Source of the DNA: Micromonospora cabrerizensis
GTDB lineage: Bacteria > Actinomycetota > Actinomycetes > Mycobacteriales > Micromonosporaceae
Reading direction: 5' to 3'
Length of the DNA stretch: 64,000 nt
NCBI RefSeq assembly: GCF_022230955.1
Contig: NZ_JAKKFI010000093.1
Coordinates: 1-64,000 of the forward strand
The position numbers and the translations under genes were made by a program. Shown here in pieces: positions 1 through 64,000 of this stretch (position 1 is the first letter of the stretch; each line of letters starts with the position of its first letter). The notes beneath the pieces are model-generated. The model was given only the letters and a program-made list of their open reading frames with translations, did no database searches and was not told the DNA's origin.

Positions 1-390
1 CCGGGCCGGCCCGGGATCGCTCTCGCCGACCCGGACCCAGGTCACCGCGGTGGTCACCGTGCTCACCCCGGAGGAGTGGATACCGGCCACCGGCTTGTCC
101 AGGGTGCGGGAGCTGATCCGGGGCGCCCAGCCGTTCACCGACATCGGGTAGACCTCGGCGATCGGCGCGTCGGCCGGCAACCGGACCTCGATCTGGTTGG
201 TCTTCGTGCCGGCCCGCTCCTCCGGCACGCTGAACTCCAGGCGTACGGCGTCGCCCTGCCGGGCCTCGGTCGGGGTGGTCGTCACGTCCACCGCGTGTGC
301 CGTGCCGGGCCAGAGCAGCAGCCCGGCGGCGGTCAGCGCGGTCACCGCCGCGATCCGCCGTCGGCGCTCGCCGCCGTGCGTGCTCGCCAT
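1..390 (-). CDS. DUF1775/YcnI-like secreted protein (partial, 3' end off the window)
   Basis: Exported copper-associated protein of the YcnI (DUF1775) family; 130 N-terminal codons are present and the frame stays open to base 1. From the ATG at 390 there is an Arg-rich n-region (residues 8-13), a hydrophobic core (about 14-28) and an AHA cleavage motif. A beta-sandwich domain follows, with family-like stretches EVRLPADAPIAEV and SVNGWAP and a closing AVTWV. In characterised YcnI proteins the mature N-terminus begins with a copper-binding His. Here the predicted mature protein begins VDV, so that ligand seems absent. Its C-terminal anchor, if any, lies outside the window. It is divergent from thrS. 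The fold is fairly sure, the metal function is not. Confidence 0.8.
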   Translation of the reverse strand, partial: MASTHGGERRRRIAAVTALTAAGLLLWPGTAHAVDVTTTPTEARQGDAVRLEFSVPEERAGTKTNQIEVRLPADAPIAEVYPMSVNGWAPRISSRTLDKPVAGIHSSGVSTVTTAVTWVRVGESDPGPAR

Positions 391-577
391 CTCGTGCCCC
401 CATCCGTGTCCGCGCGGCCGGCACCGGTTCCGGCCACACCCAGTAGTTCGGCTCCGAGGTGCGAAAGGTTCAACGCGGCCGTGAGGAAGGTGCCGTTCCC
501 GGTCGGGGACAGTGCGACCGATAGCATCGGCAGGAGCCGAGGATCGGCACCGTTTCGTACCACTTGGAGGAGTCACC

Positions 578-2587
578 GTGTCCGCACCCCGTACCCCCGC
601 CGTGGCCGACCCTGTCGTCGTCGCCGCCGGGACCACGGCGGCCGACGCGGTGGCCGCGGCCGGACTGCCCGCGAACGGCCCCAAGGCGATCGTCGTGGTC
701 CGCGACCCGCAGGGTCAGCTGCGCGACCTGGACTGGGCGCCGGCCGAGGAGACCGTCGTCGAGCCGGTCAGCCTGGACTCGCCCGACGGGCTGAACGTGC
801 TGCGTCACTCCACCGCGCACGTGCTCGCCCAGGCCGTGCAGGACATCTTCCCCGAGGCCAAGCTGGGCATCGGCCCGCCCATCGAGAACGGCTTCTACTA
901 CGACTTCGACGTCGAGAAGCCGTTCCAGCCCGATGACCTCAGCAAGGTCGAGAAGCGCATGCAGGAGATCATCAAGTCCGGGCAGCGGTTCCGTCGTCGC
1001 CGCTTCGACAGCCTGGACGAGGCGCGCTCCGAGCTGGCCGACGAGCCGTTCAAGCTGGAGTTGATCGAGGTCAAGGGCGAGGGCCTGGACACCGACGAGG
1101 TCATGGAGGTGGGCGGCGGCGAGCTGACCATCTACGACAACCTCGACGCCAAGGAGGACAAGGTCTGCTGGTCGGACCTGTGCCGGGGCCCGCACCTGCC
1201 GACCACCCGCCTGATCGGCGCGTTCAAGCTGATGCGCTCGGCCGCCGCGTACTGGCGCGGGTCGGAGAAGAACCCCCAACTACAGCGGGTGTACGGCACC
1301 GCGTGGCCGACCCGCGACGAGCTCAAGGCGTACCTGAAGCTGTTGGAGGAGGCCGCCCGGCGCGACCACCGCAAGCTCGGCGCGGACCTCGACCTGTTCA
1401 GCTTCCCCGACGAGATCGGCTCCGGCCTGGCGGTCTTCCACCCCAAGGGCGGCATCATCCGCCGCGAGATGGAGCACTACTCCCGCCAGCGGCACGAGGC
1501 GGCGGGGTACGAGTTCGTCAACACCCCGCACATCACCAAGGCGCAGCTGTTCCAGACGTCCGGTCACCTGCCGTACTACGCGGACACCATGTTCCCGCCC
1601 ATGCAGCTGGAGGGCGCGGACTACTACCTCAAGGCGATGAACTGCCCGATGCACAACCTGATCTTCAGGTCGCGCGGGCGGTCGTACCGGGAGCTGCCGC
1701 TGCGGATGTTCGAGTTCGGCACGGTCTACCGGTACGAGAAGTCCGGCGTCGTGCACGGCCTGACCCGGGTCCGTGGCCTGACCCAGGACGACTCGCACAT
1801 CTACTGCACCCGTGAGCAGATGGCCGGTGAGCTGTCCGCGCTGCTCAGCTTCGTGCTGGACCTGTTGCGCGACTACGGCCTGGACGACTTCTACCTGGAG
1901 CTGTCGACCCGGGACGACTCGCCCAAGTTCATCGGGGCCGAGGAGGACTGGGCCGAGGCGACCGAGGCGCTGCGGACCGCCGCCGCGACCTCCGGCCTGG
2001 ACCTGGTGCCCGACCCGGGCGGCGCGGCCTTCTACGGGCCGAAGATCTCGGTGCAGGCGCGGGACGCGATCGGCCGGACGTGGCAGATGTCCACCATCCA
2101 GGTCGACTTCAACCAGCCGGAGCGGTTCGGGTTGGAGTACCAGGCCGCCGACGGCACCCGCCAACGGCCCGTCATGATCCACCGAGCGCTGTTCGGGTCG
2201 ATCGAGCGGTTCTTCGGGGTGCTCACCGAGCACTACGCGGGCGCTTTCCCGGCCTGGCTGGCGCCGGTGCAGGTGGTGGGCATCCCGATCCGGGAGGACC
2301 ACACCGACTACCTGCACGGTTTCGTCGCGGCGCTGCGCGCCGAGGGGATCCGGGCGCAGGTGGACGCGGGCGACGACCGGATGCAGAAGAAGATCCGTAC
2401 GGCGCAGCAGCAGAAGATCCCGTTCATGGTGATCGCCGGGGACGACGACGTGGCCGCCGGCACGGTCTCCTTCCGCTACCGCGACGGCTCCCAGCGCAAC
2501 GGGGTGCCGGTCGCCGAGGCGGTGACCCACGTGCTGGACGTGGTCAGCTCCCGCACCAACGTCGGCCCCTCGGCCGCCGCGGAGTAA
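578..2587 (+). CDS. thrS: Threonyl-tRNA synthetase
   Basis: Charges tRNA-Thr with threonine in the cytoplasm and edits mis-charged Ser. The GTG at 578 was chosen because GGAGG sits just upstream (567-571); 669 aa, normal length. Order: TGS domain (about 1-70), editing domain with HSTAH at residues 77-81 and the DLCRGPH core, class II catalytic domain, then an anticodon-binding domain (last about 100 residues). The zinc ligands are visible as the Cys of MNCPMH, the His of DDSHIY and the His of MIHRALFG. Motif 2 is the [12 protein letters not shown] region. It is the first gene of the conserved block shared with the mycobacterial PIM locus and is followed by a long palindrome that separates it from a convergent gene. 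Confidence 0.98.
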
Positions 2588-2629
2588 CGCGGTCGCGCGG
2601 TGCCGCGTGGCGCGGCCCGCTCGCCGCAT

Positions 2630-2702
2630 GATCGCGCTCGATCCAGGATGTAGTGGCCTCCCTACGCCAGGGAGGCCACTACTTCCATGTTCGAGCGCGA
2701 TC
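2630..2702. repeat. Nested palindrome between convergent genes (probable bidirectional terminator / interspersed repeat)
   Basis: Two nested perfect inverted repeats. The inner arms are 14 bp (2650-2663 and 2669-2682, beginning GTAGTGGCCTCC) around a 5-nt loop. The outer arms are 12 bp (2630-2641 GATCGCGCTCGA and 2691-2702), separated from the inner ones by 8-nt internal loops. It lies between the 3' ends of thrS and the M15 peptidase gene, so it can fold in either transcript. There is no T-run, as is usual for actinobacterial terminators. Confidence 0.8.
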
Positions 2703-2762
2703 TTCGCCCGGAGGCCGGCGCCCGCAGGTCGGACGCCGGCGCCCGGTGCCCGGGGTTGGGGG

Positions 2763-3491
2763 TCAGATGCCGCAGTTCGGTGCTGACCAGCCGCCGACCG
2801 CCGCCACGTGGGTGTGGTCGTTGTGGTCCGGGTAGCCGGGGCCGAGGATCTGCCCGAAGCCGTGGTAGCGGGCCTGCTGGGCCAGCCGGCAGAACGACGG
2901 GGACCCGACCAGGTCGACCCCGTCGCCGTAGAGGTGTCGGCTGTTCGACGCCCCGCCGACCGCGCTGTTGCAGGCGTAGCTGCGGAAGCTGCTGCTGATC
3001 GCGATGGAGACGTCGCCGAGGGCGTGCCGCATTGCCTGGAGTTTCCACATCGAGACGAGCGCGTTGAACCGCGCGGTGCTGGCCGAGACCGCGCCTCCGG
3101 CCCAGGTGCTGTTGCACTTGTTCAGCTCGGCGTAGCTGAAGTTGGCCGGTGTGCAGTCGTCGTCCTGGAGGGCGTAGAGCCGGTTGAACGTCTGCGGGCC
3201 GGCGATCCCGTCCGCGGGCAGTCCGTACGCCTGCTGGAAGCGGATCACCGCGGACCGGGTGGCCGGTCCGTACGCGCCGTCGAGGGTGAGCACGGCGGCG
3301 TAGCCGGGGTAGCCGGCGACCCGGATCTGGAGTTGTCGGACGTCCTCGCCGGATGCTCCCTGGGACAGGGTGCGTCCCCAGGTGTAGCAGCCGTCCGCCT
3401 GTGCGGCGCCGGCGGTGAGGGTGACGCCGGCCACTGTGGTGGCGGCGGTCAGGGCGAGTGCCGCGAGGAGCCGGCCGAGCCGTCGGATCAT
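2763..3491 (-). CDS. Secreted M15 zinc D-Ala-D-Ala carboxypeptidase with peptidoglycan-binding domain
   Basis: Predicted to trim peptidoglycan stem peptides outside the cell. From the ATG at 3491 (MIRRLGRLL) there is a Sec signal peptide ending near GAAQA (about residue 30). A peptidoglycan-binding type 1 domain follows (about 45-105, with GYAAVLTLDGAYGPATRSAV), then an M15 domain. The zinc site is visible as SRHLYGDGVD (SxHxxGxxxD) and the C-terminal DHNDHTHV (HxH). 242 aa, normal for Streptomyces-type Zn carboxypeptidases. A longer start at 3506 is possible but adds residues before the signal peptide. Convergent with thrS; the upstream region (3492-3570) is unusually AT-rich. Confidence 0.9.
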   Translation of the reverse strand: MIRRLGRLLAALALTAATTVAGVTLTAGAAQADGCYTWGRTLSQGASGEDVRQLQIRVAGYPGYAAVLTLDGAYGPATRSAVIRFQQAYGLPADGIAGPQTFNRLYALQDDDCTPANFSYAELNKCNSTWAGGAVSASTARFNALVSMWKLQAMRHALGDVSIAISSSFRSYACNSAVGGASNSRHLYGDGVDLVGSPSFCRLAQQARYHGFGQILGPGYPDHNDHTHVAAVGGWSAPNCGI

Positions 3492-3620
3492 GAAGCCCTC
3501 CATCAATCCATGGAAGTTCTTGGATGCATGGAATCTTCAGGTTTCGACATTGATCCGTCAAGAACTTGCAGCAACGAGTTTTCCCGACAGCGGGTGTCGC
3601 GGCCCGCCCGGGTGGCTCCG

Positions 3621-3626
3621 TAGGAT
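3621..3626 (+). promoter_or_regulatory. Candidate -10 box of the HIT gene (leaderless start)
   Basis: TAGGAT ends 6 nt before the GTG at 3633, which places the likely transcription start at or next to the start codon. No clear Shine-Dalgarno sequence precedes that codon. Confidence 0.4.
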
Positions 3627-3632
3627 CGGCTC

Positions 3633-4181
3633 GTGACAGGGGCGGAACGGCACACGGACAGCGACGGCATGGCGGACGGCCTGGATCGGCTCTGGACGCC
3701 GCACCGGATGACCTACATCTCCGGCGAGGACCGCCCGGCCGAGGGCTACGAGAAGCCGACCGGCTGCCCGTTCTGCCTGGCCCCCAAACTGCCGCCGGAG
3801 GACAGCCTGGTGGTGGCCCGCGGCGAGCACGTCTTCGTGGTGCTCAACCTCTATCCGTACAACCCGGGGCACCTGCTGGTCTGCCCCTACCGGCACGTCG
3901 CCGACTACACCGACCTGGACGTGCCGGAGACCACCGAGCTGGCGTCGTACACCCAGACCGCGATGCGGGTGATCCGCAAGGTGAGCAACGCGCACGGCTT
4001 CAACCTGGGCATGAACCAGGGCGGGGTGGCCGGTGCCGGCATCGCCGCCCACCTGCACCAGCACGTGGTGCCGCGCTGGGGCGGCGACGCGAACTTCATG
4101 CCGGTGATCGGCCGCACCAAGGTCCTGCCGCAACTGCTCGGCGACACCCGCGACCTGCTGGCCCGCGCCTGGCCGTCCTGA
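3633..4181 (+). CDS. HIT-family diadenosine tetraphosphate phosphorylase-like protein
   Basis: HIT-superfamily nucleotide hydrolase/transferase of 182 aa. The active-site triad is HLHQHVV (HxHxHxx) near residue 140. An N-terminal CPFC pair (residues 46-49 in GCPFCLAP) and the NLYPYNPGHLLV segment are typical of the actinobacterial Ap4A phosphorylase group (Rv2613c type), which also neighbours thrS and pgsA in Mycobacterium. The GTG start at 3633 lies 6 nt after a TAGGAT -10-like box (3621-3626), so the transcript may be leaderless; an ATG at 3669 is an alternative. The exact substrate is inferred from the synteny. Confidence 0.9.
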   Translation: MTGAERHTDSDGMADGLDRLWTPHRMTYISGEDRPAEGYEKPTGCPFCLAPKLPPEDSLVVARGEHVFVVLNLYPYNPGHLLVCPYRHVADYTDLDVPETTELASYTQTAMRVIRKVSNAHGFNLGMNQGGVAGAGIAAHLHQHVVPRWGGDANFMPVIGRTKVLPQLLGDTRDLLARAWPS

Positions 4182-4215
4182 CCGCGGCCGGAGCGCGAGG
4201 GCCACGCCGGTCCGG

Positions 4216-4434
4216 CTAGCCGGCGCGCAGCAGCGGGGTCAGCTCCGGCCAGCTCTCCACCCGGTGTACGCGCGGCAGCAGCGCGGCGTGTGCGGCCACC
4301 TCCGCCGCGAGCGCGTCGAACGCCCCCTCGACGGCGGGAGTCCGCAGGTGGTGCGCGCCGAAGAAGGACGTGTCGGCGTCCCCGTCGGCCGGCTCGATGA
4401 GCACACCGCCGACGTCCACACCCAGCCGTCGCAT
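4216..4434 (-). pseudogene. Truncated HAD-like hydrolase remnant
   Basis: A 72-aa reading frame starting MRRLGVDVGGVLIEP, which resembles motif I of HAD hydrolases (DxGGVL). The segment TPAVEGAFDALAA also resembles the N-terminal part of that family. Full HAD enzymes are 200 aa or more, and nothing resembling motifs II-IV follows: the frame stops at 4216, 35 bp from the convergent HIT gene. Most likely a decayed gene. It could also be a short, unrecognised protein. Confidence 0.4.
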
Positions 4435-4567
4435 GGCTCGATCACGCCGCACCACACCCGGGGGTGCGTGCCCGGCGGCGGGCGTCGACGGTGGCGCGGC
4501 CCGGCATCCGTCATTCCGCCTCGGGATCTGCTACGCCCCGACCCGGCGAAGGTGGCACGATCGGCCG

Positions 4568-5626
4568 ATGGCAGTCACCACGCGGACGTTGGGACGCAGC
4601 GGCATCGAGGTCAGCGCCCTCGGCATGGGGTGCTGGGCGATCGGCGGCCCCTGGGCGGAGGGCGCCCAACCGCTGGGCTGGGGCGCGGTCGACGACGACG
4701 AGTCCGTGCGGGCCGTACGCCGGGCGCTGGAGGAGGGCATCACCCTCTTCGACACCGCCGACACGTACGGCGCCGGGCACAGCGAGCGGGTGCTCGGCCG
4801 AGCCCTCGCCGGCCGCCGGGACGAGGCCGTGATCGCCACCAAGTGGGGTTACACCTTCGACGAGGCGAGCCGACAGGCCACCGGGGAGGACGCGTCGCCC
4901 GCGTACCTGCGCCGGGCCGTCACGGCCTCGCTGCGCCGGCTGGGCACCGACCGGATCGACCTCTACCAGCTGCACCTGGCCGACCTGCCGGTGCCGCGGG
5001 CGCAGGCGCTCATCGGCAGCTGCGAGGACCTGGTCGCCGAGGGCCTGATCCGGGCGTACGGGTGGAGCACCGACCGCCCCGACCGGGCCACCGCCTTCGG
5101 GCACGCCGCCACCGGTGCCACCGCCGTGCAGCACACCCTGTCGGTGCTGCGGGACGCTCCCGAGCTGCTCGCCGTCTGCGACAAGTACGACCTGGCCAGC
5201 GTCAACCGGGGCCCGCTGGGAATGGGGCTGCTCACCGGCAAGTACTCGTCCGGGTCGACCCTGCCCCGCGACGACGTACGCGGGTTGGCTCCCGGCTGGC
5301 TGGAGTGGTTCCGTGGTGGTCGGCCCGCGCCGGAGTGGCTGCGCCGGGTCGGCGCGGTCCGCGAGGCGCTCACCGCCGACGGGCGCACCCTCGCCCAGGG
5401 TGCGCTGGGCTGGATCTGGGCCCGCAGCGGTCGCACCATCCCGATCCCCGGCTGCCGTACGGTCGCCCAGGTCGAGGAAAACGCCGCCGCCCTGCACCGG
5501 GGCCCGTTGCCGGCGGACCAGTTCGTCGAGGTGGAGCGCCAGCTGGCCGCTCTGCGGACCGCCGCCCTCCGCGACGCCGACCGCCCCCACTGGCCCCCGC
5601 CCACGCACCCCACCATCCACCCCTGA
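4568..5626 (+). CDS. Aldo/keto reductase
   Basis: NAD(P)H-dependent reductase of the aldo/keto reductase superfamily, 352 aa, TIM barrel. Visible family features are LGMGCWAIGG at the N-terminus, the FDTADTYGAGHSE segment carrying the catalytic Asp and Tyr, the IATKWG Lys, the LYQLH His and a C-terminal IPIPGCR cofactor-binding stretch. The ATG at 4568 (MAVTTRTLGRSG) was chosen because family homology starts there; the open frame extends upstream to 4370 without similarity. The substrate cannot be told. Its 3' end faces the 94-bp repeat array. Confidence 0.93.
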   Translation: MAVTTRTLGRSGIEVSALGMGCWAIGGPWAEGAQPLGWGAVDDDESVRAVRRALEEGITLFDTADTYGAGHSERVLGRALAGRRDEAVIATKWGYTFDEASRQATGEDASPAYLRRAVTASLRRLGTDRIDLYQLHLADLPVPRAQALIGSCEDLVAEGLIRAYGWSTDRPDRATAFGHAATGATAVQHTLSVLRDAPELLAVCDKYDLASVNRGPLGMGLLTGKYSSGSTLPRDDVRGLAPGWLEWFRGGRPAPEWLRRVGAVREALTADGRTLAQGALGWIWARSGRTIPIPGCRTVAQVEENAAALHRGPLPADQFVEVERQLAALRTAALRDADRPHWPPPTHPTIHP

Positions 5627-5709
5627 GCGGGGCATCCGTACCCGTTCGGTCCGTGCTGCCGTTCCGTCCCGGACTCGGGTGACCACCCCACTTGTGAGTG
5701 TGGCCTCCT

Positions 5710-6117
5710 GTAGAGCTGCCCCGTATCTGGGGCGCGGTGGCCTGTTGCAGTGTGGTGGCCTGTGAGGCTGCGGTGTGCCCGGGGCGGCGGCCGCGGCGCG
5801 CGGGTAGAGCTGCCCCGCATCTGGGGCGCGGTGGCCTGTTGCAGTGTGGTGGCCTGTGGGGCTGCGGTGTGCCCGGGGCGGCGGCCGCGGCGCGCAGGTA
5901 GAGCTGCCCCGTATCTGGGGCGCGGTGGCCTGTTGCAATGTGGTGGCCTGTGAAGCTGCGGTGTGCCCGGGGCGGCGGCCGCGGCGCGCGGGTAGAGCTG
6001 CCCCGCATCTGGGGCGCGCTGGCCTGTTGCAGTGTGGTGGCCTGTGAGGCTGCGGTGTGCCCGGGGCGGCGGTCCCGGCGCGCGGGTAGAGCTGCCCCGT
6101 ATCTGGGGCAGCTCTAC
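5710..6117. repeat. Tandem array of four 94-bp repeats plus a partial fifth ending in a perfect hairpin
   Basis: Units start at 5710, 5804, 5898, 5992 and 6086, exactly 94 bp apart, each beginning GTAGAGCTGCCCCG. The four full units differ at only a few positions: GTATCT in units 1, 3 and 5, but GCATCT in units 2 and 4. The fifth unit stops after 25 bp, where the sequence becomes the inverted repeat of its own start. All of the 600-bp gap 5627-6226 apart from this array looks non-coding. Frames cross it on both strands only because it is GC-rich and has few stops; 94 is not a multiple of 3, so it cannot encode one repeating peptide. Confidence 0.95.
6086..6117. terminator. Perfect hairpin closing the 94-bp array
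   Basis: Arms of 13 bp (6086-6098 GTAGAGCTGCCCC and 6105-6117) around a 6-nt loop. It lies between the converging aldo/keto reductase and EF-G-like genes, so a bidirectional terminator is plausible. The earlier units keep only the inner part of the stem (GCCCC/GGGGC). Confidence 0.7.
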
Positions 6118-6226
6118 AGGGCGCGTGACATGCCATGCCAACCCGCCGCACCGCCCTGTCGATCACGAGTAGTGGTGCCTCGCAGATCGTGGGCTTCGGG
6201 CTTCGGGCTCCGGGCGGGGCGTGAGG

Positions 6227-8380
6227 TCAGGGGGTTTGTTCCTTGCGGATCTGGTCGGCCAGGTGGGTGGGCATGGGGTCGTGCCGGACGAAGTGGCGGC
6301 GGAAGGTGCCGGTGCCGGCGGTCATCGAGCGCAGCTCGACGGCGTAGCGCAGCAGCTCGGTGGCCGGCACCTCGGCGCGGACGAGGGTGCGGCCCTCGGT
6401 GTCCGGGTCCGGTTCGGTGCCGAGCACCCGGCCGCGCCGGCTGGACAGGTCGCCCAGCACGGGGCCCACCGACCCGTCGGGCACCCGGATGGTGACCTCG
6501 TCGATCGGCTCCAGCAGCGCCGGCTGGGCACGGTCGGCGGCGTCGCGCAGGGCCAGCGCGCCGGCGGTCTGGAAGGCCGCGTCGGAGGAGTCGACGCTGT
6601 GCGCCTTGCCGTCGACCAGGGTGACCCGCAGGTCCACCACCGGGTGGCCGGCGACCAGGCCTCGGTCGAGCTGGGCGCGGACGCCCTTCTCGACCGAGGG
6701 GACGTAGTTGTGCGGCACCGCGCCGCCGACGACCCGGTCGACGAACTCGAAGCCGCTGCCCGGGGGGAGGGGCTCGACCTCGATGTCGCAGACCGCGTAC
6801 TGGCCGTGGCCGCCGGACTGCTTGACGTGCCGTCCGTGCCCCTTCGCGGTCACGGTCAGCGTCTCGCGCAGCGACACCTTGACCGGCTCGGTGTCCAGTT
6901 CGACGCCGCCGGCGCGCAGCCGGTCGAGCACCACGTCGGCGTGTGCCTCACCCATGCACCAGAGCACCAGCTGGTGGGTCTCCGGGTTGCGCTCCAGCCG
7001 CAGGGTGGGATCGCCGGCGACCAGGCGGGCGAGGTTGCGGGCCAGGGCGTCCTCGTCGGCGCGGCTGTGGGCGACGACCGCCACCGGCAGCAGCGGTTCC
7101 GGCATCTCCCAGGGTGCGATCAGCAGCGGTTCGTCCCGGGCGGAGATGGTGTCGCCGGTCTCGGCGCTGCCCGACTTGGTGATCGCGCAGATGTCGCCGG
7201 CCACGCAGAGCGGCACCTCCCGCAGGGTGGCGCCCAGCGGGGTGAAGATGTGCGCGACCCGCTCGTCGGCGTCGTGGTCGGGGTGCCCGCGTTCGGCCAT
7301 GCCGTGACCGGAGACGTGCACGGTCTGGTCGGGGCGCAGCGTGCCGGAGAAGACCCGGACCAGCGAGACCCGGCCGACGTGGCGGTCGATGGTGGTCTTG
7401 ACGACCTCCGCGACGAGCGGCCCGGCCGGGTCGCAGGTCAGCGGCGGACGCGGCGAGCCGTCCACGCCGGTCACCGCCGGCAACTCGTGCTCCAGCGGCG
7501 ACGGGAACGCGGCGGTCAGCACCTCCAACAGCACGTCCAGCCCGACGCCGGTCTCGGCGCAGACCGGCACCACCGGGTAGAAGTGGCCCCGGGCGACGGC
7601 CTTCTCCAGGTCGTCGATGAGCACCTCGGTGCTGATCTCCTCGCCGTCGAGGTAGCGGTCCATGAGGGTCTCGTCCTCGCTCTCGGCGATGATCCCCTCG
7701 ATCAGCTCGTCACGGGACTCGTCGATGGCCCGCTGGTGCTCCGGGTCGGGATCGCGGACGTCGGCGGGAAGCCCGGCGGAGTAGTCGAAGACCCGGCGGG
7801 TGATCAGGCCGAGCAGACCCTCGGTGGACACGCCGTCGTCGCCGAGCATCGGCAGGTAGAGCGGCATCACGTTGTCGCCGAAGAGGCGCTGGCAGAGCGC
7901 CACCGTCTCGTCGACGTCGGCGCGGGGCTGGTCCAGTCGGGCCACCGCGACCGCGCGGGGCATGTCGACGGCTGCGCACTCCTCCCACAGCGCGACGGTG
8001 GCCGCGTCCATGCCGCCCGCCGCGGAGACGACGAAGAGCGCGGCGTCGGCGGCCCGCAGGCCGGCGCGCAGCTCGCCGACGAAGTCCGCGTACCCGGGGG
8101 TGTCCAGCAGGTTGACCTTGATGCCGTTGTGCAGCAGCGGGGCGCAGGACAGGCTGACCGAGCGCTGCTGGCGGACGGCTGCGGGGTCGTGGTCGCCGAC
8201 CGTGGTGCCGTCGACGACGCTGCCGGCCCGGCTGATCGTGCCGGTGGCCGCGAGCAGGGCCTCGACCAGTGTCGTCTTGCCTGCTCCGGAGTGCCCGACG
8301 AGCACCACGTTGCGGACGCGCTCGGGCTCGGTCAGCACCGGCGTACCGCCGGTGGAACCCTTCTCATGCTTCTGCGCCAT
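6227..8380 (-). CDS. EF-G-like translational GTPase (EF-G2 type)
   Basis: Paralogue of elongation factor G, 717 aa from the ATG at 8380 (MAQKHEKGS). Domain order follows EF-G: GTPase domain with P-loop GHSGAGKT and G3 motif DTPGY, then domain II, domain III, domain IV and a C-terminal domain V. The G4 motif, normally NKxD, reads ARLD at residues 147-150, unlike canonical EF-G. This fits the actinobacterial EF-G2 group (FusA2), a member of which in Mycobacterium binds GTP but was reported to lack ribosome-stimulated hydrolysis. The gene stands alone, divergent from pgsA across 251 bp. The cellular role of the group is not settled. Confidence 0.9.
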   Translation of the reverse strand: MAQKHEKGSTGGTPVLTEPERVRNVVLVGHSGAGKTTLVEALLAATGTISRAGSVVDGTTVGDHDPAAVRQQRSVSLSCAPLLHNGIKVNLLDTPGYADFVGELRAGLRAADAALFVVSAAGGMDAATVALWEECAAVDMPRAVAVARLDQPRADVDETVALCQRLFGDNVMPLYLPMLGDDGVSTEGLLGLITRRVFDYSAGLPADVRDPDPEHQRAIDESRDELIEGIIAESEDETLMDRYLDGEEISTEVLIDDLEKAVARGHFYPVVPVCAETGVGLDVLLEVLTAAFPSPLEHELPAVTGVDGSPRPPLTCDPAGPLVAEVVKTTIDRHVGRVSLVRVFSGTLRPDQTVHVSGHGMAERGHPDHDADERVAHIFTPLGATLREVPLCVAGDICAITKSGSAETGDTISARDEPLLIAPWEMPEPLLPVAVVAHSRADEDALARNLARLVAGDPTLRLERNPETHQLVLWCMGEAHADVVLDRLRAGGVELDTEPVKVSLRETLTVTAKGHGRHVKQSGGHGQYAVCDIEVEPLPPGSGFEFVDRVVGGAVPHNYVPSVEKGVRAQLDRGLVAGHPVVDLRVTLVDGKAHSVDSSDAAFQTAGALALRDAADRAQPALLEPIDEVTIRVPDGSVGPVLGDLSSRRGRVLGTEPDPDTEGRTLVRAEVPATELLRYAVELRSMTAGTGTFRRHFVRHDPMPTHLADQIRKEQTP

Positions 8381-8631
8381 GGGGCGCACCTCCCTCAGCC
8401 GGTGGTGGGTGGCGACCGCCGCGCGAGGTGGAAGCGGCCCGGGGCGAGAGCGCGGCGATATCCTCCGGTGGTCTGCTGCACAGTGGGAACGGGACGGGCG
8501 GACGGGTGAGCTGGCTCACCTCCCGGCTCGATCTCACACCCCTTGTCGGGTAGGCACAAGCCTCTCGCAGGCGGGTCGGCGGGACCGGCCGTATCGGCGG
8601 AGCTGGGCGGACCGTTATCGTGGGGACCGCC

Positions 8632-9261
8632 ATGGCGAAGATCTTCCAAGTGTCGGCCCGCGCGGGGATGACCCGCGTCGTCGAGCCGATTGCCCGCGCC
8701 CTTCTGCGCGCCGGCGTCACCCCCAATGCCGTCACCGTCGCGGGCACCGTTGGTGTGCTCGTCGGCGCGCTCGGCCTCGGTGCCCGCGGCCATCTGGTCG
8801 CGGGCGCGTTGATCGTCACCCTGTTCGCGCTGACCGACCTGCTCGACGGGACGATGGCCCGGATGAGCGGTGGCTCCACCAGGTTCGGCGCGTTCCTCGA
8901 CTCGAGCATGGACCGGGTCGCCGACAGCGCCGTCTTCGGCGCGGTCGCGTACTGGCTGGCCACGCAGGGCAACTACTCCGGGGTGGCTGCCGCGTTGGTC
9001 TGCCTGGCCGCCGGCAGCCTGGTCTCCTACGTGAAGGCTCGCGCCGAAGGGCTCGGCATGACCTGCAACGTGGGCATCGCCGAGCGCACCGAGCGGCTGC
9101 TGATCGTCGGGGTCGGCGGCATCCTCACCGGCCTGAACGTGAAGCCGGCGCTGGAGATCGCGCTCTGGCTGCTCGCCGCGGTCTCGATCTTCACGGTGGG
9201 GCAGCGGATGGCGCACGTCTACCGCCAGGCCCAGCAGCTCCAGCCGGACGGTCAGGCGTGA
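8632..9261 (+). CDS. pgsA: Phosphatidylinositol phosphate synthase (CDP-alcohol phosphatidyltransferase)
   Basis: Integral membrane enzyme that joins CDP-diacylglycerol and inositol-1-phosphate to give phosphatidylinositol phosphate, the precursor of PI and PIMs. The full CDP-alcohol phosphotransferase signature D-x2-DG-x2-AR-x8-G-x3-D-x3-D is intact (starts at DLLDG, about residue 72). About six membrane segments. The ATG at 8632 (MAKIFQVSARAG) matches the usual start; a GTG at 8620 is possible. It is followed by the acyltransferase and pimA in the same direction, as in Mycobacterium (Rv2612c-Rv2610c), which supports inositol rather than glycerol as acceptor. 209 aa, normal. Confidence 0.95.
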   Translation: MAKIFQVSARAGMTRVVEPIARALLRAGVTPNAVTVAGTVGVLVGALGLGARGHLVAGALIVTLFALTDLLDGTMARMSGGSTRFGAFLDSSMDRVADSAVFGAVAYWLATQGNYSGVAAALVCLAAGSLVSYVKARAEGLGMTCNVGIAERTERLLIVGVGGILTGLNVKPALEIALWLLAAVSIFTVGQRMAHVYRQAQQLQPDGQA

Positions 9262-9307
9262 GCGGCGCGGTGGCGACCCGGCGACGGACGACCGCCGGCC
9301 GGGCCGC

Positions 9308-10240
9308 GTGAACCTCACCGAGCTCGGCTACGTCGCCGGCTGGCGGGTGGTCCGCGCGTTACCCCGGCCGCTGGTGGCGGCGGCGTTCCAGGCGGGCGCG
9401 GACCGCGCCCACCGCCGCCCGGGCGGGGGTACGGCCCGACTGCGCGCGAACCTGCGCCGGGTGGTCGGGCCGGAGCTGCCCGACGCCGAGCTGGACGACC
9501 TCGTCAAGCGGGGGCTCCGCTCGTACGCCCGGTACTGGATGGAGGCGTTCCGGCTGCCCGCGTTGAGTCGGACGCAGATCCTGTCCGGCTTCCGGCTCGA
9601 CGGCGCCGAGCTGCTCGCCGCCGACGTGGCCGCCGGTCGGGGCGCCGTGGTGGCGCTGCCGCACGCCGGCAACTGGGACGCCGCGGGCGCCTGGGTGGCG
9701 GCCACCGGTTGGCCGATCACCACCGTCATGGAGCGACTCAAGCCAGAGGGTGTCTACGAGCGTTTCATCGCCTTCCGGAGCGGTCTGGGGATGGAGATCC
9801 TGCCGACCCACGGCGGGCCGCGTCCGGCGTTCGACGTGCTGCTGGACCGGGTACGTGCCGGTGCGGTGGTGCCCCTGCTGGCCGACCGGGACCTCTCCGC
9901 ACGTGGGGTGGAGGTGGACTTCTTCGGCGGGAAGACCCGGATGCCGGCGGGGCCCGCCCTGCTGGCGCTGCACACCGGAGCGCCGCTGTACGTGGCCTCG
10001 ATGTGGTACGAGCCGGACGCCGCGTGCGCGTCGCTCGCCGGCCCGCTGCCGGTGCCGGGGCCCGAGGTGGGGCCCCTGGACCAGCGGGTGCGGTCGCTGA
10101 CCCAGCTGATCGCCGACCGTCTGGCGGCGGGCATCGCCCGGCATCCGGAAGACTGGCACATGTTGCAGCGGATGTGGCTGGACCAGCGGAGGGCGGGGGA
10201 CGGCACGGAGCTGCCCTCGTCGACCTCCGGTCAGGCCTGA
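9308..10240 (+). CDS. patA: Phosphatidylinositol mannoside acyltransferase (PatA-like)
   Basis: Lysophospholipid-acyltransferase-like enzyme (HtrB/LpxL family) expected to transfer a fatty acid to the mannose of PIM1/PIM2 at the inner leaflet. The catalytic HxxxxD motif is HAGNWD (about residue 119), and the later GGKTRMPAGPALLAL segment is typical. 310 aa. The start is the GTG at 9308; pgsA ends 46 bp upstream, so cotranscription is likely. The assignment to PatA rests on position between pgsA and pimA, as at the mycobacterial locus. Confidence 0.92.
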   Translation: MNLTELGYVAGWRVVRALPRPLVAAAFQAGADRAHRRPGGGTARLRANLRRVVGPELPDAELDDLVKRGLRSYARYWMEAFRLPALSRTQILSGFRLDGAELLAADVAAGRGAVVALPHAGNWDAAGAWVAATGWPITTVMERLKPEGVYERFIAFRSGLGMEILPTHGGPRPAFDVLLDRVRAGAVVPLLADRDLSARGVEVDFFGGKTRMPAGPALLALHTGAPLYVASMWYEPDAACASLAGPLPVPGPEVGPLDQRVRSLTQLIADRLAAGIARHPEDWHMLQRMWLDQRRAGDGTELPSSTSGQA

Positions 10241-10297
10241 GGGGTGGTGGGCACGGTGGGATGGTGTCCCACGGTCACGGGCAGGGGGCGCTGACGT

Positions 10298-11458
10298 ATG
10301 CGGATCGGCATCGTGTGCCCGTACTCCTTCGACGTCCCCGGCGGCGTGCAGAACCACGTCATGGACCTCGCCGAGGCCCTGATCTCGCTCGGCCACGAGG
10401 TCAGCGTGCTCGCCCCGGCCGACGAGGATTCGCCGCTGCCGGCGTACGTGGTGTCCGCCGGCCGGGCCGTGCCGCTGCCGTACAACGGCTCGGTGGCCCG
10501 GATCGCGTTCGGCCCGGTCTCGACCGCCCGGGTCCGGCGGTGGCTCACCAACGGGGACTTCGACGTGCTGCACGTGCACGAGCCGCTCACGTTGAGCCTG
10601 TCGCTGCTGGCGGTGCTCTCCGCCCGCGGCCCGGTGGTGGCCACGTTCCACACCGCGATGACCCGTTCGCGGGTGTTGGCGGCGGCGCAGGGTGTGCTCC
10701 AGATCGTGTTGGAGCGGATCACCGCCCGGATCGCGGTCAGCGCGCTGGCCCGCAAGGTGCAGGTCGAGCACATGGACGGCGGTGCGGTGGAGATTCCCAA
10801 CGGGGTGGCGGTGGCGAAGTTCGCCGACGCCGAGCCGTTGCCGGGCTGGCCGGGTGAGTGCGTCCCGGGCACCGGCGGCACGCTGGGCTTCCTGGGCCGG
10901 TTCACCGAGGCACGCAAGGGCTTCCCGGTGCTGCGTGACGCGTTCGTGGCGCTCGCCGCCACCAGGCCGGGGCTACGGCTGCTCGTCGCCGGCCCGGGTG
11001 ATCCCGACGACCTGTACGACCAGTTCCCGACCGACCTGCACGAGCGCGTCACGTTCCTCGGCCTGGTCACCGAACCGGACAAGGCGCGGATGTTGCGCAG
11101 TGTGCACCTGTACGTGGCACCGAACACCGGCGGCGAGTCGTTCGGCATGATCCTGACCGAGGCGTTGGCGGCCGGTACGACAGTTGTCGCCAGCGACCTG
11201 GACGCGTTCCGGCGGGTGCTCGACGGCGGGCGCGCGGGCCGGCTCTTTCCCACCGGTGACCCGGTGGGACTGCGCGACGCCCTGGCCGAGTTGCTGGACG
11301 ACCCGGCGGGGCGGACCGCTCTGACCGCCTGCGGGGACCAGGTGGTGGCGAATTTCGACTGGCCCGTGGTTGCTCGCCGCGTTCTGGAGGTATACGCAGC
11401 GGCGATCGAAGCAACCGACGGGCGGGTCATCGACCAGGAATGGGTGGGGCTGGGCTGA
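10298..11458 (+). CDS. pimA: Phosphatidyl-myo-inositol mannosyltransferase PimA
   Basis: GT4-family glycosyltransferase that moves mannose from GDP-mannose to phosphatidylinositol, the first step of PIM synthesis. It begins MRIGIVCPYSFDVPGGVQNH, a typical PimA start with the Gly-rich acceptor loop. The C-terminal Rossmann domain has GRFTEARKGF and ESFGMILTEAL (the EX7E motif). 386 aa, expected length. A CAGGGGG stretch precedes the ATG. It follows the acyltransferase by 57 bp. Confidence 0.96.
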   Translation: MRIGIVCPYSFDVPGGVQNHVMDLAEALISLGHEVSVLAPADEDSPLPAYVVSAGRAVPLPYNGSVARIAFGPVSTARVRRWLTNGDFDVLHVHEPLTLSLSLLAVLSARGPVVATFHTAMTRSRVLAAAQGVLQIVLERITARIAVSALARKVQVEHMDGGAVEIPNGVAVAKFADAEPLPGWPGECVPGTGGTLGFLGRFTEARKGFPVLRDAFVALAATRPGLRLLVAGPGDPDDLYDQFPTDLHERVTFLGLVTEPDKARMLRSVHLYVAPNTGGESFGMILTEALAAGTTVVASDLDAFRRVLDGGRAGRLFPTGDPVGLRDALAELLDDPAGRTALTACGDQVVANFDWPVVARRVLEVYAAAIEATDGRVIDQEWVGLG

Positions 11459-11539
11459 CCGGTGTGACGGATGATGCGGCGGCGACCGGTTGTCCGGCCT
11501 GACCGCACCCACTCGGAGCTGAAACGGAGCAGCACTACG

Positions 11540-12043
11540 ATGCCGCACATGTGGTGGGTGGTGGCCGCGAGCGTGGTCGTGGGGCTGGTCGCGGCGTACC
11601 TCATCTGGACCGCCGGCCGGGTCGAGAGGTTGCAGGGCCGTGCGGAGCTGGCAGCCCGGGCTCTCGATGCCCACCTGCTGCGCCGGGCGGCCGCGGCGGC
11701 CGTGCTGGCCGAGCGGCGCTTCGGCGTGGAGCTGTACGCGGCGTCGCGGATCGCCCTGGACGCCAGCCCGGACGAGCGGGAGGCGGCGGAGAACGACCTG
11801 ACCCGGCAGCTCCGTTCCGTCCGGTTGGATCCGGGCGATCCGGACTGTGGGGCGGTCATCGCCGCCAGTCGTCGGCTCGCGCTGTCCCGCCAGGTGCACA
11901 CCGACCTGGTGCGGGACGCCCGTTCGGCGCGCAGCCGACCGTTGGTGCGGTTGTTGCGGATGGGGCGGGGCCGGGAGTGGCCGCGCTACTTCGACATCGA
12001 CGACCCGACCCTGGCGGTGCCCGCGGACGTGCCCGCGAACTGA
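11540..12043 (+). CDS. Membrane-anchored protein of the pimA-pdxS interval, unknown function
   Basis: A 167-aa protein with one N-terminal membrane segment (about residues 5-24, WWVVAASVVVGLVAAYLIW). A long Ala/Arg/Leu-rich helical region follows (RVERLQGRAELAARALDAHL), somewhat like the N-terminal part of LemA-type proteins, then a C-terminus ending in a DIDDPTLAVP stretch. The ATG at 11540 puts the membrane segment at the start; an in-frame start at 11471 would add a basic leader. The corresponding mycobacterial gene also carries a hydrolase domain, which I do not see here. A signal-anchor protein is supported; function is not. Confidence 0.75.
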   Translation: MPHMWWVVAASVVVGLVAAYLIWTAGRVERLQGRAELAARALDAHLLRRAAAAAVLAERRFGVELYAASRIALDASPDEREAAENDLTRQLRSVRLDPGDPDCGAVIAASRRLALSRQVHTDLVRDARSARSRPLVRLLRMGRGREWPRYFDIDDPTLAVPADVPAN

Positions 12044-12183
12044 CCGGAGGTGGTCGCCGGTGGGGCGGTGACCAGCGCCACAGGGCAGGCCACCGGGGGT
12101 CTGATTGGCTGTCGGTGCGGCGTTGACCCGCGCGTAGCATTTTCGCTGCCACCCCCAACAGCCCCTCCAAGGAGCGATGACCC

Positions 12184-13101
12184 GTGCCCGAAAACGCCGT
12201 CTCGAACACCGGTACCGCCCCCGTCGTCGGCACCGCCCGCGTCAAGCGCGGCATGGCCGAGATGCTCAAGGGCGGCGTGATCATGGACGTGGTCAACGCC
12301 GAACAGGCCAAGATCGCTGAGGACGCCGGCGCCGTCGCGGTGATGGCCCTGGAGCGGGTGCCCGCCGATATCCGCGCGCAGGGCGGGGTGTCCCGGATGA
12401 GCGACCCCGACATGATCGACGGGATCATCGAGGCGGTCTCCATCCCGGTGATGGCCAAGGCCCGCATCGGTCACTTCGTCGAGGCGCGGATCCTCCAGTC
12501 GCTCGGCGTCGACTACGTCGACGAGTCCGAGGTGCTGACCCCGGCCGACTACGCGAACCACATCGACAAGTGGGCGTTCACCGTGCCCTTCGTCTGCGGC
12601 GCGACCAACCTGGGCGAGGCGCTGCGCCGGATCACCGAGGGCGCGGCCATGATCCGCTCCAAGGGTGAGGCCGGCACCGGCGACGTCTCCAACGCCACCA
12701 CCCACATGCGGAAGATCCGCCAGGAGATCGCCCGGCTGTCCTCGCTGCCGGCCGACGAGCTGTACGTCGCGGCCAAGGAGCTGCAGGCCCCGTACGAGCT
12801 GGTCAAGGAGGTCGCCGAGAGCGGCAAGCTGCCGGTGGTGCTGTTCACCGCGGGCGGGATCGCCACTCCGGCCGACGCGGCGATGATGATGCAGCTCGGC
12901 GCGGAGGGCGTCTTCGTCGGCTCCGGCATCTTCAAGGCCGGCAACCCGGCCCAGCGGGCCGCCGCGATCGTCAAGGCCACCACCTTCCACGACGACCCGG
13001 ACGTGTTGGCGAAGGTCTCCCGCGGTCTCGGCGAGGCGATGGTCGGCATCAACGTCGACGAGATCCCGCAGCCGCACCGCCTGGCCGAGCGCGGCTGGTG
13101 A
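12184..13101 (+). CDS. pdxS: Pyridoxal 5'-phosphate synthase subunit PdxS
   Basis: Synthase subunit that builds pyridoxal phosphate from ribose-5-phosphate, glyceraldehyde-3-phosphate and ammonia. 305 aa TIM barrel, highly conserved: [19 protein letters not shown], the substrate-Lys segment VMAKARIGH, the second Lys in [10 protein letters not shown] and the phosphate site [17 protein letters not shown] start at 12184 with AAGGAG upstream. PdxT, its glutaminase partner, follows after 43 bp. Confidence 0.98.
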
Positions 13102-13144
13102 GCGCTCGTTCGGGCGGCGTGCCGCGGAGAGGGACGGTGCGAAC

Positions 13145-13747
13145 GTGACGGCACCCGTGATCGGTGTGCTCGCGCTTCAGGGCGACGTCCGTGAGCACGT
13201 GGCGGCGCTGGCCGCGGCGGGCGCGGACGCCCGCCCGGTCCGCCGTCCGGCGGAGCTGGACGTGGTCGACGGCCTGGTCGTTCCCGGCGGGGAGTCCACC
13301 ACGATGAGCAAGCTCGCCGACATCTTCGAGATGCGCGAGCCGATCGACAAGCGGATCGCCGACGGTATGCCGGCCTACGGCTCCTGCGCGGGCATGATCA
13401 TGCTGGCGACCGAGGTGCTCGACGGCCGACCGGACCAGCGGGGCTTCGCCGGCATCGACATGACCGTCCGGCGCAACGCGTTCGGTCGGCAGGTCGACTC
13501 GTTCGAGGCGCCGGTGGAGATCACCGGGGTGTCGGGGGATCCGTTCCACGCGGTGTTCATCCGCGCGCCCTGGGTCGAGCGGGTCGGTGCCGGCGTCCAG
13601 GTGATCGGAACGGTGACCGGTGGCCCGGCCGCCGACCGGATCGTGGCCGTCCGGCAGGGCAACCTGCTGGCCACCTCGTTCCACCCGGAGCTGACCGGTG
13701 ACCTGCGCGTGCACGCGTACTTCGTGGACCTGGTGCGGGCTGCCTGA
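13145..13747 (+). CDS. pdxT: Pyridoxal 5'-phosphate synthase glutaminase subunit PdxT
   Basis: Class I glutamine amidotransferase that feeds ammonia to PdxS. 200 aa. The nucleophile Cys is in [10 protein letters not shown], the His-Glu pair in SFHPELT, and the glutamine site in [14 protein letters not shown] start. It lies directly downstream of pdxS in the order usual for actinobacteria. Confidence 0.97.
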
Positions 13748-13870
13748 GCGGTCCGGCCATGCTGCCCGGGCATGTTCTCCGCCCCCGCGTGGTTGTCCTT
13801 CGGGTGGCCTGGGCGCCCCGGCGGCACCCCGAGCCGGTGCCGGATGTGACACGCCCGGGTGTGACCTCGG

Positions 13871-13876
13871 TAAGAT
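13871..13876 (+). promoter_or_regulatory. Possible -10 box upstream of yebC
   Basis: TAAGAT at 13871-13876 is the best -10-like hexamer in the 262-bp gap between pdxT and yebC. No convincing -35 lies at 16-18 bp. The rest of the gap shows no other feature. Confidence 0.25.
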
Positions 13877-14009
13877 TGCCGCGGTTCGGCAGGGCCGTCG
13901 CCCGGCGCGGCATTTCCCGCGGAGCCGACCGGCCGCCGGACCGCCGGATGCGGCGCGTAATTCGGTGCGGCAGTCGATGCAGGCGTGGAATGACAGACGG
14001 AGGTAGAAG

Positions 14010-14762
14010 ATGTCCGGCCACTCAAAGTGGGCGACGACCAAGCACAAGAAGGCCGTCATCGACGCCAAGCGCGGCAAGATGTTCGCCAAGCTGATCAAGA
14101 ACGTCGAGGTGGCCGCGCGGATCGGTGGCGGCGACCCCACCGGCAACCCGACGCTCTTCGACGCGATCCAGAAGGCGAAGAAGAGCTCGGTGCCGAACGA
14201 CAACATCGACCGCGCCGTCAAGCGCGGCTCCGGCCTGGAGGCCGGCGGCGCCGACTGGCAGACGATCATGTATGAGGGGTACGGCCCGAACGGCGTGGCC
14301 ATGCTCATCGAGTGCCTCACCGACAACCGCAACCGGGCGGCCACCGAGGTTCGTACCGCGCTGACCCGCAACGGCGGCTCGCTCGCCGACGCCGGCTCGG
14401 TGTCGTACATGTTCTCCCGCAAGGGCGTGGTGATCGTGCCCAAGGAGGGCACCAGCGAGGACGACGTGATGATGGCCGTCCTCGACGCCGGCGCCGAGGA
14501 GGTCAACGATCTCGGTGAGGCGTACGAGGTGGTCTCCGAGCCGACCGACCTGGTCCCGGTGCGGACGGCGCTGCAGGACGCCGGCATCGAGTACGAGTCG
14601 GCGGAGTCCTCCCTGATCCCCAGCATGAACATCCCGCTGGACGAAGAGGGCGCCCGCAAGATCTTCAAGCTGATCGACGTGCTGGAAGACTGCGACGACG
14701 TGCAGAACGTCTACGCGAACTTCGACATCAGCGACGACGTGATGGCGGCGGTCGACGCCTGA
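14010..14762 (+). CDS. yebC: YebC/PmpR family protein
   Basis: 250-aa YebC-family protein. Family marks are [22 protein letters not shown] at the start, [17 protein letters not shown] and [12 protein letters not shown]. Members have been described as DNA-binding regulators and, more recently, as factors that relieve ribosome stalling; which role applies here cannot be read from sequence. GAGG precedes the ATG. In many actinobacteria ruvC follows yebC; here a terminator and a DUF402 gene follow instead. Confidence 0.95.
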
Positions 14763-14823
14763 GGGGCAGCGCCCGCTCGCCGGTGTGCCGCGCCCGACTC
14801 GGGCCTTTGTCGACCCGGAGTCA

Positions 14824-14865
14824 CGGGGGTCGGGGTGTCCCTCGCGCTGGGGCACCCGACCCCCG
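14824..14865 (+). terminator. Terminator-like hairpin after yebC
   Basis: Arms CGGGGGTCGGG (14824-14834) and its complement near 14855-14865, extended by an imperfect GTGTCCC/GGGGCAC inner stem around TCGCGC. It sits 60 bp after the yebC stop. Confidence 0.65.
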
Positions 14866-14912
14866 CACGGTCGGGCTGACCAGGCGACGGCGTCGAACGT
14901 GGAGGTGGGAGA

Positions 14913-15533
14913 GTGGCGGCAGACCGGTTCGCGCCCGGTGACACGGTGGTGCGCCGAGAGGTGCTGCGGGGCGAGGTGTGGTTCGGCTGCCCGACGATCT
15001 GCGTCGAGGACTCGCCCGACCTGCTCGCCCTCTACCTCCCGCCGGGGGCCGAGTTCGGCTTCCCGGACACCGGTGTCTTTCCCTGTGGACGGCACCCGTG
15101 GGAGACCGCCGGGCACCGCTCCTGGTCGGGGCACGGCAAGCTGATGCTGCAACGCCCCGGCGAGGCGCACTCGGTCGACGTGTTCTGGACGGGGCCGGGG
15201 CGCGACTTCGCCGGCTGGTACTTCAACCTCCAGGACCCGGTGCGGCGTACGCCGATCGGGGTGGACACCCTCGACCACGAGCTGGACCTGTGGTGGGGCG
15301 CGGACGCCGACCGGTACGCCTGGAAGGACGTGGAGATGTTCGCCCAGCGCCTCGTCGAGGGGCGCTACCCCGGGATGGCCGACGCGATCCAGGCCGAGGG
15401 TGACCGGATCGCGGCGCTGCTCGACGCGGGCGAGCGTTGGTGGGACCCGGCGTGGGCACGATGGCAGCCTGACCCGGCCTGGTCGGCACCACCGCTACCC
15501 GCCGGCTGGGACCAGGTGCCGCCCGCCCGCTGA
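14913..15533 (+). CDS. DUF402 (FomD-like) domain protein
   Basis: 206-aa cytoplasmic protein of the DUF402 family, a fold found in FomD-type nucleotidyl-phosphonate/phosphate hydrolases. The typical WYFNLQDPVRRTPIGVDTLDHELDLWW segment holds the acidic residues that bind divalent metal in characterised members; the C-terminal part is Trp-rich (WWDPAWARWQPDPAW). GTG start at 14913 with GGAGGTGGGAG upstream. Stands alone after the yebC terminator. Substrate unknown. Confidence 0.85.
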   Translation: MAADRFAPGDTVVRREVLRGEVWFGCPTICVEDSPDLLALYLPPGAEFGFPDTGVFPCGRHPWETAGHRSWSGHGKLMLQRPGEAHSVDVFWTGPGRDFAGWYFNLQDPVRRTPIGVDTLDHELDLWWGADADRYAWKDVEMFAQRLVEGRYPGMADAIQAEGDRIAALLDAGERWWDPAWARWQPDPAWSAPPLPAGWDQVPPAR

Positions 15534-15556
15534 GCAGCCCGCCGAGCCGCCGGGTG

Positions 15557-16654
15557 TCAGCGTGCCGGCAGCGCGTCGATGAGGAACACCTGGTCCGGAC
15601 CGTTCGTGCACGGCTCGACCAGCGCCTCGGCCGACACCTCGGTGTCGTCGTCCCGAAGCCCCACGCAGAGGTCCGTACGGGTGGGTCGGATGCGGTACGA
15701 GGTCGGCACGGACCCGGTCGGCTCGAAGCGGAACAGCTGGGACGGGTTGCTCTGGGCGCACTTCGACACGGGTTCGAGCATGTTCCGGCCCGGGTCCTCG
15801 CCCCGGACGGTGAGGCAGCCGGGCCCGTGCTCCGGGTGGTTCCACTTGATGAAGTACAGCCCGCCGGCAGCCGGCTCCACATAGGTGTCCGGCGGGGTGG
15901 CCTCGGCGCAGGAGATCTGGACCGCCACCTGACTCCCGTACTCGCCGGTGCGGTCTCGCCCCTCGGAGACGCAGAGTTGCGGGCTGCGGGCGGGGCGGAT
16001 CTGGCTGAGGAGCGCGTCCGGCCCGATGGTCGGGCTGGCGCTGGCCTCCGGCGAGGCCGACGGATTTCCAGCTGCCGACGACTCTCGCTGCTCGTCGTCG
16101 GGTCGCTGCATCCAGACGCCCACGCCCAGCGCGGCCAGCAGGACGCCGACGAGCAGCACCAGCGGCACCGGCCGGGCGAACCAGCGCGCTCGGGCGGCGC
16201 TCGCGCCTCCCACCCTCGTGGCGTCGGATGGTCGGAGGTCGGGGACGGTGCTGTCGTCGGCGGGCCGGTCGTCGGGGGCGGTGTCGTCGACGGTCTGGTG
16301 GTCGCCTGTGGTGCTGTGGTCGGGTGTGGTGCCGTCGGCTGGCTGGCGGTCCGGCGCGGGCGACGTCGGCGCGTAGGTGCCCACCGCGAGCCGGTGCCGC
16401 GCCCGCAGCCACGTCTCCACCTGATCCTCCGCGCCGCAGGCCCGGACGAACGCGGCCACCACCTCGGGGCGCGGCAGGGTGGATCGGCGCAGAATGTCGG
16501 CGGCGGTGCTGCGGGCCAGCACGTCGCCGGTCGCCGCCGCGCGCTGCTCCAACTGTCGGTACGTGAGTCGCGACCGGTCCTTGAGCCGGCGCAGCAGGTC
16601 GACGAACTCGGCTGGGTCGGTCGCCTCGTCCGGTCGGAGCTCCCCCGTGGTCAT
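15557..16654 (-). CDS. Transmembrane HTH protein with extracellular ricin-like domain
   Basis: A 365-aa protein from the ATG at 16654 (MTTGELRPDEATD). Residues about 12-85 form a helix-turn-helix-like domain (LLRRLKDRSRLTYRQLEQRA, then TLPRPEVVAAFVRACG). A Pro/Thr/Asp-rich linker, a single membrane segment (about 162-182, VPLVLLVGVLLAALGVGV) and an extracellular region follow. The extracellular part (about 220-365) has paired Cys residues and repeated F/W-aromatic ends (SQLFRF, DQVFLI) that suggest a ricin-type beta-trefoil, a sugar-binding fold. The HTH domain matches that of the divergent neighbour at 16908. A membrane-tethered sensor/regulator is inferred, not proven. Confidence 0.7.
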   Translation of the reverse strand: MTTGELRPDEATDPAEFVDLLRRLKDRSRLTYRQLEQRAAATGDVLARSTAADILRRSTLPRPEVVAAFVRACGAEDQVETWLRARHRLAVGTYAPTSPAPDRQPADGTTPDHSTTGDHQTVDDTAPDDRPADDSTVPDLRPSDATRVGGASAARARWFARPVPLVLLVGVLLAALGVGVWMQRPDDEQRESSAAGNPSASPEASASPTIGPDALLSQIRPARSPQLCVSEGRDRTGEYGSQVAVQISCAEATPPDTYVEPAAGGLYFIKWNHPEHGPGCLTVRGEDPGRNMLEPVSKCAQSNPSQLFRFEPTGSVPTSYRIRPTRTDLCVGLRDDDTEVSAEALVEPCTNGPDQVFLIDALPAR

Positions 16655-16706
16655 CGCACGATTGTCCAGAAACCGACGGCGTGGCGGCAAGTTGGCCCAG
16701 GGTGAC

Positions 16707-16759
16707 TGTCCGGGATGGCCGGACAAGATCCGGACAAGCCGCCCTGAGCTGCCCGGACA
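16707..16759. promoter_or_regulatory. Operator-like TGTCCGG/CCGGACA array between two divergent HTH genes
   Basis: A 19-bp perfect inverted repeat, TGTCCGGGATGGCCGGACA (16707-16725), has 7-bp arms and a 5-bp spacer. Two further CCGGACA half-sites follow at 16730 and 16753. Start-to-start spacings are 11 and 23 bp, about one and two helical turns. The array lies 53-105 bp upstream of the start at 16654 and in the same intergenic region as the gene at 16908. Confidence 0.6.
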
Positions 16760-16820
16760 TTGCACCGCGCTGACCAGGGCATTGTTCTCTCCGACGGGCT
16801 TATCTACCGTCGGTTCTCGA

Positions 16821-16849
16821 TGGCCGCACCGTTGTTCGGTGTGCGGCCA
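16821..16849. promoter_or_regulatory. Inverted repeat upstream of the PG-binding HTH gene
   Basis: TGGCCGCAC (16821-16829) and GTGCGGCCA (16841-16849) form perfect 9-bp arms with an 11-nt spacer. It ends 58 bp before the ATG at 16908. It could be a second operator or an mRNA hairpin; nothing in the sequence decides between these. Confidence 0.4.
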
Positions 16850-16907
16850 GGGGGTTTCGGCGGGCGCCGAAGCGGGCCCGAGGACATCAACGACACGGGG
16901 AGATCTG

Positions 16908-18110
16908 ATGGATGACGCTGCCTGGGATCAGCTGACGCAGGTGGCTACGGCGGGGGAGTACGTCGCGCTGCTCCGGGACGTGCGTCGGCGTTCCGGTCTG
17001 ACCTACCGGGAGATCGCCAGACTGGCCTCGGCGGCGGGGCACTGGCTACCGCCGAGCACTCTCGCCACGATGCTGGGTCGGACCACCCTGCCCCGGGAAC
17101 GCACCGTCGTGGCCCTGCTGGTGGCCTGCGGCACGACAGCGGCCGATGTGGAGCGGTGGGTCGAGGCGCGCCGGGACATCGAGGCCCGCCTCGGCGAGCG
17201 GGATCGATGGGAGAACCACGTGATCTCGCCCGCCTCGTCGCCACCCGCCGCCCCCCAGCTGGCCGTGGACGGCGAACCGGCCGCGAACGGCGAGTCGGCC
17301 GCGTACGGCGAACCGGGCACGAACGGCGAGCCGGCCGCGCACAGCGGACCGACCGCGCACAGCCGAACGGCCGCGCACGGCGAACCGGTCGTGAACGGCC
17401 GACCGGTCGCGCACGGCGGACCGGCCGGGAGCGTCGTCGTCCCGGTCCGGCCGGCGCTGCCGCGAGCCACCGCCCCCTGGCCGACCCGCCGTTGGCTTCG
17501 GCTCGCGGTGCTCGCCGTGCTCGGCGTGCTGATGGTCGGGGCGTCCGGGGTGCTGCTTCCCGGTGCCGCGGCCACCGTCGACAGCTCGCCGTCCGACGGC
17601 TGCCCCCTGGTCCTGCGCCAGGGCATGTACGGCCCGTGTGTGCTGGACCTCCAGGAGCGTCTGGTGGCGGGCGGACTGAACGTGCGCGTGGACGGCTGGT
17701 TCGGCCCGGACACCACCGGCCGGCTGATCGTCTTCCAGGCGTTCGGTGGTCTGCCGGTCAACGGCACGGCGGACCGGCGGGTGCTCGACGAGCTGTCGGG
17801 CGCGACGAAGGTGCCGCCCACCTGGACGGAGGACCGGATCGGCAAGGAGCTGCGGCGGGTCTTCCCGGAGGACCCGGGTGCGGCGGTGCAGCTGGCGCGT
17901 TGCCTGTCCGGGTTGGACCCGTACCGCGTGGAGATCGCCGGGGACGGGTCGCGGCGCTGGGGGCTGTTCCAGTTCAGCGACACGGAGTTGTCCCGGCTGG
18001 GCGTCGATCGACGGGCGGCGTTGGAACCGGGTTGGAGCATCGGAGCGGCCCGGCACGTCTGGTCGAGTACCGGCGATCTCAGCCACTGGCGCTGCGATCC
18101 GTCGTCGTGA
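16908..18110 (+). CDS. Transmembrane HTH protein with PG-binding and lysozyme-like extracellular domains
   Basis: A 400-aa protein from the ATG at 16908 (MDDAAWDQLTQ). Residues about 15-90 are an HTH domain homologous to that of the divergent gene (LLRDVRRRSGLTYREIARLA, TLPRERTVVALLVACG). A low-complexity linker rich in Gly-Glu-Pro-Ala-Asn (about 118-175) leads to one membrane segment (about 197-216). A PG-binding type 1 domain follows (about 231-297, LRQGMYGPCVLDLQERL) and then a transglycosylase/lysozyme-like domain with RRWGLFQFSDTEL. The position where family members carry the catalytic Glu (CES) reads CLS, Leu333, so it probably binds rather than cuts peptidoglycan. A wall-sensing regulator is inferred. 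Confidence 0.72.
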   Translation: MDDAAWDQLTQVATAGEYVALLRDVRRRSGLTYREIARLASAAGHWLPPSTLATMLGRTTLPRERTVVALLVACGTTAADVERWVEARRDIEARLGERDRWENHVISPASSPPAAPQLAVDGEPAANGESAAYGEPGTNGEPAAHSGPTAHSRTAAHGEPVVNGRPVAHGGPAGSVVVPVRPALPRATAPWPTRRWLRLAVLAVLGVLMVGASGVLLPGAAATVDSSPSDGCPLVLRQGMYGPCVLDLQERLVAGGLNVRVDGWFGPDTTGRLIVFQAFGGLPVNGTADRRVLDELSGATKVPPTWTEDRIGKELRRVFPEDPGAAVQLARCLSGLDPYRVEIAGDGSRRWGLFQFSDTELSRLGVDRRAALEPGWSIGAARHVWSSTGDLSHWRCDPSS

Positions 18111-18117
18111 CACGTGC

Positions 18118-18153
18118 TGCTCCCCGTCCGGCACCGAGACCGGACGGGGAGCA
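18118..18153 (+). terminator. Terminator hairpin after the PG-binding HTH gene
   Basis: Perfect 14-bp arms (18118-18131 TGCTCCCCGTCCGG and 18140-18153) with an 8-nt loop, starting 8 bp after the stop codon. The following bases to 18390 show no further gene or clear site. Confidence 0.8.
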
Positions 18154-18390
18154 CCACCCCCGTTCCACCGGGTGACAACGCCGGGCCGCAGTCGGTGGGC
18201 CGTTCGTGTGGTCATCGAGAGCCCCTCCCGCCCGGGACCGGCGACGACCAGGTCACTGCCGGAAGATGGACTGACCGTAGGGGCGTTCGCGCCGTTCGCA
18301 CCCACCGAACAGGGGTCGGCACGGTGTCGAACACCGGCGGGCGCCGACGTCCGAGCAGGACACCGGCGCCCGCCTGGGCGAAGCGTCGGC

Positions 18391-19452
18391 TCAGCCGATC
18401 GTCTCCCGCTCCCGCCAGGCGGTACGCAGGGAGGTCCGGCCGTTGGTGCGCAGCAGCGACCCCTCGTACACGCGTGCACCGGCCAGCAGGAAGGCACCGG
18501 CGGCGAGCAGCAGGATGACCAGCGAGACGAACGGTTCCCAACCGGCCGCGTCACCGGTGAACAGCCGCAGTGGCATGGCCGTGGGTGACGAGAACGGCAG
18601 GTAGGACAGCACCCGCATCGCGGTGTCGTTGTCGTTCAGGAAGATCACCGCGAAGAAGGGCAGCATCACGGCGAGCTGCACCGGCGTAGAGACGGCACCG
18701 ATGTCCTCCTGCCGGTTGGCCAGCGCGCCGGCCGCCGCCCACATCGCCGCGAGCAGCACGAAACCGAGCAGGAAGAACGGCACGAACCAGCCGATCGCTG
18801 GGGCGAGCAGGCTGAACAGCCCGCCGCTGTCGCCGATCTGCAGCCCGATCACCGCCACCACCGCGATCAACGCGATCTGCGCGAACGCCAGGATGGCGCC
18901 GGCCACCACCTTGCCGGCCAACAGGGCCCGGACCGGTACGGCGGCGACCAGGATCTCCACGATCCGGGTCTGCTTCTCCTCGATGACGCTCTGCGCGATC
19001 TGCAGACCGAACGTCTGTGAGGTGATGAAGAAGACGAACGCGAAGACGAACGGCACCAGGAACGCCACCACGGGGTCGACCGCGTCCGGGTCGAGCAGGT
19101 GGACGGTCGGCTGGGTGCTCAGGGCGTTCACCACGTCGTCGGGGGCGTCGTCCATGGCCAGGACGGCCGGTCCGGCGACCACTGCGGCGTCCACGTCGTC
19201 GTCGCGGACAGCCTGCTCGGCGGCCCGGTCGTCGGGGACCACCCGGACCTCCAGGCCGGCCGCGCGCAGCGGGCCGGCCGCGCTCTCGGTCACCGCGACG
19301 GTGGACGGCCCACCGGAGAGCAACGGCGGCAGGATGGTGCCGGCCGCCGCGATCAGCAGGAAGAAGAGCGTGCCGAACAGGAAGGTGCGGTCGCGGAGCT
19401 TGACGCGGATCTCGCGTTCGGCGACCAGCCGGGCGGCCTGGGTGACGTTCAC
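18391..19452 (-). CDS. ABC-2 type transporter permease (NatB-like)
   Basis: 353-aa membrane protein of an ABC exporter. One membrane helix near the N-terminus (about 25-46) is followed by a large extracellular loop (about 48-120) and then five or so helices from residue 125 on. Typical NatB-like features are VIEEKQTRIVEILVAAVPVRALLAGK and the C-terminal hydrophobic repeat. Its ATG overlaps the stop of the ATPase gene by 4 bp (19449-19452), so the two are translationally coupled. Substrate unknown; NatAB-type exporters have been linked to sodium or antimicrobial efflux. Confidence 0.9.
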   Translation of the reverse strand: MNVTQAARLVAEREIRVKLRDRTFLFGTLFFLLIAAAGTILPPLLSGGPSTVAVTESAAGPLRAAGLEVRVVPDDRAAEQAVRDDDVDAAVVAGPAVLAMDDAPDDVVNALSTQPTVHLLDPDAVDPVVAFLVPFVFAFVFFITSQTFGLQIAQSVIEEKQTRIVEILVAAVPVRALLAGKVVAGAILAFAQIALIAVVAVIGLQIGDSGGLFSLLAPAIGWFVPFFLLGFVLLAAMWAAAGALANRQEDIGAVSTPVQLAVMLPFFAVIFLNDNDTAMRVLSYLPFSSPTAMPLRLFTGDAAGWEPFVSLVILLLAAGAFLLAGARVYEGSLLRTNGRTSLRTAWRERETIG

Positions 19453-20342
19453 TGGGTGACCTCTCGGAAGATCTCGGTGAGCGAGGGGCTGACCGGTCGG
19501 AAGGCGCGGACCGGGCCGCGGGCGAGGGCCGCCTGGAGGACGGGCTGGTCGTCGGTGCCGGCCGGCAGGTCGAAGACCGCTCGGGGGCCGTCCAGCTCGA
19601 CCAGGGTCACCCCGGGGTGGTCGCGTACCCAGCCGGCGTCGCCGTCCACCACCAGCTCGTAGCGGGGCACGGTGTACGAGTCGCGCAGCTGCTGCCGGCT
19701 GCCGGCGGCCCGGATCACCCCGTCCCCGATGATCACCAGGTCGTCGCAGAGGCGCTCCACGACGTCGAGCTGGTGGCTGGAGAAGAGCACCGGCGCCCCG
19801 GCCGAGGCCCGCTCCCGCAGCACGGTGACGATGTTCTCCACGGCCAGCGGGTCGAGGCCGGAGAACGGCTCGTCGAGCACCAGCACCTCGGGGTCGTGCA
19901 CCAGCGCGGCCGCGATCTGCGCACGTTGCTGGTTGCCCAGCGACAGCGTCTCCAGGAGGTCGTCCCCGCGTTCACCGAGCCCGACGCGTTCCAGCAGCGC
20001 GTCGGTGGCACGCCGTGCCGCGGCGGCGTCCAGGCCGTGCAGCCGCCCGAGGTAGGCGACCTGCTCGCGGGTGGTCATCTTCGGGTAGAGGCCGCGCTCC
20101 TCCGGCATGTAACCGAAGCGCCGGCGGTCCTGCCGGGTCAGGGGCGTGCCGCCCCAGCTCACCTCGCCGGCGTCGGCGGAGAGCACACCCAGGATGATCC
20201 GCATGGTGGTGGTCTTGCCGGCGCCGTTGGCGCCCACGAAGCCGGTCATCCGGCCGGCGGCCACCTCGAAGGACACGTTCTTGAGTACCTGCCGGTCGCC
20301 GAAACTGCGGTCGACGCCGTCGAGGCGAAGCGTTCTGGTCAC
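19449..20342 (-). CDS. ABC transporter ATP-binding protein (NatA-like)
   Basis: 297-aa ATPase partner of the permease. Walker A is GANGAGKTT, the signature is LSLGNQQRAQIAAAL, Walker B is EVLVLDEPFSGLDP and the switch His is in SSHQ. The signature has LSLGNQQ instead of LSGGQ, common in NatA-like proteins. A C-terminal domain of about 75 residues follows the ATPase core. It is the first gene of a two-gene operon; a two-component system in the same direction lies upstream. Confidence 0.93.
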   Translation of the reverse strand: MTRTLRLDGVDRSFGDRQVLKNVSFEVAAGRMTGFVGANGAGKTTTMRIILGVLSADAGEVSWGGTPLTRQDRRRFGYMPEERGLYPKMTTREQVAYLGRLHGLDAAAARRATDALLERVGLGERGDDLLETLSLGNQQRAQIAAALVHDPEVLVLDEPFSGLDPLAVENIVTVLRERASAGAPVLFSSHQLDVVERLCDDLVIIGDGVIRAAGSRQQLRDSYTVPRYELVVDGDAGWVRDHPGVTLVELDGPRAVFDLPAGTDDQPVLQAALARGPVRAFRPVSPSLTEIFREVTQ

Positions 20343-20400
20343 GTACCCACGCTAGATCGAATGCGGCGCCACGCCGTCCGTCCGACGGCTGACCGGGTGG

Positions 20401-20418
20401 GTCCGCCCTGCGGCGGAC
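20401..20418 (-). terminator. Short hairpin after the response regulator gene
   Basis: Perfect 7-bp arms GTCCGCC/GGCGGAC with a 4-nt loop, beginning 5 bp beyond the response-regulator stop on the minus strand. It may separate the two-component operon from the ABC operon, though weakly. Confidence 0.45.
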
Positions 20419-20423
20419 GATGG

Positions 20424-21143
20424 TCACCCGCCGGGCCGGACCACCCCGTTCTCGTACGCGAACACCACCGCCTGGACCCGGTCGCGCAGGCCCAGTTTGG
20501 CCAGCACCCGGCTCACGTGCGTCTTCACCGTCGCCTCGCCCAGGTGGATGCTCGCGGCGATCTCCGCGTTGCTCGACCCGCCGGCGAGCAGCACCAGCAC
20601 CTCCCGTTCGCGTGGGGTCAGCCCGGCCAGCGCGGCGTCGGCGTCCGGGCCCCGGTGGGCGGTGCCCGCCGGGTCACCGGGACGGGCGAACGTGGAGATC
20701 ACCCGCCGGGTGATCTCCGGGGCGAGCAGGCCGTCGCCCCTGGCCAGCACGCGAATCGCCTCGATCAGCTCCTCCGGGGTGCCGTTCTTGAGGAGGAAGC
20801 CGCTGGCCCCGGCCCGCAGCGCGGCGAAGAGATAGTCGTCGCGGTCGAAGGTCGTGAGGATCAGCACCGCCGGCCCAGCGGGCCCGTCGGCGGTGATCTG
20901 CCGGGTGGCCTCCAGGCCGTCCATCCCGGGCATCTCCACGTCCATGAGTACGACGTCCGGGCGGGTGGCTCGGGTCATGGCGACGGCCCGTTCGCCGTCG
21001 GCGGCCTCGCCGACCACCTCGATGTCGTCCTCCACCTCGAGGATGACCCGGAAGCCGGTGCGGACGAGGTGCTGGTCGTCGGCGAGCAGCACCCGGACGG
21101 TCGGAACCTCGGCCGACGTCGCGCCGGCTGGTGCGGCGCTCAT
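20424..21143 (-). CDS. NarL/LuxR-type response regulator
   Basis: 239-aa DNA-binding response regulator. The receiver domain (about 15-130) has the acidic pair LLADDQ, phospho-acceptor Asp in VVLMDVEMPGMDG, Thr in LTTF and Lys in LLKNG. The LuxR-type HTH (about 170-235) has LTPREREVLVLLAGG and the recognition helix EATVKTHVSRVLAKLG. Start ATG at 21143, overlapping the kinase stop by 4 bp. It probably regulates the adjacent ABC exporter; that is inferred from position. Confidence 0.94.
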   Translation of the reverse strand: MSAAPAGATSAEVPTVRVLLADDQHLVRTGFRVILEVEDDIEVVGEAADGERAVAMTRATRPDVVLMDVEMPGMDGLEATRQITADGPAGPAVLILTTFDRDDYLFAALRAGASGFLLKNGTPEELIEAIRVLARGDGLLAPEITRRVISTFARPGDPAGTAHRGPDADAALAGLTPREREVLVLLAGGSSNAEIAASIHLGEATVKTHVSRVLAKLGLRDRVQAVVFAYENGVVRPGG

Positions 21144-22477
21144 GCCGAGAGCGTCGTGTCGACGGCCGGCTGCCGCTCGTCGCCCGGCGTTCGCTGCGCG
21201 CCGACCGGCGGGTCCGCCGGTGCCGGCAGTGGGAAACGGGCGCGTACCCGCCAACCGCCACCCGAGCGCGGCCCGGCCTCCAGGTCGCCGTCGTGTGCGG
21301 TGACCCGTTCCTGCATTCCGATCAGGCCCAGCCCCAGGGTGTCGGCCCCGCGCCCGGCCCGTCCGTCGTCGGTCACGTCGACCTCCACCTCGCGCGCCAG
21401 GTACCGGACCCGCACGTCCACCACGTTCGCCCCGGCGTGCTTCAGGGTGTTCGTCACCGCCTCCTGTGTCACCCGGTAGGCGGCCTGCGAGACCGACTCG
21501 GGCAACGCGACCGCGTCGCCGTACACCCCGAGGGTTGCCGTCAGGCCGGCGGCTCGGGCCCGCTCGACCAGCTCGCCGATCCGTTCGACGCCGCCGGCCG
21601 CCGGCGGCTCGGCGTCGGCGCTGGCGGAGGCCCGCAGCACGCCGAGCATCCGACGCAGCTCGTCGACGGCGGTGCGGGCGCTCTGCTCGATGGCGGTGAG
21701 TGCCGTGCGGGCCTTGCCCGGGTCGCGGTCGAACACCCGGCGGCAGGCGGACGCCTGCACCCCCATCACCGACACGTGGTGGGCGACCACGTCGTGCAAC
21801 TCCCGGGCGATCCGGACCCGTTCGCCGAGCACCGCCCGTTCCCGGGCCTCGGCCTGCGACCGGCGCAGGTCCTCGGCCTGGGTCCGCAGCTCGTGCTCGC
21901 GGCGCGCGGCCACCCAGGCCGTCTCGCCGAAGAAGTACGCGAAACCGAAGACCAGCACGTTGACCAGGACGCCGGTGACCATCGCGGCGAGCACCGGTGG
22001 CACCGGCCCGACGGCGTCGGCGAAGGCGCCGGGCGGGATGTGGTCGATGGTCACCGCGTAGTAGATCCCCAACCAGGCGAACATCGTGGCGATCACGCCG
22101 ATCCGCAGCCGGCGGGACCGTTGCCGGTCCTGTCCCCAGGCGCCCACCGTGTAGAGGGCGCAGAACAGGGCCCACGCGGAGAACTGGGTCTCCGGGGCAG
22201 ACCGCGCCTGCGCGGCGATGAACGCCACCGAGATGATCAGCAGGGTCGCGGCCGGCCAGCGCCGTCGCCAGACCAGCGGCAGGGTCACCGCGACGGTCCA
22301 GAACAGCTGCTCCGGCCCGGACGGCGGCGGACCCAGCATGAACGCTCCGGTGCTGCGGGCCAGGGTGAGGCTCACCAGGGCCAGCGCGGTCACCCCGAGG
22401 CCGAGCCAGAGGTCCACGCGGCGCTGCTCGGCCGTCGGGCCGGGGCGACGCCAGTCCTCTCGCGATGCCGTGGTCAT
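21140..22477 (-). CDS. NarL-family sensor histidine kinase
   Basis: 445-aa kinase from the ATG at 22477 (MTTASRED; an in-frame ATG at 22498 also exists). Four to six membrane helices fill the first 200 residues, with short loops and no large extracellular domain. A coiled-coil (about 205-235) leads to HisKA_3 with RIARELHDVVAHHVSVM (phospho-His in ELHD), then a HATPase domain with VTQEAVTNTLKHAGA and GLGLIGMQERV. This intramembrane-sensing layout is usual next to ABC exporters. Translationally coupled to the regulator downstream. Confidence 0.93.
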   Translation of the reverse strand: MTTASREDWRRPGPTAEQRRVDLWLGLGVTALALVSLTLARSTGAFMLGPPPSGPEQLFWTVAVTLPLVWRRRWPAATLLIISVAFIAAQARSAPETQFSAWALFCALYTVGAWGQDRQRSRRLRIGVIATMFAWLGIYYAVTIDHIPPGAFADAVGPVPPVLAAMVTGVLVNVLVFGFAYFFGETAWVAARREHELRTQAEDLRRSQAEARERAVLGERVRIARELHDVVAHHVSVMGVQASACRRVFDRDPGKARTALTAIEQSARTAVDELRRMLGVLRASASADAEPPAAGGVERIGELVERARAAGLTATLGVYGDAVALPESVSQAAYRVTQEAVTNTLKHAGANVVDVRVRYLAREVEVDVTDDGRAGRGADTLGLGLIGMQERVTAHDGDLEAGPRSGGGWRVRARFPLPAPADPPVGAQRTPGDERQPAVDTTLSA

Positions 22478-22551
22478 CCAGGAACGATGCCACGGCACCC
22501 CCGGTGCCCGTCTACCGGGCGGGCCGGCGCCGGCCCGGTAGCACCGACGGG

Positions 22552-22586
22552 CGGCGGCCCGACGCGGGGTACGCGTCGGGCCGCCG
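22552..22586 (-). terminator. Strong hairpin ending the PadR/HAAS operon
   Basis: Perfect 15-bp arms (22552-22566 CGGCGGCCCGACGCG and 22572-22586) around a 5-nt loop, starting 14 bp after the stop at 22600 on the minus strand. Confidence 0.75.
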
Positions 22587-22599
22587 TGTCACGTGTCGC

Positions 22600-23547
22600 T
22601 CACGCCGTCTGGCGGCGCGTCTTCAGGCCGGTGTCGATCAGGTCCCAGACCACGATCGCGGCCGTGCCCACCGCGATGGCGAGCCCGAGGAGGTTGCGGT
22701 TGTCCGCCTCGGCCAGCCAGCTCAGTCGCTCGCCCAGTGCCGGGTTGAGCAGCCGGTCGGAGAGCGCCAGCCACACCAGCGGCACCGAGAACGCGAGGTT
22801 GAGCAGCGCCTTGGTGCCGAACAGCGCCCAGTTCCAACTCCCGACCCGGTACTTGACGATCTCGAACACCAGGCTGCCGAGCAGGACGACGATCAGCGCC
22901 GGCAGCCAGAACGACCAGAGCGTCGGGTCGAGGACCGGAATGTTGTCGCCGTCGGTGTCGTGGACCCAGGACCGGTAGTGCTGAAACGGCAGGTAGGCGA
23001 TGGTGACCACCAGCATGACCACCGACGCGATGGTGTCGGCGAGGGAGATGTCGCGGTGTGCCGGGACGTCGGGCAGCTGGTCGACCGTCCAGTCCGGAAG
23101 GTCCACGTTCTGTTGGGAGCGTTCGATGATCGCAAAGGTCAGGGTGAGCCAGAACCCGATGTGCACGGCCACGTGCAGGGCGACGACGATGCCGGACCCG
23201 ATGGCGCCGAAGCCCTGGCCCTCGGCGACGTCGACGACGGCGACGATGGTGCCGACGAGCGCCGGGATGAAGCTGAGCAGCAGCTTCAGCAGCCGCAGCC
23301 AGACCAGGTAGTAGGTCGGGCCGATGAGCTGGAGCCGGCGGTCGGCGTACCGGGCGGCCAGCACGTCGGGGTTGCCCAACTCGGTGAGCACCGCCCGCTC
23401 GGCGGTGGTGGCGTCCTGCCCTCCATCGGTCCGACCCTCGATCATGTCGTCGATGGAGGCCCGCAGCTCGCTGGCGATCTCGTCCCGACGCTGGGCGGGC
23501 ACCGAACGCAGGGTGGCGGCGAGGTAGCGGTCGGTCAGGGTGTTCAT
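22600..23547 (-). CDS. HAAS-type (permease-prefix) multi-pass membrane protein
   Basis: 315-aa protein whose first about 75 residues (TLRSVPAQRRDEIASELRAS, then AVLTELGNPDVLAARYADR) form the HAAS signalling domain typical of proteins coded beside PadR regulators. Seven or so membrane helices follow. The ATG at 23547 overlaps the PadR stop by 4 bp, so the two are coupled. By analogy the PadR protein controls this gene and the HAAS domain may relay a membrane signal; the function of the membrane part is unknown. Confidence 0.85.
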   Translation of the reverse strand: MNTLTDRYLAATLRSVPAQRRDEIASELRASIDDMIEGRTDGGQDATTAERAVLTELGNPDVLAARYADRRLQLIGPTYYLVWLRLLKLLLSFIPALVGTIVAVVDVAEGQGFGAIGSGIVVALHVAVHIGFWLTLTFAIIERSQQNVDLPDWTVDQLPDVPAHRDISLADTIASVVMLVVTIAYLPFQHYRSWVHDTDGDNIPVLDPTLWSFWLPALIVVLLGSLVFEIVKYRVGSWNWALFGTKALLNLAFSVPLVWLALSDRLLNPALGERLSWLAEADNRNLLGLAIAVGTAAIVVWDLIDTGLKTRRQTA

Positions 23548-23885
23548 CGGTCCACTCCTTGGATCAGCCCGGTGATGGAGGTCTGTACGGCGGCGAGATC
23601 GTCGAGGAGTCGGGTCAGCATCGACTCGCCCTCGTCGCTGGTCCGGTAGAACTTGCGCGGCCGGCTCTCCTCGGTGTTCCACTCGCTGGTCAGCAGCCCC
23701 TGGTCCTCCAGGCGGCGCAGCAGCGGGTAGAGCGTGTTGGCGTCGACCGGAAAGCCGTGGTCGGTGAGCCGTTGCAGCAGTGCGTAGCCGTAGTCCGGTC
23801 GGCGCAACGCGACCAGGCTGGCCACCACGACGGTGCCTCGACGCAACTCCTGTAGGTGCGTCCGTAGAACGTCCTCGCTAACCAT
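23544..23885 (-). CDS. PadR-family transcriptional regulator
   Basis: 113-aa winged-helix regulator: LRRGTVVVASLVALRRPDYGYALLQRL, then VDANTLYPLLRRLEDQGLL as recognition region, followed by an ESRPRKFYRTSDEG wing. Short form with a small C-terminal helix, as in PadR subfamily 2. ATG start at 23885; a palindromic site sits 13 bp upstream, which suggests autorepression. First gene of a two-gene operon with the HAAS protein. Confidence 0.92.
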   Translation of the reverse strand: MVSEDVLRTHLQELRRGTVVVASLVALRRPDYGYALLQRLTDHGFPVDANTLYPLLRRLEDQGLLTSEWNTEESRPRKFYRTSDEGESMLTRLLDDLAAVQTSITGLIQGVDR

Positions 23886-23892
23886 GTGTCAC

Positions 23893-23922
23893 ACCATACT
23901 GTGTGCCACACAGTGTTGTCTA
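23893..23922 (-). promoter_or_regulatory. PadR promoter with operator inside the -35/-10 spacer
   Basis: Read on the minus strand, TAGACA (23917-23922) and TATGGT (23893-23898) are spaced 18 bp. ACTGTGTGCCACACAGT (23898-23914), with 8-bp perfect arms and a 1-bp centre, lies in that spacer and touches the -10. The -10 ends 7 nt before the ATG at 23885, so the mRNA is probably leaderless. Confidence 0.6.
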
Positions 23923-23980
23923 CAGAGACATCATCGTGCCGCCCACAGACCCATGGGGTGGGTGGCCGCGCCGGGCAGCA

Positions 23981-24014
23981 CTCGGGGCGCCCGCCACGGA
24001 CCGGACGCCCCGAG
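23981..24014 (-). terminator. Hairpin after the secreted protein gene
   Basis: 9-bp arms CTCGGGGCG (23981-23989) and CGCCCCGAG (24006-24014) with an inner imperfect CCG/CGG extension. It begins 13 bp after the stop at 24028 on the minus strand. Confidence 0.6.
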
Positions 24015-24027
24015 ATTCCGACACGGA

Positions 24028-24633
24028 TCAGCAGGTCGAGCCCTGCCGGAAGTTCCGCTCGACGAAGCTGGCCGGCCCGACCTGGAAGTAGCCCACGCCC
24101 GGCCGGATCGGGTGCCCGGTGAACAGCTCGACCCTCGAACCGACCCGCACGAGGTACGCCTCGGCGTCCCCCGCGTCGTTGCGGATCAGCGAACCCCGCC
24201 GGCCGTAGATGGCCTCCAACTCGGCGAAGGACATGCCGACCGTCGCTCCGGCGGGGGACCGCGGCGGCGCGGTGGCCGTACCGACCTCCACCAGCCGGCC
24301 GTCGCGGAAGGCCAGGATGAGCACGCCGGCCCAGGAACCGGTCACGCCGGTGTGCACCACCCCGCCACAGGCCGGCGCCGTCCAGCCGATGCGACCGGCC
24401 GCGGTGAGCGCCGCCAGGCTGGCACCGATCCGGTACGCCCCGGCACCGCCGACGCCGAGCACCTGCGGGTGGCTGTGCCCGGTGACCGCGGCGGTGGCGA
24501 GCGGTCCGCGCGCCGATGCCGGTGTGCTGCCGCCGGACACCGGAGCCGCCGACGCCGGACCGGCGCCGACCAGTGGAACGAGAGTGCCGAGCGCCAGCGC
24601 GGCAGTGGTGAGGAGGATCGAGGGTCGGTTCAT
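24028..24633 (-). CDS. Secreted protein of unknown function
   Basis: 201 aa with a clear Sec signal peptide (about 1-29, ending GPASA). The mature region has an Ala/Gly-rich linker and a domain with YRIGASLAALTAAGRIGW, then GMSFAELEAIYGRRGSLIRN. The latter resembles the short repeat seen in secreted actinobacterial proteins where a GxSxxEL motif precedes a YG loop. Two Cys residues (near GWTAPACGG and the C-terminal QGSTC) may pair. No enzyme motif is visible. Divergent from the kinase at 24766. Confidence 0.75.
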   Translation of the reverse strand: MNRPSILLTTAALALGTLVPLVGAGPASAAPVSGGSTPASARGPLATAAVTGHSHPQVLGVGGAGAYRIGASLAALTAAGRIGWTAPACGGVVHTGVTGSWAGVLILAFRDGRLVEVGTATAPPRSPAGATVGMSFAELEAIYGRRGSLIRNDAGDAEAYLVRVGSRVELFTGHPIRPGVGYFQVGPASFVERNFRQGSTC

Positions 24634-24765
24634 CGTGCGCTCCTTCGGTGATGGTCTCTGCCCTGTTAGTCACCGCGCCCGGCCCAACGGTTCGTCGGCT
24701 TTCCGACCGGCCCGGTCTACTGTGCAGAGAGACGCCGACCGACCGTGCTGGCCGGGGGTGACGCG

Positions 24766-26175
24766 GTGACGGCTCCGCAACGGATCGGGCCCTACGCCAT
24801 CGAGCGGCTGCTGGGTGTCGGGTCGTTCGCGACCGTCTGGCTGGGCTACGACCCACTGCTCGACGGGTACGTGGCGATCAAGGTGCTGGCCGAGAACTGG
24901 AGCCACGACCTGCGGGTCCGGGAACGCTTCCGCGACGAGGCCCGGCTGCTGCGCCGACTGGAGCACGAGCGGCTGGTCCGCGTGCACGCCGTCGGTGAGT
25001 TGCCCGACGGACGCCCGTACGCCGTGCTGGCCTGGGCGAACGGGGGCAGCCTGCGCGACCGGCTGGCTCTTGGTGAGATTTGCGTGCCGGCGGCGCTGCG
25101 CCTGTTCGGTGAGATCTGCGCGGGTGTGAGCGTGCTGCACCGGCACGGCGTCGTGCACCGCGACCTCACTCCCGGCAACATCCTGTTCCACTCTGCCGGC
25201 GCGGAACCCACCGGGAACGCCTCCGCCGCCGAGCCCACCGGGGCGGCCACAGGTGCCGAACGGGTGCTGATCGCCGACCTCGGTCTCGCCAAGGCGCTCG
25301 CCGCCGCGTCCGGCCTCACCGCCCGGGCCGGCACCCCCGGCTACATGGCACCGGAGCAGGACGACCCGGGCGCGGTGATCGACACCCGCGCCGACGTGTA
25401 CGGGCTCGGACGGCTCGGGATCCGGCTGCTGGCCGCCGATCCCCACGGCCTCGGGCCCGACCGACCCAGACCGGCCGGCACCCTGCGACTGCGCGACGGC
25501 GTGCCGGCGCGGGTGGCGGCGGTGCTCGTCCGGGCCACCGCACACCGGCCGGCCGACCGGCATCCGGACGCCGCAGCCCTGCACGCCGCGCTCGACCGGG
25601 CCACCGATCCCGTCCGGCAGTCGTCGCCGGTGGCCCGTCGCCCGTACCGGTTGCTGCTGGCCGGGGCGGCCGTCGCCGCCGTCACCGTGGTGGGCGCCGA
25701 GCCCGGCGGCGCCGGGGCCGATCGGGACACCCACACCGCCGGTCCGCTGACCGTGTCGCTGCCCGAGGGCTGGTCGGCCACCGGCGCGACCTGGGCCGGT
25801 CAGTACGACGCCGACGGCGAGGCGGAACCGGCGCTGGTGATGTCGCCGCAGCCCCGCCGCTGGGCCGCCGACCCCGAGGTGCCCGGCGCGTTCGTCGGAG
25901 TCTCCGCCAGCACGGCGGCGCGCACCACGCCGGCCGGCTTCCTGGCCGAGCGCACACACGGGGACTGTGTCTCCGCGCCGGCGCGCACCACCCGGCAGGC
26001 GGGCGTCGAGTGGACCGTGGTGGCGTACCGCTGCGACCGGGGCCGGCCGCGGATCGTCGAGTCGGCCGGGCTGCCCGCCAACCGCGCCGGCCTGGTGTAC
26101 GTGCAGATCGTGCCACCGGCGAACGCTGCGCCCGACTTCGTGGACACGTTGCTCGGCGGCGTGCGGGTGCGGTGA
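24766..26175 (+). CDS. Membrane-anchored Ser/Thr protein kinase
   Basis: 469 aa from the GTG at 24766 (MTAPQRIGPY), chosen because a GGGGGT lies upstream and homology starts there; a GTG at 24745 is in frame. Hanks-type kinase domain (about 8-270): Gly loop GVGSFATVW, Lys39 in VAIKVL, HRD at 131-133 followed by LTPGN rather than the usual LKPxN, DLG at 171-173 instead of DFG, and APE. The key Lys and Asp residues remain, so activity is possible. A hydrophobic stretch near 297-314 and an extracellular domain of about 140 residues (LTVSLPEGWSATGATWAG) follow. It probably signals extracytoplasmic conditions; target unknown. Confidence 0.88.
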   Translation: MTAPQRIGPYAIERLLGVGSFATVWLGYDPLLDGYVAIKVLAENWSHDLRVRERFRDEARLLRRLEHERLVRVHAVGELPDGRPYAVLAWANGGSLRDRLALGEICVPAALRLFGEICAGVSVLHRHGVVHRDLTPGNILFHSAGAEPTGNASAAEPTGAATGAERVLIADLGLAKALAAASGLTARAGTPGYMAPEQDDPGAVIDTRADVYGLGRLGIRLLAADPHGLGPDRPRPAGTLRLRDGVPARVAAVLVRATAHRPADRHPDAAALHAALDRATDPVRQSSPVARRPYRLLLAGAAVAAVTVVGAEPGGAGADRDTHTAGPLTVSLPEGWSATGATWAGQYDADGEAEPALVMSPQPRRWAADPEVPGAFVGVSASTAARTTPAGFLAERTHGDCVSAPARTTRQAGVEWTVVAYRCDRGRPRIVESAGLPANRAGLVYVQIVPPANAAPDFVDTLLGGVRVR

Positions 26176-26230
26176 CGGGCCGCCGCCGTGCGCGCGAACC
26201 TGCCCGGTGACGTCGACCGCGACCCGGCGA

Positions 26231-26779
26231 CTAGCGGACCACCACCGTGATGACGTGCTCCCGGTCCTCCTGGGGGATCGTGACGTCGACGGTGCCGGGG
26301 CGGACGAACCGGATGTCCACCACGCCGGCCTCGTAGTGCTGCGAGACCAGCTCCGGGCGGTCCACGGTGACCAGGCCGGGGCCGATGCCCTGGATCCGCA
26401 GCACCGCGCCGGTGGCGAAGCAGAGGGACCGCAGCAGCGCAAGCTCGGTCTCGGCCAGCGGCAGGTCGTAGCGCACGGCGCCCTGGCAGCTCGTGGTCGG
26501 CCCCGTCGACGTGGCGGCCGGGTGCTGCGGCGTACCCCTGGTGGTCGGTGCGGGCGGTGCCGCGATCGGACGCCTGCTGGTCGGCGGCGGTCGGGACGGC
26601 GACGCGGCGGGCGCGGGGACCGCCGAGGGGGTCGGCGCCGGTCGGGACTCCGCGGGTGGTTGCACGGGCAGCGGCGCGACCGCGTCGGCGCCGCAGGCCG
26701 CGACCGTCACGGCGGCCACGGCGGCGACGACACCGGCGCGGAGCCGGCGGACCGCGCGGCGGCGTGCGGCGGGGCTCAT
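26231..26779 (-). CDS. Pro-rich lipoprotein coupled to an ECF sigma factor gene
   Basis: 182-aa lipoprotein: Arg-rich n-region, hydrophobic core and lipobox VAAC (Cys at about residue 29). A Pro/Ala/Ser-rich linker (about 35-90) and a C-terminal domain of about 85 residues (LPLAETELALLRSLCFATGAVLRI) follow. The start ATG at 26779 overlaps the sigma-factor stop by 4 bp. This is where an anti-sigma factor is often coded, but no cytoplasmic sigma-binding domain or membrane helix beyond the signal is present, so a different partner role is likely. Confidence 0.75.
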   Translation of the reverse strand: MSPAARRRAVRRLRAGVVAAVAAVTVAACGADAVAPLPVQPPAESRPAPTPSAVPAPAASPSRPPPTSRRPIAAPPAPTTRGTPQHPAATSTGPTTSCQGAVRYDLPLAETELALLRSLCFATGAVLRIQGIGPGLVTVDRPELVSQHYEAGVVDIRFVRPGTVDVTIPQEDREHVITVVVR

Positions 26780-27315
26780 GTGGCGCCGAGTCGTTGCCGG
26801 ACCTGCCGCCGGGCCAGGTGCAGCCGGGACTTCACCGTGCCCACCGGTACGTCGAGCAGCGCCGCGATCTCGGGATAGCTCAGCCCGAGCACGTCGCGCA
26901 GGGCCACCACCTCGGCGAGGTCGGGGCGGACCGCGTCGAAGGCGTCGAGCAGGTCGAGGCGGGTGCCCGCGACCACGCTGGTCCGTCGCGGGTCGGCCTG
27001 CTCGGGGACGGGTACGCCGCCGGCCTCCACCCGCCAGCGGCGGCGCAGCGTGCGGTACGTCGAGCGGGCCCGGTTGGCGGCCAGCCGGTGCAGCCAGGTG
27101 CGGAACGAGGAGCGCCCCTCGAACCGGGTGATGCCGTTGGCCAGCGCCAGCAGGGTGTCCTGGCAGGCCTCCTCGGCGTCCTCCCGGTTGGGCAGGAACC
27201 GTGCGCACAGCCGCAGCACCTCGGGGCGTACCGCCAGCAGCAGGGCGTCCAGTGCCGCCGGGTCGCCGTGCGCGGCGGACCGGGCCAGGGCGTCGACGTC
27301 GTCCGCGTCGGGCAT
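26776..27315 (-). CDS. ECF RNA polymerase sigma factor
   Basis: 179 aa from the ATG at 27315 (MPDADDVDALA); an ATG at 27375 is in frame. Region 2 (about 15-85) has NREDAEEACQDTLLALANGI and SSFRTWLHRLAANRA; region 4 (about 120-175) has VALRDVLGLSYPEIAALLDVPVGTVKSRLHLAR. No extra C-terminal domain. Coupled to a lipoprotein gene downstream. Its own promoter preference cannot be read from the window. Confidence 0.92.
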   Translation of the reverse strand: MPDADDVDALARSAAHGDPAALDALLLAVRPEVLRLCARFLPNREDAEEACQDTLLALANGITRFEGRSSFRTWLHRLAANRARSTYRTLRRRWRVEAGGVPVPEQADPRRTSVVAGTRLDLLDAFDAVRPDLAEVVALRDVLGLSYPEIAALLDVPVGTVKSRLHLARRQVRQRLGAT

Positions 27316-27403
27316 GCCGGGTGTCCAATGCTCGCCGGTGCCGATCCCCGAGCGTACGACCGGTGACGCCGTCACGCCCCGGTTCGGTCCGGCACCCGAC
27401 CCG

Positions 27404-28024
27404 CTACTCGAACCGGGACACGTCTCCGGCGCCCCGGCGCAGGATCTCCGGCTCCGGACCGGACAGGTCGATCACGGTCGTCGGCTCCTTGCCGCAGTCG
27501 CCGGCGTCGAGCACCGCGTCGAGCTGGTGGTCGAGCCGCTCCTTGATCTCCCACCCCTGGGTCATCGGCTCGTCGTCGCCGGGCAGGAGCAGGGTGCTCG
27601 ACACCAGCGGCTCGGCCAGCTCGGCCAGCAGCGCCTGGGTGACGGTGTGCCGGGGTACGCGGACACCGACGGTGCGCTTCTTCGGGTGCAACATCCGGCG
27701 CGGCACTTCGCGGGTGGCCGGCAGGATGAACGTGTAGCTGCCCGGGGTGGACGCCTTCACCAGCCGGAAGACCGAGTTGCTGATCTGGACGAACTGGCCC
27801 AGCTGCGCGAAGTCCCGGCAGACCAGCGTGAAGTGGTGCCGGTCGTCGAGGTGGCGGATCTGACGGATCCGGTCCAGCCCGTCCTGGTTGCCCAGCTGGA
27901 TGCCCAGCGCGTAACAGGAGTCCGTCGGGTAGGCGACCAGCCCACCACCGCGGATCAGGTCGGCGACCTGGCCGATGATCCGGGGCTGGGGGTTCTCCGG
28001 GTGCACGTCGTAGTACCTCGCCAT
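27404..28024 (-). CDS. YciO/YrdC/Sua5-family protein
   Basis: 206-aa member of the Sua5/YrdC/YciO fold: GGGLVAYPTDSCYALG, the HHFTLVCRDFAQL segment and TPGSYTFILPATREVPRR. These features and the length fit the YciO branch, related to L-threonylcarbamoyladenylate synthase but of less certain function. The KRTVGVRVPRH nucleotide-binding stretch is intact. Divergent from dnaE across 146 bp. Confidence 0.88.
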   Translation of the reverse strand: MARYYDVHPENPQPRIIGQVADLIRGGGLVAYPTDSCYALGIQLGNQDGLDRIRQIRHLDDRHHFTLVCRDFAQLGQFVQISNSVFRLVKASTPGSYTFILPATREVPRRMLHPKKRTVGVRVPRHTVTQALLAELAEPLVSSTLLLPGDDEPMTQGWEIKERLDHQLDAVLDAGDCGKEPTTVIDLSGPEPEILRRGAGDVSRFE

Positions 28025-28170
28025 GCTGCTGAGCCTAGGCTTGTTCTCCCGGCGGGGAGACGCGGGCCACCACCCTCGGCGCGGACGGTGGAGCCGCCGA
28101 GATCACCTCGGTAGGGTAGGTCCCGGTCGGCTCCGACCAACAAGATCCACACCGCCGGGGGGCGCCAGGC

Positions 28171-31100
28171 ATGGCCGATTCGTTCGCGCATCTGCACGTG
28201 CACACGGAATACTCGATGCTCGACGGAGCGGCCCGCCTCAAGGACCTGTTCGCCGAGGCCAAGCGGCTCGGTATGTCCGCCGTGGCGATCACCGACCACG
28301 GCAACATGCACGGCGCGAACGACTTCTACAACCAGGCGATGGCCGCCGGGATCACCCCAATCCTGGGCGTCGAGGCGTACGTGGCACCGGAGTCGCGCTA
28401 CCACAAGGCGCGGGTCAAGTGGGGTCGGCCGGAGCAGAAGAGCGACGACATCTCCGGTAACGGCGCGATCACCCACAAGACGATGTGGGCGAAGAACGCG
28501 CGGGGCCTGAAGAACCTGTTCACCCTCAACTCGCGCGCGTCCATGGAGGGGCACTACGTCAAGTGGCCCCGGATGGACATGGAGCTGATCGCCGAGCACG
28601 CCGAGGGGATCATGGCCACCACCGGCTGCCCGTCCGGCGCGGTGCAGACCCGGCTGCGGCTGGGCCAGTTCGACGAGGCGCTCAAGGTCGCCGCGAGCTA
28701 CCAGGACATCTTCGGCAAGGACAACTACTTCCTGGAGATCATGGATCACGGCCTCTCCATCGAGAGCCGGGTCCGTGAGGGGCTCACCGAGATCGCCCGC
28801 AAACTGGACATCCCGCCGGTGGTCACGAACGACTCGCACTACACCCACGAGGCGCAGGCCACCGCCCACGACGTGCTGCTCTGTGTGCAGACCGGCAGCA
28901 ACATCGACGACCCGAACCGGTTCCGGTTCGAGGGTGGCGGCTACTTCATCAAGAGCGCCGACCAGATGCGCGCGGTGGACTCGTCGGAGCTGTGGCAGGA
29001 GGGCTGCCGCAACACCCTGCTGGTGGCCGAGAAGGTCGACCCGGCCGGGATGTTCGAGTTCCACAACCTGATGCCCCGCTTCCCGGTGCCCGAGGGGGAG
29101 ACCGAGGAGTCCTGGTTCCGCAAGGAGACGTTCGCCGGCCTGGCCCGTCGCTACCCGAACGGCATCCCGGAGGGGCATGTCGTCCAGGCCGAGTACGAGC
29201 TGGGCGTCATCAACCAGATGGGCTTCCCGTCGTACTTCCTCGTGGTCGCCGACTTCATCCAGTGGGCCAAGAGCCAGGGCATCTCGGTGGGTCCGGGTCG
29301 TGGGTCCGCCGCCGGCTCGCTCGTCGCGTACGCGCTGGGCATCACCGACCTCGACCCGATCCAGCACGGTCTGATCTTCGAGCGGTTCCTCAACCCCGAG
29401 CGCGTCTCGATGCCGGATGTCGACATCGACTTCGACGAGCGTCGGCGCGGTGAGGTGATCAAGTACGTCACCGACAAGTGGGGTGAGGACAAGGTCGCCC
29501 AGATCGCCACCTTCGGCACGATCAAGGCGAAGGCCGCGATCAAGGACTCGGCCCGGGTCCTCGGCTTCCCGTACGCGGTCGGCGACCGGATCACCAAGGC
29601 GATGCCGCCGGCCGTGATGGGCAAGGACATCCCACTCACCGGCATCTTCGACACCAAGCACCCCCGCTACGCAGAGGCCGGCGAGATCCGCGGCCTGTAC
29701 GACTCCGACCCGGACGTCCGCAAGGTGATCGACACGGCCAAGGGCATCGAGGGGCTGATCCGGCAGACCGGTGTGCACGCCGCCGGCGTCATCATGTCCG
29801 CCGAGCCGATCATCGAGCACATCCCGTTGACCCGCCGGGACGCCGACGGGGCGATCATCACGCAGTTCGACTACCCGACCTGCGAGTCGCTCGGGCTGCT
29901 GAAGATGGACTTCCTCGGCCTGCGCAACCTGACGATCATCGACGACGCGGTCAAGAACATCGAGCTCAACCACGGCCTGAAGCTCGACCTGCTGGGGTTG
30001 CCGCTGGACGACCCGGCGGCCTACGAGCTGCTGGCGCGCGGCGACACCCTGGGCGTGTTCCAGCTCGACGGTGGGCCGATGCGTTCGCTGCTGCGGCTGA
30101 TGAAGCCGGACAACTTCGAGGACATCTCCGCCGTCCTGGCGCTGTACCGGCCCGGCCCGATGGGCGTCGACTCGCACACCAACTACGCGCTGCGCAAGAA
30201 CAAGCTCCAGGAGATCACGCCGATCCACCCGGAGTTGGAGGAGCCGCTTCGGGAGATCCTGGAGCCCACCCACGGCCTGATCGTCTACCAGGAGCAGGTG
30301 CAGCGCGCCGCGCAGATCCTCGCCGGCTACACCCTCGGTCAGGCGGACCTGCTGCGCCGGGCCATGGGTAAGAAGAAGAAGGAGATCCTCGACAAGGAGT
30401 TCATCCCCTTCCGGGACGGCTGCCGCGAGCGCGGCTACTCCGACGAGGCGATCCAGGCGGTGTGGGACGTCCTGGTGCCCTTCGCCGGTTACGCCTTCAA
30501 CAAGGCGCACTCCGCCGCGTACGGTCTGGTCTCCTACTGGACGGCGTACCTGAAGGCGCACTACCCGGCCGAGTACATGGCCGGGCTGCTGACCAGTGTC
30601 GGCGACGACAAGGACAAGATGGCGCTCTACCTGGCCGAGTGTCGCCGGATGCGCATCCAGGTGCTACCACCGGACGTGAACACCTCGGCCGGGCCGTTCA
30701 CCCCGGTCGGCAAGGACATCCGCTTCGGCCTCGCCGCCGTGCGCAACGTCGGCGCGAACGTGGTCGCCTCGATCATGCGGTGCCGGGAGGAGAAGGGCGA
30801 CTACGCCGACTTCTACGACTTCCTGTCCAAGGTGGACGCGGTCGTCTGCAACAAGAAGACGATCGAATCCCTGATCAAGGCTGGCGCGTTCGACTCGCTG
30901 AACCACCCCCGCAAGGGTCTGCTCGCGGTGCACGCGGACGCCATCGACGCGTACGCCGATGTCAAGCGCAAGGAGGCGGTCGGCCAGTACGACCTCTTCG
31001 GCGCCGGCTTCGGTGACGCCGACACCGGCAGCACGACGGTGATGCCGGTCATCGGTGACAGCGAGTGGGACAAGCGCGACAAGTTGGCCTTCGAGCGCGA

Positions 31101-31701
31101 GATGCTCGGCCTGTACGTCTCCGACCACCCGCTGTTCGGCCTGGAGCACATCCTCGGCGCGGCGGCCGACACCACCATCGCGTCCCTGGCCGAGGACGGC
31201 GCGGTGCCCGACGGGGCGGTGGTCACCCTCGCCGGCATCCTGTCCGGGGTGCAGCGCCGGGTCACCAAGCAGGGCCGTGCCTGGGCCTCGGCCACCCTGG
31301 AGGACCTGGCCGGTGGGGTCGAGACGCTGTTCTTCCCCAACACCTACGAGGTGATCGGGCAGTACATCGCCGAGGACGCCATCGTGGTCGTCAAGGGTCG
31401 GGTGGACCGCCGCGACGACACCCCACGGATCATGGCGATGGACATGTCCATGCCGGACGTCAGCACCAGCGCCACCAACAAGCCCGTCACCCTCACCATC
31501 CCGGTGCACCGCTGCACACCGCCACTGGTGGAGAAACTGAAGGAAACCCTGGTGCTGCACCCCGGCGACACCGAGGTGCACGTCAAACTCCAGAACGGTG
31601 GTCGCACCACCACCCTGCGGCTCGGCCCGTTCCGGGTGGCGGCGACGACCGCGCTGATGGGTGACCTGAAGAGCGTCCTCGGCCCGGCCAACGTGAGCTG
31701 A
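28171..31701 (+). CDS. dnaE: DNA polymerase III alpha subunit
   Basis: Replicative DNA polymerase catalytic subunit, 1176 aa. The N-terminal PHP domain begins [16 protein letters not shown]; actinobacterial DnaE1 proteins use this domain for proofreading. The polymerase core has the [18 protein letters not shown] motif and catalytic aspartates in [12 protein letters not shown]. Helix-hairpin-helix and OB-fold ([14 protein letters not shown]) regions follow, and the C-terminal part lies in the last about 150 residues. No intein. ATG start preceded by GGGGGGCGCC. Transcribed alone, ending at a hairpin shared with the convergent ABC-F gene. Confidence 0.98.
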
Positions 31702-31711
31702 CCGGGTCAGC

Positions 31712-31739
31712 GGTCCGGCCGGCGTGCGCCGGCCGGACC
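31712..31739. terminator. Bidirectional hairpin between dnaE and the ABC-F gene
   Basis: Perfect 12-bp arms GGTCCGGCCGGC (31712-31723) and complement (31728-31739) around a 4-nt loop, in the 45-bp gap between the two convergent stops. Confidence 0.8.
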
Positions 31740-31746
31740 ACCACGC

Positions 31747-33384
31747 TCAACCCCGGTCGGGGGCGCTGATCTCCCGCAACTGGCCGTCGGCCAGCCGCAA
31801 CCAGCGCTGCACGCCGATCTCGGCGAGGAACCGTTCGTCGTGGCTGACCACCACGAACGCCCCCTGGTACGCGGACAGCGCACTCTCCAACTGGGCGACG
31901 CTGACCAGGTCCAGGTTGTTGGTCGGCTCGTCGAGCAGCAGCAGTTGCGGCGCCGGCTCGGCGCAGAGCACACAGGCGAGGGTCGCGCGCAGCCGCTCAC
32001 CGCCGGAGAGCACCCCGACGGGCAGGTTCACCCGGGAACCCCGGAAGAGGAACCGGGCGAGCAGGTTCATCCGCTGCGCGTCCGGCAGGCTCGGCGCGTA
32101 CGCGGCGAAGTTCTCCGCCACCGTGCGGTCGAGGTCCAGCAGGTCCAGCCGCTGCGACAGGTACGCGATCCGCCCGTCGCCGCGCTTCAGCTCGCCGCCG
32201 GCCGGTTCGAGATCACCGTTGACGAGGCGCAGCAGGGTCGACTTGCCCACGCCGTTCGCCCCGGTGAGCGCTATCCGCTCCGGCCCCCGGATCACCAGGT
32301 CGGCGCCGTCACCGCCGAACAGCTCCCGGTCGTCGAAGCGGGCCCGCATCCCCTGCCCGGAGAAGACCGTGCGTCCGCCCGGGACGGTGGTGTCCGGCAG
32401 GTCCACGGTAATCTTGTCCTCGTCGCGTACCGCCCGGCCGGCCTCGTCGAGGCGCGCCTGGGCCGAACCGACGCGGTTGGAGTGGGTCTCCTGCGCCCGG
32501 CCCGCCGACTCCTGCGCGCTGCGCTTCAGCCCACCGGCCACGATCCGCGCCAGGCCGGCGTTCTTCAGGTTCTTCGAGGCGTTGCTGGCTCGCCGGTCGG
32601 CCCGCTCCCGGGCCTGCTGCATCTCCCGCTTCTCCCGCTTGACCTCCTGCTCGGCGTTGCGCAGGTTGCTCTCGGCCACCTCCCGCGCGGCCTGCACCGC
32701 CTCGGTGTACGCGGTGAAGTTGCCCCCGTACCAGCGGATCTCGCCGCGGTCCAGCTCGGCGATGCGGTCCATCCGGTCCAGCAGCTCCCGGTCGTGGCTG
32801 ACCAGCAGCAGGCAGCCGGACCAGTCGGTGAGCACGTCGTAGAGCTTGTGCCGAGCCTCCAGGTCCAGGTTGTTGGTCGGCTCGTCGAGCAGCAGCACGT
32901 CCGGGCGGCGCAGCAGTTGCGCCGCCAGACCGAGGGAGATCACCTGGCCGCCGCTGAGGGTGTGCAGCCGCCGGTCGAGTGACAGCTCACCGAGGCCGAG
33001 GCGGTCCAGCTCGGCGCGGCTGCGCTCCTCGATGTCCCAGTCGTCGCCGATCGTGGCGAAGTGCGCCTCGCTGGCGTCACCGGCCTCGATGGCGTGCAGG
33101 GCCGCGATCCGCTCGGCGACACCGAGCACCTGCGCCACGGTCAGGTCGCCGACCAGCGGCAGGGTCTGCGGGAGATAACCGAGCAGGCCGTCGACGGTGA
33201 CGCTGCCGCCACTGGGCCGCAGCTCCCCGGCGATCAGCCGCAGCAGGGTGCTCTTGCCGGCACCGTTGGGCGCGACCAGGCCGGTGCGCCCTCCGGGGAC
33301 GGTGAAGGACAACTCCGAGAAGACCGGGGTGTCGTCCGGCCAGGAGAAGGACAGATTCGAGCAGACGATGAACGCATCAGACAT
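31747..33384 (-). CDS. ABC-F family ATPase (probable ribosome-protection / antibiotic resistance type)
   Basis: 545 aa with two ABC domains and no membrane segments. The first has Walker A APNGAGKSTLL and LSGGQVISLGLAAQLL with LLLDEPTNNLDLE; the second has TGANGVGKSTLL and LSGGERLRATLA. The inter-domain linker (about 210-310) is rich in Arg/Glu/Lys (REVAESNLRNAEQEVKREKR), the part that reaches into the ribosomal exit or A/P region in ABC-F proteins. The ATG at 33384 (MSDAFIVCSNLSF) follows GAGG; the open frame extends further but lacks similarity. Which drug, if any, is unknown. Its 275-bp upstream region may hold a leader. Confidence 0.9.
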   Translation of the reverse strand: MSDAFIVCSNLSFSWPDDTPVFSELSFTVPGGRTGLVAPNGAGKSTLLRLIAGELRPSGGSVTVDGLLGYLPQTLPLVGDLTVAQVLGVAERIAALHAIEAGDASEAHFATIGDDWDIEERSRAELDRLGLGELSLDRRLHTLSGGQVISLGLAAQLLRRPDVLLLDEPTNNLDLEARHKLYDVLTDWSGCLLLVSHDRELLDRMDRIAELDRGEIRWYGGNFTAYTEAVQAAREVAESNLRNAEQEVKREKREMQQARERADRRASNASKNLKNAGLARIVAGGLKRSAQESAGRAQETHSNRVGSAQARLDEAGRAVRDEDKITVDLPDTTVPGGRTVFSGQGMRARFDDRELFGGDGADLVIRGPERIALTGANGVGKSTLLRLVNGDLEPAGGELKRGDGRIAYLSQRLDLLDLDRTVAENFAAYAPSLPDAQRMNLLARFLFRGSRVNLPVGVLSGGERLRATLACVLCAEPAPQLLLLDEPTNNLDLVSVAQLESALSAYQGAFVVVSHDERFLAEIGVQRWLRLADGQLREISAPDRG

Positions 33385-33408
33385 GCGAATGACCTCAAAG
33401 GGTGGGTG

Positions 33409-33542
33409 GGCGCGCCTAGGCCGCCCGACGACAACGGGAACCGGTGGAACGACGGCATGGCCTCGGCGGCTGCGCCTACGCGCGCCGAACCGATGGCCGA
33501 ACACATCCGGTCTCACCCGGAGATGTCGTCGTCACCCGCCAT
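33409..33542 (-). promoter_or_regulatory. Possible leader ORF and hairpin upstream of the ABC-F gene
   Basis: On the minus strand an AGGGAG box precedes a 9-codon ORF, MAGDDDISG-stop (33542-33513). Downstream, 33486-33465 can pair with 33425-33409 (GGCGCGC then TAGGC, one mismatch and a 3-nt bulge, then GCCGCC), enclosing a 39-nt loop. The ABC-F GAGG and ATG come directly after. No strong U-run follows, so if it attenuates it may do so by RNA folding rather than classical termination. Confidence 0.35.
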
Positions 33543-33635
33543 GTCTGGTCTCCCTGGTCGTGCCACTAACCCAACTCGGCCAAGTCTAACAACGGATCTT
33601 CGTCCCGCCACCGCAATAGGGTGCGGCGCTCGGTG

Positions 33636-33653
33636 TATAGGTCAGGCTATAGT
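33636..33653 (+). promoter_or_regulatory. Promoter/operator of the toxin-antitoxin pair
   Basis: An inverted repeat TATAG-N6-CTATA (33636-33651) overlaps a TATAGT -10-like box (33648-33653) that ends 6 nt before the toxin ATG at 33660. The antitoxin could bind here; the transcript is probably leaderless. Confidence 0.5.
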
Positions 33654-33659
33654 TGGCCC

Positions 33660-34052
33660 ATGTCTCATGAGCCGCCACGTCGCTGGGCGATCAGGACAAC
33701 AACGGATGTCCGCGACTGGTTGCGATCCATGCGAGAGACCGACCTGGCGACGTACCGCTCCGTCAACGTGGCGATCGACATGCTCGCGGAGACCGGTCCG
33801 GGACTGGGCCGTCCGCTGGTCGACACCCTGAGGGGTTCGACCATCAGCAATCTCAAGGAACTGCGACCGAGATCTGGAAGAGACGTCGCCGTTCGCATGC
33901 TGTTCGTCTTCGATCCATGGTCCCAGGCCGTGCTCCTGGTGGCCGGTAACAAGGCGGGAGATTGGAATCGGTGGTACGACAGGGCGATTCCAGTGGCTGA
34001 GATTGCGTATGAGAGCTGGCTTGCCTTCGAGAGGAAACGGAGGGAGAGCTGA
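33660..34052 (+). CDS. HigB/RelE-like toxin (phage Gp49-like family)
   Basis: 130-aa basic protein from the ATG at 33660. It looks like the Gp49/HigB branch of the RelE mRNA-interferase fold: VRDWLRSMRETDLATYRSVNVAIDML at the N-terminus, then LGRPLVDTLRGSTISNLKELRP, then RMLFVFDPWSQAVLLVAGNKAGDW and a C-terminal Lys/Arg-rich helix. The LKELR and FDP segments are characteristic. The antitoxin start overlaps its stop by 1 nt. Toxin-before-antitoxin order is typical for higBA. Confidence 0.85.
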   Translation: MSHEPPRRWAIRTTTDVRDWLRSMRETDLATYRSVNVAIDMLAETGPGLGRPLVDTLRGSTISNLKELRPRSGRDVAVRMLFVFDPWSQAVLLVAGNKAGDWNRWYDRAIPVAEIAYESWLAFERKRRES

Positions 34053-34366
34053 TGAGCGACTTCCATGACTGGAACGACATCCGGGCTGAGCTGCACGATG
34101 GGGCCGATGAAGCGCTCGACGTAGAACGTGCACGTACCGAGGCGTGGATCAGCGCGTTCCATCTTGCCGAAGAGCGGAAGCGGCTGGGCCTGACCCAGCG
34201 GCAGGTGGCCGAGCTGATGGGTGTCACGCCCGGCAGGGTCAGCCAGATCGAGAACGGTGATCTGGAGGCCAACGAGGTCGCGACGTTGAGCCGATATGCA
34301 CGAGCGCTCGGCGCCCGTATGCGGATCATCTTCGACTACGGCGACGACCTTCGTCAGATCGCCTGA
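34052..34366 (+). CDS. HigA-type XRE antitoxin
   Basis: 104-aa protein with an N-terminal toxin-contacting region and an HTH domain (about 45-95: RKRLGLTQRQVAELMGVTPGRVSQIENGD). The C-terminal ALGARMRIIFDYGDDL end is common in HigA proteins next to Gp49-like toxins. Expected to neutralise the upstream toxin and repress the shared promoter. Its ATG shares one base with the toxin stop. Confidence 0.87.
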   Translation: MSDFHDWNDIRAELHDGADEALDVERARTEAWISAFHLAEERKRLGLTQRQVAELMGVTPGRVSQIENGDLEANEVATLSRYARALGARMRIIFDYGDDLRQIA

Positions 34367-34398
34367 GGGCGCGTCTCGGAGGCTGCCGGCGACAGTAG

Positions 34399-34477
34399 GC
34401 GTCGATCATGGAGTGGTGGTGGGAGCAATGTCCCCTGATGCTCCATGTGCGAGGCACCACAACTCCATGATCGACGC
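34399..34477. repeat. Nested palindrome between convergent antitoxin and response-regulator genes
   Basis: Outer arms of 22 bp with one mismatch (34399-34420, beginning GCGTCGATCATGGAGT, and 34456-34477) enclose inner arms GGAGCA/TGCTCC (34422-34427, 34439-34444). It has the same nested design and a GATC-ATG-like outer arm as the element at 2630-2702, but a different sequence. Probably an interspersed repeat that can act as a terminator. Confidence 0.75.
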
Positions 34478-34496
34478 TAGGAGAGCGTGGGGGCGC

Positions 34497-35192
34497 TCAC
34501 CGGGGGCGGTATTCGACCTCGGGGCGGCCGGGGGTGCCGTAGCGAGGGCTGCGGGCAGCCCGGTCCACGGTCACCAGATACTCCAGGTAGCGGCGGGCGG
34601 TCACCCGGGAGATGCCGGTCAGCCCGCTCACCTCGGTCGCGGACAGCCCCGCCTGGGCGCCGGTCCCGTCGGTGAGGGCGGCGCGTACCCGGTTGAGGGT
34701 CTGCGCGTCGAGCCCCTTGGGCAGGCTGTGCCCGGCGGTGCCGCGCAGGGTGGCGAACATCCGGTCCACGTCGTGCTGGGCGGCCACCTCACCGTCGGCA
34801 AGGGCCTGCGCGCGGTAGTCCGCGTACCGCTCCAGCTTGTCGCGGAACGCGGCGAACGTGAACGGTTTGAGCAGGTAGTGGGTCACCCCGAGGGACACCG
34901 CGGTGCGCACCACCGCCAGGTCCCGCGCGGAGGTCACCGCGAGCACGTCGACGCTGCTGCCGGCCGCGCGCAGCGCCCGGCAGACGTCCAGGCCGTGCAG
35001 GTCGGGCAGCCGAAAATCCAGGAGTACGAGGTCGACGTCGCCGCTGTCGTTGGCGCGCAGGGCAGCCATCGCCGCCCGCGCCGTGTGCGCCACGCCGACC
35101 ACCACGAAGCCAGGAACCCGTTCGGTGTACGCGGAGTGCGCCTCGGCCAGCAGCGGCTCGTCCTCGACGACCAGCACCCGGATGTCGGTCAC
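34497..35192 (-). CDS. CitB/DcuR-type response regulator
   Basis: 231 aa. Receiver domain (about 1-120): VVEDEPLLAEAHSAYTERV, phospho-Asp in LVLLDFRLPDLHG, Thr/Ser in VTSARD and Lys in LLKPF. The C-terminal HTH (GLSATEVSGLTGISRVTARRYLEYL) fits the CitB/DcuR family. Its start overlaps the kinase stop by 4 bp. The kinase-regulator pair faces away from dctA, so it most likely activates the transporter in response to dicarboxylates. Confidence 0.92.
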   Translation of the reverse strand: MTDIRVLVVEDEPLLAEAHSAYTERVPGFVVVGVAHTARAAMAALRANDSGDVDLVLLDFRLPDLHGLDVCRALRAAGSSVDVLAVTSARDLAVVRTAVSLGVTHYLLKPFTFAAFRDKLERYADYRAQALADGEVAAQHDVDRMFATLRGTAGHSLPKGLDAQTLNRVRAALTDGTGAQAGLSATEVSGLTGISRVTARRYLEYLVTVDRAARSPRYGTPGRPEVEYRPR

Positions 35193-36775
35193 GACCGCTC
35201 ACCTCCGCCGGGCAGTCGGACGGTGAACAGGCTGCCGCCGTCGTCCGAGCGGGTCACCTCGGCGCTGCCGCCGTGCCGCCGGACCACCTGCCCGACCAGC
35301 GCCAGACCGAGGCCCCGGCCGGTGCTCTTGGTGGACCAGCCGCGCCGGAACGCGTCTGACACCCGCTCCGGGGCCAGCCCGGGGCCGCTGTCGGCGACCC
35401 GGATCACCAGCTCGTCGTCGATGGCGCCGACGAAGACCCGCACCCGGCGGGGCGCGGGCGTGCCGGCCACCGCCTCCAGGGCGTTGTCGACCAGGTTGCC
35501 GACCACGGTGAGCAGGTCGCCGGTCGGCAGAGGGCTGTCGTCGAGGCGGCAGTCCGGCTCGATGATGAGGTCCACCCCGCGCTCGCCGGCCTGCGCGGAC
35601 TTGCCGAGCAGCAGCGCGGCCAACGCCGGCTCGGTCACCGCGCCGACCACCCGGTCGGTGAGCTGCTGGGCGAGCGCCAGGTCCCGGGTGCCGAGCCGGA
35701 CGGCCTCGTCGGCACGGCCCAACTCCACCAGGGTCAGCACGGTGTGCAGCCGGTTGGCCGACTCGTGGGTCTGCGCCTGCAACGCCTCGGTGAGCGCGCG
35801 CACCGAATCCAGCTCACTGGCCAGCGTGCGCAGCTCGGTCTGGTCGCGCAGGGTCAGCACGGTGCCGAGCACCGCGCCCTCGAAGCGGGTGGTCCGCTGG
35901 TTGGCCACGAGCACCCGGTCACCGGCGACGATCGGCTCGTCGCGGGCGTCGCGCCCGGAGCCGAGCAGCTCGGCCGCCGCCGGCGGCAGGTCGATCCCGG
36001 CGACCGGCTGGTCGATCACCGTTGCGTCCGCGTCGAGCCCCAACAGCCGGCGGCCCTCGTCGTTGACCAGCGCCACCCGCCGGTCGGTGGTCAGCACGAC
36101 GAGACCCTCGCGGACGGAGTGCAGAACCGCGTCGTAGTACTCGTACATCCGGGTCATCTGCGCAGGCCCCAGCCCGTGCGTCTGGCGGCGCAGTCGGCGG
36201 CTGAGCAGCCAGGAGCCGGTCGCCGCGAGCGCCAGAGCCGGTGCTGCGACACCGAACAGCACCGGCAACTGGCCGAGCAGCTTACGGTCGATCGCGCGGG
36301 TGGTGATGCCCACCGAGACCAGACCGACGATGCGCCGCTGCTCGTCGTACACCGGAACCACCGCACGCACCGACTCGCCGAGCGTCCCGACGTTGGTGGT
36401 GGTGAACGCGCGGCCCGCCAGCGCGGGCCCGATGTCGCCGACGAACGGCTCGCCGATCCGCTCCCGGGTGGGGTGCGAGAAACGGGTGCGGTCGGGGGCC
36501 ATCACCACCACGAAGTCGGTGCCCGTCGCCTCCCGGGTCGATTCGGCGTACGGCTGGAGGATGCTGGCCGGGTCGGCGGTCGTGAGGGCCGCGCGGACGT
36601 CGGGGGAGCCGGCCACGGTCTGTGCCACCGCGAGCACCTCCTCCTGCGCGGCCTGGCGGGAGTCGCTGCGGGCCAGCCAGACGGCGCCCGCCGCCCCGGC
36701 CAGCACGAGCAGCGTCACCACCACCGCCTGGAGGGCGAAGAGCTGCCCCGCGATGCTCCACTGGCGTCGGGCCAC
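35189..36775 (-). CDS. CitA/DcuS-type sensor histidine kinase
   Basis: 528 aa. Two membrane helices (about 12-33 and 170-192) flank an extracellular PAS-like sensor domain (LAVAQTVAGSPDVRAAL, VVVMAPDRTRFSHPTRERIGEPF). Next come a cytoplasmic PAS domain (about 215-320), a HisKA-like helix with QTHESANRLHTVLTLVELG (phospho-His) and a HATPase domain (NLVDNALEAV, DSGPGLAP, GRGLGLALVGQ). This order is standard for dicarboxylate/citrate sensors. It shares a 101-bp intergenic region with dctA. Confidence 0.93.
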   Translation of the reverse strand: MARRQWSIAGQLFALQAVVVTLLVLAGAAGAVWLARSDSRQAAQEEVLAVAQTVAGSPDVRAALTTADPASILQPYAESTREATGTDFVVVMAPDRTRFSHPTRERIGEPFVGDIGPALAGRAFTTTNVGTLGESVRAVVPVYDEQRRIVGLVSVGITTRAIDRKLLGQLPVLFGVAAPALALAATGSWLLSRRLRRQTHGLGPAQMTRMYEYYDAVLHSVREGLVVLTTDRRVALVNDEGRRLLGLDADATVIDQPVAGIDLPPAAAELLGSGRDARDEPIVAGDRVLVANQRTTRFEGAVLGTVLTLRDQTELRTLASELDSVRALTEALQAQTHESANRLHTVLTLVELGRADEAVRLGTRDLALAQQLTDRVVGAVTEPALAALLLGKSAQAGERGVDLIIEPDCRLDDSPLPTGDLLTVVGNLVDNALEAVAGTPAPRRVRVFVGAIDDELVIRVADSGPGLAPERVSDAFRRGWSTKSTGRGLGLALVGQVVRRHGGSAEVTRSDDGGSLFTVRLPGGGERS

Positions 36776-36876
36776 CCTCCACCACCTCCTCGTCGCGCCG
36801 CTGCCGTTGTCGCGTTCGCGGTGAACAGAATGACCGCAAGGCTGTCAACGGGTGAGACACGCTTCACATTGTCGAC

Positions 36877-38265
36877 ATGGACACCACCGCATCCACCACC
36901 TCACCGGCACCCCCGGTCCGCCGGGACCGTACCCGTTACCTGTACATCGCTGTCATCGTGGCCGTGCTCGCCGGCATCGTGGTTGGGCTGGTCGCCCCCG
37001 ATTTCGGCAAGGAACTCAAGCCGATCGGCACCGGCTTCGTCAACCTGATCAAGATGATGATCAGCCCGGTCATCTTCTGCACCATCGTGCTCGGCGTCGG
37101 GTCCGTCCGGCAGGCCGCGAAGGTCGGGAAGGTCGGTGGCCTCGCCCTCGGCTACTTCCTCACCATGTCGACCGTGGCGCTCGCCATCGGCCTGGTCGTC
37201 GGCAACCTCATCCACCCCGGCTCCGGCCTGAACCTGGGCGCGGACCTCGCCGGCGCGGGCAAGGCCGCGGCCGGTGACGAGGCCGCCGGTACGACGGAGT
37301 TCCTGCTCGGGATCATCCCGACCACGATGTTGTCCGCGCTCACCGAGGGCGAGGTGCTCCAGACGCTGCTGGTGGCCCTGCTGGTCGGCTTCGCCGTGCA
37401 GGCCATGGGCCGGCGCGGTGAGCCGGTGCTCGGCGCGATCGCCGTCATCCAGCGCGTCGTCTTCAAGGTCCTCGCGATGATCATGTGGCTGGCGCCGCTC
37501 GGCGCGTTCGGTGCCATGGCCGCCGTGGTCGGCGCGACCGGCGTGGACGCGCTCAAGAGCCTCGCCCAGATCATGCTGGGCTTCTACGCGACCTGTCTGA
37601 TCTTCGTGCTGGTGATCCTCGGCGCGCTGCTCTGGTTCGTGGCCCGGATCTCGATCTTCTCGCTGCTGCGGTACCTCGGCCGGGAGTTCCTGCTGATCCT
37701 GTCGACCTCGTCGTCGGAGTCGGCGCTGCCGCGGCTGATCGCGAAGATGGAGCACTTCGGGGTGAGCAAGCCGGTCGTGGGCATCACGGTGCCGACCGGG
37801 TACTCGTTCAACCTGGACGGGACGGCGATCTACCTGACGATGGCGTCGCTGTTCATCGCCGAGGCGATGGGCAACCCGCTCTCCATCGGCGAGCAGGTGT
37901 CGCTGCTGCTGTTCATGATCATCGCTTCGAAGGGTGCGGCGGGCGTGACCGGCGCGGGCATCGCGACCCTGGCCGGTGGGCTCCAGTCGCACCGTCCGGA
38001 CCTGGTCGACGGTGTCGGGCTGATCGTGGGCATCGACCGGTTCATGTCCGAGGCCCGGGCGCTGACCAACTTCGCGGGCAACGCCGTGGCGACGGTGCTG
38101 GTGGGGACCTGGACCGGTGAGTTCGACCGGGAGCGGGCCGTCGGTGTGCTCAAGGGAGAAGACCCGTTCGACGAGGCCACGATGCTCGATGACCACGACG
38201 ACGCCGACGAGGCGGCACGGCGTTCCGACGAGCAGACGCCGGCCACGGCGGGAGCGCCGGCCTGA
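36877..38265 (+). CDS. dctA: Dicarboxylate:cation symporter (DctA-like)
   Basis: 462-aa secondary transporter of the SDF/DAACS family: about eight membrane helices and two re-entrant loops. The Ser-rich hairpin STSSSESALPRLI and the GYSFNLDGTAIYLTMA motif (substrate and cation site) are intact, as is the GAAGVTGAGIATLA second hairpin. The acidic C-terminus (DDHDDADEAARR) is cytoplasmic. The adjacent CitA/CitB system points to C4-dicarboxylates as substrate. No clear Shine-Dalgarno precedes the ATG. Confidence 0.92.
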   Translation: MDTTASTTSPAPPVRRDRTRYLYIAVIVAVLAGIVVGLVAPDFGKELKPIGTGFVNLIKMMISPVIFCTIVLGVGSVRQAAKVGKVGGLALGYFLTMSTVALAIGLVVGNLIHPGSGLNLGADLAGAGKAAAGDEAAGTTEFLLGIIPTTMLSALTEGEVLQTLLVALLVGFAVQAMGRRGEPVLGAIAVIQRVVFKVLAMIMWLAPLGAFGAMAAVVGATGVDALKSLAQIMLGFYATCLIFVLVILGALLWFVARISIFSLLRYLGREFLLILSTSSSESALPRLIAKMEHFGVSKPVVGITVPTGYSFNLDGTAIYLTMASLFIAEAMGNPLSIGEQVSLLLFMIIASKGAAGVTGAGIATLAGGLQSHRPDLVDGVGLIVGIDRFMSEARALTNFAGNAVATVLVGTWTGEFDRERAVGVLKGEDPFDEATMLDDHDDADEAARRSDEQTPATAGAPA

Positions 38266-38286
38266 GCCACGGCAGCGACATAACCC

Positions 38287-38318
38287 GGGGGTGCGCCGTC
38301 CATGCGCAGCGCACCCCC
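38287..38318 (+). terminator. Terminator hairpin after dctA
   Basis: Perfect 10-bp arms GGGGGTGCGC (38287-38296) and GCGCACCCCC (38309-38318) with a 12-nt loop, 21 bp after the stop. Confidence 0.75.
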
Positions 38319-38463
38319 CAAAGGGGAAGGAGCGCCTCGTCACCCCGGTCGCGGCCGCTGCCGGAATGCCGTGCTCGCCACGCCGACCGACCCGGGTGAT
38401 GAGTTGTGGCGTCCCCGCCCGTCATACCTACGACAGGACATGACGAGGCGGAAGGATGACGTG

Positions 38464-39462
38464 ATGAGTGCGGACACGCGGCTGAAGGAGCTGGGCGTGA
38501 GCGGTCTGGGTGAGGTCGACGAGCCGGCGTTCTCGGGGCTGGCGCAGCGGCACCGGCGGGAGCTGCACGTGCACTGCTACCGGATGCTCGGGTCGTTCGA
38601 GGACGCCGAGGACGCCGTGCAGGAGACCTTCCTTCGTGCCTGGCGGCGGCGGGAGACCTTCGAGGGGCGGTCGACGTTCCGGGCCTGGTTGTACCGGATC
38701 GCCACCAATGCCTCCCTGGACCTGCTTGCCAAGCGTCGGCCGGAGCCCGCGACCGGCGGCGAGGTGCTGTGGTTGCAGCCCTACCCGGACCGGCTGCTCG
38801 ACGAGCTGCCCGCTGGTGACGCGGACGAGCCGGAGACCGTCGCCGTGGCGCGGGAGACGATCGAGCTGGCGTACGTGGTAGCGGTCCAGCACCTCGCGCC
38901 GCGCCCGCGGGCGGTGCTGATCCTGCGCGACGTGCTCGGCTGGCCGGCGAAGGAGGTCGCGGATCTCCTCGGCGACTCCGTCAACTCGGTGAACAGCGCG
39001 TTGCAGCGGGCCCGCGCCGGCATGCGGGAGCACCTGCCCGCCGAGCGGCAGGACTGGGCCGGCGGCGAGGAGGACGCCGGGACGCGCGAGCTGGTGCGCC
39101 GCTTCACCGACGCCAGCGTGGCCACCGACATCGACACGCTCGCTGGCATGCTGCGGGACGACGTCCGCTGCTCGATGCCGCCCACGCCGGGCCTGCACGT
39201 CGGCCGGGACGCGGTGGTGAACGACTGGGTGCAGGACGGATTCGTCGGCATGGTGGGCCTGCGCGGGATCCCCACCTCGGTCAACCGGCAGCCGGCGGTC
39301 GCCTTCTACCTGTGGCGGAAGCAGGAGGGCGCGTACCTCCCGCTGACGCTCGACGTCCTGCGCGTCACCGGCGGAGCGATCACCGAGATCCTCACGTTCC
39401 ACGACGACCAGTTCCCGCGGCTCGGGCTGCCGGAGCGACTGCCGGCGGACGGCACGGAGTAG
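38464..39462 (+). CDS. ECF sigma factor with SnoaL-like C-terminal domain
   Basis: 332 aa from the ATG at 38464 (GTG at 38461 is an alternative). Region 2 (about 15-85: CYRMLGSFEDAEDAVQETFLRAW), region 4 (about 125-185: PRPRAVLILRDVLGWPAKEVADLL) and a C-terminal SnoaL-type (NTF2-fold) domain of about 120 residues. In related ECF groups the C-terminal domain regulates activity in place of an anti-sigma factor. Followed after 5 bp by the next ORF. Confidence 0.9.
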   Translation: MSADTRLKELGVSGLGEVDEPAFSGLAQRHRRELHVHCYRMLGSFEDAEDAVQETFLRAWRRRETFEGRSTFRAWLYRIATNASLDLLAKRRPEPATGGEVLWLQPYPDRLLDELPAGDADEPETVAVARETIELAYVVAVQHLAPRPRAVLILRDVLGWPAKEVADLLGDSVNSVNSALQRARAGMREHLPAERQDWAGGEEDAGTRELVRRFTDASVATDIDTLAGMLRDDVRCSMPPTPGLHVGRDAVVNDWVQDGFVGMVGLRGIPTSVNRQPAVAFYLWRKQEGAYLPLTLDVLRVTGGAITEILTFHDDQFPRLGLPERLPADGTE

Positions 39463-39467
39463 TCCCG

Positions 39468-39761
39468 ATGTGGACGCTCACGCTGCGCGGAGGCGCGCGT
39501 GTCGCCGTGGTCCCGACGCAGTGGCGCGACGCGTTCGGCGTCGTCACCCACGGGCGGGTGCAGCTGGAGCTGCGCGACGGCGAGCCCGGGCCGGTCCTCG
39601 GCCGCGACGCCGGGTTCTGGCTCCGTGGCACCGGCGTCCGCGCGCTGCGCAACCCCGGCCGTCGTACGGCGAGGGTGCGCGTCGTCACGCCCAGGGCCGC
39701 GACGCCCACCTGCCCGTCGACACCCGCCGTATCCCCGTTACCGAATGATGGAGGAACGACC
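39468..39761 (+). other. In-frame coding-like stretch upstream of the DUF6069 gene
   Basis: From an ATG at 39468, 5 bp after the sigma-factor stop, 98 codons run without a stop into the DUF6069 gene in the same frame. The peptide (MWTLTLRGGARVAVVPTQW and so on) is basic and Arg-rich and I recognise no family. It may be a separate decayed gene that lost its stop, a real N-terminal extension, or chance. Codon usage is high GC3, which suggests past or present coding. Confidence 0.35.
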
Positions 39762-40211
39762 ATGACCAGCACCAATGGCACCGGGGTCGTCACCGGCCCG
39801 GCACCGGGCCGGACCACCCACCGATTCCGTGGGCTCGTCGGCACCGGTCTCGTCGCCGCGCTCGCAGCGGTGGTGGCGACCACCCTCGCCGCTGCGCTCG
39901 CCCAGGCCGTCGGCGTCGACTTCGAGGTCCCCGACGGTGGCGAGACGATCCCGTTGTCCGGGTTCGCCGTGGTGACCGGCTTCTTCTCGGTGGTCGGCGT
40001 CGTCATCGCCGCCGCTTTCCTCCGGTGGAGCGCTCGCCCCTCCGATCGGTTCGTGTGGACGGCGGTGTCGCTGACCGTGGTCTCGTTGGTCCCGCCCCTC
40101 ATCTCCGGGGCGAACGCCGCCACCATCGCCGCCCTCCTCGGGCTGCACCTGGTGCCTGCGGCGGTGATGATCCCCACCCTGGCGCGGAGCCTGCGCACCC
40201 GCACCGGCTGA
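39762..40211 (+). CDS. DUF6069-like four-helix membrane protein
   Basis: 149 aa from the ATG at 39762, chosen because GGAGG lies 8 bp upstream. After a cytoplasmic Thr/Arg-rich start there are four membrane helices (about 27-50, 62-84, 92-112, 118-138), with GANAATIAALLGLHLVPAAVMIP near the end. This matches the small membrane proteins annotated as DUF6069 in actinobacteria; function unknown. The upstream sigma factor may be cotranscribed. Confidence 0.75.
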   Translation: MTSTNGTGVVTGPAPGRTTHRFRGLVGTGLVAALAAVVATTLAAALAQAVGVDFEVPDGGETIPLSGFAVVTGFFSVVGVVIAAAFLRWSARPSDRFVWTAVSLTVVSLVPPLISGANAATIAALLGLHLVPAAVMIPTLARSLRTRTG

Positions 40212-40220
40212 TCGGTCTCG

Positions 40221-41216
40221 TCAGCGATGCCGACCGGGTGCCGAGGGGTCGCTGCGGAAGGCTTGCGGAGACATGCCGAAGGCCGCGGTGAAGACCCTGC
40301 TGAAGTGGGCCTGGGAGGGGAAGCCCCACCGGGCGGCGACGCTGTGGATGGGCCGCGCGCGTTGCAGGGGATCGCGCAGGTCGCGCGCGCACCGGTCCAG
40401 GCGCCTCATGCGGATCATCTCGGCGACGGTCTGCTCCTCGGCCTCGAACGCCCGGTGCAGGCTGCGGAGCGAGACGTGGTGCGCGGCCGCCACGGTGCCG
40501 GGGGAGAGGTTCGGGTCGCCGAGGTGCTCGTCGATGAACGCCTTGACCTGCACGCGCAGGCTGTGCCCGCGTACCTCGGTCGGTAGGGCTTCGGTGAGGT
40601 CCAGGCGCTGGGCCAGCGTCGCGGAGATGAGGTCCCGGGCGACGGTGCCCAGGAGCGGAACGTCGCGCTCCTGGTACTGCTCCGGGTGGGTCAGCACCTG
40701 GTGTACGAAGTTGCTGAGCAGCGCGCCCATCCCCTCGGCGGCGGAGATGTTCGTGGCGAGGAGTTGCGCGATCTTGTTGGGATGCAGCGGTACGAGGCCG
40801 TGCGGCACGAGGATCGTCAGGGTGGTCAACAGACCCTCGTGCCGCGACCGCCCCTGATGCGACGACTGGTGCGGTCGCGACGTGTCGACGACGGCGAACT
40901 GCCCCGGCGTGAAGAGGTTCGTCCGCCGCTCCTGTTCCACCCCGCCGTGCCCGGACAGCGGCAGCGCGAACTCGTACATCTCGGGGTCGCTGCGGCGGAT
41001 GAACGTGCTGGTGCGCTGCATGTCCAGGGAGGGGTACTGCCAGGACGACAGCACGATCTCACCGAGACTGATGACCTCGGCGCGGGCCTGGAAGTTCGCC
41101 GCGTGGGCACTGTGGATCCGCATCGGGACCGACTCACGCGCCACCAGGTCGTGCCAGTAACCGAATCGCTCGCTCTCGGGCACTGAGGTCGTGTCCGCCG
41201 AGCCTACGGTGAGCAC
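40221..41216 (-). CDS. AraC-family transcriptional regulator
   Basis: 331 aa. The N-terminal cupin-like binding domain (AraC_binding_2 type; about 15-190) has FGYWHDLVARESVPMRI and FTPGQFAVVDTSRPHQ. The C-terminal double HTH (about 225-325) has LSPGTVAAAHHVSLRSLHRAF and IHSVAARWGFPSQAHFSRVFTAAFG. The ligand is unknown. It converges on the DUF6069 gene with a 9-bp gap. Confidence 0.93.
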   Translation of the reverse strand: MLTVGSADTTSVPESERFGYWHDLVARESVPMRIHSAHAANFQARAEVISLGEIVLSSWQYPSLDMQRTSTFIRRSDPEMYEFALPLSGHGGVEQERRTNLFTPGQFAVVDTSRPHQSSHQGRSRHEGLLTTLTILVPHGLVPLHPNKIAQLLATNISAAEGMGALLSNFVHQVLTHPEQYQERDVPLLGTVARDLISATLAQRLDLTEALPTEVRGHSLRVQVKAFIDEHLGDPNLSPGTVAAAHHVSLRSLHRAFEAEEQTVAEMIRMRRLDRCARDLRDPLQRARPIHSVAARWGFPSQAHFSRVFTAAFGMSPQAFRSDPSAPGRHR

Positions 41217-41325
41217 TGGCTGCCTCGATTTCTGTCGGTGACGCGGCGACGGCGGTGCTGCCGACCGGAATTACAAGATCACCTTAACCCTGGCTCAGGT
41301 TCGGCGCGTCGTCGTCGTCCTCGCC

Positions 41326-42468
41326 TCATGTTCGCAGGACGCCCAGACACCGGGCCATCACCCGGAAGGGAATGGCCTGGCCCCTGGTCTGGTCGACGGT
41401 GCCCACCAGGTGCAGGTCGAGCTGCGGGCAATGGAAGAGCCACGTGCCGGTGACTCCGGAATGGCCGACGAGCGTCACCGGGCGGCGCCCCGGTGACACG
41501 AGCCGACCGGCCGTGAAGAACATGGTGCCCAGCCCGTACCGGAGGACGGGGATGTTGCGCAGCCGGTTGCGCCGCTCGCTGAGCATCTCCCGTGAGCGGG
41601 CGTCACGGAAGAGCGCACCGCCGAGGAGCGCTCGCTGAAAGGTGAGGAGATCGGCGGTGGTGCTGAACAGGTCGTTGCAGGATTCGATCATCGAGGGCAC
41701 CTCCACGCGGCGCTGCTTCGCGTAGAGCGGCGAGGGCGGTGGGGACCCCGGATCCGGCGGGCGATCCCCGGGGAGCCAGGTGTGCGTCAGGTCGAGCGGG
41801 CCGCGGATCCGTTGGGTCAGCAGGTCGGCGAACGACCGACCGGTCACCGTCTCCAGAATGCGGATGAGCAGCTGGAAGCCGGTGTCGGAGTAGCGGGCCT
41901 TCTGCCGTACGGCGGTGAGGTCCTGTGGCGCGAAGTGCGGGCGCTGCTGCTCGCGCGTGGTCCGCATGGTGTCCTCGAAGGTCCAGGCCAGATCCTGGCC
42001 GGTGGCCAGGCGCTCATTCAGGCTGGGGCCCTCCCGACGCCTCTCGAAGTGGTCGGGCAGGCCGGACGTGTGACTCGCGAGGTGGCGCACGGTGATCGCC
42101 GACGTCCGGTCGATTCCTCCACGAACATGCAGGCCGGTGGTCGTCTTTGCCGGCAGGTAGCTGCCGATCGGCGCGGACAGGTCGAGTTCACCGCGCTCGT
42201 GCGCCTGCAACACCAGCGTGATGATGAACCGCTTGGTGACGCTGGCGATGAAGAACGGGGTGTCGGGACGCACCGGTTGATCGCGGGCGTCGGCAGGCCC
42301 GCAGGCAGCCGACCAGCGCAGCTTCCCGTCGCCGCTGGCGACGGCGAGGTTGGCGTGGTGTACGCCGCGTCGCGCGACCAGATTCCCGAGCAGGCCCCTC
42401 AGCCGCGCGTCGACATCAGCGGGAGCGTGATTGTCGTGGGCAGGGATGGTGGTCAGTGGCGATCTCAT
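41326..42468 (-). CDS. Serine hydrolase of the beta-lactamase (class C/PBP4*) family
   Basis: 380 aa from the ATG at 42468, which has AAGGAG upstream. The nucleophile motif SxxK is in FFIASVTKRF (about residue 75), the second motif YxN appears as YSD in ARYSDTGFQLL, and the C-terminal GHSGVTG replaces the KTG-like HxG. No signal peptide, so probably a cytoplasmic esterase or peptidase rather than a beta-lactamase. It is divergent from the PadR gene, with a palindromic site between them. Confidence 0.87.
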   Translation of the reverse strand: MRSPLTTIPAHDNHAPADVDARLRGLLGNLVARRGVHHANLAVASGDGKLRWSAACGPADARDQPVRPDTPFFIASVTKRFIITLVLQAHERGELDLSAPIGSYLPAKTTTGLHVRGGIDRTSAITVRHLASHTSGLPDHFERRREGPSLNERLATGQDLAWTFEDTMRTTREQQRPHFAPQDLTAVRQKARYSDTGFQLLIRILETVTGRSFADLLTQRIRGPLDLTHTWLPGDRPPDPGSPPPSPLYAKQRRVEVPSMIESCNDLFSTTADLLTFQRALLGGALFRDARSREMLSERRNRLRNIPVLRYGLGTMFFTAGRLVSPGRRPVTLVGHSGVTGTWLFHCPQLDLHLVGTVDQTRGQAIPFRVMARCLGVLRT

Positions 42469-42503
42469 ATGGACGCTCCTTGTCTCCCTGCTTCCCGATC
42501 CAA

Positions 42504-42522
42504 ACATGTCTACTAGACATGT
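42504..42522. promoter_or_regulatory. PadR-type operator between serine hydrolase and PadR genes
   Basis: ACATGTCTACTAGACATGT is a perfect palindrome with 9-bp arms and a 1-bp centre. It contains ATGT-N7-ACAT, close to the known PadR motif. It lies 36 bp upstream of the hydrolase start and 31 bp upstream of the PadR start, so binding could control both. Confidence 0.7.
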
Positions 42523-42552
42523 CTACGAGAGGCAACGGCTTAGACTCGGCCC

Positions 42553-43101
42553 ATGGCCCACGTGATCCTCGGTCTGCTCCTGATCACCCCGCAGAGCTTC
42601 TACGACCTCATCAAGGGATTCGAGGCCGGCGTCGCGCTCTTCTACAGCGCCAGCTCCGGCAGCATCAAACGGGCGCTGGACACCCTGCTCACCCGAGGGC
42701 TCATCGAGATCGCCAGCACCGAAGCCGGCGGCCGGGGGCGGAAGGTCTACCGCGTCACCGACGCGGGTCGCCAGGAGTTCCACGCGTGGATGACGGGAGA
42801 GCTGACCGGGGCCGATCTGGAAACCGCGGCGCTGTCCCGGCTCTACTTCCTCGGTCTGCTGGAGCCGGACGAACGCGTACCGGCGCTGCGTCGCGTCACG
42901 GATCGCATCGAGAACGACCTCGCCAGACTCTCGACCCTCGACAAGCACCTCAGAGACCAGGAAGTCCCCGAGGAACACCGCGACATCGCCACCCACCAAC
43001 GCGCCACGCTCGACTACGGCATCGCCGCACACCGCTTCACGCTCGACTGGTTCCGCGACCACCTGAACCGACACGAGCGCCGGAGCCATCCCGCGTTATG
43101 A
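42553..43101 (+). CDS. PadR-family transcriptional regulator (long form)
   Basis: 182 aa. The N-terminal winged helix (VILGLLLITPQSFYDLIKGFE, then SSGSIKRALDTLLTRGLIEI) is followed by a C-terminal helical dimerisation domain of about 90 residues, as in PadR subfamily 1. ATG start; TAGACT at 42541-42546 ends 6 nt before it, so a leaderless transcript is possible. Its 3' end overlaps the convergent HD-domain gene by 6 bp. Confidence 0.92.
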   Translation: MAHVILGLLLITPQSFYDLIKGFEAGVALFYSASSGSIKRALDTLLTRGLIEIASTEAGGRGRKVYRVTDAGRQEFHAWMTGELTGADLETAALSRLYFLGLLEPDERVPALRRVTDRIENDLARLSTLDKHLRDQEVPEEHRDIATHQRATLDYGIAAHRFTLDWFRDHLNRHERRSHPAL

Positions 43102-43689
43102 ACGCTCCACCTGCGATGAGGGGGACGTGAGCCAGGCGAGTGGCTGTCCCGCGAGCGCGGCGTCGGCGAGGCGCTGCGCGGAAGCGGTCTTGAGGGCAGC
43201 GCGTGAACTGTCGATCCAGCGCTGGACGTTGTCGAAGCCCTGATGGCGGTACTCGACGGCTTGGACGAGACACTCCAGTTTGTCGGCGTCGCGGGCGACG
43301 ACGGCCTCCAGCGTCTCCTGGGCTTCGTATTCGGTGACGGCGGCAGTGATGGTGTCGGCGACGGCTGGTGGGCAGGCGGCGACCTGGTCGGCGGTGACGG
43401 CCGTGTTGGGCGCTGCGGTGAGGTAACGCCTGGCGATGTGCGGGATGTCGGTGATCCGGGTTTCCTGAGTGTCGTGCAGGACGCACATCATCGACACCCG
43501 GGCGGGGTCGGCGCCCTCCATGGCGGCGAGCATCATCCCGACGAGCGCAGTGCGAAACGAGTGTTCGGCGATCGACTCGGGGTGCTTGACGCCGGCGAAC
43601 CACCAGCCGGTACGGGCGGCGCGTTTGAGGACACCTGCTTCGAAGATGAAGGTCATGGCGCCCGTGACGTCGCCGTGATCGTCGCTCAT
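43096..43689 (-). CDS. HD-domain phosphohydrolase (YfbR-like)
   Basis: 197 aa. The metal-binding HD residues are in AEHSFRTALV (His), MMCVLHDTQE (His-Asp) and ARDADKLE (Asp), the spacing of YfbR-type 5'-deoxynucleotidases. Its ATG overlaps the stop of the XRE gene by 4 bp, so the regulator is translated first and the hydrolase is coupled to it. The substrate is inferred only from the fold: a (d)NMP or other nucleotide. Confidence 0.88.
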   Translation of the reverse strand: MSDDHGDVTGAMTFIFEAGVLKRAARTGWWFAGVKHPESIAEHSFRTALVGMMLAAMEGADPARVSMMCVLHDTQETRITDIPHIARRYLTAAPNTAVTADQVAACPPAVADTITAAVTEYEAQETLEAVVARDADKLECLVQAVEYRHQGFDNVQRWIDSSRAALKTASAQRLADAALAGQPLAWLTSPSSQVERS

Positions 43690-44783
43690 CTGCCCGCCCC
43701 TGTGCCGGTGATTCCATCAGTGCGCAGGCTGTAGACGATAGACGTCAGTTCGCGCCGGGACTGCACCGAGATTGAGTCACCGTCGAGGAGAACGGTGCTG
43801 CGCTCAACAAGTGTTCGTCCGACGGCGGGAGCGTCGAGCGCGAGTTGGCGTCGGGCGGTAAGTAGCGCCCAGATGTTGTGGATGTTGAGGTCCGTGAAGG
43901 GGCGGCGGCCATCGTCAAGGCGCTCGACCAGGTGTCGGAGAAGTCGGGTGCCTCGCCAGTCGGAGAGGGCGGCGGGCATGAAGTAGTCGTCACGCTGGCG
44001 ACAGGGGAATTCGCCGACCCAGTAGGCCGAGTAGTTGAGGGCCGCTCGTTCGCAGGCATCGTCCGGGTGGGCACGGGCAAGAAAGTCTCGTAGTGGTTCG
44101 GGATCGCCCTGGTTGGCAAGAGAGGTTGCCACCGAGCGGGCATCGGGCCACAGCGGCGTCCAGGTGTGGAAGGTGGCTGCGGGGCCAACCCTCCTCGCGG
44201 CACCGCTCCGGGTGAGCCAGGCGGCCGAGGTGCCGGTCGGGTCCGTGCCGGCGAGGAAACACGCTTGCCGATGCAGCAGCACATCCGGCTCCCGCAGACC
44301 TGCGGCGCGGTCGGCGAGGATTTGAAGGTGCGTGAAGAAGGCGTCGCGTTCGCCGGCGGACAGGAGCGGGCCGGGGGCCACCGGGCCTCGACGGCGGCCG
44401 TCGAACGCGAGATGTCGCAGGAACGTGGGCGTTTGTCCGAGCACAGCCCAGAGGACGAGGTCGGTCAGGCGCTGGTTGAGCACCGACGAGCCCAGCGGCT
44501 GTTGGGTTACGGCCGCCCTTCCTACGTGAGTGTCGAGCACGGCGGCGAGGATGAAGTCGGCCTCGGCCGCGTCGTCGAGGGCGTCCAACAGGATGGCGTT
44601 CGCGCCGAGACGGGCCAGCTTCTGACGGATCGTGATCACTTGGCCGAACGCGACTGCGGCGAAGGGCCGACGCCCGGACTCCCAGCTCTGGACCGTCGCC
44701 CTGTCGACGCCCAATTCGACAGCCAAGTGCTCCTGGGTCGTCGGAATGGACTCACGGATCAGCTTCAGGAGGTATCCCGTCAC
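43686..44783 (-). CDS. XRE-family regulator with long C-terminal domain
   Basis: 365 aa from the GTG at 44783 (VTGYLLKLIRES), preceded by GAGG; an ATG at 44822 is in frame. The N-terminal HTH (about 1-45: TTQEHLAVELGVDRATVQSWESGRRP) is followed by about 320 residues of helical, Trp-poor sequence with no recognised enzyme motif (LNQRLTDLVLWAVLGQTPTFL, SVATSLANQGDPEPLRDF). Such proteins are common in actinobacteria beside small Cys-rich proteins. It is divergent from that mini-operon and coupled to the HD protein. Confidence 0.82.
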   Translation of the reverse strand: MTGYLLKLIRESIPTTQEHLAVELGVDRATVQSWESGRRPFAAVAFGQVITIRQKLARLGANAILLDALDDAAEADFILAAVLDTHVGRAAVTQQPLGSSVLNQRLTDLVLWAVLGQTPTFLRHLAFDGRRRGPVAPGPLLSAGERDAFFTHLQILADRAAGLREPDVLLHRQACFLAGTDPTGTSAAWLTRSGAARRVGPAATFHTWTPLWPDARSVATSLANQGDPEPLRDFLARAHPDDACERAALNYSAYWVGEFPCRQRDDYFMPAALSDWRGTRLLRHLVERLDDGRRPFTDLNIHNIWALLTARRQLALDAPAVGRTLVERSTVLLDGDSISVQSRRELTSIVYSLRTDGITGTGAGR

Positions 44784-45025
44784 ACCGCCTCGTCGGCAGT
44801 GAAAGGCCCCTCGAATTGCCATGCCGCAACCCCTACGTTGACCCGTGGTCGACGTTCCGCCCTCGGGCGTCGAAGCCGTCGGACGTGACGTGGCCTGCTC
44901 ACTCGTACTGCTGGTGAGTGCTGCCGGCGCCGCCGTGATCGTAGCGTCGTAGTCACCGAACGCTCCATAACCGCCCGCTTCCCAGCGGGTCGGTCATGTC
45001 GTGCTGCCAGCGGAGGGGGACAGCG

Positions 45026-45235
45026 ATGGGGAACAGGCGGCCACCGTCAGGGCAACGAGTCTCCTACGACCAGTACCTGATCGCTGTCGCGATGACCCTG
45101 GCCCGCCGGCACCAGCCGGGGTGGTCATGGCGCCGGTGGCGTTGGGCTTGCCGGTGTGGTGCCGACCTCCCGTGCCGGGCCCGGCACCGCATTCCGATCA
45201 ACCGGGGGCACTGGCCGAGGGAGGAGGGGCAGTGA
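45026..45235 (+). CDS. Small Cys-rich protein, first of an overlapping mini-operon
   Basis: 69 aa from the ATG at 45026, which has a strong GGAGGGGG upstream (44996 is an in-frame alternative). Basic and Trp/Arg-rich (QPGWSWRRWRW), followed by CRCGADLPCRARHRI, a CxC...C arrangement that could bind a metal. Similar short proteins accompany XRE regulators in actinobacteria. No function is known to me. Its stop overlaps the next ORF (GTGA). Confidence 0.65.
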   Translation: MGNRRPPSGQRVSYDQYLIAVAMTLARRHQPGWSWRRWRWACRCGADLPCRARHRIPINRGHWPREEGQ

Positions 45236-45375
45236 ACAACGACCAGGTGCGTCTGTGTACCACCGGTCGGGCACGGTCGTCGCGGCTGGCGCCGTACCCC
45301 AGCTGGCAGGTGCGGTGGCCAACCAGCCGGCAGGTGTGGTCGCGGCTGGCGTCGCTGTTCGTAGTTCTGCGATGA
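45232..45375 (+). CDS. Small basic ORF, overlapping both neighbours
   Basis: 47 codons from a GTG at 45232 with GAGGAGGGG upstream. It overlaps the preceding stop by 4 bp and the following ATG by 4 bp, which supports translation. The peptide is Arg/Trp-rich (PSWQVRWPTSRQVWSRLAS) and ends LFVVLR. No family recognised. Confidence 0.45.
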   Translation: MNNDQVRLCTTGRARSSRLAPYPSWQVRWPTSRQVWSRLASLFVVLR

Positions 45376-45590
45376 GCACACATGGCCCGGTGTTGCCGAT
45401 CTGGAGTTGCGGTGGCTGTGGTGCCCCGTGGCCGTGTCGTATTCGGCAGCGCGAGTTGCGGGAGGAGTTTGGCGATGCCCCGGTGTCACTTGCCCTGTAC
45501 ATGGGTGCGCAACTGGTCCGGGCGTCGGCGGACCTGACCTGGGCGCCGGCCGGCGCTCTGCACCGACGCTTTCTCGGTTGGGTGCGGTGA
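45372..45590 (+). CDS. Small CxxCGxPWPC protein
   Basis: 72 aa. WSCGGCGAPWPC holds two Cys pairs that resemble a zinc knuckle, and the C-terminal half is helical with LALYMGAQLVRASADL and ends RRFLGWVR. Many actinobacterial genomes carry this short family, often beside XRE regulators and sometimes labelled as flavin-reductase-like without basis. Its ATG overlaps the previous stop. Confidence 0.7.
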   Translation: MSTHGPVLPIWSCGGCGAPWPCRIRQRELREEFGDAPVSLALYMGAQLVRASADLTWAPAGALHRRFLGWVR

Positions 45591-45646
45591 GCATCCTGCG
45601 GTTGGGCGACGGAAGGTTCCACCACAGCGACGGGTCGCACACGTGA
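45587..45646 (+). CDS. Possible 19-codon ORF closing the mini-operon
   Basis: A GTG at 45587 overlaps the previous stop by 4 bp (GTGA) and reads 19 codons (VSILRLGDGRFHHSDGSHT). Only the overlap supports it. It may be translated, a remnant, or chance. Confidence 0.25.
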   Translation: MSILRLGDGRFHHSDGSHT

Positions 45647-45689
45647 ATCCCACCCGACCCGGGGTATGAATCACGCGCCCCAGTTCACG

Positions 45690-46562
45690 TCAGCGTCGGC
45701 GTGCTCGCCACATCGTGTGTTCCCGGGAGATCGCCGTCTCCGTGTCGTTCACGAACTGCGACAGGTCGGCTTCCGAGCTGATCCGGGTGGCGAGCGACCC
45801 CATGGCGGCCAGCTCCTGACTCGCCAGGGCGTACGCGGTCGCCACCGCGCCGTGTTGCCGGGTCTGTGTCCATGCCGCGCCGGCCGCGACTGCCGCGGCG
45901 GCCACGCCGAGCAGGTCGACGTCGGTCAGGCCGGCGGCCCTCGACACGGCCAGGGTCACCCCCACGATCTCCAGGACGAGCATGGTGACCGACCAGCGTG
46001 TCGCCCGCGAGCGGTTCGACAACGACCGCTCGGCGTACCAGGCTCGCTGGCCCTCCAGGCGGCCGGCCAGGTACGCGGCTAGGCGGTCCTCAGGGGAGGC
46101 GGAGCGGAGGGTTCGCATCCCTTCGGTGATCTGTTGCCCGGTCATCGCCGGGGCGGCCAGCCCGGCCGCTGACATGTCCCGGGTCAGACCCAGCAGACGA
46201 CCGGTGAATTCCGCGGTGTTGTCCGAGTCGGTCCGCGACCGGGGGAATGGTTCGGCCGCTGTGGCGAATCGCCAGGTGAGCGACTTGACGGATTCGGAGA
46301 GGGCTCTTCCGACGTACCACCGCTCGTTGGGACGGTTGGTGAGCAGGAAGACCTCGACGATCGAGGTGGCGGCGAAGGCGCCGGCCGCGAGCGCCGGGCC
46401 GAGGGTGAAGTCGTCGAGTTTCCAGGTGGCGACGCCCGCGACGGCGGCCAGCAGGAGCAGGGACAACCGCAGGGCGATCAGGGTGGTGAACACTCGTTGG
46501 CCGCGCTGCGACTCGTGGGACACGGCGCGCTGAAACGGGGGAAGGTCCTCGGAGTTCAGCAT
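45690..46562 (-). CDS. DUF4231 (SLATT-like) membrane protein
   Basis: 290 aa from the ATG at 46562 (MLNSEDLPPF). Two close membrane helices (about 33-50, LIALRLSLLLLAAVAGVATW, and 56-76) and a second hydrophobic pair (about 195-240) flank helical parts. The layout fits the DUF4231/SLATT group: two helices followed by a cytoplasmic helical domain. SLATT proteins are proposed pore-forming effectors in nucleotide-signal conflict systems. No partner nucleotide cyclase is seen in the window. Confidence 0.7.
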   Translation of the reverse strand: MLNSEDLPPFQRAVSHESQRGQRVFTTLIALRLSLLLLAAVAGVATWKLDDFTLGPALAAGAFAATSIVEVFLLTNRPNERWYVGRALSESVKSLTWRFATAAEPFPRSRTDSDNTAEFTGRLLGLTRDMSAAGLAAPAMTGQQITEGMRTLRSASPEDRLAAYLAGRLEGQRAWYAERSLSNRSRATRWSVTMLVLEIVGVTLAVSRAAGLTDVDLLGVAAAAVAAGAAWTQTRQHGAVATAYALASQELAAMGSLATRISSEADLSQFVNDTETAISREHTMWRARRR

Positions 46563-46661
46563 GGCGTTGGCCTCTCGACAGATCATTCACTGTAGAGGGT
46601 GCCGCCCACCCTGACCGTCCGGAGATCGACGCGTGTCGCCGTCGTCGCGGCCCTGCCGACC

Positions 46662-47279
46662 CTACGGCGTGGTCTTGTCGCAGGCGACGCCGATGCCGAG
46701 GTCGACGCGGTCGTCGCGGCCGTTCGACGTCACGATGACGGGTACGCAGGCAGCCCGCGCGACCCAGGTGCCACCGACGAACGCCAGCCACTGGGCATGC
46801 CCACCTTCTGGTGCGCAGGCGTGCACGGTGGCGGTCGCGGCCGGCGTGGTGGCGGCACCCCATCCGACCCGGGCCCTGCCCTCCCATCCGGGTGCCACCC
46901 GGAGATCCACGACCCGGCCCGCGCGGACGACCAGCCCCCACTTGGCGAAGAGCCGCGCCGCGGGGTCGGCCTCGCCGGACTCCTGCGTCGACAGCACGGC
47001 CGCGTCGGGCACCGCCACGTCCTCCCCGACCAGCCGGTAGCCCGCCGGCGGTGCCGACATCTCCGTGACCGACGGCATGCAGGGTGACCCGCCACCGCTC
47101 GGGCTCGTCGATGCCGTCGTGCCGCCGGGTGGCGGCGTGCCGGGTCCGGGCGAGTCGGTCGCGGGCGTGCAGGCGGTCGACACGGCACCCAGACACACCA
47201 GGCCCCACCGTGCGATCGCCCCGGGCAACGGGCGGACCGGGGCGGGCGGGGTGCGGGTGGCTGTCGGGTTCGCACTCAT
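46662..47279 (-). CDS. Putative lipoprotein
   Basis: 205 aa from the ATG at 47279. A basic Pro-rich n-region, a hydrophobic core and STAC lipobox (Cys near residue 36) predict lipidation and surface anchoring. A Pro/Gly/Ser/Thr linker follows, then a domain with AGYRLVGEDVAVPDAAVL and a Cys-containing C-terminus (IGVACDK). No family recognised. Divergent from the flavoprotein gene; no partner is evident. Confidence 0.65.
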   Translation of the reverse strand: MSANPTATRTPPAPVRPLPGAIARWGLVCLGAVSTACTPATDSPGPGTPPPGGTTASTSPSGGGSPCMPSVTEMSAPPAGYRLVGEDVAVPDAAVLSTQESGEADPAARLFAKWGLVVRAGRVVDLRVAPGWEGRARVGWGAATTPAATATVHACAPEGGHAQWLAFVGGTWVARAACVPVIVTSNGRDDRVDLGIGVACDKTTP

Positions 47280-47385
47280 TCGACATTCATAACTTGTTGT
47301 CGCCATCCGTGGGCGCTGACGGTGGGCCCTGTGATGGTTACGGTCGTGGATGTTGTGGTTCCCCGACCGTTCGAGGAGTGATCGC

Positions 47386-48798
47386 ATGGCCCCCTCTCCG
47401 TCCCGGCTGTTCTCGGAGATAACGACGCCCGATCGACCGGCCGAGACCACAGTGGTCATGCGACGGGCGGTGGTGCTCGGTGGCAGCATGGCCGGGCTGA
47501 TGGCGGCCCGGGTGTTGAGCGACCACGCCGAGGAGGTGCTGATCATCGAACGGGACCCGTCCGACGTCGATGCCGGGCCTCGGCCGGGTGTGCCCCAGGG
47601 CAGCCAGGTGCACGCCCTGCTGCCCGCCGGTCAGGTCCAGTTGGAACGCTGGTTCCCCGGCATCGTCGACGAGGCGCTCGCGCTCGGTGCCCCGCCGCCG
47701 CCGAGCGACCCGGGCACGGCGAAGATCTTCGTGAACGGCGAGCTGGGCCTGCCGCCGGCAGCGACCGGCACCGGGCCGGCATTGATCACCACGCGTCCGT
47801 TCCTGGAGGCGTTGGTCCGGCGGCGGACCCTCGCCGTCGACAACATCCGGATGGCGTACGGGCGGGCCGAGGGTCTGCTCTTCGACGAGCGGCGGGTCAC
47901 CGGCGCGCGATACGTGCCCGAGGGCGGCGACGAGGCGGTCGTCGAAGCGGCGGACCTGGTGGTCGACGCGATGGGGCGGTCCAGCCGGCTCAGCGACTGG
48001 CTGGCCGAGCACGGGTGGCCCCGCCCGCCGATGCAGCGGATGCCGATCAAGCTCAACTACGCGACGGCGCTCTTCACGCGCGACGAAAGGGTCAGCGACG
48101 CCTGGGTCGCGGTCTTCCACACCATGGCCGGCAAGGGTCGTACCGCGCGGATCGGTGGCATCAACTCGGTCGAGGGGGACCGGTGGATCATGCTGGTGGC
48201 CGGCTACGACGAGGACCGGCCCAGCCGCGACGTCGCCGACTTCACCGCCCGTTGTCGGGAGCACTACCCGCAGATGTTCGGTGACATCGCCGAGCGCGGG
48301 GAGATGCTGGGCGGGGTGGTCACGTACCACCAGGCGGACAGCCGCCGTCGTGACTTCCACAAGCTCGACCGCCTGCCCGCCGGGTTGGTCGCGGCCGGCG
48401 ACGCCGTCGCGTCCTTCAACCCGGTGTACGGCCAGGGCATGACCTCCGCGACGCTGCACGCCTCCTGCCTGTCGGCGTACCTGCGCTCGGGCCCCAAGCC
48501 GCACGACGAGCCCGCGCGGGCGTACTTCGACCGGGTACGGGTGGTCGTCGACGCCGCCTGGCAGATCTCCACCACCGCCGACATCGAGCTGCCGCACGTC
48601 GACGGGCCGTACCCGCCCGGGTACAAGGTCACCAAGTGGTTCGGTGACCTGCTCTTCCGCACGTCGCTGACCGATCCGGTGCTCAACGCGCGCCTGGGTC
48701 GGGTCACCACCATGCTGGATCACCCGGCGGCCCTGAGCCGCCCCAGCACCCTGCTGCGGGCGCTGCGGCTCGGCCTGTTCCGGAGTTCTCGGCGCTGA
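47386..48798 (+). CDS. FAD-dependent oxidoreductase/monooxygenase-like protein
   Basis: 470 aa from the ATG at 47386 (GAGGAG upstream). The dinucleotide fold is VVLGGSMAGLMAARVL (GxGxxG variant GGSMAG) with IIERD as the second-strand acid. The second FAD motif is GLVAAGDAVASFNPVYGQGM (GD). The intermediate DAMGRSSRLSDWL is typical of the geranylgeranyl-reductase / aromatic hydroxylase group. Substrate unknown. Upstream of the FUSC gene, perhaps functionally linked. Confidence 0.88.
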   Translation: MAPSPSRLFSEITTPDRPAETTVVMRRAVVLGGSMAGLMAARVLSDHAEEVLIIERDPSDVDAGPRPGVPQGSQVHALLPAGQVQLERWFPGIVDEALALGAPPPPSDPGTAKIFVNGELGLPPAATGTGPALITTRPFLEALVRRRTLAVDNIRMAYGRAEGLLFDERRVTGARYVPEGGDEAVVEAADLVVDAMGRSSRLSDWLAEHGWPRPPMQRMPIKLNYATALFTRDERVSDAWVAVFHTMAGKGRTARIGGINSVEGDRWIMLVAGYDEDRPSRDVADFTARCREHYPQMFGDIAERGEMLGGVVTYHQADSRRRDFHKLDRLPAGLVAAGDAVASFNPVYGQGMTSATLHASCLSAYLRSGPKPHDEPARAYFDRVRVVVDAAWQISTTADIELPHVDGPYPPGYKVTKWFGDLLFRTSLTDPVLNARLGRVTTMLDHPAALSRPSTLLRALRLGLFRSSRR

Positions 48799-48840
48799 TT
48801 TCGTCGCGAAAGCCGCCGACGCCGGAAAGCCCGGGGAAGA

Positions 48841-51108
48841 ATGGTGGACCGGGGAGGGGTGCCGCGACGAGCCGGGGGAGCAGGCGTGCTGGCAACCAGC
48901 CTCCTCGGCCGGCTTCGCCGCCGTGACCCGGGGTACGCCATCCTGCGACGCGCGGCCCGACTGACGCTCGTCGCGTCCGTCGTCTTCTACGGATGCCGCT
49001 ACGGCGCGGGCAGTCCGACTCTCGCCACGTACGGCCTGTTCGGCACGATCGCCGCCGGGGCGTTCGCGCAGCTGCCCGGTCCGGCGCCGCAGCGGGCGCG
49101 GATCCTCGTCCTGTCGCTGCCGGGGGTCTGGGCGCTGATCGTCGCGGGCTCGCTGCTGGCGTGGAGCACCTGGGCGGCCGCCGGCGGAATGCTGGTCATC
49201 GGGTTCGTCGTGGCGTTCGCCGGGGTGGGCAACCCGCGCCTGGTGGGGTTGGCCAGCGCGTTCCAGCTCTTCTACATCCTGGCGTCCTTCCCGCCGTACC
49301 AGCCGGGCACCCTGCCGCAACGCCTCGGCGGGGTCACGTTCGCCATCGTGCTGCTCGCCGCCGCCGAGGTGGTCCTCTGGCCCGATCCGGTGCCGGTCTC
49401 CTACCGGCAGCGTCTCGCCGAAGCGGCGGACGGCGTCGCGGCGCTCCTCGACACCGCCGCCGACGGGCTGACCCACCCGGGCACCGATCCGGGTGACCGG
49501 GACGCACGGCGGGAACGGGCGTACGACGTGGTGGCCGCCATCGAGTTGGGCCGCAATCCACCGGAGTGGGCCCCCACCGCGGCGGGCGTTCAGGACCGGG
49601 CGCTGCGGATCTGCGCGGCCGCGCTGCGGGAGATGCTCGTCGAGGCGGACCGGCTGGTGGCGGATGCCCCGCCGGAGCCGATCCCGGACCTGGCGGCGGC
49701 GGGTCTGCTGCGCTCCGGCGCGGACATCACCCGCGCCGCAGGTCGCAGCCTGTCGCCGGGTGCCCCGGCGGTGCGACTCGACGGCCTGGACACCGCGGTC
49801 GGACGGGCCGAGACGGCGTACCCCCTGGGAGACGGCGACGGCCGCGACGCGTCGGACGTGTCCCGGTTGTGCCGGGACGCGAGCGCGCTGGCCCTCGCCG
49901 ACCAGGTGCGGGTCTTCGCCGTCGGCACCCGGGTGGCCACCGGAGCGCGGCTGCACGGCGAGGACGCGACCTCGGGGCTCTTCGAGTACGCGCGACACAG
50001 CCCGTGGACGCTGTACCGGTGGCAGTTCCGCTCCCACCTGGCACCCCGCTCGGCCCACCTGCACAGCTCGATACGGCTGGCGGTGGCGCTCGCCGTCGCG
50101 CGGGTCGCCGCCGGGGTGTTGCAGTTGACCCACGGCTTCTGGGTGCTGCTGGCCACCCTCACGGTCCTGCGGACCTCGGCCTCGGACACCCGCACCGCGC
50201 TGCGGCCGGCCGTACTGGGCACGATCATCGGTGCGGTCGTCAGCGGCGGGCTGATGCTCGTCGTCGACGAGCCGATCGTGTACGCCATCGTCCTGCCGGT
50301 CACCCTGATGCTGGCCTTCGGCGTCGGCCGCCTGCTCGGGCCGGTGTGGCAGCAGGCGCTGTTCACCCTGCTGCTGACGGTCGTCTTCGCCCAGCTCAGC
50401 CCGGAGGGGTGGCGGCTCGCCGAGGCCCGTCTCGTCGACGTGCTGCTCGGCGCGGTGATCGGTGTGCTCGTCGGCGTGGCGATCTGGCCGCGTGGCGCGG
50501 CCCACGACCTGCGGCACAACGCCACCCGCTACCTGGCCGCCAGCGCCGACGCGGTCGAGCAGACCGTCCAGGCGATGCTCGGTGACGCTCCGTCCCCGGA
50601 CCGCGCCCTCGACCGGGTGCGACGCCGGATGATCCTGATCGACTCGTCGTACTGCCAGTACCACTTCGAGCGGCACGACCCGCACCGCCAGCACGTGAAC
50701 TGGGCCGCGATCCTCAGTGCCGGGCACCACGTCGTGCCCGGCGCCGAGTCGCTGCTGCGGCGCAACCCGCCCGGCTGCCTCGCCGGCTGGCCCGAGGCCG
50801 CGACGCTGCTGCGGGACTCCGCCGCGCGCCTACGCTCGGCGTACGACGACGTCGCTCGCGAGGTGGCGCACGACCGTGCCCCGAATCCGATGGTCGACCC
50901 GACCGGCTGCGCCGACGAACTGGACCGGGTTCGTCCGCTGCTCAGCGGGAAGGACTCACGCTCGGTCCGGCACCTGGTCGAGGTCGACCGGTGGCTCACC
51001 GGCCTCGCGGCCAGCCTCGCCCGAATCGGTCCGCCCGCCACTGCGGCGGTCAGTCCGAACGACGGTGGTACTCCGACCGTAGGAGAGACCCGGCAGCGCC
51101 CGCGCTGA
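48841..51108 (+). CDS. FUSC-family transporter (aromatic acid exporter-like)
   Basis: 755-aa membrane protein, with the ATG at 48841 or, from a strong GGGGGAG, the GTG at 48886. Two blocks of five to six membrane helices (about 35-180 and 415-545) are each followed by a large cytoplasmic region. This is the duplicated FUSC/AaeB/YccS arrangement, linked in other bacteria to efflux of aromatic acids. It lies downstream of the flavoprotein gene after 42 bp; an oxidation/export pairing is a guess. Its 3' end overlaps the decayed minus-strand ORF. Confidence 0.87.
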   Translation: MVDRGGVPRRAGGAGVLATSLLGRLRRRDPGYAILRRAARLTLVASVVFYGCRYGAGSPTLATYGLFGTIAAGAFAQLPGPAPQRARILVLSLPGVWALIVAGSLLAWSTWAAAGGMLVIGFVVAFAGVGNPRLVGLASAFQLFYILASFPPYQPGTLPQRLGGVTFAIVLLAAAEVVLWPDPVPVSYRQRLAEAADGVAALLDTAADGLTHPGTDPGDRDARRERAYDVVAAIELGRNPPEWAPTAAGVQDRALRICAAALREMLVEADRLVADAPPEPIPDLAAAGLLRSGADITRAAGRSLSPGAPAVRLDGLDTAVGRAETAYPLGDGDGRDASDVSRLCRDASALALADQVRVFAVGTRVATGARLHGEDATSGLFEYARHSPWTLYRWQFRSHLAPRSAHLHSSIRLAVALAVARVAAGVLQLTHGFWVLLATLTVLRTSASDTRTALRPAVLGTIIGAVVSGGLMLVVDEPIVYAIVLPVTLMLAFGVGRLLGPVWQQALFTLLLTVVFAQLSPEGWRLAEARLVDVLLGAVIGVLVGVAIWPRGAAHDLRHNATRYLAASADAVEQTVQAMLGDAPSPDRALDRVRRRMILIDSSYCQYHFERHDPHRQHVNWAAILSAGHHVVPGAESLLRRNPPGCLAGWPEAATLLRDSAARLRSAYDDVAREVAHDRAPNPMVDPTGCADELDRVRPLLSGKDSRSVRHLVEVDRWLTGLAASLARIGPPATAAVSPNDGGTPTVGETRQRPR

Positions 51109-51234
51109 GGTCCTCCCAGATCGCTTCCCGGTCAAACTCGCCGTCCAGGGATAGCCGACATGCTCGGCCAACGAGAACCGCTGCTCGGCCTCGGCGGGAC
51201 CGATCAGCCGGTACGCCTCGTAGTCCCACTCCAT
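51050..51234 (-). pseudogene. Short ORF with apparent frameshift
   Basis: From the ATG at 51234 the frame reads MEWDYEAYRLIGPAEAEQRF to about AEHVGYP. It then continues better in another frame (SLDGEFDREAIWEDLSAG, then SLLRSEYHRRSD-stop at 51050), with high GC3 in both parts. The join lies near 51160. The original frame instead runs on as Arg/Ser-rich sequence through the FUSC 3' end. Either a one-base change has broken a small gene of about 60 codons, or the base call is wrong. Confidence 0.45.
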
Positions 51235-51319
51235 GGATGGCAGCCTATCTTCGGACGGCAGGCCGCCGGTCGCCGATTGGCCGTGCCCCTTCCCGGCCGC
51301 GCCGCCTAGCGTCGAGGAC

Positions 51320-52357
51320 ATGGAGATCGAGCAGGCGCAGAAGCTGTGGCAGCCGGAACCCGGCTGGCTGAACACCGCCTCCTACGGGTTGCCGCCCGAG
51401 CCGGCGTGGACGGCGTTGCAGGAGGCCCTCGCGGCCTGGCGGGTCGGCAGCACGTCGTGGGAGGGCTGGGGCGAGTCGGTGCAGCGCTCCCGTACCGCGG
51501 TCGCGGGTCTGATCAACGTGCCGGACAGCGACGTGGCGGTCGGTGCCGCCGTCTCCCAGATCCTCGCGCCCGTCGCGGCAGCGCTGCCGGCCGGGGCCAC
51601 GGTGGTGGTGCCGGACGTCGAGTTCACCTCGAACCTGTTCCCCTGGCTGGTCCAGGAGGCGCGCGGCGTCAGCGTCCGCACGGTGCCCGTGGACGGGCTG
51701 GTCGACGCGATCGACGCCGACACCGACCTGGTGGCGTTCAGTCTGGTTCAGTCGGCCGACGGGGCTGTGGCCGCGTACGACGAGATCGTGGCGGCGGCCC
51801 GCGCGCACGACGCGTTGGTGGTGGTGGACGCGACCCAGGCGTGCGGCTGGCTGCCGTTCGACGGGAGCCGGGCCGACGTGGTGGCGGTGGGTGGCTACAA
51901 GTGGCTGATGAATCCGCGGGGCACCGCGTACGCCTATCTGGCCCCGGCGTTGCGCGAGCGGCTGCGCCCGGACGCCGCCGGCTGGTACGCGGGCCGCGAC
52001 CCGCACGCCTCCTACTACGGCCCGCCGCTGCGGCTGGCCGACGACGCGCGCCGGTTCGACATCTCGCCGGCCTGGTTCAGCTGGGTCGGCGCGGCGCCCG
52101 CCCTGGAGCTGGTCGCGGAGATCGGCGTGTCGGTGATCCAGGAGCACAACGTGGCGCTGGCCAACCGGTTCCTGGCCGGGCTGGGCCGGCCACCGGGCCA
52201 GAGCGCCATCGTCAGCGTCGACGTGCCCGACGCGGAGCGGCGCCTCGCGGCGGCCGGCATCCGGGCGGCGGTCCGCGCCGGCCGGGTCCGTGCCTCGTTC
52301 CACGTCTACTCCACCGAGGCCGACGTGGACGCGGCCCTGGCGGCGTTGACCGGCTGA
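51320..52357 (+). CDS. Class V aminotransferase / cysteine desulfurase-like protein
   Basis: 345 aa from the ATG at 51320. Pyridoxal-phosphate fold type I: LNTASYGLPPEPAW at the start, VVVDATQACGW holding the pyridine-binding Asp, and the Schiff-base Lys in AVGGYKWLMNPRG. No SufS/NifS active-site Cys loop is apparent, so a transaminase or lyase is more likely than a desulfurase. Substrate unknown. Ends at a hairpin shared with the convergent gene. Confidence 0.88.
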   Translation: MEIEQAQKLWQPEPGWLNTASYGLPPEPAWTALQEALAAWRVGSTSWEGWGESVQRSRTAVAGLINVPDSDVAVGAAVSQILAPVAAALPAGATVVVPDVEFTSNLFPWLVQEARGVSVRTVPVDGLVDAIDADTDLVAFSLVQSADGAVAAYDEIVAAARAHDALVVVDATQACGWLPFDGSRADVVAVGGYKWLMNPRGTAYAYLAPALRERLRPDAAGWYAGRDPHASYYGPPLRLADDARRFDISPAWFSWVGAAPALELVAEIGVSVIQEHNVALANRFLAGLGRPPGQSAIVSVDVPDAERRLAAAGIRAAVRAGRVRASFHVYSTEADVDAALAALTG

Positions 52358-52365
52358 CCCCGGTG

Positions 52366-52400
52366 CGGAGGGCGGCCGAGCACGGCCCGGCCGCCCTCCG
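52366..52400. terminator. Bidirectional hairpin between the aminotransferase and the secreted PG-binding gene
   Basis: Perfect 13-bp arms CGGAGGGCGGCCG (52366-52378) and complement (52388-52400) with a 9-nt loop, in the 48-bp gap between convergent stops. Confidence 0.8.
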
Positions 52401-52405
52401 TGCCG

Positions 52406-52927
52406 TCAGGAGCAGCGCTCGAAGGTCGCAGCGGCGTAGGAGAGCGGCTGCCACTCCAGATTGATGCCGATGCTCATGTCCCACCGACCGTCAGCGAGTC
52501 GGCCGAAGTGGACGATCTCGCTGCCGGCGCCGTCGTAGTAGTACCAACCCTCGCCCTCGTACACACCGAGCCGGGTGGCCGCCCTGGCCAGGGTCTTCGG
52601 GCCGACGACGCCGTCGGCGACGAGACCTCGGGCGGTCTGCCACTTCTTCGTGGCGGCCGTCGTCATCGGCCCGAACCGGCAGTCGACGCCCGAGTAGGCG
52701 AGGTAACCGTCCGCCCACAGGATCATCTGCCACATGGCGACCACGTTGCTGTACGAGCGGGTCGACGCGGAGATCGGACCCTCGTCGTTCCAGTCGTCGG
52801 TCCAGGTGCCGGAACCCGCGACGTAACCCTGGCTGACGCTCGCGGACGCCGGTACGGCCGCGACGGCGCCGGCGACGGACGTGGCCACGACCGTCGCCAG
52901 CGCAGCAGCCTTGATTCGTAGGTGCAT
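52406..52927 (-). CDS. Secreted peptidoglycan-binding protein
   Basis: 173 aa from the ATG at 52927 (MHLRIKAAALAT). Signal peptide to about residue 29 (ending PASAS), then a peptidoglycan-binding type 1 domain (about 45-115: VVAMWQMILWADGYLAYSGV, FGPMTTAATKKWQTARGLVADGVVGPKTL) and an aromatic C-terminal part (GEGWYYYDGAGSEI). No hydrolase motif. A structural or accessory wall protein is likely. Confidence 0.85.
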   Translation of the reverse strand: MHLRIKAAALATVVATSVAGAVAAVPASASVSQGYVAGSGTWTDDWNDEGPISASTRSYSNVVAMWQMILWADGYLAYSGVDCRFGPMTTAATKKWQTARGLVADGVVGPKTLARAATRLGVYEGEGWYYYDGAGSEIVHFGRLADGRWDMSIGINLEWQPLSYAAATFERCS

Positions 52928-53016
52928 GAGCGTTCCCCCTCTGATCCCTGGGTAGGTGTCATTGGGGTAGATGGCCGGCAGACCTACTTTGTTCACGACC
53001 GGCGGACACCAGATGG

Positions 53017-54189
53017 TCAGGCCAGGTGGCCACCGATCTTCGTGAAACCGCGCAGCAGGTCCCGGGAGATGATCAGTCGCTGCATCTCGTCGGTGCCCTC
53101 GAAGATCCGGTAGAGCCGGACCTGCCGGTACCAGCGCTCGATGGGCAGCTCACGGGTGTAGCCCATGCCGCCGTGGATCTGGAGCACCCGGTCGACCACC
53201 CGGTTGACCATGCCGGCGCCGTAGAGCTTGCCCATCGACGACGCGTGCCGGGGGTCCAGGCCCTGGTCGACCGTCCACGCCGAGCGCAGCACCAGCCAGC
53301 GGGCCGCCTCCAGCTCGGTCTCCGAGTCGGCGATCATCCACTGGATGGCCTGGTTGGTGCCGATCTTCGCGCCGAAGGTCTCTCGGGTGTTGGCGTAGTC
53401 GATGGCCATCTGCAGGACCCGCTCGGCGATGCCGATGGCGTGGGACGGGATGGTGTAGCGGCCCTTGCCGATCCACTCCATGCCCAGCGTGAAGCCCTGC
53501 CCGATCTCGCCGAGGATGTTGCGGTGTGGCACGCGGACGCCGTCGAAGATGAGCGACGCGGGGCCGCCCTCGCCCATGGTCTGGATGAACTCCGAGCGCC
53601 AGCCCATCGACCGGTCGACCAGGAACGCGGTGGCCCCGCCGTTGCGGGCGCCCTTCTCCCGGTCGGTCACCGCGACCACGATGGCGAAGTCGGCGTCGTG
53701 GCCACCGGTGATGAAGGTCTTCTCGCCGTCCAGGACCCAGTCGTCGCCGTCACGGCGGGCGGAGAGCCGGATGTTGGCTGCGTCGGAGCCGGCACCCGGC
53801 TCGGTGATCGCGAAGCAGGAGCGCCGCTCGCCCTCGATGGTCGGGATGAGGAACTCCTGCTTCTGCTCCTCGGTGGCGTGGAACAGGATGTTGTCCGCCT
53901 CGCCGCCGAAGCGGAACGGCACGAAGGTGTGGCCCAGCTCCGTCCAGATCAACGACTGGAGCACCGCCGGCAGGTTCATCCCGCCGTACTCTTCGGGGGT
54001 GGCCAGGCCCCAGAAACCGAACTTGCGCGCCTTGAGTTGCAGCTCGCGCACCTCGGAGTGGTCCAGGCCCGGCTGGTGCGCCCTCTCCCGGCGGAGCACC
54101 TCCGCTTCCAGGGGCATCACCTCGCGGCGGATGAACGATCGGACGGTGTCCCGCACCGCCCGCTCCTCGTCGGTCAGCGAAAAGTCCAC
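53017..54189 (-). CDS. Acyl-CoA dehydrogenase
   Basis: 390-aa FAD enzyme that introduces the alpha-beta double bond of acyl-CoA thioesters. Family marks: CFAITEPGAGSDAANI, GEKTFITGGHDAD and the C-terminal RVLQIHGGMGYTRELPIERWYRQVRLYRIFEGTDEMQ. The catalytic base Glu is probably that of FEGTDE. GTG start at 54189. Divergent from a TetR gene with a 19-bp site in between, so probably regulated by it. The chain-length preference is not evident. Confidence 0.94.
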   Translation of the reverse strand: MDFSLTDEERAVRDTVRSFIRREVMPLEAEVLRRERAHQPGLDHSEVRELQLKARKFGFWGLATPEEYGGMNLPAVLQSLIWTELGHTFVPFRFGGEADNILFHATEEQKQEFLIPTIEGERRSCFAITEPGAGSDAANIRLSARRDGDDWVLDGEKTFITGGHDADFAIVVAVTDREKGARNGGATAFLVDRSMGWRSEFIQTMGEGGPASLIFDGVRVPHRNILGEIGQGFTLGMEWIGKGRYTIPSHAIGIAERVLQMAIDYANTRETFGAKIGTNQAIQWMIADSETELEAARWLVLRSAWTVDQGLDPRHASSMGKLYGAGMVNRVVDRVLQIHGGMGYTRELPIERWYRQVRLYRIFEGTDEMQRLIISRDLLRGFTKIGGHLA

Positions 54190-54225
54190 GTGGTCCTCCT
54201 GGCGTCGGCGCAGCCGGTCACCATT

Positions 54226-54244
54226 AAACTAGCGGTGCAAGTTT
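54226..54244. promoter_or_regulatory. TetR operator candidate 1
   Basis: AAACTAGCGGTGCAAGTTT: half-sites AAACT and AGTTT, extended by GC/GC inside, around a variable centre. It lies between the divergent acyl-CoA dehydrogenase and TetR genes. A second copy of the same layout lies before the aldehyde dehydrogenase gene. Confidence 0.6.
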
Positions 54245-54287
54245 TGCCGCGTCCAGACCTGACGGCCCGAGACCCGCGAGGAGCGCA

Positions 54288-54944
54288 GTGCCCCGACCCC
54301 GCCAGCCCCGGCTGACCCGGCAGCTGATCGTCGAGACAGCCACCGCGCTCATCGACGCCGAGGGCCTGCCAGCCTTCTCCACCCGGCGGCTCGCCGCCGA
54401 GTTGGGCGTACGCGGGCCGTCGCTCTACAACCACTTCGCCACGAAGGACGAGATCCTCGACGCGGTCGCCGACACGGTCACCGGCGCCGTCGACACCAGC
54501 GGCTTCGCCAGCCGGGACTGGGCGGCCGCGCTGCTCGACTGGGCCTGGTCGTACCGGCGGGCGCTCACCGCCCACCCGAACATCGTGCCGTACCTGGCGC
54601 AGGGGCCGGGCCGTCGACCGGCCGCGCTGGCCATGGCCGACGCGGTCTACGGCGGATTGGTCCGCGCCGGTTGGCCGCCCGCGCGGGCCACCCACATCGG
54701 TGCCGCCCTGCGCTACTTCGTGGCCGGGTCGGCGCTCGGATCGTTCGCCCGTGGTTTCGTCGAGGACCCGGAGCTGTACGCCGCGCACTACCCGCACCTG
54801 CGTCAGGCGCACCGGCTCGCCGAGCACCAGCAGAGCGTGGACGAGGGTGCCTTCGCTCTGGGCCTCGACGCCCTGCTGCACGGCCTGGCCGCCGAGTACG
54901 CCCGTACCGTCGCCACGGTGGAGTCCGGGCGGCCCAACGGGTAG
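54288..54944 (+). CDS. TetR-family transcriptional regulator
   Basis: 218 aa. The N-terminal HTH (about 10-55: RQLIVETATALIDAEGLPAFSTRRLAAELGVRGPSLYNHFATKDEILDAV) is canonical; the C-terminal ligand domain follows (about 75-205) and looks like the TetR_C group with RAALTAHPNI-type helices. GTG start at 54288 after GAGGAG. Likely represses itself, the acyl-CoA dehydrogenase and the downstream aldehyde/alcohol dehydrogenases. Confidence 0.93.
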   Translation: MPRPRQPRLTRQLIVETATALIDAEGLPAFSTRRLAAELGVRGPSLYNHFATKDEILDAVADTVTGAVDTSGFASRDWAAALLDWAWSYRRALTAHPNIVPYLAQGPGRRPAALAMADAVYGGLVRAGWPPARATHIGAALRYFVAGSALGSFARGFVEDPELYAAHYPHLRQAHRLAEHQQSVDEGAFALGLDALLHGLAAEYARTVATVESGRPNG

Positions 54945-54949
54945 CGTCC

Positions 54950-54968
54950 AAACTCCCAGCGCTAGTTA
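54950..54968. promoter_or_regulatory. TetR operator candidate 2, before the aldehyde dehydrogenase gene
   Basis: AAACTCCCAGCGCTAGTTA has the same 19-bp half-site layout as the site at 54226-54244 and contains, on the other strand, TAACTAGCG. It starts 6 bp after the TetR stop and ends 46 bp before the ATG at 55015. Confidence 0.5.
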
Positions 54969-55014
54969 CATCGCCCGTCGCGACCCCCATCGACCACCCC
55001 CCCGAAGGGACGAC

Positions 55015-56469
55015 ATGGACCTCGCCGCCCCGCCGTCGCCGCTGTCCGACGCCCTGCGCCTCCGACGCCACCTGCACCTGGGCGGCGAATGGTCGTCTCC
55101 CGCCGGCACCGACCTGATCGACGTGGAAAACCCGAGCACCGGCGAGCTGATCGGGCACGTGCCGGCCGGCACCCCGGCCGACGTGGACCGCGCCGTGGCC
55201 GCGGCCCGCGCCGCCTTCCCCGGCTGGTCGGCCACCTCTCCCGCCGAGCGTTCCGGCCACCTCGACCGGCTGCACACCGCGCTCGCCGCACGCGCCGACG
55301 ACCTCGCCCGCACCATCGCCGTCGAGCTGGGCTCGCCGCTCAAGCTCGCCACCCGGGTGCAGGTCGGCCTGCCGTTGACCGTGCTGCGCGACCACGTCAC
55401 GCTCGCCGCCCGCGCACCGGTCGACGAGACGATCGGCAACTCCCTCGTCGTCCGCGAGCCGGTCGGCGTGGTCGGCGCGATCACCCCGTGGAACTACCCG
55501 CTGCACCAGGTGATGGCAAAACTGGCGCCCGCGCTCGCCGCCGGTTGCACGGTGGTGCTCAAGCCCAGCGAGTTGACCCCGTTGACCGCGTACCTGCTCT
55601 TCGACGCGGTCACCGAGGCGGGCCTGCCGCCGGGGGTGCTCAACCTGGTCCCCGGCACCGGGCCGGTGGTCGGCGAGGCCCTGGCCGGGCACCCCGACGT
55701 CGACCTCGTCTCGTTCACCGGCTCCACCGTCACCGGCGCGCGGATCATGCGGCTGGCCGCCGACCGGATCGCCCGGGTCGCGCTGGAACTGGGCGGCAAG
55801 TCCGCCAACGTGATCCTCCCCGACGCCGACCTGGCCACCGCGGTCAAGGTGGGCGTCGGCAACGCCCTGCTCAACTCCGGGCAGACCTGCACCGCGTGGA
55901 CCCGGATGCTGGTGCACCGCGACCGGTACGACGAAGCACTCGACCTCATCGCCACGGCGGTGGCCGGCTACCGGCTCGGCGACCCGTTCGACCCGGCCAC
56001 CCGCCTCGGCCCGCTGGTCTCCGCCGCCCAGGCCGAGCGGGTCCGCGGCCACATCGACCGGGCACTCGCCGACGGCGCCCGACTGGTCGCCGGTGGACCC
56101 GACGCCCCGGTGCCGTCCGCGGGGCACTTCGTCGCCCCGACCGTCTTCGCCGACGTGCACCCCGACAGCGCGCTCGCCCAGGAGGAGGTCTTCGGCCCGG
56201 TGCTCGCCGTCCTCCCGTTCGCCGACACCGACGAGGCGGTCGCCATCGCCAACAACTCGAAGTACGGGCTGGCCGGCGCGGTCTGGTCCACCGACACCGA
56301 GGCCGCGCTCGCGGTGGCCCGCCGGCTGCGCACCGGGGCGGTCGACATCAACGGCGCCTCGTTCAACCCGCTCGCCCCGTTCGGCGGCTACAAGCAGTCG
56401 GGCCTGGGCCGGGAGCTGGGCGTGCACGGCCTCGCCGAGTTCTGCGAGCTGAAGGCGATCCAGCGATGA
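55015..56469 (+). CDS. Aldehyde dehydrogenase
   Basis: 484-aa NAD(P)-dependent aldehyde dehydrogenase. Motifs: ITPWNYPLHQVMAKLAPAL, general-base Glu in ELGGKSANVIL, nucleophile Cys in SGQTCTAWTRM, and the C-terminal NPLAPFGGYKQSGLGRELG. The ATG at 55015 has GAAGGGA upstream; the open frame extends into the TetR gene but homology starts here. The stop overlaps the alcohol dehydrogenase start by 4 bp, so the two likely act in sequence on one alcohol/aldehyde. Confidence 0.95.
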   Translation: MDLAAPPSPLSDALRLRRHLHLGGEWSSPAGTDLIDVENPSTGELIGHVPAGTPADVDRAVAAARAAFPGWSATSPAERSGHLDRLHTALAARADDLARTIAVELGSPLKLATRVQVGLPLTVLRDHVTLAARAPVDETIGNSLVVREPVGVVGAITPWNYPLHQVMAKLAPALAAGCTVVLKPSELTPLTAYLLFDAVTEAGLPPGVLNLVPGTGPVVGEALAGHPDVDLVSFTGSTVTGARIMRLAADRIARVALELGGKSANVILPDADLATAVKVGVGNALLNSGQTCTAWTRMLVHRDRYDEALDLIATAVAGYRLGDPFDPATRLGPLVSAAQAERVRGHIDRALADGARLVAGGPDAPVPSAGHFVAPTVFADVHPDSALAQEEVFGPVLAVLPFADTDEAVAIANNSKYGLAGAVWSTDTEAALAVARRLRTGAVDINGASFNPLAPFGGYKQSGLGRELGVHGLAEFCELKAIQR

Positions 56470-57638
56470 GCGCCCCCGAGTCGTTCCCGGCCGCGCCGGG
56501 CGGTGCCGAGCCGTCCCCGGTCGCGCCGGGCGGTGCCAGCGAGCCGGCGGGCGCGCCGGTCACCGTCCGCGCGCTCGTCGCCCGCCGATCCGGTGCCGAG
56601 CTGCGAATCGAGCAGGTACGCCTGCCCGCGCCCGGCCCCGGCGAGGTGCGGGTGACGATCCGCGCCGCCGGCGTCTGCCACTCCGACCTGTCCATGGTGA
56701 ACGGCACCCTCGCCGCGAGGTTCCCGCTGGTGCTGGGGCACGAGGCGACCGGGGTGGTGGCCGAGACCGGGCCCGGCAGCCGGCTGGCGGTCGGCACCCC
56801 GGTGGTGCTCAACTGGGCGCCGGCCTGCCGTTCCTGCTGGTGGTGCCGGCGCGACGAGCCGTGGCTCTGCGCCAACACCACGTCCCCGACCGTGCCGCGC
56901 GGCGAGACCGACGACGGCCTCCCGCTGCACCTGACCCTCGGCCTCGGCGCGCTCGCCGAAGCGGTGGTGGTGCCCGACAACGCCGTCATCCCGATTCCCG
57001 CCGGTCTGCCCCCGGAGCGGGCCGCGCTGCTCGGCTGCGCGGTGCTGACCGGCGTCGGCGCGGTCGGCAACACCGCCCGGGTGGCTCCCGGCGAGTCGGT
57101 GGCGGTGATCGGCCTCGGCGGGGTCGGGCTCGCCGTGCTCTCCGCGGCCCGCCGGGCCGGCGCCACCACGATCCTGGCCGTCGACGTCGCCGAGGCCAAG
57201 CGCGACCTGGCCATGGCCGCCGGCGCGACCGACTTCCTGCTCTCCGACGACCGGCTCTCCAAGGAGGTACGGGCACGCACCGAGAGTCGGGGCGTCGACC
57301 ACGCCTTCGAGTGCGTCGGGCGGGCGGCGACCATCCGGGCGGCCTGGCGACTCACCCGACGCGGGGGAGCGGTGACCGTGGTCGGCATGGGTGCCAAGGA
57401 CGACATGCTCAGCCTCGGCGCGCTCGACGTCTTCCACTCCGCCCGCACGCTGCGCTCCTCCGTGTACGGCTCGTCCGACCCGGATCGTGAGGTGCCCGTG
57501 CTGGCCGCCGGGCTGGCCGACGGCTCGCTGGATCTGGGCGTACTGGTCAGCGGCACGGTGCCGTTGGACGAGGCGCCCACGGCGTTCGAGCGGCTGGCCC
57601 GGGGCGAGGGTGCCCGTTGGGTGGTCACCCTGGCCTGA
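56466..57638 (+). CDS. Zinc-dependent alcohol dehydrogenase (MDR family)
   Basis: 390 aa. A Pro/Gly-rich N-terminal stretch of about 30 residues with a duplicated VAPGG unit precedes the family core, an unusual extension. Catalytic zinc ligands are Cys in GVCHSDL and His-Glu in GHEATG; the structural zinc loop (CRSCWWCRRDEPWLC) has four Cys. The coenzyme fold is AVIGLGGVGLAV. Cotranscribed with the aldehyde dehydrogenase (4-bp overlap), suggesting an alcohol-to-acid route. Confidence 0.93.
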   Translation: MSAPESFPAAPGGAEPSPVAPGGASEPAGAPVTVRALVARRSGAELRIEQVRLPAPGPGEVRVTIRAAGVCHSDLSMVNGTLAARFPLVLGHEATGVVAETGPGSRLAVGTPVVLNWAPACRSCWWCRRDEPWLCANTTSPTVPRGETDDGLPLHLTLGLGALAEAVVVPDNAVIPIPAGLPPERAALLGCAVLTGVGAVGNTARVAPGESVAVIGLGGVGLAVLSAARRAGATTILAVDVAEAKRDLAMAAGATDFLLSDDRLSKEVRARTESRGVDHAFECVGRAATIRAAWRLTRRGGAVTVVGMGAKDDMLSLGALDVFHSARTLRSSVYGSSDPDREVPVLAAGLADGSLDLGVLVSGTVPLDEAPTAFERLARGEGARWVVTLA

Positions 57639-57774
57639 GCCGAGGTCGGCCGGCAACGTGGCCCGGTGGCCGCAGCAGTTGGTCGGCGAGTGCTGTCGGA
57701 ATCGACGAGTTTGCGAGGGACACCGGGCTCTTCGGCAGGTCGACACCGGCTCAACGCGGGCCGATACTCGACGG

Positions 57775-58287
57775 GTGGAAGCAGATGCCGCCGGGCACCG
57801 CGAGTCCCACCCCGCGGGTTCGGTCGTGCCGGGCTGGGCATACGGCCGAGCGGGCCGCCTGGTCTTCACCGGGGAGTCAGGCATTCCTGATCCGCCGCTC
57901 GCCAGGGCGTTGCGGAGCGCCGCCGTCGATTCGGTGCTGGGTGTGCTCTTCGGACTGGCGTGCTGCCTGGCAGCTGTCGGCTTCGGGTGGGCCGAGCACG
58001 CGGGCGTCGCCGCCCTCACGGCCTATGGGACACCACGGATTCGCCGAGGATTCCGACTGCGCGTGACGCTCATGTTCGCGGTCACCGCCGCAGCGTTCCT
58101 GGTGGTGGGCTTCGTGCTCGAAGACGGGCTGCGGGCGCCATGGGACCTGTTCTTCCCGCTGGCCTTCGCCCTGTCCGCCGGCAGTCTCGCCGGGACGGCC
58201 GCGGCCTACCTGCCGTGGCGGATCCCTGAACGGAGGAATAGGGGCAACTGCCTCGAACCCGAGCCCGGACGTCCGCCACACCTGTAG
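57775..58287 (+). CDS. Putative membrane protein
   Basis: 170 aa from a GTG at 57775; the start is uncertain. Four membrane segments (about 48-66, 70-88, 100-118, 126-146) follow a short cytoplasmic part. The C-terminus is Pro/Arg-rich. No recognised family. The stop codon lies in the first bases of the 53-bp palindrome. Confidence 0.5.
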   Translation: MEADAAGHRESHPAGSVVPGWAYGRAGRLVFTGESGIPDPPLARALRSAAVDSVLGVLFGLACCLAAVGFGWAEHAGVAALTAYGTPRIRRGFRLRVTLMFAVTAAAFLVVGFVLEDGLRAPWDLFFPLAFALSAGSLAGTAAAYLPWRIPERRNRGNCLEPEPGRPPHL

Positions 58288-58336
58288 ATCTTGGACAGTT
58301 TCCGTTCGGCCCGAACGGAAACTGTCCAAGATCTAC
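58284..58336. repeat. Perfect 53-bp palindrome (26-bp arms, 1-bp centre)
   Basis: 58284-58309 is the exact complement of 58311-58336, with a C at 58310. It starts at the last base before the TAG of the upstream ORF and separates it from a convergent gene. As RNA it would form a stem of about 24-25 bp. Probably an interspersed repeat acting as a terminator. Confidence 0.9.
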
Positions 58337-58385
58337 CCTGCCAGGTCTCTTCTCCTGGGAATGGACGACAGCCGGACATGACGCG

Positions 58386-58420
58386 GAAGCCGGCCCACCC
58401 GCTACGGGTGGGCCGGCTTC
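58386..58420 (-). terminator. Terminator hairpin after the SPFH gene
   Basis: Perfect 16-bp arms GAAGCCGGCCCACCCG (58386-58401) and complement (58405-58420) with a 3-nt loop, 4 bp after the stop at 58425 on the minus strand. Confidence 0.8.
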
Positions 58421-58424
58421 TCCG

Positions 58425-59282
58425 TCACTTGCCGGTGACGATGCCCGGGTTGATGCAGAGCCCCGGGTTGGCGCCGTTCTTCTCGGCGATCTCCAGACAG
58501 CGGGTCACCTTGTCGACCTTCGCGTTGGTCTCGGTGATCTGCTTGGAGATCTCCGCGTTCTTGCGGTCCTGCTCCAGGTTGCGGGTCTGCGCCAGCTTGT
58601 CCTGGAACGCCTTGATGTTGCCCTCGGTCTTGTCGTCGTGGTTCACCCGGGTGATGGTCACCGAGAGGATGTCCACATCGGTGGCGAGTCGGGTCTCCGC
58701 GCTGGTCTTGATGTTCGCGGCGAACGGCTTCAGGTCCACGTTGAGGTCGCCGGTCTGGGCGTCGATCTTCTCCAGCGGGTTGTACGCGGCGAACGCGTCG
58801 TTGGTCGCGCTGTCGAGCTGCACACCCACCCGCTGGCCCCGGAAGCTGTCGAAGTCGCCCTTGTAGTCCATGAACTGCTTCGGCGCGTTCTCCGGCTTGA
58901 CCTGCCACTCGATGAGCACCTCGACGCAGGCGTCGGCGAGCGTGCCGGTGCGGACCCGTACGCAGTTGTTGCCGCCGATGTGGTCGTACTTCTGCCGGCC
59001 GGCGTCCCACTCGCCGACCTTCTGCCACGGCGCCACCCACTTCAGGCCGGAACCGGTCACCTCGCCGGTGGGCTTGCCGAAGCTGGTGACGATGCCGACC
59101 GACCGGATGGGCACCGAGTGGGCGCTGGAGACGACACCCACCAGCAGGGTGAGCGAGAGGAAGACGAGCGCCGCGAGAGCGGCCATCCGCTTCAGTGGCC
59201 GCGCGGGCGTGGCGAGAGCCAGGACGGCGCTGACCGCCAGGGCGACGGCGAAGACGATCGCCATGGTGAAGCCGACGGGCAT
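58425..59282 (-). CDS. SPFH/band-7 (prohibitin-like) membrane protein
   Basis: 285 aa from the ATG at 59282. Two N-terminal membrane segments (about 5-25 and 35-52), then an SPFH domain (about 58-215: SVGIVTSFGKPTGEVTGSGLKW, VLIEWQVKPENAPKQFMD, ATDVDILSVTITRVNHDDKT) and a coiled-coil rich in Glu/Lys/Gln (KAFQDKLAQTRNLEQDRKNA). Such proteins assemble on membranes as scaffolds. Stands alone before the liv operon. Confidence 0.88.
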   Translation of the reverse strand: MPVGFTMAIVFAVALAVSAVLALATPARPLKRMAALAALVFLSLTLLVGVVSSAHSVPIRSVGIVTSFGKPTGEVTGSGLKWVAPWQKVGEWDAGRQKYDHIGGNNCVRVRTGTLADACVEVLIEWQVKPENAPKQFMDYKGDFDSFRGQRVGVQLDSATNDAFAAYNPLEKIDAQTGDLNVDLKPFAANIKTSAETRLATDVDILSVTITRVNHDDKTEGNIKAFQDKLAQTRNLEQDRKNAEISKQITETNAKVDKVTRCLEIAEKNGANPGLCINPGIVTGK

Positions 59283-59506
59283 GGGGTGGGGACCTTCCGC
59301 TGGGCTGTGTGGATCTTCAATCTAGGAGGACCGGTCAAGTCGGAGGCGCGGTGCAGTGGAGTCCGCGCACGTCATTGACCGGTCGAATATGGAGCCCATC
59401 GACATGGCTCGACTCGTGCGGCCCGCCGTAGGTTTCGTCCACGCGACGGCCCTGTGACCACGGTCACCGAACCGACCGTCGCGGCGACCGTGCGGAGGAT
59501 GAGGCG

Positions 59507-60268
59507 ATGGCCGGGAAAGCGCTCCTGTCGGCCCGTGGGCTGACCCGCGACTTCCGGGGCTTCCGGGCGGTCGACGACGTCGACCTCGACGTCGCGCCGG
59601 AGAGCGTGCACGCGCTGGTCGGCCCGAACGGTGCGGGCAAGACCACCCTGTTCAACCTGCTCACCGGCTTCCTGCGCCCCAGCGCCGGGCGGATCGAGCT
59701 GGACGGCCGCGACGTCACCGGCCTGCCCCCGGAGCGGGTGGCCCGGCTCGGGGTGGCCCGCTCGTTCCAGATCACCAGCCTCTTCCCGCAGCTCTCCGCC
59801 CGGGAGCACGTCGCGCTGGCCCTCCAGTCGCCCAGCGGGCTGGGCTGGCGGTTCTGGCGGTCGGCGAAGCTGATGGGTCGCTACACCGAGCGGGCTGACG
59901 AGTTGCTGGCCATGGTGGGGCTGGCCGACCTGGCGCAGGCCCCGTCCGAGTCGTTGGCGTACGGGCGCAAGCGGGCCCTGGAACTGGCCATCGCCCTGGC
60001 GCTGGACCCGAAGGTGCTGCTGCTCGACGAGCCGACCGCCGGGATGGGCATGGAGGACGTGGACCGCACCGTCGAGCTGATCAGCCGGGTTCGCCAGGGC
60101 CGGACCGTGGTGATGGTCGAGCACAACATGAGCGTGGTCGGCCGACTCGCCGACACCGTCACCGTCCTACAGGCCGGCAAGGTCCTCGTCGAGGGCCCGT
60201 ACGAGCAGGTCCGGGCCGACGAGCGCGTGATCACCGCCTACCTGGGAGCCGCTGATGCTGCGCATTGA
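59507..60268 (+). CDS. livG: Branched-chain amino acid ABC transporter ATP-binding protein LivG
   Basis: 253 aa ATPase. Walker A GPNGAGKTTLF, Walker B KVLLLDEPTAG. The segment where LSGGQ would lie reads SLAYGRKRALELAIAL, as is common in LivG. The C-terminal EGPYEQVRADERVITAYLG tail is LivG-specific. First gene of the five-gene operon; ATG at 59507. Its 3' end overlaps livF by 14 bp. Confidence 0.93.
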   Translation: MAGKALLSARGLTRDFRGFRAVDDVDLDVAPESVHALVGPNGAGKTTLFNLLTGFLRPSAGRIELDGRDVTGLPPERVARLGVARSFQITSLFPQLSAREHVALALQSPSGLGWRFWRSAKLMGRYTERADELLAMVGLADLAQAPSESLAYGRKRALELAIALALDPKVLLLDEPTAGMGMEDVDRTVELISRVRQGRTVVMVEHNMSVVGRLADTVTVLQAGKVLVEGPYEQVRADERVITAYLGAADAAH

Positions 60269-60947
60269 GAACCTCTCCGCCTCCTACGGCGAGGCGCAGG
60301 TGCTCCGCGAGGTCAGCCTCGAGGTCGCCGCCGGTGAGGTGGTCACCCTGGTCGGGCGCAACGGTGCCGGCAAGTCCACTCTGCTGCGCTGCGTGATGGG
60401 TTTGCACGCCGGCCAGCGCGGCACTGTCGAGCTGGACGGCCGCGACATCTCCCGGCTCCCGGCGCACAAGCGGGCCCGCCTGGGGCTGGGCTGGGTGCCG
60501 GACGACCGGGGCAGCTACGCCACCCTGACCGTCACCGAGAACCTCACCCTGCCGCCCACGGTGGGCCCCGACCCGTGGTCGCTGGAGCGGGTGTACGAGG
60601 CGTTTCCCGCCCTCTACACCCGGCGGGACTCCGCGGCCACCATGCTCTCCGGCGGTGAGCAGCAGATGCTCGCGCTGGCCCGGGTGCTGCGGATGGGTGC
60701 CCGGCTGCTGCTCTGCGACGAGCCCACCGAAGGGCTGTCGCCACTGCTGGTGCAGCAGGTCGGTGAGCTGCTGCGCGAGGCCAAGCGGCACGGGGTGACC
60801 GTGCTGCTGGTCGAACAGAACCTGCACTTCGCCACGGGCGTCGCCGACCGGCACTACCTGCTGGCCGAGGGGCGTGTCGCCGAGGCGATGGACAACTCCG
60901 AGGTGCGCTCGCGCGAACGCGAACTGCTCGCGTACCTCGGGATCTGA
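60255..60947 (+). CDS. livF: Branched-chain amino acid ABC transporter ATP-binding protein LivF
   Basis: 230 aa ATPase: Walker A GRNGAGKSTLLR, signature LSGGEQQMLALARVL, Walker B LLLCDEPTEGLSP, H-loop in VEQNLH. Pairs with LivG to drive the importer. The start lies inside the livG 3' end (14-bp overlap). Confidence 0.93.
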   Translation: MLRIENLSASYGEAQVLREVSLEVAAGEVVTLVGRNGAGKSTLLRCVMGLHAGQRGTVELDGRDISRLPAHKRARLGLGWVPDDRGSYATLTVTENLTLPPTVGPDPWSLERVYEAFPALYTRRDSAATMLSGGEQQMLALARVLRMGARLLLCDEPTEGLSPLLVQQVGELLREAKRHGVTVLLVEQNLHFATGVADRHYLLAEGRVAEAMDNSEVRSRERELLAYLGI

Positions 60948-60997
60948 ATCTGTCAACGACGACCCGCGCGACGACGCGCGGGATGGATGGAGTGGGC

Positions 60998-62248
60998 ATG
61001 CGCAGGACGATGGGTGTGGCCGTGGCGTCAGCCGCGGTGGTGCTGGTCGCCGGTTGCGGCGGCGGTGGCCCCCAGTCGGGTGGCGACCAGAAACTGACCG
61101 GCGACAAGATCGTGCTGGGCGTGCTCAACGACCAGTCCGGGGCGTACTCGGAGCTGTCCGGGAAGAACTCGGTGGCGGCGGTCGAGCTGGCCATCGCCGA
61201 CTTCACCGCGAAGTACGGCGACAAGGCGGTGACCAGGGACATCACCGTGGAGACCGCCGACCACCAGAACAAGCCGGACGTGGCCAACTCCAAGGCCCAG
61301 GAGATGTACGACCGCAAGGGCGTCGACCTGATCCTGGACGTGCCCACCTCGTCGGCGGCGCTGAAGGTCGCCGACGTGGCGAAGGAGAAGAAGAAGCTCT
61401 ACTTCAACATCGGCGCGGCGACCACCGACCTGACCGGCAAGAGCTGCAACAAGTACACGTTCCACTACGCGTACGACACGTACATGCTGGCCAACGGCAC
61501 CGGGAAGACCACCACCGAGCAGATCGGCAAGAACTGGTACATCCTGTACCCGAACTACGCCTTCGGTCAGGACATGGAGAAGAGCTTCTCCAGCGCGATC
61601 ACGGCGGCCGGCGGCACGGTGGTGGGCAAGGACGGCGCGCCGTTCCCGAACACCAGTGGTGACTTCTCCACGTTCCTGCTCAAGGCGCCGAACCTGGACC
61701 CGAAGCCGAACGTGCTGGGCACCATGCAGGCCGGCGCGGAGCTGGTCAACGTGGTCAAGCAGTACAACGAGTTCAAGCTGCGGGAGAAGGGCGTCGGCCT
61801 GGCGGTGGGGCTGATGTTCCTCACCGACATCCACTCGCTCACCCCGGCCGCGCTGGCCGGCACCACGTACACCGATGCCTGGTACTGGAACTTCGACGCG
61901 AAGAACCGGGAGTTCGCCGACCGCTTCCAGCAGAAGGCCGGCACCCGGCCGACGTTCGCGCACGCGGCCAACTACTCGGCGGCGTTGCAGTACCTGGAGG
62001 CGGTGCAGGCCGCCGGCACCGACGACGCGGACGCCGTGGTCAAGGGCCTGGAGGGCAAGACGGTCGAGGACGTCTTCCTGCGCAACGGCAAGATCCGCGC
62101 GGAGGACCACCGGGTGGTGCACGACGCGTACCTGGCCCAGGTGAAGCCGCAGGCCGAGGTCACCGAGCCGTGGGACTACGTGAAGGTGCTCAAGACGATC
62201 CCCGCCGCGGAGGCGTTCCGCGCGCCCTCCGCGGACTGCAAGCTGTGA
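60998..62248 (+). CDS. livK: Substrate-binding lipoprotein of the liv importer
   Basis: 416 aa lipoprotein. From the ATG at 60998 (MRRTMGVAVASAAVV) the signal ends at lipobox VAGC (Cys about residue 20); an ATG at 60983 is in frame. The mature part is a type I periplasmic-binding fold of the leucine-binding (Peripla_BP_6) type: DKIVLGVLNDQSGAYSELSG, then KEKKKLYFNIGAATTDLTG. The ligand could be an amino acid, amide, urea or other small molecule; the sequence does not decide. It captures substrate outside the membrane for LivHM. Confidence 0.9.
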   Translation: MRRTMGVAVASAAVVLVAGCGGGGPQSGGDQKLTGDKIVLGVLNDQSGAYSELSGKNSVAAVELAIADFTAKYGDKAVTRDITVETADHQNKPDVANSKAQEMYDRKGVDLILDVPTSSAALKVADVAKEKKKLYFNIGAATTDLTGKSCNKYTFHYAYDTYMLANGTGKTTTEQIGKNWYILYPNYAFGQDMEKSFSSAITAAGGTVVGKDGAPFPNTSGDFSTFLLKAPNLDPKPNVLGTMQAGAELVNVVKQYNEFKLREKGVGLAVGLMFLTDIHSLTPAALAGTTYTDAWYWNFDAKNREFADRFQQKAGTRPTFAHAANYSAALQYLEAVQAAGTDDADAVVKGLEGKTVEDVFLRNGKIRAEDHRVVHDAYLAQVKPQAEVTEPWDYVKVLKTIPAAEAFRAPSADCKL

Positions 62249-62279
62249 GCGCGAGGAGTGAGCCGGTGTTGCGAGCCCC

Positions 62280-62298
62280 GCAGTCGCGAAACGACTGC
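62280..62298 (+). repeat. Short hairpin in the livK-livH gap
   Basis: GCAGTCG and CGACTGC (62280-62286, 62292-62298) with loop CGAAA. It lies in an extra 70-bp segment between livK and livH that is bounded by copies of GCTGTGAGCG (62242, 62302, 62316). Confidence 0.5.
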
Positions 62299-62318
62299 AT
62301 CGCTGTGAGCGGCTCGCT

Positions 62319-63200
62319 GTGAGCGGCTTCGCGCAGAACACGTTCAACGGGTTGGTGAGCGGGGCGTTCTACGCCCTGCTCGCCCTCGGGCTCGCCGTCA
62401 TCTTCGGGATGCTGCGGGTGGTCAACTTCGCGCACGGCGCGTTCTACATGCTCGGCGCGTTCGGGGCGTACGTGCTGCTCACCGAGGCGGGCGTGCCGTT
62501 CTGGGCAGCCCTGGTGATCATGCCGGTGGGGCTGGGTCTGCTCGGCATGGCGCTGGAACGCGCGGTGATCCACCGGCTGACCAGGCTCGACCCGCTCTAC
62601 AACTTCCTGCTCACCTTCGGCCTCACGCTGATCCTTCAGGACCTGGTGAAACTGCGCTACGGCGTGCAGTCCAGCCCGTACGAGACCCCGTCGCTGTTGA
62701 GCGGGTCGGTCAACTTCGGCCTCTTCGACTTCCCGACGTACCGGGTGTTCATCCTCGGCTTCGCGGTGCTGCTCTGCGTCGCGGTGTGGTGGGTGCTCAC
62801 CCGTACCCGGATCGGCATGGTGGTCCGGGCGTCCACCGAGCGGCCGGACCTGACCCGCGCCTTCGGCATCGACGTCGGACGGTGGGTGACACCGGTCTTC
62901 GGCTTCGGGATCGGGCTGGCCGGTCTGGCCGGTGTGCTGGCCGCACCGATGCGCGCGGTCAACCCGCTGATGGGGGCCGACCTGATCATCGTGGTGTTCG
63001 CGGTGGTCGTGATCGGCGGGCTGGGCTCGATCTTCGGTTCGGTCGCTGCCGGCTTCGGCATCGGCCTGGTGCAGGCGTGGGGTGAGGCCTACCTGTCCGC
63101 CTTCCCGATCGTCTCGCAGACCATCGTCTTCGTCGTGATGGCCGGCGTGCTGCTCTGGCGCCCGGCTGGCCTGTTCGGTCGTGAGGAGGCTCCCGCATGA
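62319..63200 (+). CDS. livH: Branched-chain amino acid ABC transporter permease LivH
   Basis: 293 aa, about eight membrane helices. Family marks: FNGLVSGAFYALLALGLAVIFGMLRVVNFAHG at the start and the EAA-like loop GLGSIFGSVAAGFGIGLVQ. GTG start at 62319. Its stop overlaps the livM start by 4 bp. Confidence 0.92.
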   Translation: MSGFAQNTFNGLVSGAFYALLALGLAVIFGMLRVVNFAHGAFYMLGAFGAYVLLTEAGVPFWAALVIMPVGLGLLGMALERAVIHRLTRLDPLYNFLLTFGLTLILQDLVKLRYGVQSSPYETPSLLSGSVNFGLFDFPTYRVFILGFAVLLCVAVWWVLTRTRIGMVVRASTERPDLTRAFGIDVGRWVTPVFGFGIGLAGLAGVLAAPMRAVNPLMGADLIIVVFAVVVIGGLGSIFGSVAAGFGIGLVQAWGEAYLSAFPIVSQTIVFVVMAGVLLWRPAGLFGREEAPA

Positions 63201-64000
63201 CCAGCACTGTGGACACTGCCACCGACGCGTCCCGCTCGACGCCACCGTCCGGGCTGATCGCCGTGGCCCGCGCTCCCGGCTGGGTGCGGTACGCGCTGCT
63301 CGCGGTCGGACTGGCCGTGGCGGCGTGGCTGCCCAACGGCCTGTACCCGGCGGTCGCGGTGGACATCCTCTGCTGGGCGCTGTTCGCCGTCGCGGTGGAC
63401 CTGCTGCTCGGCTTCACCGGGCTGATGTCCTTCGGTCACGCCGCGTTCTGGGGCACCTCGGCGTACGTCACCGGGTTGGTGGCCATCCACGCGGGCCTGC
63501 CGTTTCCGCTGGCGGTGCTGGCCGGGGCGCTCGCCGCGGCCGTTCTGGCGGTGCCGATCGGTTACCTGGCGGTCAAGCGGACCGGCATCTACTTCGCCAT
63601 GGTGACCCTGGCCTTCGCGCAGATGGTCTACTACGTGGCCAACGAGTGGCGCTCGGTCACCCAGGGGGAGAACGGTCTCCAGGGTGTGCCGCGGTCGTTC
63701 TTCGGCCTGGATCTGACCGACGACTACTTCTTCTACTACGCGATCCTGCCGATCGTGCTGCTCGGGCTGGCCGCCGCCTGGCGGATCGTGCACTCGCCGT
63801 TCGGCCGGGTGCTGGTCGGTATCCGGGACAATCCGGCCCGGGCGCGGGCGTTGGGCTACCCGGTGCACCGCTACAAGCTCACCGCGTTCGTGCTCTCCGG
63901 GTTCATCGCCGGCCTCGGCGGCGGGCTGTTCGCGGTCGGCCACCGGTTCGTCTCGCTGGACGTGCTGCACTGGACCACCTCCGGCAAGGCGGTCATCGTG
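63197..64000 (+). CDS. livM: Branched-chain amino acid ABC transporter permease LivM (partial, runs off the right edge)
   Basis: 268 codons present, open to base 64000. Membrane helices from about residue 30 on; conserved LLGFTGLMSFGHAAFWG, then GENGLQGVPR and FGRVLVGIRDNPARARALGY. ATG at 63197 overlaps livH. The C-terminal part is outside the window. Confidence 0.9.
   Translation, partial: MTSTVDTATDASRSTPPSGLIAVARAPGWVRYALLAVGLAVAAWLPNGLYPAVAVDILCWALFAVAVDLLLGFTGLMSFGHAAFWGTSAYVTGLVAIHAGLPFPLAVLAGALAAAVLAVPIGYLAVKRTGIYFAMVTLAFAQMVYYVANEWRSVTQGENGLQGVPRSFFGLDLTDDYFFYYAILPIVLLGLAAAWRIVHSPFGRVLVGIRDNPARARALGYPVHRYKLTAFVLSGFIAGLGGGLFAVGHRFVSLDVLHWTTSGKAVIV

Follow-up and report, generated by a model that had tools for sequence, protein, structure and literature searches.

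A divergent gene pair for membrane-anchored HTH_31 proteins around a conserved palindrome in Micromonospora, and its putative role in transcription control

The window, a stretch of 64,000 nucleotides of Micromonospora cabrerizensis (contig NZ_JAKKFI010000093.1 of assembly GCF_022230955.1), contains two divergent genes, P1 and P2. The features of the locus, including a candidate operator between the two genes and the remains of a third gene, are collected in Table 1.

Table 1. Features of the P1–P2 locus, in window positions
Feature	Position	Strand	Details or basis
P1: HTH_31, linker, TM helix, ricin-type beta-trefoil ectodomain	15557..16654	-	365 aa; ATG at 16654
P1 beta-trefoil ectodomain, about aa 212–361	15572..16021	-	predicted structure, PDB matches
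P1 membrane helix, about aa 166–183	16106..16159	-	hydrophobic segment and predicted helix
P1 HTH domain, five helices, aa 14–92	16379..16615	-	HTH_31, 33.5 bits
Operator candidate TGTCCG-N7-CGGACA between P1 and P2	16707..16725	.	conservation
Two extra CGGACA half-sites	16731..16759	+	starts 16731 and 16754, 11 and 34 bp past the right-arm start of the palindrome
Candidate P2 promoter TTGTTC, 17 bp, TACCGT	16782..16810	+	by eye
P2: HTH_31, linker, TM helix, PG_binding_1, lysozyme-like ectodomain	16908..18110	+	400 aa
P2 HTH domain with long fifth helix, aa 15–105	16950..17222	+	HTH_31, 35.7 bits
P2 membrane helix, about aa 196–214	17493..17549	+	hydrophobic segment and predicted helix
P2 peptidoglycan-binding domain, aa 232–300	17601..17807	+	PG_binding_1, E 1.1e-8; VIA-align Z 12–14 to solved PGBDs
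P2 lysozyme-like domain, aa 304–399	17817..18104	+	VIA-align Z 11–12 to c-type lysozymes
Scar of lost haloperoxidase gene, no coding remnant after	18213..18311	-	aligned with intact promoters

Both N-terminal domains exceed the Pfam cut-off for HTH_31 (27 bits), and they are homologous to each other, with 47% identity over 49 aa (E 1.2e-6). When a 61-residue P1-HTH query was run against its own genome, only P1 itself and P2 were matched at E ≤ 1e-3. HTH_31 was likewise found, at E ≤ 0.01, in 14 of 14 P2-type and 16 of 16 P1-type aligned relatives, and in the predicted structure of P1 the region of aa 11–90 has a pLDDT of 92–97 per 10-residue block. Constraint is strongest on the HTH in both proteins, as seen when G000 was compared with 8 (P1) and 6 (P2) of the 10 other pair genomes: dN/dS was 0.13–0.22 for the P1 HTH and 0.19–0.35 for the P2 HTH, against 0.33–0.76 for the ectodomains. 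The HTH profile, a weak one with a single full-length row, matched no solved DNA-binding structure among the PDB sequences, and NCBIfam gave no match over its cut-offs. On P1 and P2, Pfam at E ≤ 1 returned HTH_31 and the ectodomains named in Table 1, along with two matches that are weak and unrelated, and no RodZ-type domain; RodZ has Pfam models of its own.

Each protein has one hydrophobic segment, coinciding with a predicted helix, and the N-terminal flank is the more basic, so that, judging from flanking charge, the N termini of both P1 and P2 probably lie inside. A recognisable DNA-binding domain and at least one TM helix are thus present in the same protein, as in transmembrane transcription regulators. 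The earlier note, made from the letters alone, had described homologous HTH domains and one membrane helix each, and both points hold; its further reading of the pair as one-component membrane regulators is supported in part, by this architecture and by the conserved divergent pairing and the palindrome described below. The P1 orthologues, which all begin with MTTG or MTMG (11 of 11), are 54–66% identical over nearly the full length in nine other genomes of the genus sample (tblastn), and that of G054 is found as two contig pieces.

The P1 ectodomain is predicted to be a 12-stranded trefoil (pLDDT 75–96 in 10-residue blocks). Trefoil lectins top its list of PDB matches, the best being 2x2s with a TM-score by target of 0.71, and its six Cys are invariant in 16 of 16 aligned rows. 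The ricin-like trefoil named in the earlier note is therefore borne out by the fold, though on P1 neither Pfam ricin model reaches its curated cut-off (Ricin_B_lectin 17.1 bits, cut-off 29; RicinB_lectin_2 18.1 bits, cut-off 25.6), and 6 of 16 P1-type relatives are matched at E ≤ 0.01. We accordingly treat the domain as having the fold, but not the curated family score, of a CBM13/ricin-type lectin, with sugar binding putative.

The PG-binding and lysozyme-like domains that the note had assigned to P2 are both recovered. Over 95–97 aligned residues the latter superposes on c-type lysozymes at an rmsd of 2.4–2.9 (VIA-align), which places it in the lysozyme fold; with Pfam, SLT_3 was found in 3 and SLT in 1 of 14 P2-type members. 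The catalytic residue is missing. Leu333 (codon 17904–17906) occupies the position of the catalytic Glu of HTH-less homologues (ARCESG), and all 14 aligned HTH-type homologues lack this Glu, having Leu, Gln or Arg instead. It is present in all three HTH-less homologues with a lysozyme domain; four such proteins had been taken, and the fourth, L145, lacks that domain. In a wider set of loci, Glu was found in 0 of 76 HTH-plus-ectodomain ORFs of P2 type, a count biased by the fact that one of the two search patterns is itself Glu-less, and a TM segment was detected by hydropathy in 75 of them. These 76 are what remains of 81 ORFs from 80 loci after removal of five without an HTH match, four of which run off a contig end; in three of the 76 the residue was read by eye (Leu, Leu, Met). 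The HTH-less PGBD-lysozyme proteins of the family (L142–L144) have the same ectodomain as P2, at 31–33% identity, but keep the catalytic Glu, have no HTH and are apparently secreted (signal peptide by eye). Lacking this Glu, P2 does not qualify as a lysozyme enzyme, and its sequence suggests that the lysozyme-like domain is probably a receptor.

Among the 61 genomes of the genus sample, those with a P1 orthologue and those with a P2 orthologue are the same 11, and in each the two genes are divergent; the pair is also present in five further named Micromonospora (L168, L169, L171, L175 and L176). This gives 16 distinct pair genomes, the window's included; of the 12 named Micromonospora loci, 7 coincide with contigs already counted as G loci, and G123, from the family scan, stands outside the 16 because it has no P2. 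As the genomes compared are related, counts across them are not independent. From 109 relatives found, 80 loci were kept, of which the 12 from Micromonospora are all paired and the other 68 have no visible P1-type partner. A P1 neighbour is absent at 10 loci of other genera with P2-type relatives or P2/P1 hybrids. Two other genera of the family are represented by three genomes (G162, G106 and G126) that have both relatives, unlinked, as does G114, though with distant ones. The divergent arrangement is genuine and confined to one clade, having been seen only in Micromonospora, in one group of these soil and plant bacteria. The earlier note had asked whether the pairing is conserved in Micromonosporaceae and named its absence across genomes as a refutation; it is conserved within this genus, where all 11 P2-bearing genomes of the sample are paired, and its range is narrower than the note proposed. 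At a locus of Actinomadura rudentiformis (L185) we observed a divergent HTH_31-type gene whose product has a long C-terminal part, soluble by eye.

Between P1 and P2, the palindrome TGTYCG-N7-CGRACA is exact in all 16 pair genomes (11 of 11 in the genus sample, 5 of 5 named), and the remaining 59.8 kb of the window contain no exact copy and one with a single mismatch. The cores of the adjacent half-sites, CCGGACA (from 16730) and CGGAC (from 16754), are invariant in 11 of 11. In the same number of aligned sequences the P2 promoter candidate has an invariant TTGT and a conserved CTA[GC]CGT; since a consensus promoter scanner reported no promoter, it should be taken as a candidate only. The motif by itself is unspecific: each of 24 genomes, pair or no pair, contains 2–9 exact copies. 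Because four of the five other exact copies in G000 lie within a dispersed palindromic repeat and one lies in another intergenic stretch, we make no claim for a regulon beyond P1, P2 and the linked gene described below.

A gene for a CBM4-vanadium haloperoxidase adjoins the pair in 8 of 11 genus-sample genomes, in two of them broken. Close orthologues (at least 75% identity, E ≤ 1e-60) were found in 8 of the 61 genomes and always next to the pair; the 50 pair-less genomes have none. Among the 16 pair genomes the gene is full length in 10, broken in three (G029, G054 and L176) and gone in three (G000, G052, and G040, where at most a 35-residue tip is left). A PAP2 match by itself would also suit a phosphatase, and the product was therefore named from its PDB match: the core of P0003 matches 4cit (phmmer E 8.6e-30), with the SGH and SR-x5-H motifs, which we take to be the vanadate-holding residues, aligned. 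On this sequence basis P0003 is a putative vanadium-dependent haloperoxidase, resembling the enzymes of 4cit and 1idu over the core holding the vanadate site and, unlike them, adding an N-terminal CBM_4_9 module. Neither this gene nor the loss of the catalytic Glu nor the common palindrome had figured in the earlier note. PADLOC gave no match for P1, P2 or the haloperoxidase, and a defence system was rejected.

A second copy of the palindrome, with at most one mismatch, is found at the haloperoxidase promoter or its scar in 9 of 11 genus-sample pair genomes and in 11 of 15 overall, L176 having no promoter to examine. The other four (G039, G045, M. saelicesensis L168 and M. noduli L171) have two mismatches, all with the gene at full length. 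A site within one mismatch thus accompanies 6 of the 10 full-length genes and all 5 scars or broken copies, so the palindrome is not better kept where the haloperoxidase is intact. Dinucleotide shuffles of these promoters yield a site with at most one mismatch in 0.2–0.4%, and none of the 11 aligned rows departs from the inner arms GTTCG...GAAC; the alignment, also used for the shuffles, includes G123 and leaves out G052, in which the search string is missing. In the window, the scar extends from a palindrome with one mismatch (18293–18311) down to a start codon (18213–18215). Searching with tblastn gave no significant haloperoxidase match in the window, and there was none at E ≤ 1e-60 in the window's genome. 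Since the P1 and P2 frames are intact though this strain lost the haloperoxidase, either the pair has another target as well or the gene was lost recently.

The unit is found at three genomic sites, with repeated decay. In G055 the pair and the haloperoxidase lie together elsewhere, the home site is empty and both palindrome copies have moved along; in MW-13 the pair is at a third site, beside a haloperoxidase fragment. At 29 DUF402 loci (28 genomes), the pair is present in 10, DUF402 is next to an ABC permease in 14, and no permease is in view in 5. One of the 14 belongs to the pair-less G004, which keeps a palindrome copy at the home site that resembles a deletion scar. Of the unit's members P1 persists best, with an unbroken frame in all 10 genus-sample genomes whose P1 lies within one contig. 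P2 is frameshifted in G040 (read as two separate frames, not mended), cut after the TM helix in G055 and missing in G123. The G052 and G054 loci are split by contig ends.

The reading we prefer, with a probability of about 0.58, is that P1 and P2 are two transmembrane one-component transcription regulators that share one operator and also act on the haloperoxidase gene. Each would tether an HTH_31 DNA-binding domain at the inner membrane face and expose a receptor for glycans outside, the CBM13/ricin-type trefoil in P1 and the PG-binding domain with a catalytically dead lysozyme in P2; wall sugars would be ligands consistent with the folds only. The HTHs, as homo- or heterodimers, would bind TGTYCG-N7-CGRACA, with a regulatory sign that we infer along with the binding itself. 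The palindrome between P1 and P2, and the extra half-sites upstream of the P2 promoter, lead us to propose that the pair is autoregulated. The linked haloperoxidase would be the likely ancestral target, through the second, less strictly kept palindrome copy at its promoter; in the window's strain it is deleted, leaving the promoter scar and an intact pair.

It is unlikely, by our estimate, that another regulator, for example a stress repressor, owns the palindrome and controls P1, P2 and the haloperoxidase, with P1 and P2 as wall-bound effectors. The motif is indeed present in pair-less genomes, including at the home site in G004, but this last copy has the look of a deletion scar, and the G000 copies fall mostly (4 of 5) in the dispersed repeat. 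As the unit in G055 relocated with both palindrome copies, the regulator must either travel along or be general. Slightly less probable still is that only P1 or only P2 binds DNA, the partner being a heterodimerising decoy or anti-regulator that tunes it to a second signal; the persistence of P1 beside a decaying P2, and the single palindrome for both genes, would fit this arrangement, against which stand the purifying selection on both HTHs and the HTH_31 signature kept in both. A place no higher is given to RodZ-like scaffolds, in which the HTHs recruit cytoplasmic partners and P1 and P2 join the cell inside to the wall: the plan is alike, the RodZ HTH binds MreB and not DNA in the parts of PMC6946637 drawn on here, and an HTH_31-type domain that also heads NB-ARC-like proteins (L052, L054 and L055, named by eye) may be a general adaptor, but an HTH without DNA binding is weakened by the palindrome, invariant between the divergent genes and repeated at the promoter of the linked one, by the match to HTH_31 and to no RodZ-type domain, and by the patchy, dispensable occurrence of the pair (11 of 61 genomes).

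Beyond the preferred reading of P1 and P2 as regulators, we tentatively suggest, as possible rather than probable, that a dead-lysozyme receptor on a membrane transcription factor forms a direct wall-fragment-to-promoter switch across many actinomycetes (Streptomyces, Actinomadura, Amycolatopsis, Kutzneria, Lentzea and others). One Micromonospora clade would have added a head-to-head lectin-type twin, with two extracellular glycan signals leading to one operator and on to a secreted beta-glucan-targeted haloperoxidase, in a small relocatable unit. For the sensing of wall fragments or foreign polysaccharides in Gram-positive filamentous bacteria, kinases and two-component systems are the usual explanation. 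If true, the dead-lysozyme receptor would provide a one-protein route from glycan to promoter, and the Micromonospora pair a natural two-input design on a single operator. P1, P2, the 19-bp site and the linked output gene make a small set, amenable to in vitro tests.

Among known systems, the transmembrane transcription regulators of the ToxR and TcpP class, of which single-pass forms are the commonest at about 56%, resemble P1 and P2 in that a single polypeptide carries both the DNA-binding domain and the TM helix (PMC10269533). P1 and P2 differ from these in the HTH_31 type of the domain and in the trefoil or PGBD-lysozyme receptors; the main text of that paper contains no mention of XRE, HTH_31, peptidoglycan, ricin or divergent. 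Vibrio cholerae ChiS and TfoS are, in the portions of PMC11856585 used here, two such regulators that respond to the glycan chitin and act together on a single promoter, and their likeness to P1 and P2 is one of function only. RodZ, finally, has the same order of XRE-type HTH, linker, TM helix and extracellular domain, with MreB as its partner (PMC6946637, in part), and P1 and P2 are unlike it in that their HTH is HTH_31 and a conserved palindrome lies nearby.

The starts of P1 and P2, the divergent genes of the window, are separated by 253 bp. The homologous N-terminal HTH proposed for both genes in the earlier note was confirmed: each protein has an HTH_31 domain, and apart from P1 itself, a search of the strain's own genome with 61 residues of the P1 HTH gave P2 alone (47% over 49 residues, E 1.2e-6). 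Models and fold matches also bear out the claim of different ectodomains, giving P1 a 12-stranded trefoil and P2 a peptidoglycan (PG)-binding domain with a lysozyme fold. In AlphaFold models, built from alignments of 16 (P1) and 14 (P2) relatives, the helical N-terminal domain and the ectodomain of both proteins are confident; between them lie a disordered linker and then a membrane helix of low confidence. Six cysteines are invariant in all 16 aligned rows of the P1 trefoil, and four in all 14 rows of the P2 ectodomain. Because the N-terminal flanks of both membrane segments are basic, the HTH domains are placed inside the cell. The HTH domains are under the strongest selection (dN/dS 0.13–0.35), the ectodomains under weaker selection (0.33–0.76). 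The P2 linker is the loosest segment (0.47–2.08); that of P1 (0.25–0.61) is no looser than the P1 ectodomain.

Positions of P1, P2 and associated features
Feature	Position	Strand	Description
P1	15557-16654	minus	365 aa, HTH_31 at N terminus
P2	16908-18110	plus	400 aa, HTH_31 at N terminus
P2 PG-binding domain	aa 232-300		
P2 lysozyme fold	aa 304-399		After PG-binding domain; computed fold match
Haloperoxidase scar	18213-18311		Promoter and start codon of the lost gene, still present

P2 orthologues are present in 11 of 61 Micromonospora genomes, and P1 orthologues (identity at least 54% by tblastn) in the same 11. The two genes are divergent in all of these, with G052 and G054 split by contig ends. 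In ten, the pair occupies one common site, with a DUF402 gene (the pimA-pdxS-pdxT-yebC side) on one side and an ABC transporter plus two-component system on the other, the neighbour names being our own labels from the sequences; in G055 the location is different. Four genomes (G003, G011, G048 and G050) have P1-like proteins of 35–42% identity without P2. All 12 Micromonospora loci among named records are paired (M. tarensis, saelicesensis, arida, sp. H61, noduli, alfalfae, sp. MH99, lupini, arborensis, sp. MW-13, parastrephiae and chokoriensis), and since seven of them are the same contigs as sampled loci, the distinct pair genomes total 16. Among 121 genomes of the family, relatives of both proteins were found in three genomes of two other genera, where they are unlinked. 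The divergent pairing, whose conservation in Micromonosporaceae was in question, is conserved among the P2-bearing Micromonospora genomes but absent from those three. In Actinomadura rudentiformis (L185, 4525–7002), a P2-type gene and an HTH_31-type gene diverge, the latter encoding a long C-terminal part that appears soluble; this is a divergent pair of a different kind. Two loci from two other genera (L096, L097) join a P2-like HTH to a P1-like trefoil, and HTH and receptor therefore seem to have undergone recombination. Within the genus, this kind of HTH also stands at the head of large proteins that, judged by eye, resemble NB-ARC-type NTPases (L052, L054, L055).

At what sequence context suggests is the position of Glu35 of hen lysozyme, P2 has the motif ARCLSG. 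The three HTH-less homologues of the P2 ectodomain that possess the lysozyme domain have ARCESG, AKCEST and ARCESG (a fourth protein fetched lacks the domain and is not counted), and every one of the 14 HTH-type relatives in the alignment carries Leu, Gln or Arg there. When 84,980 species genomes were scanned, 109 relatives were found and 80 loci kept; 76 ORFs from these combine HTH and ectodomain, 75 of them with a TM segment. None of the 76 has Glu at this position, a count biased towards Glu-less proteins because the scan relied on two patterns, one of them without Glu. The domain thus reads as a dead lysozyme which would serve as a receptor. Stand-alone genes for HTH-membrane pseudo-lysozymes in other genera of the family (L090, L091, L093) lie near other PG-binding, secreted-looking reading frames, which may be their targets.

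Many pair genomes have, between P2 and the ABC permease, a gene whose product combines CBM_4_9 and PAP2 domains with an apparent signal peptide; over its core, this protein matches vanadium haloperoxidases of solved structure (4cit, E 8.6e-30). At a threshold of E 1e-60, close orthologues were found in 8 of the 61 genomes, each of them next to the pair; six are full length (G002, G024, G034, G039, G045 and G055) and two are broken (G029 and G054). Six pair-less genomes gave only more distant relatives (51–54%). Across the 16 distinct pair genomes the gene is full length in ten, broken in three and gone in three. No coding remnant was found in the window.

The palindrome TGTCCG-N7-CGGACA lies between P1 and P2 in all 11 genus-sample pair genomes and all five further named genomes. 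Two further half-sites in this region are invariant in 11 aligned rows. At the haloperoxidase promoter or its scar, the operator candidate TGTYCG-N7-CGRACA is exact or one base off in 9/11 genus-sample pair genomes and 11/15 overall (L176 offers no such promoter to compare); its inner arms GTTCG...GAAC are invariant in 11 aligned rows. One-mismatch sites arose in 0.2–0.4% of dinucleotide-shuffled haloperoxidase promoters (3300 shuffles each), and 248 kb of other sequence held five such sites and no exact one. All four promoters with two mismatches (G039, G045, M. saelicesensis and M. noduli) belong to full-length genes, hence the closer palindrome is found at 6/10 full-length versus 5/5 broken or lost genes. 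Read by eye, the haloperoxidase copy overlies the -35 region of a candidate promoter with a -10 element TACG[GT]T, and the P1–P2 copy lies upstream of a candidate P2 promoter, TTGTTC-17-TACCGT; a consensus promoter scan gave no promoter. The palindrome on its own is non-diagnostic: exact copies number 2–9 per genome in 24/24 genomes, against 0–2 for the reversed pattern. In the strain's own genome, four of the five other exact palindromes fall inside a dispersed palindromic repeat. This imperfect, intergenic repeat (L162, L163, L165 and L166, outside the window) mimics the operator motif and has the form GATCGACTCG ... GTGTCCG..CGGACAC ... CGAGTCGATC, with variants.

The unit of P1, P2 and haloperoxidase moves and decays. 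Among 29 DUF402 loci, the pair is present in 10, DUF402 adjoins the ABC permease in 14, and five are unclear; in G004, one of the 14, only a haloperoxidase-type palindrome remains between the two genes, and looks like a deletion scar. G123 keeps P1 and 140 residues of haloperoxidase, with P2 absent. The home site is empty in G055, whose relocated P2 (L070, 8131–8649) stops just past the membrane helix, leaving an HTH-TM protein without a receptor, still paired with P1. In MW-13 the unit has a third location, and its locus aligns with that of G055 over only ∼1.5 kb, at the pair.

The best-supported reading is that P1 and P2 are a pair of transmembrane transcription regulators (TTRs) with a common operator; from DNA binding onward this is what we infer. 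Outside the cell, the P1 trefoil would bind a polysaccharide, and P2 would bind peptidoglycan or chitin-like chains, using its PG-binding domain together with the cleft of its inactive lysozyme. On the cytoplasmic side, the HTH domains would dimerise on the palindrome, through which the proteins would regulate their own genes and, ancestrally, the haloperoxidase. The haloperoxidase may matter less than autoregulation or other targets, because both regulators persist in the window after its loss and because the palindrome is looser at several intact haloperoxidase genes.

We compared the pair with literature on XRE/HTH membrane proteins with PG-binding domains or wall sensing, TTRs, HTH_31 with NB-ARC, RodZ-like XRE proteins, Micromonospora haloperoxidases and lectins, and Streptomyces vanadium chloroperoxidases, including the parts consulted of two eLife surveys (PMC7159879, PMC12419801). 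No description of the P1/P2 architecture or pair was found by title or abstract in this literature, where subscription journals are thinly covered. TTRs themselves are already known, and are widespread according to the part consulted of PMC10269533, as are two TTRs at one promoter: the consulted portion of PMC11856585 describes Vibrio ChiS and TfoS acting jointly in the chitin response. RodZ is similar in overall plan; however, its HTH does not bind DNA, as stated in the section consulted of PMC6946637, whereas those of P1 and P2 are proposed to bind the palindrome.
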